A stretch of 20,010 nucleotides of DNA from a virus: positions 1-20,010 of the IMG/VR virus record IMGVR_UViG_3300015360_000249. One strand, given 5' to 3'. Positions within the stretch are counted from its first letter, which is position 1; each line of letters starts with the position of its first letter. The notes below the pieces were generated by a model. The model saw only the letters and a list, made by a program, of their open reading frames with translations, searched no databases and was not told where the DNA came from. The position numbers were made by a program, and so were the translations under genes. This document shows positions 1 through 20,010 of this stretch, piece after piece.

Positions 1-621
1 GAAGCTGCCGAGCGTTACGACGCCAACCCACTCCTGCTGGAGGATGTCCGCCGAGCTGATCTCGCGCCAGCCGCCGGTCCGCACCAGCTTGCGTGTGGTG
101 TCGTTGTTGAAGTTCCACGAGTCGGTGAGCTCGAACTGCTCTGGCGTAATCGCCGTGAACGGGAACGGGTGCTGGATCAGGTCAACGTCGTCCTTCCACT
201 CTTCCTTGGCGAAGGAATAGATGGTCTGCAGCATGACGCCGTCATTCGAGACGTTACCCATGCCGCCTAGAATCCAGATCTCCCGGGCGTCCACGTCGAA
301 GTGGATCACCTTCTCATCAGCGAGAGTGTTGTTGCGACCAAGTACCCGGACGGCCTCGGCTGCCGAGTTGACCGGGTTAACACCCGTCTGCTTGGTGCAA
401 GAAATAGACGACGTCGTCGGAGTGCCGGTCGTGAGATACAGACCGTTGTTTCCGGGCACTGAGTGATCTCGGACCTCGAAGTAGTCGGCTGTACCCATCG
501 CCGGCAGCGTCGCGGCCGCCGTGATAGCCACAGCCGCGCCCGCGGCGCCAGTCCAGGTCGCGAGCGCGACCGTTGTGGAGAAGCCCTGGGAAAGGTTGTC
601 GGGGTCGGTAATCAGCGCCAT
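1..621 (-). CDS. Phage virion structural protein, C-terminus cut by window edge
   Basis: This leftward frame stays open from an ATG at 621 to base 1, so at least 207 residues are visible and the C-terminus is missing. It starts MALITDPDNLSQG, followed by a Gly/Ala/Thr-rich beta-type region. A later part reads IYSFAKEEWKDDVDL, then PFPFTAITPEQFEL, then RTGGWREISSADI. From memory, this combination recurs in structural proteins of environmental tailed phages; I could not search for it. A GAGG-like ribosome site lies about 8 bases before the ATG. It is the last visible gene of a leftward operon downstream of the large terminase, which fits a tail or particle component. No catalytic motif, signal peptide or membrane segment is seen. 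The exact role in the particle is unknown. Confidence 0.72.
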   Translation of the reverse strand, partial: MALITDPDNLSQGFSTTVALATWTGAAGAAVAITAAATLPAMGTADYFEVRDHSVPGNNGLYLTTGTPTTSSISCTKQTGVNPVNSAAEAVRVLGRNNTLADEKVIHFDVDAREIWILGGMGNVSNDGVMLQTIYSFAKEEWKDDVDLIQHPFPFTAITPEQFELTDSWNFNNDTTRKLVRTGGWREISSADILQQEWVGVVTLGSF

Positions 622-638
622 GGATTTGCCTCAGGGTA

Positions 639-845
639 CTAGGTGTACGTCTCGGTGGCGCGATTGTCCCATACCCCCGTGGTGTCGGTCCATCGAACCC
701 GCGTCGGGTCCCCATCGGGACTGAGTTCGATCTTCTTGATCGTCCAGACGGCCTCGCTGGACAGCTCGCCACGAGCCGCCTCGCCCACGTAGATCGCGTC
801 GGACAAGATCTCGTAGCGGTACTGGAGGTAGGGGCCGCGGGCCAT
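639..845 (-). CDS. Small conserved-type phage protein, 68 aa
   Basis: This 68-residue protein starts MARGPYLQYRYEILSDAIY and contains WTIKKIELSPDGDP and WDNRATETY. It looks like a compact all-beta domain with no membrane segment or signal. From memory, small proteins with a YRYEILSD start and a VWDNR-like end sit beside structural genes in other phages; this was not checked. It lies 6 bases after the terminase stop and 17 bases before the structural gene, so the three genes are probably co-transcribed. Its position suggests a small virion or assembly factor, but no function can be read from the sequence. Confidence 0.7.
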   Translation of the reverse strand: MARGPYLQYRYEILSDAIYVGEAARGELSSEAVWTIKKIELSPDGDPTRVRWTDTTGVWDNRATETYT

Positions 846-851
846 GGTCGC

Positions 852-2642
852 CTAGAACTTTCCGAGGGTGATGTCGGCGGCGAGTTTCGCATAAACCATG
901 CTGTGGAGGGCGTCATCCGGTTGGTCGATAGGATGGTCGTACATCATAGTCCGGGTGCGATCGTTGTACTCTACGTACTCGGCCAGGATGTCCTTGGCGA
1001 ATGGCTCGAAGGCGTCCCAGGCGGGGAACATGAAATTCCCCTGCTTGATGTCACCAAAAAAGGTGGACATGGCAGCGTTCCGATTGACGATGAACTTGTA
1101 GGCGTTGGAGTCCCAGCGCTTGCGCTCGCCAAGGTTGGCGGAGTAGGCAAACTGCATGACGCCTTCCCTCCCACGGCTCTTGAACAGGCGGCTGTTCATG
1201 CCCCATCCGTGACCCCAGTCGGCGCCGATGATTTCGACGTTCCAGTGGGCGCAGATGTGTTCGACGTCGGGGAGGATTAGCTCCGGATCGACCTCCTTGC
1301 CGACGTACCGCTTCATCATGAAGGGCCAGAAGGTCTCGGCGTTGACGTAGGCTCCGAGGGTCAGGACGGTCCAAGAAGCGAACTTCTTCCTGCCCGAGTT
1401 GACCTCACCCTCTTCGCGACCTTCGCCCCAGTCGATGCCGGCAAAGATGCGCAGGCCGCTATGGGCCGGCCCCCGCGAGTAAGTGAAGTTCGAGCTGTCG
1501 ATGCCTTCGTGCTTCTTGACCGGCCAGCAGTTCTGCTGGATGTCCATGCGCGTAACCGGCGCGGATGCATTGTCGTAGGAGATCCCCAAGATCTCATTGT
1601 TGAACTTCGACTCCGGCCATTTCTCGTGCGGCATAACGATCTCGGTCCGCCAGGCGTCCTCGCTCTGCTTCCACGGGACCATCAGCTGTGAGATGTGGTA
1701 GCCGACGTAGAACTCATTTGGAGCGAAGCTGACCCACTGACCCTGCGCCGGATTGATGGCCTTGCCGCACTTCGAGCAGATCAGCCCCTTCCTGCCGATG
1801 CTGCGAGCGTCCAGGTAATTCCAGTAACGGCCCGATTCGCCGCCGGTGCAGTCGCAGGGGACCATCCATTCGTTCTGGGTGGACCACTGCCAGTACTCCT
1901 CGAGCGTGTTCGAGAAGGTCAACGGGGTGCCGGTAATCATCTCTTTGCCCGGGACACCCATCGAGAGCCGCGACGCCGACAGCGACTGGCTGATGACCTT
2001 GATGTTGTCCTTGAGGAGATCCTGAGCCTCGTCGAAGAAGACGCGGCTGGCTGGGATGCCTCGAGCTCGAGCGGCCGTGAGGAAGGCGTAACGCAGGAAG
2101 ATGTACGAGCCGTTAGCGAGGGTCTTCTCGAAGACCTGGTCCGTGACGCCCTTGTTGAACAGGTAGCGCTGGACGAACGGGGACTCGATCAGCGTCGGCC
2201 GCAGCTTCTCGTTGGAGTACTGCCGCGTCTGGAGGGCGGACGGCGAGACGTAGAGAGACCGCCAGTGCGGGCGAATGATCGATTCGATAATTTGCAGGTT
2301 GCAGACAGTCGTGGATTTCGAAACCTGTCGACTGCACTTCATTACCAGGCGCTCATCCTCATCGTTGTAGATGGGGAGCATGAAGGCGTGGTTGTCGAGG
2401 CGGAGCGGCCGGCCAAGGTGATAGAGCACGGCCTGGGCAATGTCGCTCTTGCGGCCCTGGAAGGTTGGGCGTGCCTTGCCGGGTCGGGTCAGCTGGGTGA
2501 GGCGTGGCTCCCAGTCATACTGGCCGTCCCGCTTGACGTCGTTGGCGAACGCCGGAGCGTCGTGATCGATCTCCTTGCCTGTGAAGTCAAATGGGTCCGC
2601 CTCCAGGTCGCTATCGTCGCCCTCGAGATCTGGGCCCTCCAT
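852..2642 (-). CDS. terL: Terminase large subunit (packaging ATPase-nuclease)
   Basis: TerL is the motor that pumps DNA through the portal and cuts it at the end of packaging. The ATPase half has a Walker A-like segment CSRQVSKSTT (residues 103-112, Lys109 before Ser110), Walker B VFFDEAQD (201-208, Asp204-Glu205) and the coupling motif TGTP (237-240). The RNase H-type nuclease half shows GIDWG (Asp404), GADWG (Asp475) and QPDDALH (Asp576/577), the usual metal-binding acids. Between the halves, Cys263, Cys265, Cys289 and Cys292 form a probable zinc knuckle. Walker A has Ser108 where Gly is usual. The length, 596 residues, is normal. A GAGGAGG ribosome site precedes the ATG, which shares one base (TAATG) with the stop of the upstream gene. 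The acidic N-terminus (about residues 1-35) looks disordered. Confidence 0.95.
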   Translation of the reverse strand: MEGPDLEGDDSDLEADPFDFTGKEIDHDAPAFANDVKRDGQYDWEPRLTQLTRPGKARPTFQGRKSDIAQAVLYHLGRPLRLDNHAFMLPIYNDEDERLVMKCSRQVSKSTTVCNLQIIESIIRPHWRSLYVSPSALQTRQYSNEKLRPTLIESPFVQRYLFNKGVTDQVFEKTLANGSYIFLRYAFLTAARARGIPASRVFFDEAQDLLKDNIKVISQSLSASRLSMGVPGKEMITGTPLTFSNTLEEYWQWSTQNEWMVPCDCTGGESGRYWNYLDARSIGRKGLICSKCGKAINPAQGQWVSFAPNEFYVGYHISQLMVPWKQSEDAWRTEIVMPHEKWPESKFNNEILGISYDNASAPVTRMDIQQNCWPVKKHEGIDSSNFTYSRGPAHSGLRIFAGIDWGEGREEGEVNSGRKKFASWTVLTLGAYVNAETFWPFMMKRYVGKEVDPELILPDVEHICAHWNVEIIGADWGHGWGMNSRLFKSRGREGVMQFAYSANLGERKRWDSNAYKFIVNRNAAMSTFFGDIKQGNFMFPAWDAFEPFAKDILAEYVEYNDRTRTMMYDHPIDQPDDALHSMVYAKLAADITLGKF

Positions 2643-3526
2643 TACGCCTCCTCGGGGGGCTTGGGCGGCAAGGGCGCCCCTACCCGACCCTGCAGGTTTG
2701 CCAGGGAGATGTGGTTGGACTTGGAGATTTGAACCGTGAACAGGCCGTTAAAGTCGTTCGGAATCGACGATTCGGGAGCCTTCTTGGGGACATGGGCGGC
2801 CAGCGCGACCGCCGCCTGCTTTGCCATCTCACCCCAGCGCAACGCGTCGGCTGACGCTGGAATCGGCTGCTTCATGGCCAAGTCATACTGCTCAATGGAG
2901 GTATTCATCAACCGCCTGAGGACGGCATCGGGCTCCAGCGAGTACTTCATGCCCAGGATGCACTGGACGTTCTCAAGGGTTGGTCTCTCGAATCCCAGCG
3001 CCAGGTAGTGGCGCTCGTCCCTGTCCATCGCGTCGATGAGCGTTTCCCAGTCGCCACTTGGAACGGCCTGCGAATCCCAGAAGATCTTCCGATACGTCTC
3101 GATGACGAGCGGATCGATCTCCATGTCGAAGTGGATGGCCGCGAGCTCGGCGATCTCGGACGAGGTAGCCTTCGAAAATAGAAACAACCCCAGTCGCAGG
3201 CGGGCCTGTTGGTTGGCGAAGATCCTCGCCGAGAGGTCCAGCTCCCTGGCCATCGCAAGGCCGCCGAGCTCCGGCTGAATCTCCCAGAGCAGGCGAATCC
3301 CCTCTCGCTCTGCCCACTCCGCGACGCCATCCGTCGTCAGGAGCTCGGTATCGTCGGAGTCCAGGTGCCGCACAAGAGCGTGCGGGGCTGACCTGCGGAA
3401 CCCAGATCGACAGTCGGAGATCCATAGCGAGCTCACGGGCGGAAGCCCGTATCGCTTCAGCGTCTGGTTGGGGTCAACCTTGCGCGAAACGAGGAATCTA
3501 AGGAATCTCTCGTAGGGGTAGCGCAC
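2642..3526 (-). CDS. Unknown helical protein upstream of terL (294 aa)
   Basis: I do not recognise this 294-residue protein. It is soluble and mostly helical, with a basic N-terminus (MRYPYERFLRFLVSRK) and a Pro-rich tail (PLPPKPPEEA). It starts with GTG 6 bases after the stop of the 790-residue gene, without a clear Shine-Dalgarno sequence, so it may depend on translational coupling. Its stop overlaps the terL start by one base (TAATG), which indicates tightly linked expression with TerL. A small terminase subunit or another packaging adaptor often occupies this position, and that is the best guess, but no helix-turn-helix or other diagnostic motif could be identified with confidence. Confidence 0.75.
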   Translation of the reverse strand: MRYPYERFLRFLVSRKVDPNQTLKRYGLPPVSSLWISDCRSGFRRSAPHALVRHLDSDDTELLTTDGVAEWAEREGIRLLWEIQPELGGLAMARELDLSARIFANQQARLRLGLFLFSKATSSEIAELAAIHFDMEIDPLVIETYRKIFWDSQAVPSGDWETLIDAMDRDERHYLALGFERPTLENVQCILGMKYSLEPDAVLRRLMNTSIEQYDLAMKQPIPASADALRWGEMAKQAAVALAAHVPKKAPESSIPNDFNGLFTVQISKSNHISLANLQGRVGAPLPPKPPEEA

Positions 3527-3532
3527 GCAGGT

Positions 3533-5905
3533 TCATCGAACAAACCCGTAGGAGCTCGCCGCCGGGAGCAGGCGGCCGCCAACATGGGACCGCGGCGACT
3601 GCTTCACGGCAGACGTCTTCTCTTGGGTTTTGCTAAGCATCTGGAGGCGCTCGAGGCCGGCCAGGATCTTCTGGATGTGAGCCAGGGCGGCCCTGACGTT
3701 CTCCTCGGGGACATCCTCCATGCCCAGGCGGGAGGCCAGGAGCAGCTTGGCGAGCATCTGGCTAACCTCCCAGAGCATCGGCTTGGCGGACGCGAACCTG
3801 ACGATGTTCTCGTCGTTCACGAATCCGAGAGACAGGACGGCGTCAACGGCCTGCGCATCGTCGATGCTTGCAGCACACTTCAGCAGATCTCCGATAGGCG
3901 ACCGCACCGAGTCGATGAATGCCTTGATCTTAGGCGACGCCGTCTTGGCCATCCGGCCAGCTGCAGGGAAGCGTAGGTGGTGAACCTCGAGGCGGATGTG
4001 GTCCCTGGACCTGTCGAGGACCTCCGCGACCTTCTCGCTGCCAAGCCCCCAGTAGCCGAGCAGAAATTCAGCCTCGTGGCGGGCCAGCGAGTTGAAGTCG
4101 AACGACACTTTGCCCATCGCGGTCGCGCCTGCACCTGGAGCGGCAGGGGCGATGGGCTTCGGGGTCTCTACCTTCTTGTCGAGGCTGCCGGCCATGCCCG
4201 GCTTGACCGCGGGGGCGATGGGCTTCGGGGTCTCTACCTTCTTGTCGAGGCTGCCGGCCATGCCCGGCTTGACCGCGGGGGCGGTTACCGGCGGTTTGAC
4301 TTCCATCGTGCCGGCGCCCTGCGAGGGGCTCGACAGCGGGTTGGCATACTTGGAGATCGCACCACCCTTGAAGATGTAGCGGCCATTCGCCTGCGCCACC
4401 TTTACGGGATTCTTGTCCAGCCACTCAGCTGCCATCCGCTTGAAGTCGTCGGGGCCTTCCGAGACCTGGCAGAGGCGAGGCATGCGGACGAAGAACATCT
4501 TCGCCGACACGATGTAGTTCTTGCCGGCGCCCAGGAGTGGCCCAAGGGTTGACTTCTGCTTGTCGTTGACGGCGACGATGCCGTCGATATTGGGCGAGAT
4601 GATCAGGTTCGCGATGTGGCCCTGGTAGTCAACGACGCCAAGGCTGCGAAGGTTCTTGTAGACGGTCACCGAAGTTACCTGGAAGGGCACGGTGGCGAGC
4701 ACCCTGTCCCCATCGCGGTAAACCAAGGTCCCCATCTTGCCGGTGTCCGGCCGGTCGGCCTTGAGCGTGACATCGGCATCGTCGTTGAGGGCGATGCCGG
4801 CAATGCGGCCCTGCATGGAGGCGAGCGACTTGCCCAGGAACAGCTTGATCGGCTTGCTGGCGCCAGTGAAGTCGACGACGTTGGGGATGACCCAGCCCTT
4901 GGCCAGAACGCCGTCGGCATCCTTGACGCCGTAGCGACCGAACTTGTCGACGGTCCTGACGATTCGGTCGTCCTGCAGCGGATCGAACACCCAGGGATTC
5001 AGGTGCTTGCCCAGGCTGATGTTGCCGGCGGGGCCGTCGACCTCTTTGCCATAGACCGTCTCAGGAGGAATGACGGTGAAGTGACCGTACTGGTCGATGC
5101 TGTTGAGCGGATCTTGCTCGTAGTCCCACAGCTCGGACTTGCGCATCTCCAGGAAGCGCTTGAGCCCCTGGCGATCGGTCGAGATCATGACCGGGTCGTA
5201 GACCTCGTCAGGTGCCGAGAACAGGCGGTACTGGTTGGGGCCGTCCTTCTTGACGGTGAAGACCTCCGAGGCCCGCTCCTTGTTGGCGTCGTCCTGCTCG
5301 GTCTGCTTGGGAGCCTCGGCGGCGATCTTACGCAGCAGTGAGTCGGTGCCACGGCGGTGATAGGCCGCCAGCAGACGCGGCTCCTGTGCCACAGCCTGCT
5401 TAAACATCCGGAGATCGCCCGCGCCCAAGGTCCCGCTGATCGCCCCAATCATCGAGTGCGGCGAGGAGTAGGAGTACTTCCCGCCAATGGGCGGCGAGCG
5501 GACCTCTGCGAAGCTGTCGTCCGCCATCGCCGGAGGCGGGTTCGCGGGGGCGAGGCCGGTGCCCATGCTCGACTGGTAGAAGACCTTGGCCAGGTTGTCA
5601 TCGGTCAGCGGGTAGACCTTGTTCTCCTTGAAGAACAGGTCGATGGGCGCCAGATTCCATGACTTGACGATCGCCGGGATGCCGATCGAGTTACCGCTCT
5701 CGTCGGAGGCAATCGCCGAACCGATGGCGTAACCCTTTTCGTCGTCAACCTTCTGGAAGGTGACGGCGATGCTCAGGCCAAGGTCCTTCGGCAGCTTCTC
5801 GGCGACCAGGGCTGCGATCTCCTGCTGCCACTCACGGGCGTTGTCCGACAGCTTCTTGTACTGAACGCGACGGAACTGTGGGTCTTCTGAGAATAGGTTT
5901 TCCAT
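3533..5905 (-). CDS. Large unknown phage protein, probable virion component (790 aa)
   Basis: This is a 790-residue protein with no recognised enzyme motif. The N-terminal 130 residues include SIGIPAIVKSWNLAPIDLFF and VYPLTDDNLAKVFY. The centre (about 230-520) is rich in beta-strand segments. A Pro/Lys linker (about 530-595) holds two identical 22-residue repeats containing KPGMAGSLDKKVETPKP. The C-terminal part (about 600-760) is helical and includes a possible DNA- or protein-binding stretch near WGLGSEKVAEVLDRSRDHIR. There is no signal peptide or membrane span. The ATG follows a good AGGAG site 8 bases upstream. It lies between the spike gene pair and the TerL pair in one leftward operon, so a structural, internal-head or assembly role is likely. 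The repeated linker suggests a flexible tether between two folded halves. Confidence 0.78.
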   Translation of the reverse strand: MENLFSEDPQFRRVQYKKLSDNAREWQQEIAALVAEKLPKDLGLSIAVTFQKVDDEKGYAIGSAIASDESGNSIGIPAIVKSWNLAPIDLFFKENKVYPLTDDNLAKVFYQSSMGTGLAPANPPPAMADDSFAEVRSPPIGGKYSYSSPHSMIGAISGTLGAGDLRMFKQAVAQEPRLLAAYHRRGTDSLLRKIAAEAPKQTEQDDANKERASEVFTVKKDGPNQYRLFSAPDEVYDPVMISTDRQGLKRFLEMRKSELWDYEQDPLNSIDQYGHFTVIPPETVYGKEVDGPAGNISLGKHLNPWVFDPLQDDRIVRTVDKFGRYGVKDADGVLAKGWVIPNVVDFTGASKPIKLFLGKSLASMQGRIAGIALNDDADVTLKADRPDTGKMGTLVYRDGDRVLATVPFQVTSVTVYKNLRSLGVVDYQGHIANLIISPNIDGIVAVNDKQKSTLGPLLGAGKNYIVSAKMFFVRMPRLCQVSEGPDDFKRMAAEWLDKNPVKVAQANGRYIFKGGAISKYANPLSSPSQGAGTMEVKPPVTAPAVKPGMAGSLDKKVETPKPIAPAVKPGMAGSLDKKVETPKPIAPAAPGAGATAMGKVSFDFNSLARHEAEFLLGYWGLGSEKVAEVLDRSRDHIRLEVHHLRFPAAGRMAKTASPKIKAFIDSVRSPIGDLLKCAASIDDAQAVDAVLSLGFVNDENIVRFASAKPMLWEVSQMLAKLLLASRLGMEDVPEENVRAALAHIQKILAGLERLQMLSKTQEKTSAVKQSPRSHVGGRLLPAASSYGFVR
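4151..4282 (-). repeat. Perfect 66-bp tandem duplication inside the 790-aa gene
   Basis: Two adjacent 66-bp copies (4151-4216 and 4217-4282) are identical base for base. Each encodes one 22-residue unit, spanning about residues 542-585 of the protein, in a Pro/Lys-rich linker. The lack of any synonymous difference suggests a recent duplication. Because the unit is a multiple of three, copy number can change without breaking the frame. Confidence 0.97.
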
Positions 5906-5914
5906 CGTGTTCTC

Positions 5915-6370
5915 CTAGAGGAGCGGCAGTACCGTGTTGGGCGGGGCAATCAGCATGACCTTGACGGCCCCCAGTGTAAGCCCAGCGATTACTTGAGCCA
6001 ATCCGTTTGCTTGCTGTTGTGGCGTGGCGTCATCCGGCTGTGGATTATCCACGCTAGGCGACGATGGGACGAAGATCGTTGCCGTGGCCAATTGGGCCGG
6101 CACCTGCAGACCAATCCAGAACGAGCTCATTGCGCTCAGGAATAGCGCAGGACCGCCGCCAGAAAGGTTGGGATTGAACGCCGTCTCGAGGGCGGCGGCG
6201 AACGCCGTCTCCTTGGCCTGACCGCCAACCACGCCACCGGCGGTCACGTACGCGATGTACGCCTGCGCCCACGCCTCGGCCGACGCCCTGGTCGTTGACG
6301 GTGAAGATCCGGTGGTGAACATCGGCAGGAGGCCAGCCGCCAGGACGGATGTGACGGCTACGACTGGCAT
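5915..6370 (-). CDS. Small Ala-rich hydrophobic protein next to the spike gene (151 aa)
   Basis: This 151-residue protein is rich in Ala, Gly, Thr and Pro. It has a hydrophobic N-terminus (VVAVTSVLAAGLLPMF), a middle segment FWIGLQVPAQLATATIFV, a Pro/Gln linker (about 105-120) and a hydrophobic C-terminus (VIAGLTLGAVKVMLIAPP). The hydrophobic parts are broken by Pro and polar residues, so true membrane insertion is uncertain; packing against another virion protein is equally possible. Its ATG overlaps the stop of the spike gene by one base (TAATG) and no Shine-Dalgarno sequence is seen, so translation is probably coupled to the spike. That makes a baseplate or tail accessory role plausible. 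I do not recognise the family. Confidence 0.72.
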   Translation of the reverse strand: MPVVAVTSVLAAGLLPMFTTGSSPSTTRASAEAWAQAYIAYVTAGGVVGGQAKETAFAAALETAFNPNLSGGGPALFLSAMSSFWIGLQVPAQLATATIFVPSSPSVDNPQPDDATPQQQANGLAQVIAGLTLGAVKVMLIAPPNTVLPLL

Positions 6371-7341
6371 TAAAGGGTCGGTGGAGTCTTGGAGAAGAAG
6401 GCGAAGGTCGAGAGAATCTTATCAGATAGCTGGCTCTTGAGCTGTTCAAGCTGGATCGGAGTCGGGGGTAGCGGCGGAGTCGAGGGTCCCCACGCGGTCC
6501 CGACCTTGAGTTCCTTGATGATGTCGATGAGCGTCGAGAACGCTTCGACCAGCTGGAGGCCGAGCACGGCTGGCTCGTCCGCGCCCGCCCCGCCCCACTG
6601 GTATTTGGGACCTTCGCCGACCCAGGACCCGTCGCTGAAGTAGGTCTCGCGGGTCTTGATCTCGGCGACCTCTTTGCTGGACACGATCTTTACCGAGGCG
6701 AGCTCGAGCGTTCGTCTGGCGTTGGCGTCCAGGTTGCCGTGGCGGATTCTGATCCTGTCGTACGCGGGCCCAACTTGGTGGAGGAATGCTTCCTCGTGGA
6801 CGGTCTCCGGATCGGTGGAGCCGATCTTTTGCCGCCCTCGCTTGGCCAGGTATCCGTCGGCGTTCTGGCGGAGGTTCGATGACCTGAGCGACATCTGGTT
6901 GTTGAGCGGGTTCAGTAGAATGCTCGAACCCGGACCACCTTCCATGACCACCGCCCCACCCCGCTTGAGAAGCAGAGTGGCACCACCGGCGGTCTTGTAG
7001 ACCTTGTCACCGGCCGTGTCGCTGTCGGCCGGAGTTCCAACGCTCGGAGCCTCATCTGACTCGTCGTCCACGGTGGGCGATCGCGAGAAGCCAATAATGA
7101 AGCACTGAGCTCCGTTGCTGGTCATTACCGCCACGCAGGTGGACCCGGCCCTGGGCTGGGTATGCTCTCCGCCACCGCTGTTGTCGGCGTCAGGGCTCAG
7201 GACGTGGGCGTCGTTCACGACGATCCCGCAGGTCGAAGAAAACCTATAGATTCCGGGACGATTGGGGTTCTGCTCCCCAACGACCCCGAAGAGGATGCGG
7301 CCAGAGGGCTGTCCGCCACCCTTCCAGAAGTTGTTGTTCAC
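6370..7341 (-). CDS. Putative baseplate spike/hub-type tail protein
   Basis: This 323-residue protein resembles the baseplate spike group of contractile tails (gpV/gp5-like). The N-terminal part is a possible OB-type domain (RILFGVVGEQN to about residue 90). Next comes a stretch of short beta segments (GGATLLLKRGGAVVMEGG, then ILLNPLNNQMSLRSSN) like a trimeric beta-helix stalk. The C-terminal helix and tail pattern (LVEAFSTLIDIIKEL, then WGPSTPPLPP, then QLKSQLSDKILS) is a layout I recall from such proteins. A spike tip would pierce the host envelope. The start is GTG, with an AGGA site 7 bases upstream. It is the first gene of a leftward operon, and the shared 18-bp motif lies 20 bp upstream. 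Assignment rests on pattern recall and composition, not on a search. Confidence 0.6.
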   Translation of the reverse strand: MNNNFWKGGGQPSGRILFGVVGEQNPNRPGIYRFSSTCGIVVNDAHVLSPDADNSGGGEHTQPRAGSTCVAVMTSNGAQCFIIGFSRSPTVDDESDEAPSVGTPADSDTAGDKVYKTAGGATLLLKRGGAVVMEGGPGSSILLNPLNNQMSLRSSNLRQNADGYLAKRGRQKIGSTDPETVHEEAFLHQVGPAYDRIRIRHGNLDANARRTLELASVKIVSSKEVAEIKTRETYFSDGSWVGEGPKYQWGGAGADEPAVLGLQLVEAFSTLIDIIKELKVGTAWGPSTPPLPPTPIQLEQLKSQLSDKILSTFAFFSKTPPTL

Positions 7342-7427
7342 AGGGCCATCCTACCCAGTTTCGCTGGCATAAGGGTTTTGAAGGCCAGGAGCATCCCGCC
7401 TCATCCACCGTTTTCAAGGAGCTAGCA
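7342..7427. promoter_or_regulatory. Divergent intergenic region between spike operon and ssb
   Basis: These 86 bases separate the leftward spike gene from the rightward ssb gene. They hold the 18-bp shared motif (7362-7379), an AGGA ribosome site for the spike GTG and an AAGGAG site (7416-7421) for the ssb GTG. No convincing TTGACA/TATAAT pair is seen in either direction. Confidence 0.7.
7362..7379 (-). promoter_or_regulatory. Copy 1 of shared 18-bp motif, candidate phage promoter/operator
   Basis: On the minus strand this reads AAAACCCTTATGCCAGCG and ends 20 bp before the GTG of the spike operon. The same 18 bases occur at 15622-15639, ahead of the polymerase operon. Identity between two non-coding regions 8 kb apart, at the same place relative to operon starts, argues for a regulatory site. 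Orientation toward the leftward genes is inferred from the similar spacing; the distance to the rightward genes differs more (48 versus 79 bp). Confidence 0.65.
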
Positions 7428-7850
7428 GTGTCAGTGAACAAGCAGATCATTCTCGGAAGACTGGGCAAAGATCCGGAGAACAAGGTCATCGGCGACTCGT
7501 CGGTGACGTCGTTCAGCGTGGCAACCGATGAGTCCTGGACGGACAAGAGCGGCAACACCCATAAGGAGACTGAGTGGTTCGAGGTGAGCTTCTGGGGGAA
7601 GCAGGCCGAGACCATCTTCAAGTACTTCGGCAAGGGCGGGTCGATCTACATCGAGGGCAAGACCAAGACTCGCAGCTACCCTGACAAGGATGGCGTGAAG
7701 CAGTACCGCCGCGAGGTCAAGGGCGAGTTTTTCCGCTTCGTCGACGGCGCGTCGAGCGGCAAGGACAAGGACGGCAAGCCGACTGCGGCGCGCTCCGATG
7801 ACGACGGACCGCCGGCGGGTGGCTCGAGCACCGACGACATCCCGTTCTGA
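7428..7850 (+). CDS. ssb: Single-stranded DNA-binding protein
   Basis: SSB coats single-stranded DNA during replication and recombination. The 140-residue protein has the OB-fold core of bacterial-type SSB: NKQIILGRLGKDPE at the N-terminus, TSFSVATDESW, then TEWFEVSFWGKQAE and GGSIYIEGKTKTRSY, to about residue 108. A short Gly/Asp-rich linker follows, ending in the acidic tip DDIPF, the tail through which SSBs recruit partner enzymes. The start is GTG with AAGGAG 6 bases upstream; a second GTG two codons later is possible. It is followed after 11 bases by an unknown gene, and both read rightward between two leftward operons. It is somewhat shorter than the E. coli protein because the linker is short. 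Confidence 0.96.
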   Translation: MSVNKQIILGRLGKDPENKVIGDSSVTSFSVATDESWTDKSGNTHKETEWFEVSFWGKQAETIFKYFGKGGSIYIEGKTKTRSYPDKDGVKQYRREVKGEFFRFVDGASSGKDKDGKPTAARSDDDGPPAGGSSTDDIPF

Positions 7851-7861
7851 GGAAGGGCGTC

Positions 7862-8293
7862 ATGTACTACTTTACCCACCGCCTAAGTGACATTGACGTG
7901 ACCCCAAGCCCGCTAGTACTCGACATTGGAGAGTTCACCATCATGCCCGGAGGAGTCAGGGCGCAGGTCCACCCTCCCCTCGACATGATGACGAGGTACT
8001 ACCCATGGAGGATGCTGCCGTTTGCCATGTCGGCCATGCGAACCCTGGTCGACGGGGATGCGGATGACGACGTCCTCTGCCAGCTGGTGAACCGCCTAAA
8101 GCTGAGTGTCGCGGACACCGACATGCTGAGCAGGAACATCGCCTCGATCGCCGTCGACGCCGACAAGCTCTTGTCGTGGTCTTCGAGGATTGCCGATCAG
8201 TGCCCGCATCAGGATGTAGCCGTTCAACTCAGGAGCATCTCCCGGATGACGGTTCGCGAACGCGACCAATATGTCGGCTCCTTCCTGAGCTAA
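7862..8293 (+). CDS. Unknown protein co-transcribed with ssb (143 aa)
   Basis: I do not recognise this 143-residue protein. It begins MYYFTHRLSDIDVTPSP, has a beta-rich first third (LVLDIGEFTIMPGGVRAQV) and becomes helical from about residue 50. It appears soluble. The ATG follows GGAAGG, which begins immediately after the ssb stop, so it forms a two-gene unit with ssb and ends at the terminator at 8301-8325. The aromatic N-terminus MYYFT resembles those of the two other rightward genes at 15719 and 15927. A role in DNA metabolism is suggested only by its position beside ssb. Confidence 0.8.
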   Translation: MYYFTHRLSDIDVTPSPLVLDIGEFTIMPGGVRAQVHPPLDMMTRYYPWRMLPFAMSAMRTLVDGDADDDVLCQLVNRLKLSVADTDMLSRNIASIAVDADKLLSWSSRIADQCPHQDVAVQLRSISRMTVRERDQYVGSFLS

Positions 8294-8300
8294 CAGGTAA

Positions 8301-8325
8301 AGACGGGCGCGCGCCCGTCTTTTTT
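8301..8325 (+). terminator. Intrinsic terminator with perfect 20-bp palindrome
   Basis: Bases 8301-8320 (AGACGGGCGCGCGCCCGTCT) are a perfect inverted repeat that forms a GC-rich hairpin. It runs into a six-T tract (8320-8325), a textbook rho-independent terminator for the ssb unit. It lies between convergent genes; the leftward peptidase gene stops at 8324-8326. On the minus strand the hairpin is followed by only three Ts, so it may stop leftward transcripts too, but less efficiently. Confidence 0.93.
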
Positions 8326-9406
8326 AGCCGGGCTTTGCGCCGCGGAACCCGCGTTGCGGATTGTTCAGGCTCTTGATCACATCGGCGAAGTACGCCGCCT
8401 TGCTCGGCGGCTTTGCCTGGGGATGGTCCTTTGCCCGCGACACAGGGCTCGAGCTGGGTCGCGTGGTCTTCGGCTTCGGCGCTGATGCGCCAGTGCGCCA
8501 GGCTGCGCTCGCTGATGCCCTCAGGATGCCAGGAGATTGGACTTCCTTCGTCGGCGCTGCCGCGACCTTCTCGCCGGCCAGTGCGCGACTGCGCATGTAC
8601 TCCATGACCTTCTGCGCTGCCAGGGTGGCAATGACCGGCACGGCGGCGGCCAGCGCATAGGTGCCGTAGGCGGGGAGTAGCTCCCTTGCCGTCCGGCCAA
8701 CGCCGGGGCCATAGCGCCGGGCACCTGCCAGCGCGTTGCCTGTGGCGCGCGCTTCCTCCAGGAGCTGGGGGGCGGACGTCGCCCCTACCAGGGCGGCCGC
8801 GTTGTCACGGGCGAAGCCGCGGACGTCGCTCTCACCCTCCTGCTCGGAGGTTATGGCGTTGGCCATGAGTGCCGCGCGTGCCGGTCCGCCGACGAGGCGA
8901 ACGCCGGCGCCGAGACCCTGCCAGGCATTCCGTAGCCGGGTGCTTCCCAGGATTGGCGCCGCGTGACCGATCTCATGCATCACCACGGGGACCGAGCCGA
9001 CCCTGGTGACGATCTGCTCTTTGCCTATCCCGAGCGGAAGACCGAGCTTGTCGGCCGCACGTCGAGCCTCCTCGGGTCCCATGACGTCGGCGACCCTCGG
9101 CATGCCGGGGAAGAACGCCGCATTGCCACGCGCGCCGCCTGCCACGATCGGGGTGCGGACGCCCTTCTTGGCTGCGAACTCAGTGAGGTCGTCAACCTCC
9201 CTGCGGGTGAAGGCTGCCAGATTCTCCAGGGGGGTGCCCGGCAGCTCGTTGATGGCTGGCATTTTGTCGAATCGCCTGACCATGGCAGCGCCTGCGGAGC
9301 GCTGCGCCGCTCGCCCGGCTGCCAGGGCGGCCATCATCGTCGCGACCGATGGGAGCGTCGATACTTCAAAATCCGGCGCTGGCGCCTGGTCTTCTTCTTC
9401 GCTCAT
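8324..9406 (-). CDS. Putative membrane-anchored zinc metallopeptidase (HEIGH motif)
   Basis: This 360-residue protein carries VVMHEIGHAAP with His144, Glu145 and His148, the HExxH signature of zinc peptidases. A likely third ligand lies in the acidic segment SEQEGESDVRGFARDN (about 187-202). A hydrophobic span follows at about 246-266 (AYGTYALAAAVPVIATLAAQ). The order HEIGHA, acidic helix, then A-Y-G-T-Y before a membrane span is reminiscent of YugP-type peptidases; this is inference from layout. The tail (about 285-345) is basic, Ser/Pro/Lys-rich and probably disordered. The start ATG overlaps the polymerase stop by one base (TGATG), so it is co-expressed with the polymerase. It could process virion proteins, act on the envelope or be a structural protein that retains the fold; the substrate is unknown. 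Confidence 0.7.
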   Translation of the reverse strand: MSEEEDQAPAPDFEVSTLPSVATMMAALAAGRAAQRSAGAAMVRRFDKMPAINELPGTPLENLAAFTRREVDDLTEFAAKKGVRTPIVAGGARGNAAFFPGMPRVADVMGPEEARRAADKLGLPLGIGKEQIVTRVGSVPVVMHEIGHAAPILGSTRLRNAWQGLGAGVRLVGGPARAALMANAITSEQEGESDVRGFARDNAAALVGATSAPQLLEEARATGNALAGARRYGPGVGRTARELLPAYGTYALAAAVPVIATLAAQKVMEYMRSRALAGEKVAAAPTKEVQSPGILRASASAAWRTGASAPKPKTTRPSSSPVSRAKDHPQAKPPSKAAYFADVIKSLNNPQRGFRGAKPG

Positions 9407-12400
9407 CAGTAAACGCCCTCAGTCTTGGACTTGCCCGTTGGATCTTCGCCGAACTCCGCCCCGTAGGCAAAGCCAGGGATTGGCGAGTAGCCGTGAAGGT
9501 CAGACTCCGCAGCTCGAGCCGCCCCCTCGACAATGGCCCCCTTGAGACGGCGGTAGCCCATCTGGCTCATCCAGTCATCGCGCATCATCGGGATCTCCTG
9601 AATGCCCTTGAGGAATGGGCGGTGCAGGATGGGCAGCACCCCCGTTTCGATCTCCGTTAGCCCGGAGCGCTCGAGTAGCTTCTTGACGCGGTCGTTAATC
9701 ACCGTGCCGCGTGCGACTCCTGGCACATCCTCCTGGAGTGTCATGCCGTGAGCCTCCTCGAGGCTTTTCTTGCCCAGCTTCCTGGCGTTGTAGTCCTCGA
9801 CGACGGTCCATGGCGCGACGTCGCCGTGGAGGAACTCGCTACCGCCGGGGTCAAGGACTCTGGTGGTGTTGCCAACAGAGCGGATGACCGTCTCGATCGA
9901 GCGACGCTTGAGGTCGACGCCCTGGCTGCTGTAGGCGGACTGGATCTCATTTGCCAGGTACTCCTGGGCCGACCGCATCCCCTTTAGTCTGGCGAGTTCA
10001 TCTGGCTGAGCCAGGCCGGACGAGAGGATGTCGCCCTTGACCACCTGTCCGCCGACGCGAACCCGGCCCGGGTCCCACAGGTCATTCGAGATGTAGTGGT
10101 TCTTGCCGCCGATCTTCACGTCCCTGCCCGTAGCACCGACGGACACGGAGACGCTGTCAACGACACCGTCGGACTGTGACAAAGTGGCGCGCCCCTTCTT
10201 GATCTCGGGCATCTTAAGGAGCTTGTCGATCTTGTCGTAGCCGGTGACCACGCCGCGGGTGCCGGAGATTCCGCCCGAGTGGAAGGTACGCATGGTCATC
10301 TGCGTGAGCGGCTCGGACATCGACTGCCCCGACGTGGCCCCAACGTTGTCGCCAATGGACGGGGACATGCCGTGCTCATTGAGCCCGTAGCACTTCCCGC
10401 AGACCCCCTTCGGGAGACGACACGTAATCGGAGACCGAACGTCGATAGTCTTGATTCTTCTGTCGCGAAGGGTGCTCAGGAGGCCGGCCGTCACCTGGCT
10501 TCCGGCCGGAGCAATGACATCCCCCCTGACCGAGATGTCCTTGGCCAAGAATCTGTCCTCGGCGTCGGATGAGCCGGTGGCGATGTCGAGGCCCTCCCTG
10601 GTCCCGCAGTCATCCTTGGCGATGACGGTCGCGACCGACGTGGCCATGATGTCCTTATTGAACTCGCCCGGCTTGCTGGTCTGAAGCTGCTTGTCGACAG
10701 CGGCTGCGCGAGCGCCATACAGCGTGCTCCAGTAATCCGAGAATCGGAGACCCTCGGAGAAGGAGTTCATGACCGGGAATGGCGAAGCGTTGCCGCGGTG
10801 GTCGTCGACCATGAACGGCGTCGACACCGTCTGCTTGAGCTGGTTCAGGTTGCCGCGGGCGCCGGACTGAACCATGAGGTTCAGGTTATTCGACTGAGCA
10901 TTGAGCCCAGCGACAACCGCCAAGTCCAGCTCTTTGTTAGCGGCTCCGGTGATCTGGCGGCCTTGCTCTCGACCGTCCACGCTGGACAAGTCCAGTTTCG
11001 ACAGCGACTTCGCCGTTCGGTCGAAGATGTCCTGCCTGCCCGGGATGTTCGGCGTCAAATCCTTCATGCTGACGGTGAAGCCGGTCCGATAGGTGTGCTC
11101 GTCACCGAGGGCTTTCAGCTTATCCAGGACCTTGCCGTAATCCCGCGGCATGGCCTCGGCGAGGTCGCGAGTCAGGGCGCTAAGCCCCTTCTTGTTCAGC
11201 TCAACATCCTTGAACTTCTCCTGTAGCTGCGCCGGTAACGCGGCCAGGATGTCGTTCTTCTTTACCGAGTCCTGCGACATCAGAAAGAGTCCGAGGGCGG
11301 CCTCGTTCTGTGGCTGCATCATGATCTGACCGGTGCCGGGGTTGTAGAGGTTGTTGGATGGCAGCATCCGCTTCGCCTCTTCCACGGCATCTGGCAGCAC
11401 CGGGACGTGGACCGTCATGGCGTCGCCGTCGAAGTCGGCGTTGAACCCCTTGACCACCAGTGGTGGAATCTTGATGGCCTTGCCGCTGGTGATCTGCGGC
11501 TTGAACGACATGATGGAGAACTTGTGCAGCGACGGGGCGCGATTGAGGATGACGGGGCGCTCGAGCATCTCCGCATCCAGGGCCGCCCTCGCCGCCGGCG
11601 TGCGGTCGCGCACCTCCCTCGAGGCATCGCTCGGAGACTTGCCGGCCGAGTTGACAAGTCTGCGGGTGATGAAGGGCTGGAAGATGCTCCACGACATCTC
11701 CTCCGGTAGACCAACCTCGTCGAGCCCCAGCTTCGGCTCCGGAATGATGGTGCCGCGGCCGACCAGGTCCTGGTTTCGCTTGAGGACGCTCTTGATGAAG
11801 AAGCCTTCCTTCGCTGCTTTCTCGCCCTTAATCTGCTTGATGATGCCCTGGGGGACGCGCATCTTTGGATACTTGGCGATCGGATCCCCGAGGCCATAGA
11901 TCGCCGCCACGCCGTCGTAGAGGTTCTGGCGGAGCTCGGCTTTCGACCCCTCGGGCATGTAGTCGATGCCCTTCTGCCAAGCCAGCTCGTTGTTGATGAG
12001 GCTGACGTCTCGGTAGAGCGTGTTGAGGCCGGGGTTCGAGATCTGCCCGTCGTCGGTCTCGACGATCTGCCTGAACTGCGGTGGGATGATCGGGATCTTG
12101 CTCTGGACGTACGCGTCCTCGGGTCGCACGCCAATCTTCTTGAGGGCGTGCAGGTACTTCAGGCGCTTATTCGCCTCGTCCAACTTCGCCGCCGTCTTGG
12201 ACTGCTTGGCCTTGTCGGTCCACGACTTGATGTCGGTATCGATGTCGATGCCGCTCAGCATCTTCTGGATGGCCGGGCCGCCGGTGAGTCCGTGGTCCGC
12301 CCACTCTCCGGTCGCAGGGTCGACGAACAGATCGCCCTTGACCAGGCCGGTGTACTGCGTGTCATTCATCCCCGTCAGCTTCTTGATGGGGTTCTCGAAT

Positions 12401-15400
12401 ACCGGGTTCGGGATCGACTCGGAGAGCTCGATATGGCCCCACCGATCACCGAACTTCCCTCCGAAGATGCTTGGGTCCATCAGGCCGCCAACTTCTTCGC
12501 GCAGATCCTTGCCGCGCACGAAGATGGGCTCAGTAATGGCTCCCGAGCTCATGCTCGAAACCTCCCTGTCGGTCATTGGCTGGATGACCATCTTTGAGCC
12601 ATTGCGCTTGGTGTTTACGCCGGCGCCGTTGAGGTACGCCTCGAACTTCCTGTACGCAAAGGTTGGCTGCGGCGGCGGTGCCACCTGGCCGCTCTTGTGT
12701 CCAGCGGAGAGCCAGTTCCAGAAGTGCTCGTTCTGGGAACCCTTATAAGTCGCCATCTCGCGCAGGTTGGCGCGGCTGCCGTGCGACAGCATCGAGTAGA
12801 AGGACAGAAGGTCTAGCGCCTTGGCGCCGTCCTCGCCACCTCGCAGCGGGGCTCGGTTGATGTCGTACTTGCCGTCGTTGCGGGCGGAGAACTGCGACGT
12901 CGCCTGCTTGGACAGCTTGAGCACGTACTGTGGTCCGACGAGCACGTCACCGAGGGCCTCCTTGCTGTGGGCGTCGTACAGGGTCTCCGTGTCGGAGATC
13001 TTGTTCTTTGCCAGCTCCGCAGCCATGTCCCGCGCGTAGTCGGCACCAGTGAAGTTATCGACGATGTACGGCTTGCCGGACTTGGTGGCAATCTTCGCAG
13101 CAGCCGTCTCCAAGATCTGAGATGGGTTGATGCGCGTGACGATGCCGTGGGGGTTGAGGAGGATGTCGACCTTCTCTGAAGTGCCGTCGGCGTTCTGTGT
13201 ATACGGGGCTTCGCCGTCGGCGATGATCTTCGTGATGATGCCCTTGGCGCCGTGCCTGTTCGTCAGCTTGTCGCCGATCTGCGCCGGCTCCTCGGTCTTG
13301 ATGTAGACCTTGACCTTCTTGCCGGTCTTGATGACGTCGACCACCACACCGTCGGTGTCGCCCGTCCACTCTTCCATGTGACCGCGGCGCGGGTTCGTGT
13401 TCGGTGCGATCTTCTTCATCGCCAGGTAGTCGGGGTCATACCGGTTCTCCCGGGTCCCGACCCAGAGCGGATCGCCCTTTTTGATGATCTGCCCCTTTCG
13501 GACAACACCGTCGGTGTCCAGCATCTCCTGCTGCTCCGGGGTGAGCGCCCCGGGGCGCCAGGCCATGAAGGCGTCCTTGGAGAACGTGTCGCCTTTGTCG
13601 GCCGAGATCGCATGCTCATGCATGTGCTCGCTGGACAGCTTCTTGGCCGCAGCCTCGGTGATGACGATGCCGTCTTCGAAGTTGTAGCCTTTGTACGGGA
13701 TATACGCCGCCCGCAGATTAGTACCCAGGGCCATCGTTCCACCGCTGGTGAAGTTGGAGTCTGCGATGACCCCACCCTTCTTGATCTCATCGCCGGCTTT
13801 CACGGTCGCGGTAGCGTGCAGGAACGACTTCCCGTTGAGCGGGAGATTATTGTAAATCGGCTGCTCGACGACGCCGTCGGATGTCCTGATGGTAATGCGA
13901 TTGGGCGTGACCTTTTCGACAACGCCATCGCTCAGTGACCGGACCGAGAACCCTTCGCCGATCGTGTTTTCGATAGTCCCTTTGCCAACCTTGACCTGCA
14001 CCAGAGGTACCTCCCGGTAGGTGAGCGGGAGCGCCTGTTCGATCATCTTCGTCGCCATCTGGGCCCGCACACCCTGCGCCGACTGAAGGAATGGGATGGT
14101 GTTGGATGCGATGGAGAATGCCTGCTTCGACGAGGCAAGGACGGCGTCGACCTGGTCGGCCCTGACCATCTGCATCTCGCCGTGAACCATCGCTTTGACC
14201 TTGTTGCCGATGAGCTTGCCGTCCTGGTACTGGTCCGGGAAAGCGAGGACCATGTCGCGCACGTCGGCCGGTGTCGCCCAGCGCCTTGCGCCGTCCTTGA
14301 TCGAGATGATCTGAGTCTGAAGGTCGTCGCCCTTCCTGCCGCCACCGAGTGGCAGGTTCATCACGACGCCGATCTTGCTCGAGTCGGGCGTGTGAATTGG
14401 ATCGATGAACCCCATGTGTGACGGATGGAGCGAGTGCTCCTCGTCGCGGATGGCCCGCTCGGACTGCACGCCACCCTCGCCCAGGATGGTGATCTTGGAC
14501 ATGCCGTTCAAGATGTTGACCGGGTTGGTCTGGTCGGTCGTGTTGGCCAGGGCGGACTGCGTGAAGAAACTGGTGAAGATGGAGCTGAGCTCGTTGGAGC
14601 TGACCAGCTTGGAGATGTCCGTCGGTGGCGCCTTGCGATTGTTCAGGCGGTAAAAAATCTTCTTGCGCAGCTCGGACAGCTTGGGCGCGAGCTCGCCGGT
14701 GCTCTGAATCATCCGCTCGCCAATGAGGTCGGAGGTGCCAAGCGCCTTCTTGAACTCCAGCGCCTCTCGGTCGTCGATGCCGCGCTGTCCCCGGTTGAGC
14801 TTTAGCAGCTCGGCTGAACCGTAAAGCAGCGTCTCGGGGCCAACTCGACTGAACTCCTTGCCAAGAGTTGCCTTGGTGACCTCCGGCCTGAGCTCGGCGT
14901 CGGTGTCAAAGAAGCTACTGATGGCAACAGCTGCCGCATCGGGCGAGTCGTGCTTACTGCGAGTGAAGTACTCGCCTGCCTTCAGGACCGCCTTGGTGGC
15001 GTCCTTCTCCTTGATCGCCTTGTTGGCCTCGAGGACATCGGCGCCCCACGCCTTGGCCATGGCCGAGTCGGAGATGCCGATGCGGGACAGGAGCGGGTAG
15101 AGCGGAACGCCAGTCGAGTCCAGGCCGCCACGCATCAGCTTGAAGACGCCGCTCTCGTTGTCGTACTTGATGTCGAAGGGTCGCCCCGCGATGTTGATCT
15201 CGGTCTTCTTCTCGCCGTTCTTCTTCTCGGTGACGTAGACGCCGGGCTTGCGGCGAAGCTGGTTCTGAACCTGGTAGTGCTTTCCGTCGACGATGAAGCT
15301 GCCGAGGTCTGTGGTCTTGGGAAGAGTTGCGACCTTCAGTTTATTTGCCGACGAAAGCACGGCACCAGTCTTACGATCGACCAGATCCATTGCGGCGTAG

Positions 15401-15606
15401 ACGGGAACACCCCAAGTCCTGTCCTTGCGAACCGCCTCGCGCTGAGACTCCCAGTCGGACGAGTCCTTGTTGTCGTCGACCCAAACGTTTTTGACGACAA
15501 TCTTTCGCCCCGTACCGGTTGCCTGGATATCCAGGGCCTTCGAAAAGGACGCGACAACGTCCTTCTTGATCTTCTCGAACTGGCTCTCGTGGTCAAAGGG
15601 GTTCAT
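9406..15606 (-). CDS. rpoBC: Single-chain fused beta-beta' DNA-directed RNA polymerase
   Basis: This 2066-residue chain contains a complete catalytic core of multisubunit RNA polymerase. The beta half (about 1-1000) has the fork region LHPSHMGFIDPIHTP (393-407), NFEDGIVITE (from 642) and GDKLTNRHGAKG (778-789, Lys780 and Lys788 at the active site). The beta' half starts near Met1006. It has clamp helices (about 1197-1238), NADFDGD (1389-1395, Mg-binding Asp1391/1393/1395), bridge helix (about 1625-1660), zinc cysteines 1667, 1729, 1736 and 1739, and trigger loop TMRTFH (1771-1776). The C-terminus matches the cellular beta' end (GYSPIPGFAYG). The beta' N-terminal zinc ribbon is absent and each half is shorter than in E. 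coli. It is the first gene of an operon with the peptidase. No alpha, omega or sigma gene is visible. Possible roles are late-gene transcription or a virion-packaged enzyme. Confidence 0.97.
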   Translation of the reverse strand: MNPFDHESQFEKIKKDVVASFSKALDIQATGTGRKIVVKNVWVDDNKDSSDWESQREAVRKDRTWGVPVYAAMDLVDRKTGAVLSSANKLKVATLPKTTDLGSFIVDGKHYQVQNQLRRKPGVYVTEKKNGEKKTEINIAGRPFDIKYDNESGVFKLMRGGLDSTGVPLYPLLSRIGISDSAMAKAWGADVLEANKAIKEKDATKAVLKAGEYFTRSKHDSPDAAAVAISSFFDTDAELRPEVTKATLGKEFSRVGPETLLYGSAELLKLNRGQRGIDDREALEFKKALGTSDLIGERMIQSTGELAPKLSELRKKIFYRLNNRKAPPTDISKLVSSNELSSIFTSFFTQSALANTTDQTNPVNILNGMSKITILGEGGVQSERAIRDEEHSLHPSHMGFIDPIHTPDSSKIGVVMNLPLGGGRKGDDLQTQIISIKDGARRWATPADVRDMVLAFPDQYQDGKLIGNKVKAMVHGEMQMVRADQVDAVLASSKQAFSIASNTIPFLQSAQGVRAQMATKMIEQALPLTYREVPLVQVKVGKGTIENTIGEGFSVRSLSDGVVEKVTPNRITIRTSDGVVEQPIYNNLPLNGKSFLHATATVKAGDEIKKGGVIADSNFTSGGTMALGTNLRAAYIPYKGYNFEDGIVITEAAAKKLSSEHMHEHAISADKGDTFSKDAFMAWRPGALTPEQQEMLDTDGVVRKGQIIKKGDPLWVGTRENRYDPDYLAMKKIAPNTNPRRGHMEEWTGDTDGVVVDVIKTGKKVKVYIKTEEPAQIGDKLTNRHGAKGIITKIIADGEAPYTQNADGTSEKVDILLNPHGIVTRINPSQILETAAAKIATKSGKPYIVDNFTGADYARDMAAELAKNKISDTETLYDAHSKEALGDVLVGPQYVLKLSKQATSQFSARNDGKYDINRAPLRGGEDGAKALDLLSFYSMLSHGSRANLREMATYKGSQNEHFWNWLSAGHKSGQVAPPPQPTFAYRKFEAYLNGAGVNTKRNGSKMVIQPMTDREVSSMSSGAITEPIFVRGKDLREEVGGLMDPSIFGGKFGDRWGHIELSESIPNPVFENPIKKLTGMNDTQYTGLVKGDLFVDPATGEWADHGLTGGPAIQKMLSGIDIDTDIKSWTDKAKQSKTAAKLDEANKRLKYLHALKKIGVRPEDAYVQSKIPIIPPQFRQIVETDDGQISNPGLNTLYRDVSLINNELAWQKGIDYMPEGSKAELRQNLYDGVAAIYGLGDPIAKYPKMRVPQGIIKQIKGEKAAKEGFFIKSVLKRNQDLVGRGTIIPEPKLGLDEVGLPEEMSWSIFQPFITRRLVNSAGKSPSDASREVRDRTPAARAALDAEMLERPVILNRAPSLHKFSIMSFKPQITSGKAIKIPPLVVKGFNADFDGDAMTVHVPVLPDAVEEAKRMLPSNNLYNPGTGQIMMQPQNEAALGLFLMSQDSVKKNDILAALPAQLQEKFKDVELNKKGLSALTRDLAEAMPRDYGKVLDKLKALGDEHTYRTGFTVSMKDLTPNIPGRQDIFDRTAKSLSKLDLSSVDGREQGRQITGAANKELDLAVVAGLNAQSNNLNLMVQSGARGNLNQLKQTVSTPFMVDDHRGNASPFPVMNSFSEGLRFSDYWSTLYGARAAAVDKQLQTSKPGEFNKDIMATSVATVIAKDDCGTREGLDIATGSSDAEDRFLAKDISVRGDVIAPAGSQVTAGLLSTLRDRRIKTIDVRSPITCRLPKGVCGKCYGLNEHGMSPSIGDNVGATSGQSMSEPLTQMTMRTFHSGGISGTRGVVTGYDKIDKLLKMPEIKKGRATLSQSDGVVDSVSVSVGATGRDVKIGGKNHYISNDLWDPGRVRVGGQVVKGDILSSGLAQPDELARLKGMRSAQEYLANEIQSAYSSQGVDLKRRSIETVIRSVGNTTRVLDPGGSEFLHGDVAPWTVVEDYNARKLGKKSLEEAHGMTLQEDVPGVARGTVINDRVKKLLERSGLTEIETGVLPILHRPFLKGIQEIPMMRDDWMSQMGYRRLKGAIVEGAARAAESDLHGYSPIPGFAYGAEFGEDPTGKSKTEGVY

Positions 15607-15607
15607 G

Positions 15608-15619
15608 GGTCACCTGACC
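15608..15619 (-). promoter_or_regulatory. Inverted repeat covering the polymerase ribosome-binding site
   Basis: Bases 15608-15619 read GGTCACCTGACC, two 5-base arms around a 2-base centre, immediately before the polymerase ATG (15606). The minus-strand AGGTG, the likely Shine-Dalgarno sequence, lies in the middle. In RNA the arms could pair and partly hide the ribosome site, or the DNA palindrome could be bound by a repressor. The stem is short, so a structural effect is uncertain. Confidence 0.4.
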
Positions 15620-15621
15620 GC

Positions 15622-15639
15622 CGCTGGCATAAGGGTTTT
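15622..15639 (-). promoter_or_regulatory. Copy 2 of shared 18-bp motif, candidate phage promoter/operator
   Basis: This is identical over 18 bases to 7362-7379 (AAAACCCTTATGCCAGCG on the minus strand) and ends 15 bp before the polymerase ATG. Both copies are flanked upstream by a looser CT/GG-rich stretch that matches only partly. If the motif is read by the phage polymerase, the polymerase would transcribe its own operon. Confidence 0.65.
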
Positions 15640-15718
15640 AAGGACCCAGCTTACCCGGAACGACTGCCGGATTGCCCCAGCATCTCGGAAATACTGCCAA
15701 ATCAGGAGGCAATCGACC

Positions 15719-15916
15719 ATGTACTTCTACACGCAACCACCACCCTCCACCGTCCCGTCTGTCCGCGAGGCGCCTCCGCCTGCCAGGTCAAAATCAGTGT
15801 TGTTCCTCCTGGTCGAGGCGAGCTGCTGGACTGCGGCAAAGCTCGCGACCCAGTGGGCGATGACGATCGTTGTCCTTAACGCGGCCAGGACGGCGCTGGC
15901 ACCGCGGCGGAAATAG
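15719..15916 (+). CDS. Small single-span membrane protein (65 aa)
   Basis: This 65-residue protein starts MYFYTQPPPSTVPSVRE, a Pro-rich N-terminus. A hydrophobic region follows (about 26-55: SVLFLLVEASCW, then WAMTIVVL), and it ends in a basic tail APRRK. The ATG is chosen because AGGAGG lies 9 bases upstream at 15704-15709; the frame is open further upstream but enters the polymerase gene region. One or two short membrane helices are possible. It is followed after 10 bases by a second small membrane protein, and the pair lies next to the lysis-like block, so a role in lysis or the envelope is possible. I do not recognise the family. Confidence 0.68.
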   Translation: MYFYTQPPPSTVPSVREAPPPARSKSVLFLLVEASCWTAAKLATQWAMTIVVLNAARTALAPRRK

Positions 15917-15926
15917 AAAGAAAGAC

Positions 15927-16364
15927 ATGTATTTTTTCTCTGAAAGAAAAACGTCAGCGCTCTCTAGTGATTCCAGCCCGGTCCGGAGAATCGCCGCCGG
16001 CCTCGCTGCGGCCACGATGGTTCCTGCCCATGGCTTCATCCTTAACAACAAGGGCGCCTATGCCGGGACCTCTCCTGGAGTAAGCGCGTTCGCGACCGGC
16101 CTTAGAACATTTCTGGCGGCTTGCGCGTGGGCGTTCATGATCGCCGCGGGGAGTCTCATCTATTCCCACTTCGTGAAGAAGTGGCAGAGCCACGGCCTGC
16201 CAATGCTGCCGGTTGCCGCGCTGGTAACCGGCGCGGCCAATGTGGTCCAGGCGATGCCAGCAGCGCAGCAGAACTGCGCCACCGGCGCCGGCCTGGGACC
16301 CGGCCCGCAGTTCCAGCGAGCCAAGTCTGGACAGACCTCGTTCCTGGAGGAGTATGAGGGCTAG
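15927..16364 (+). CDS. Small membrane protein, unknown (145 aa)
   Basis: The ATG at 15927 gives MYFFSERKTSALSS. A TTG 57 bases upstream would overlap the previous gene and is less likely. A purine-rich AGAAAGAAAG precedes the ATG. The 145-residue product has one clear membrane segment (about 58-80, including TFLAACAWAFMIAAGSLIY), a second weaker hydrophobic stretch (about 91-110, LPMLPVAALVTGAANVVQAM) and a polar C-terminus ending FLEEYEG. It is convergent with the secreted coiled-coil gene, and the stop codons overlap within CTAG (16361-16364). It could be a holin partner, antiholin or other envelope protein; nothing diagnostic is visible. Confidence 0.68.
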   Translation: MYFFSERKTSALSSDSSPVRRIAAGLAAATMVPAHGFILNNKGAYAGTSPGVSAFATGLRTFLAACAWAFMIAAGSLIYSHFVKKWQSHGLPMLPVAALVTGAANVVQAMPAAQQNCATGAGLGPGPQFQRAKSGQTSFLEEYEG

Positions 16365-16825
16365 TTGATGAGGCTTGAGATCAGAAACCCGGCAAGCAGT
16401 GACGTCGAGACGCCGGCCAAGGTCCAGGCCAGTGGAGAACCGAAGCTCGGCTTGGCGCGTTCCTGTTGATACTTGAGGCCCAGGTCAACCAGCTGCTTGG
16501 TCAGATCGGAGTTTCTCTGCACCACTATCGATTGACTGCTCGCGTGGATTGCTACCTGCCCCTCTAGCTCAGCGAGCTGAAGGGTCAGGAGGGTGACTCG
16601 CTCGACTTCTTTCGTTAGCCTGACCCGGGCATGAACGAGCTCGGCGTCAGCCCTGAGGACCGACTTCCAGTCTTCGATGTTGAGGTAGCCGCAAACATCG
16701 CCGCCGGTGGTCTTGTATACCTTGCACGCGGGAACGACCTGCGGCTGGTACAGATCGTCAGCGAACGCTGGGATCGACGTCACGCCAAGAACGAATGCTA
16801 TCGATAGCGCGCAAGTCAGCCGCAT
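16361..16825 (-). CDS. Secreted coiled-coil protein with C-terminal membrane anchor (154 aa), spanin-like
   Basis: The chosen ATG at 16825 has GGAGG 6-7 bases upstream and gives a clean signal peptide (MRLTCALSIAFVLGVTSIPAFA, predicted cut before DD at residue 23). Cys34 and Cys45 lie in a short N-terminal region and could form a disulfide. Residues about 54-125 are a long coiled coil (LTKEVERVTLLTLQLAELEG). Residues about 130-152 form a C-terminal membrane span. The first 68 bases overlap the end of the upstream membrane coiled-coil gene in another frame. The overlap and coiled coils recall Rz/Rz1 spanin pairs. However, there is no lipobox and the anchor is C-terminal, so it is not a classical outer-membrane spanin. 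An envelope-spanning role in lysis is a reasonable inference only. Confidence 0.75.
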   Translation of the reverse strand: MRLTCALSIAFVLGVTSIPAFADDLYQPQVVPACKVYKTTGGDVCGYLNIEDWKSVLRADAELVHARVRLTKEVERVTLLTLQLAELEGQVAIHASSQSIVVQRNSDLTKQLVDLGLKYQQERAKPSFGSPLAWTLAGVSTSLLAGFLISSLIN

Positions 16826-17189
16826 ACCTTGCCTCCTCGGCCCGAATGTCTGCGTCGATGACGCGAATCTTCTCCACCGCCGCCTTGACAGCCTTCTTGG
16901 ATTCTTCAATCTTGGCCGTACCCTCGGCGACCTTCTGGTCGATCACATCCTGGGACGCCTTCAGCTCCGTCACGAACTTCTCGTGGCGGAGCTTGGCAAG
17001 CTCCTGGTTGCGTCGCCAGCTGATCCAGGCCCAGACCGCCATGCCGATCAAGGCTGTGGCAATAAGGATCAGCGCGCTGACCCATGACTTGCCACCGCCG
17101 GTCTCGGCTTCCTTCTTCTCCGTGACCACATCCTTGAGCTTGCCCAGGATGGATGCGGGGTCGAAGGAGGACGGCGCCTGGTCGGCCAT
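16758..17189 (-). CDS. Membrane-anchored coiled-coil protein (143 aa), inner-spanin-like
   Basis: About 35 polar residues are followed by one strong membrane span (36-58, VSALILIATALIGMAVWAWI) and a long charged coiled coil (about 60-130, including KIEESKKAVKAAVEKIRVID). This is close to an inner-membrane spanin (Rz-type), in which the coiled coil crosses the periplasm; in Rz the cytoplasmic part is shorter. The 3' end overlaps the start of the secreted coiled-coil gene by 68 bases in a different frame, again Rz/Rz1-like. It starts 4 bases after the stop of the holin-like gene, with only a weak ribosome site. Other possibilities are a tail or injection membrane protein. No database support is available. 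Confidence 0.75.
   Translation of the reverse strand: MADQAPSSFDPASILGKLKDVVTEKKEAETGGGKSWVSALILIATALIGMAVWAWISWRRNQELAKLRHEKFVTELKASQDVIDQKVAEGTAKIEESKKAVKAAVEKIRVIDADIRAEEARYAADLRAIDSIRSWRDVDPSVR
16832..16838 (-). promoter_or_regulatory. Ribosome-binding site that decides the start at 16825
   Basis: The minus strand reads GAGGAGG here, 6 bases before the ATG at 16825. The longer frame starting at 16909 has a strongly basic, unnatural-looking N-terminus and would place a signal peptide internally. The site therefore supports the shorter protein, and it lies inside the coding region of the upstream gene. Confidence 0.8.
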
Positions 17190-17193
17190 CTCG

Positions 17194-17733
17194 CTACTTC
17201 TTAGCCTTCGGACCGGTCTCGGGGATGGCGGAAGTCACCGAGACGGCAGCTGCCGTGGCGGCCTCGTCCATGCGGATCTCGAACAGGTTGGCCTCGATGA
17301 GCCCCTCGAGCTTTTCGCGAGCCATGTCAGGGAGCTTCTGCTGCTTGGCCATCTCGATCGCCCAGTTCGCGGCGACCTCCATGACTTCCGGTCCAGGCAG
17401 CTTCTTGCCGTCGGTGACGTCCTTCATCTTCTTGCGAGCGTACTCGCCGCCGCGCATGGCGGCCTTGCGCGCGAGCTCCGACCAGGCGTCAGCGGTCTTC
17501 TGGCCGACGTCGATGCCGACCTTCTTCTGGATCTTGTTGAGCAGCCAGGTGGCCAGCGCGCCAACGAGGGCGACGAACACCGGGATGAGGATGTTCAGGA
17601 CCTCCGACGAGGCGTTACCGAGGGCGGTGTCCGCAGCTGCCAGGGATGGGAGGCAGACGATCGCGATCGCGACCAGGCTAGCCCACAGAACGTTCTTTGA
17701 CCCAGTCGCGCCGTGCTTCTTTGACATCCGCAT
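17194..17733 (-). CDS. Holin-like membrane protein (179 aa)
   Basis: Two hydrophobic segments are visible: a signal-like N-terminal one (about 13-35, VLWASLVAIAIVCLPSLAAA) and a membrane span (about 45-67, LNILIPVFVALVGALATWLL). A long charged helical region follows (ARKKMKDVTDGKK, then EVMEVAANWAIEMAK, then LEGLIEANLFEIR). A short membrane N-terminus followed by a helical region with a Glu-Ala-rich last helix resembles LLH-type phage holins, which make holes in the inner membrane at lysis. This is a layout comparison. The ATG at 17733 (GGGAG 6 bases before it) overlaps the preceding gene; another ATG lies two codons later. It is followed by the two coiled-coil membrane genes, so the three may be a lysis cassette. 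Confidence 0.65.
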   Translation of the reverse strand: MRMSKKHGATGSKNVLWASLVAIAIVCLPSLAAADTALGNASSEVLNILIPVFVALVGALATWLLNKIQKKVGIDVGQKTADAWSELARKAAMRGGEYARKKMKDVTDGKKLPGPEVMEVAANWAIEMAKQQKLPDMAREKLEGLIEANLFEIRMDEAATAAAVSVTSAIPETGPKAKK

Positions 17734-18028
17734 CGCTGTCTCCCTTTTCGAGTAACGGTTTCTTGATCCAGTAATGGACCACCAAGAACACTTCCTCGGT
17801 CGTCGTCACCATGGCTTCTTCGCCATCGCCGTCGCGAGTCGTCTTCTTGCGAGTATATTCCCGGATTTGCTCAATATAGATACCCCGGGATGCGTCATTC
17901 GCGTTGGTCCGGAGCGTCGCGTACTTGTCCATGTCCTCGTCGTCGAACATGTTGTAGCGACCGACGACGAACTCGCCGAGGTTCTTGCCGCCGATTGAGA
18001 CCTTAACTTCACTTGCCTTGGCAGCCAT
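17678..18028 (-). CDS. Unknown small protein between portal and holin-like genes (116 aa)
   Basis: This 116-residue charged protein starts MAAKASEVKVSIGGKNLGE. It contains DDEDMDKYATLR and a probable beta hairpin TTTEEVFLVVHYWIKKPLL, and is soluble in appearance. It shares one base with the portal stop (TAATG) and overlaps the holin-like gene by 56 bases, so the three are translated in close linkage. The position after the portal suggests a head or connector accessory protein, but no motif supports a precise call. Confidence 0.75.
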   Translation of the reverse strand: MAAKASEVKVSIGGKNLGEFVVGRYNMFDDEDMDKYATLRTNANDASRGIYIEQIREYTRKKTTRDGDGEEAMVTTTEEVFLVVHYWIKKPLLEKGDSDADVKEARRDWVKERSVG

Positions 18029-20004
18029 TAGATGGTCCCCGCCTCACGCCGCGGAGGGGCACTCTGCGGCAATGGCTTGTTGCGCTCCTCGGATTCACCG
18101 GCGGTCTCGCCGGTCTGCATCTGGGTCAGGATCTGTTCAACCAGGCGCGCCATATTCGGCATCTTCTGCCGCAGGTCTGCCAGGACGGATGCGCGCTGAT
18201 CTGGCGGAATCCTTGAGATGCGATTCGCCCACTGCTTGGCGACCCTGGAGGCGTCCATCTGGACAACCTGCCCACCAGACTGGGTCCCGGCCTCGCCCTC
18301 GACGTTGGCTGGAAGCTGGGCTGCGCCCTGCTGGGCTGCCTGCTCGCTCATCTGCTGATCGGCGCCCATCTGGTCGGCGTTCGGGGCTTGCTGTTGCCCC
18401 TGCTCGGCGTACTGAGGCTGCTCGCCCTGCGCTTGTCCCTGCGCCTGCTCGCCCTGCGCGGGCTGACCGCCGGACTGCCCGCCTGACGCCTCGTTCATGG
18501 CCTCCTGGGCACGGGCCTGGTACTTGGCCTGGACGATGGACGCCTCGCCCTGGGCCTCGGTCTGGGCCTTCATGGTGACGGCCTGGATGCGGTTACGCTG
18601 CTCCGCTTCCTTCTCGATCATCTTGAGCTCGTCGTCGTAGTCGAACCCGAGCTCGGTGAGCATCGTGTGATCGGAGATCTTGTTGGCGGCGTTGAGCTGG
18701 ATGACGATCTGCTTGCGCTGGATATCGTCCGCCATCTTGAACTCGGTGAACCCGATCTCAATGTCGGGGAGGCCGAGGTAAAGGCGGATGCGGTTCTTTG
18801 ACCAGTTGACGAAGCGGAGCAGTAGGCGACGGTGCATGAGGAAGTGGTTCTCGAGGGTGCGCAGCGACACGCTGGACCCCGACCACGACAGGCCACCGAA
18901 CACGAACTCCAGCGGCACGCCCATGCCGCCAGTAATCTCCTTGTTCGTGACCTCAATCTCGGGACCTAGCAAAAGGGCTCGGCCGTCCCCTCCGAGGCGC
19001 TCGAATCCGAGCGGCACTGCGACGACCGAGATGTAATTGGGGTCAGTCCGCCACTTGCGGATTTCGTTCTGCACCGTGCCCTGCCAGCTGGACAGGTTGA
19101 CGTGCTGATACGGATCCTGCTGGGCGTTGGCCTGCGGGAAGATGAACTCTAGCGGCATGATGCGCTGGAGGGCGATTGCTTCCTGGGCTCGGCGCAGGAC
19201 GTACAGATAGAACATGCGGCCCATCGAGTGAATGATGAGCGGCTTGCCCCAGCCCATGTCCGCCTCGGCCAGCGTCGGGCGCTTGAAGTGGAAGAGGTTC
19301 TGGTCAGAGAGTGCGATGTCGCGCTTCTGCTTTAGGGCCTGAAGGAAGATGTCCGGTATATCCACCAGGACGCTGCGGTCGCCCTGCTGGACGGCCTTCT
19401 GGATCTTGTTGGGGATCTTGTAGCGGTACTTCGACCGCCCCGTGATCGGGTTGTAGTGGATGTCGATGTTCTTCGGATCCCAGCGGACGAAGTTGATACC
19501 GCTGCGGTCGCGAAGTGGCTTGTCGACGATCTTGGCCGTGCAGCTGGTGCCGCAAGACGCGCACTTGATGTTGAATCCGTAGTTCTGGAACTTGTAGTCA
19601 ACCGATGGATCCGACAGGCGGAACATCGTCGAGCAGCCCGTGCACTGCAGCCAGCGCACGAACGGCAGGTTGATGGAGATGAAGGCGTTGCCGTAACAAA
19701 AGAAATCAAGCCCGATCTCGATGAGGAAGGGCTTGAGGTTGAGGGTGTCCTCCATCAACTCCTTCCATCCGTCGCGGACGTGCTTCTCCTCGGCGTTGTA
19801 GACGAAGTCGGTGACGGGGTACTCGGCCATCTTGGTGACGACCGACCCGATCATCGGGTCCTTGTAGAAGAAGTAGGCGCACCACCTGAACAGTTCCTTG
19901 ACTGTCGGTGGCATGTAGGTCTGCGCAATATCGAAGAACGGGGACGGATAAACCGTTCCCCGCCTCCGATCTGCGCCGCCCTGGCCTAGCGAGACGTCGG
20001 ACAT
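18028..20004 (-). CDS. Phage portal protein with zinc-ribbon insertion
   Basis: The portal forms the dodecameric ring through which DNA enters and leaves the head. The 658-residue protein has a typical order: N-terminal wing and helices (residues 1-110, ending IEIGLDFFCYGNAFISINLP), a beta-rich clip/wing region (about 165-240, NFVRWDPKNIDIHYNP), and a long stem/crown region with ITGGMGVPLEFVFGG (357-371) and SWSGSSVSLRTLENHFL (373-389). Between them, Cys121, Cys124, Cys148 and Cys151 (plus Cys155) form a probable zinc ribbon. The C-terminus has a Gln/Gly/Ala-rich disordered stretch (about 505-580) and a helical end (585-630). The ATG at 20004 is near the window edge and no upstream gene is visible, although a minus-strand TAG lies at 20008-20010. 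Confidence 0.88.
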   Translation of the reverse strand: MSDVSLGQGGADRRRGTVYPSPFFDIAQTYMPPTVKELFRWCAYFFYKDPMIGSVVTKMAEYPVTDFVYNAEEKHVRDGWKELMEDTLNLKPFLIEIGLDFFCYGNAFISINLPFVRWLQCTGCSTMFRLSDPSVDYKFQNYGFNIKCASCGTSCTAKIVDKPLRDRSGINFVRWDPKNIDIHYNPITGRSKYRYKIPNKIQKAVQQGDRSVLVDIPDIFLQALKQKRDIALSDQNLFHFKRPTLAEADMGWGKPLIIHSMGRMFYLYVLRRAQEAIALQRIMPLEFIFPQANAQQDPYQHVNLSSWQGTVQNEIRKWRTDPNYISVVAVPLGFERLGGDGRALLLGPEIEVTNKEITGGMGVPLEFVFGGLSWSGSSVSLRTLENHFLMHRRLLLRFVNWSKNRIRLYLGLPDIEIGFTEFKMADDIQRKQIVIQLNAANKISDHTMLTELGFDYDDELKMIEKEAEQRNRIQAVTMKAQTEAQGEASIVQAKYQARAQEAMNEASGGQSGGQPAQGEQAQGQAQGEQPQYAEQGQQQAPNADQMGADQQMSEQAAQQGAAQLPANVEGEAGTQSGGQVVQMDASRVAKQWANRISRIPPDQRASVLADLRQKMPNMARLVEQILTQMQTGETAGESEERNKPLPQSAPPRREAGTI

Positions 20005-20010
20005 CAGCTA

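Follow-up and report, generated by a model that had tools for sequence, protein, structure and literature searches.

A fused beta–beta′ RNA polymerase of bacterial type in a lineage of tailed phages

The fused gene and its phage neighbourhood

The stretch of viral DNA analysed here (the window; all 20,010 nucleotides from position 1 to 20,010 of IMG/VR record IMGVR_UViG_3300015360_000249) carries on its minus strand a gene for a fused beta–beta′ DNA-dependent RNA polymerase (RNAP; 9406..15606). It is a single open reading frame of 2066 amino acids, which runs from an ATG start at 15606 to 9406 with no internal stop, and an earlier, sequence-only reading of the window was correct in calling it uninterrupted. 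Residues 1–1003 form the beta part (12598..15606, minus strand), assigned from a structure model and the match to bacterial beta, and residues 1004–2066 form the beta′ part (9409..12597, minus strand), assigned likewise from the match to E. coli beta′. The motifs that had been read from the translation are all at the residues claimed for them, namely NFED of beta (642–645), the GDK...RHGAKG lysine motif of beta (778–789; 13240..13275, minus strand), the NADFDGD catalytic Mg-binding loop (1389–1395; 11422..11442, minus strand) and the trigger-loop TMRTFH (1771–1776; 10279..10296, minus strand).

Catalytic hallmarks of double-psi-barrel RNAPs are retained across the clade of fused phage polymerases to which the gene belongs. 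Among 107 non-redundant members, the Asp triad and both beta lysines are found in 107/107 and the trigger-loop His in 106/107, with the Arg position of TMRTFH occupied by K in 37, R in 30, N in 15 and S in 10. This set excludes loci with beta or beta′ shorter than 850 aa and copies with identical C-termini, which reduced the fused members from 124 to 107 and a comparison set of split-gene phages from 50 to 49; the bacterial comparison set for residue counts numbered 67. Pfam searches of the 2066-aa frame returned Rpb2 domain 6 (5.9e-47), Rpb2 domain 3 and Rpb1 domains 1, 2, 4 and 5 in the expected order, the Rpb1_1 and Rpb1_4 matches lying under their curated cut-offs. Matches to bacterial beta and beta′ were strong (NCBIfam among the profiles), and those to PHROG families labelled phage RNAP beta, which we infer to be of the phiKZ/AR9 kind, were much weaker.

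The proposal that this is a phage enzyme is borne out by its neighbours. A portal-like protein is encoded upstream (18028..20004, minus strand; phrog_16240 1.1e-5, phrog_64 2.5e-5) and a large terminase (TerL) of the GpA type lies at 852..2642 on the minus strand (PF05876 1.6e-11; phrog_675 8e-51), while a downstream gene of 360 aa (8324..9406, minus strand) shares one base with the stop codon of the RNAP gene. The same frame occurs in a second record of IMG/VR, L002 (100,342 bases), at 99.9% DNA identity with 18 differences over the window, and it is also present in fused form in relatives whose proteins are 86% and 76% identical. Values of dN/dS of 0.09 and 0.18, even over both halves, indicate purifying selection. 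A chance or misassembled frame is ruled out by the second record, the relatives and the dN/dS values.

The junction and the structure of the core

At the junction (residues 997–1010; 12577..12618, minus strand) almost no linker had been noted around residues 1000–1006, and this is what is found. Measured on the near-identical frame of L002, beta homology stops at about residue 1001 and beta′ homology begins at about 1006, and DSSP on the AlphaFold2 models places the C-terminal strand of beta (997–1002) and the N-terminal strand of beta′ (1005–1010) consecutively, with a two-residue turn between them. In the structure alignment, residue 132 of the beta′ model (residue 1003 of the full chain) stands opposite residue 17 of E. 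coli beta′. The junction falls inside one open reading frame at 140/142 loci of the clade and the remaining two run off contig ends, in a count that includes some contigs twice and leaves out record L007. Beta and beta′ appear to have been joined once in this phage lineage, with the joint intact since. L007 is a faecal record in which beta and beta′ are separate frames.

The two halves were modelled separately, and both folds match bacterial subunits. The beta model (m02b12af6dfef, residues 1–1010) has a pLDDT of 89.7 and its best VIA match is cyanobacterial beta (9dvs_C; Z 42.4, rmsd 4.5, 927 residues aligned), and the beta′ model (m67d69153db8e, residues 872–2066; pLDDT 89.7, pTM 0.86) matches E. 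coli beta′ (4lk0_D; Z 34.5, rmsd 3.0, 939 residues aligned). Among the best 50 PDB matches for either model there was no phiKZ- or crAss-type chain. In a viral fold library the top match (TM 0.68) was a protein of 1127 aa, a length equal to that of beta′ from Rhizobium phage RHph_TM30, and a phiKZ-like beta′ from Ralstonia phage RP31 scored far under it.

The description of the two subunits as near-canonical holds for the catalytic residues, but not for two other elements. The Cys motif of the first beta′ zinc-binding domain, whose expected site by alignment with E. coli is 12445..12459 (minus strand), is carried by 0/107 fused members, whereas it is found in 67/67 bacterial beta′. The beta flap tip is shortened as well (13309..13335, minus strand), with a median of 6 residues in 71 fused rows versus 18 in 67 bacterial rows. 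In split-gene phage rows it measures 72–78 residues, so the shortening is not common to those phages; these counts cover the rows that fit the search pattern (71/107 fused and 44/49 split). The counterpart of the bacterial rifampicin pocket (14470..14568, minus strand, by alignment with E. coli) is also altered, in that N, G, K and T stand opposite E. coli Q513, H526, R529 and S531, which we take to be the rifampicin contacts in that numbering. The fused clade is mixed at these positions, the Q being retained in 30/107, the R in 25/107 and the S in 2/107.

A clade of fused polymerases among known systems

Trees were built separately for the two halves, without phiKZ, AR9 or crAss sequences, and the fused phages (38 rows) form a clade in each (SH-aLRT 97 for beta, 100 for beta′). 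In the beta tree they lie outside the bacterial side, which includes Helicobacter. In the beta′ tree all phage rows stand opposite bacteria and giant-virus-like sequences (SH-aLRT 99), with Helicobacter on the latter side, although bacteria alone are unsupported as a clade (31). Neither half branches inside a bacterial genus. A distinct lineage of phage polymerase, as had been suggested, is evident in both trees, but it is not an isolated one. Its non-redundant members number 107, and it takes in named phages: Salmonella phage Arash and Vibrio phage D69 fall inside the clade in both trees. The lineage is widespread and little noticed. A literature search confined to open-licence papers found no report of a fused beta–beta′ phage clade and no paper naming Arash.

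Arash (gp206 and gp216) and Vibrio phages D69 and D181 share the beta–beta′ fusion at the same junction as the window protein, and Arash and D69 share the clade's PF05876 terminase match, Arash also matching PF03237 above cut-off. They differ from the window protein in that beta′ is broken after the catalytic loop (at about position 1450 of the query), the C-terminal remainder being encoded by a gene of its own further downstream, at a distance of 4.8 kb in Arash. In D181 a group I intron interrupts beta. A further Vibrio phage, D148, is known here from its match row alone.

Fusions of rpoB and rpoC also occur in bacteria, which raises the explanation that the locus is host contamination or a recent capture of such a gene, for example from Helicobacter. 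The Helicobacter fusion (NF007172, NF011417) is likewise one chain with beta preceding beta′, it is represented by a single 2901-aa frame (L165), and NF007172 is the top NCBIfam match of the window protein. However, the window protein scores 502.5 against a cut-off of 5372 for NF007172 and 436.9 against 4632 for NF011417, and the Helicobacter protein retains the zinc motif and groups with Campylobacterota in both trees. Scans of GTDB argue in the same direction: the first found no phage-type relative, and in the second the best 80 matches listed were all loci of bacterial type. Contamination or recent capture is excluded by the trees, the phage neighbours and the NCBIfam cut-offs, and we give it practically no credence; the Helicobacter fusion is independent.

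A further comparison is with split-gene phage RNAPs, from IMG/VR and from Yersinia phage GN1, Cobetia phage Carin-5 and RHph_TM30 (in the last of which only beta′ was found). Like the fused enzymes, these have bacterial-type beta and beta′ with the same catalytic residues and stand with the other phages in the beta′ tree. Their scores against the E. coli subunits are similar to those of the fused chain, and the closeness to the cellular enzyme that had been ascribed to the window polymerase is not special to it. Whereas the fused chain has one gene, they have two, beta′ preceding beta, and they keep the first beta′ zinc motif (49/49). Many split-gene beta′ in IMG/VR terminate just past the trigger loop. 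In the beta tree the split-gene phages occur in two places, and a single-clade constraint is not rejected (AU p 0.285).

The split-gene lineage of IMG/VR is probably the published mReC, the multi-subunit RNAP-encoding Caudovirales, a set of 97 contigs for which PF07068 capsids and PF03237 terminases are reported (Weinheimer & Aylward, 2020). It is conceivable that the fused RNAP also belongs to mReC and has already been described. The data source, IMG/VR, is common to both, the phage rows all fall together in the beta′ tree, and the window shows the mReC trait of beta and beta′ profile matches on a tailed-phage contig (with Pfam and NCBIfam replacing COG); by the methods of the paper, a fused protein could in principle satisfy both of its COG searches. 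Nevertheless, the stem 'fus' appears only twice in the main text, both times on crAss-like phages. Moreover, the gp23-type capsid (PF07068) is matched in 0/24 fused-clade versus 7/12 split-gene records (which may be incomplete) and the PF05876 terminase in 23/24 versus 1/12. PF03237 is matched in 6/24 fused (2 above cut-off) and 7/12 split records, and overlaps PF05876 on the same frames. Identity with mReC is provisionally rejected, as capsid and terminase matches differ, and we consider it quite unlikely.

Two further kinds of phage polymerase invite comparison. RNAPs of the phiKZ/AR9 type are, like the window enzyme, phage-encoded with catalytic double-psi-barrels, and they are not known to use alpha. 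Their beta and beta′ are described as split over at least four proteins, in contrast to the one open reading frame here, and there are typically two enzymes per phage. The crAss-like gp66 and YonO are single chains too, but they are described as very divergent from cellular enzymes. Their names were absent among 60 phage records matched by tblastn (40 rows plus a name tally), in a collection that may not include such phages.

Partners and probable role

Bacterial RNAPs use alpha to bring beta and beta′ together. Neither alpha nor omega was matched by Pfam models in any of 36 phage records (24 fused-clade and 12 split-gene, some of them possibly incomplete), while control genomes were positive in 13/14 and 14/14 cases, respectively. 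The lack of a match in the 24 fused-clade records fits assembly without phage-encoded alpha. It would also fit a hybrid enzyme, in which the fused chain is a phage-modified core that depends on alpha and/or omega of the host, as well as on its sigma. The structure alignment of beta′ extends to about E. coli residue 1374, so much of the surface is retained, and no sigma-like match was found in 9/24 fused-clade records (13/24 by cut-offs). On the other hand, fusion would make alpha largely dispensable for assembly, and at 19–30% identity to the listed solved cellular cores, across the structure matches of both models, the chain is divergent. We regard a hybrid as unlikely.

Candidate sigma factors are present in many of the relatives. 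Region 2 was matched in 8/24 fused-clade records (E up to 1e-3) and region 4 in 14/24 at the same threshold (9 above cut-off), such that 15/24 have one or the other, or 11/24 if only matches above cut-offs are counted. The relative L315 encodes a full sigma70-type protein. In the present species the candidate is a Cys-rich protein of 162 aa that matches the region-4 helix-turn-helix, although a lone region-4 match may be another kind of helix-turn-helix protein. Sigma4 usually docks on the beta flap tip, and with the tip trimmed a sigma4-like protein would need another binding mode.

The reading that we consider probable is an alpha-free, single-chain, sigma-directed phage RNAP of bacterial type. 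The last beta strand and the first beta′ strand are close neighbours in cellular enzymes, and the two-residue turn that links them would allow beta and beta′ to fold as a unit and the alpha-dimer assembly step to be bypassed. The phage would encode a core with two double-psi-barrels as one polypeptide, which has lost most of its flap tip as well as the first beta′ zinc-binding motif, retains the catalytic residues and is presumably active. Phage sigma-like proteins, a full sigma70-type factor in some relatives and perhaps the Cys-rich region-4 protein in this species, may direct it to phage promoters. Made in the host, it would, by analogy, most likely transcribe later phage genes. The altered rifampicin-contact positions of the window enzyme also count in favour of this reading. 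A more complete proposal, to which we give somewhat less than even confidence, is that the whole working core in a tailed-phage lineage consists of a single polypeptide, includes neither alpha nor omega, and is paired with a sigma-like factor of the phage, in this species a minimal Cys-rich region-4 protein; beta and beta′ would have been joined once in a common ancestor and later re-broken elsewhere, never at the joint in the loci seen.

The inferred late timing must be weighed against a virion RNAP, a chain that is packaged in the particle, enters the cell together with the DNA and transcribes early genes there; in jumbo phages, one of the two RNAPs is described as a virion enzyme. The gene sits in a head and packaging module, with the portal-like gene on one side and TerL on the other, a location that could also suit such an enzyme. 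In 13/21 records in which both were placed, the TerL match is on the same strand as the RNAP, 5–13 kb downstream of it. With the window protein as query, one RNAP locus was detected in each of 22/22 records (a very divergent second enzyme could escape), and early genes would then need another source of transcription. Against this, several relatives carry sigma-type factors, and in the stretches viewed the Arash annotation tags many proteins as 'structural' but not gp206 or gp216, a weak argument in that portal, capsid and terminase are also untagged. A virion enzyme seems to us unlikely.

If the alpha-free, sigma-directed reading is right, a bacterial-type polymerase could potentially be made from a single gene. 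A natural, widespread single-chain RNAP with a cultured member (Arash) makes the roles of alpha, omega, the beta′ zinc-binding domain and the flap tip directly testable. In addition, it sets apart from the probable mReC a lineage of phages in which the RNAP type and, for the most part, the terminase match are particular to the lineage and the gp23-type capsid is not matched; this bears on how often phages acquired cellular-type polymerases.

A candidate promoter word, TGGCATAAG, is only a lead, having been chosen post hoc with shuffled sets coming near it (8-mer maximum 4 versus 5). It occurs in five copies in G001, all on the minus strand, versus 0.43 expected by base composition. One copy lies upstream of the RNAP gene but is oriented away from it, and the sequences of nine relatives hold 0 to 2 exact copies each.

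The fused chain and its joint

As the sequence-only reading had it, the polymerase of the window is a β-β' fusion encoded by one uninterrupted frame of 2066 residues (9406-15606, minus strand). Pfam and NCBIfam place the β domains before the β' domains in the usual order. The catalytic identity of the chain is almost certain. Bacterial β/β' and β' equivalogs score best among the NCBIfam models, although none of the 15 listed models reaches its cut-off (e.g., 502.5 bits against 5372). A portal-like gene lies upstream, while a GpA-type large terminase and several unknown genes follow in the polymerase's direction, the next gene starting at the final base of its stop codon. Elsewhere, a 790-aa gene (3533-5905) carries a direct repeat of 66-base step (4146-4283); this gene differs in length among relatives (760 aa at locus L004, 849 aa at L003).

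An artefactual frame is ruled out by three observations: the IMG/VR record G001 (100,342 bases) shares the region, the two DNAs being 99.9% identical (18 differences); the equivalent frame is found in relatives whose amino-acid identity is 86% and 76%; and dN/dS values of 0.089 and 0.18 are uniform over β, β' and the junction. Homology to β stops at about residue 1001 and homology to β' starts at about 1006. Modelled with AlphaFold2 (78 sequences, pLDDT 89.7, pTM 0.86), residues 872-2066 show a helix (983-994), two strands (997-1002 and 1005-1010) and a second helix (1013-1019) at the joint, and E. coli β' residue 17 aligns to residue 1003. The modelled strands and this alignment suggest that the two termini form a hairpin where they join, which would account for the lack of a linker.

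A clade of fused polymerases and its interruptions

Scans of IMG/VR and named phages recovered many relatives of the chain, making it one member of a clade. Separate trees of the two halves, proposed at the outset, place the window lineage in its own clade in both. These trees (SH-aLRT support) come from a quick search with some long branches and no inferred root. In the β tree (77 rows) bacteria form one clade (100), and fused and Arash-type sequences one clade of 38 (97); the β' tree (83 rows) recovers the latter clade of 38 (100) and separates all phages from bacteria plus giant-virus-like sequences (99), with bacteria alone lacking support (31). The Helicobacter rpoB-rpoC fusion differs in grouping with Campylobacterota, and is an independent event.

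One frame spans the joint in 140 of 142 clade loci, the remaining two being truncated by contig ends. Breaks occur near residues 510, 733, 1100 and 1450, none at the joint. That near 510 is a group I intron at an identical β position in Vibrio phage D181 (L029:2368-2648) and L120:11536-11817 (RF00028, >100 bits); a homing endonuclease is annotated next to it in D181. The break near 733 is a single in-frame TGA (L077:12218-12220) in an otherwise full-length chain, either a sequencing error or a recoded stop. Salmonella phage Arash and Vibrio phage D69 belong to the class near 1450, the C-terminal part of β' being its own gene in both; an Arash-type subgroup (L121-L136) has a second break near 1100, leaving the first ~100 β' residues on β. 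Because the Arash type is nested inside the fused clade in both trees, the fusion probably predates these breaks.

Other relatives carry in-frame inserts sited at strongly conserved motifs (catalytic loop, trigger loop, GDK/HGAKG, HTP): L094:14129-15706 and 16919-18211, both in one 3010-aa frame, L102:2680-3627 and 4750-5847, L109:12329-13396 and L090:11174-12241. These look like LAGLIDADG inteins, with PF14528 matches in four of the six; one L102 insert weakly matches intein-containing NCBIfam models, the other just models of helicases and polymerases, which may themselves contain inteins.

Among 107 non-redundant fused-clade members, compared with 49 split-gene phage and 67 bacterial β' sequences, the Asp triad and both β lysines are invariant (107/107), the trigger-loop His is retained in 106, and 104-105 members retain any given Cys of the second zinc site. 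No member carries the first β' zinc-binding motif, against its presence in 49/49 split-gene phages and 67/67 bacteria. The trigger-loop Arg is replaced by K, N or S in 62/107. Median flap-tip length is 6 residues (71 fused rows counted) versus 18 in bacteria. At four positions of the E. coli rifampicin pocket, the Q, H, R and S found in at least 63/67 bacteria give way to N, G, K and T in the window, which predicts, from sequence, an enzyme insensitive to rifampicin; the fused clade is mixed at two of the four.

Relation to split-gene phages

Split-group phages encode β' then β as separate genes and retain the first zinc motif. Across 36 records (24 fused-clade, 12 split), PF07068 capsids matched in 0/24 and 7/12, PF05876 terminases in 23/24 and 1/12 (weakly), and PF03237 terminases in 6/24 (two over cut-off) and 7/12, respectively. 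Where Pfam gave a match, the capsids of the published multi-subunit RNAP-encoding Caudovirales (mReC) are of family PF07068 and their terminases of PF03237 (PMC7481178), and so the split group probably corresponds to mReC and the fused clade does not. Some fused-clade contigs may nevertheless lie within the published set; the main text of that study mentions fusion for crAss-like phages only (PMC7481178). PMC7598289, PMC7824862 and PMC12153180 were also drawn on. In many split-gene phages (L218-L297) β' is ~900 aa, ending just past the trigger loop. Several phage-labelled records (e.g., OR844998.1, OR846602.1 and CAKLQH020000005.1), judged by hit rows and names, seem to contain ordinary bacterial rpoB/rpoC, which is probably contamination.

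Partners and possible role

No α or ω match was found in any of the same 36 records. Within the fused clade, σ region 2 matched in 8/24 and region 4 (E ≤1e-3) in 14/24 (nine over cut-off), giving 15/24 with either, or 11/24 over cut-offs. Both counts are 0/12 in the split group, which reflects a limit of the models because they missed a σ factor annotated next to the polymerase in the Carin-5 record. The window's species encodes P0008 (G001, L022:11023-11508, minus strand; 162 aa, five Cys), in which a Cys cluster precedes a σ4 helix-turn-helix; a small protein at L328:1297-1773 shares this arrangement, and both are candidates for a minimal initiation factor. With the window protein as query, a single polymerase locus was detected per record in 22/22 records. 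We infer that the single chain would function in the absence of α, together with phage σ-like factors, and for the most part late. A virion polymerase packaged in the particle is a less likely alternative, with which the gene's location in the head module would fit.

GCTGGCATAAG recurs on the minus strand of G001 (L020-L024; e.g., 5286, 13546, 54032, 54183 and 61915) upstream of minus-strand frames, one copy lying, by eye, directly past a terminator-like hairpin and T run. It is a possible promoter in G001, and is not enriched in the relatives scanned. The top 25 families among the 78 frames of G001 include matches to rIIA/rIIB-like proteins, ThyX, RadC, DNA methylases, MCM-like and other helicases and a PolB-like exonuclease.
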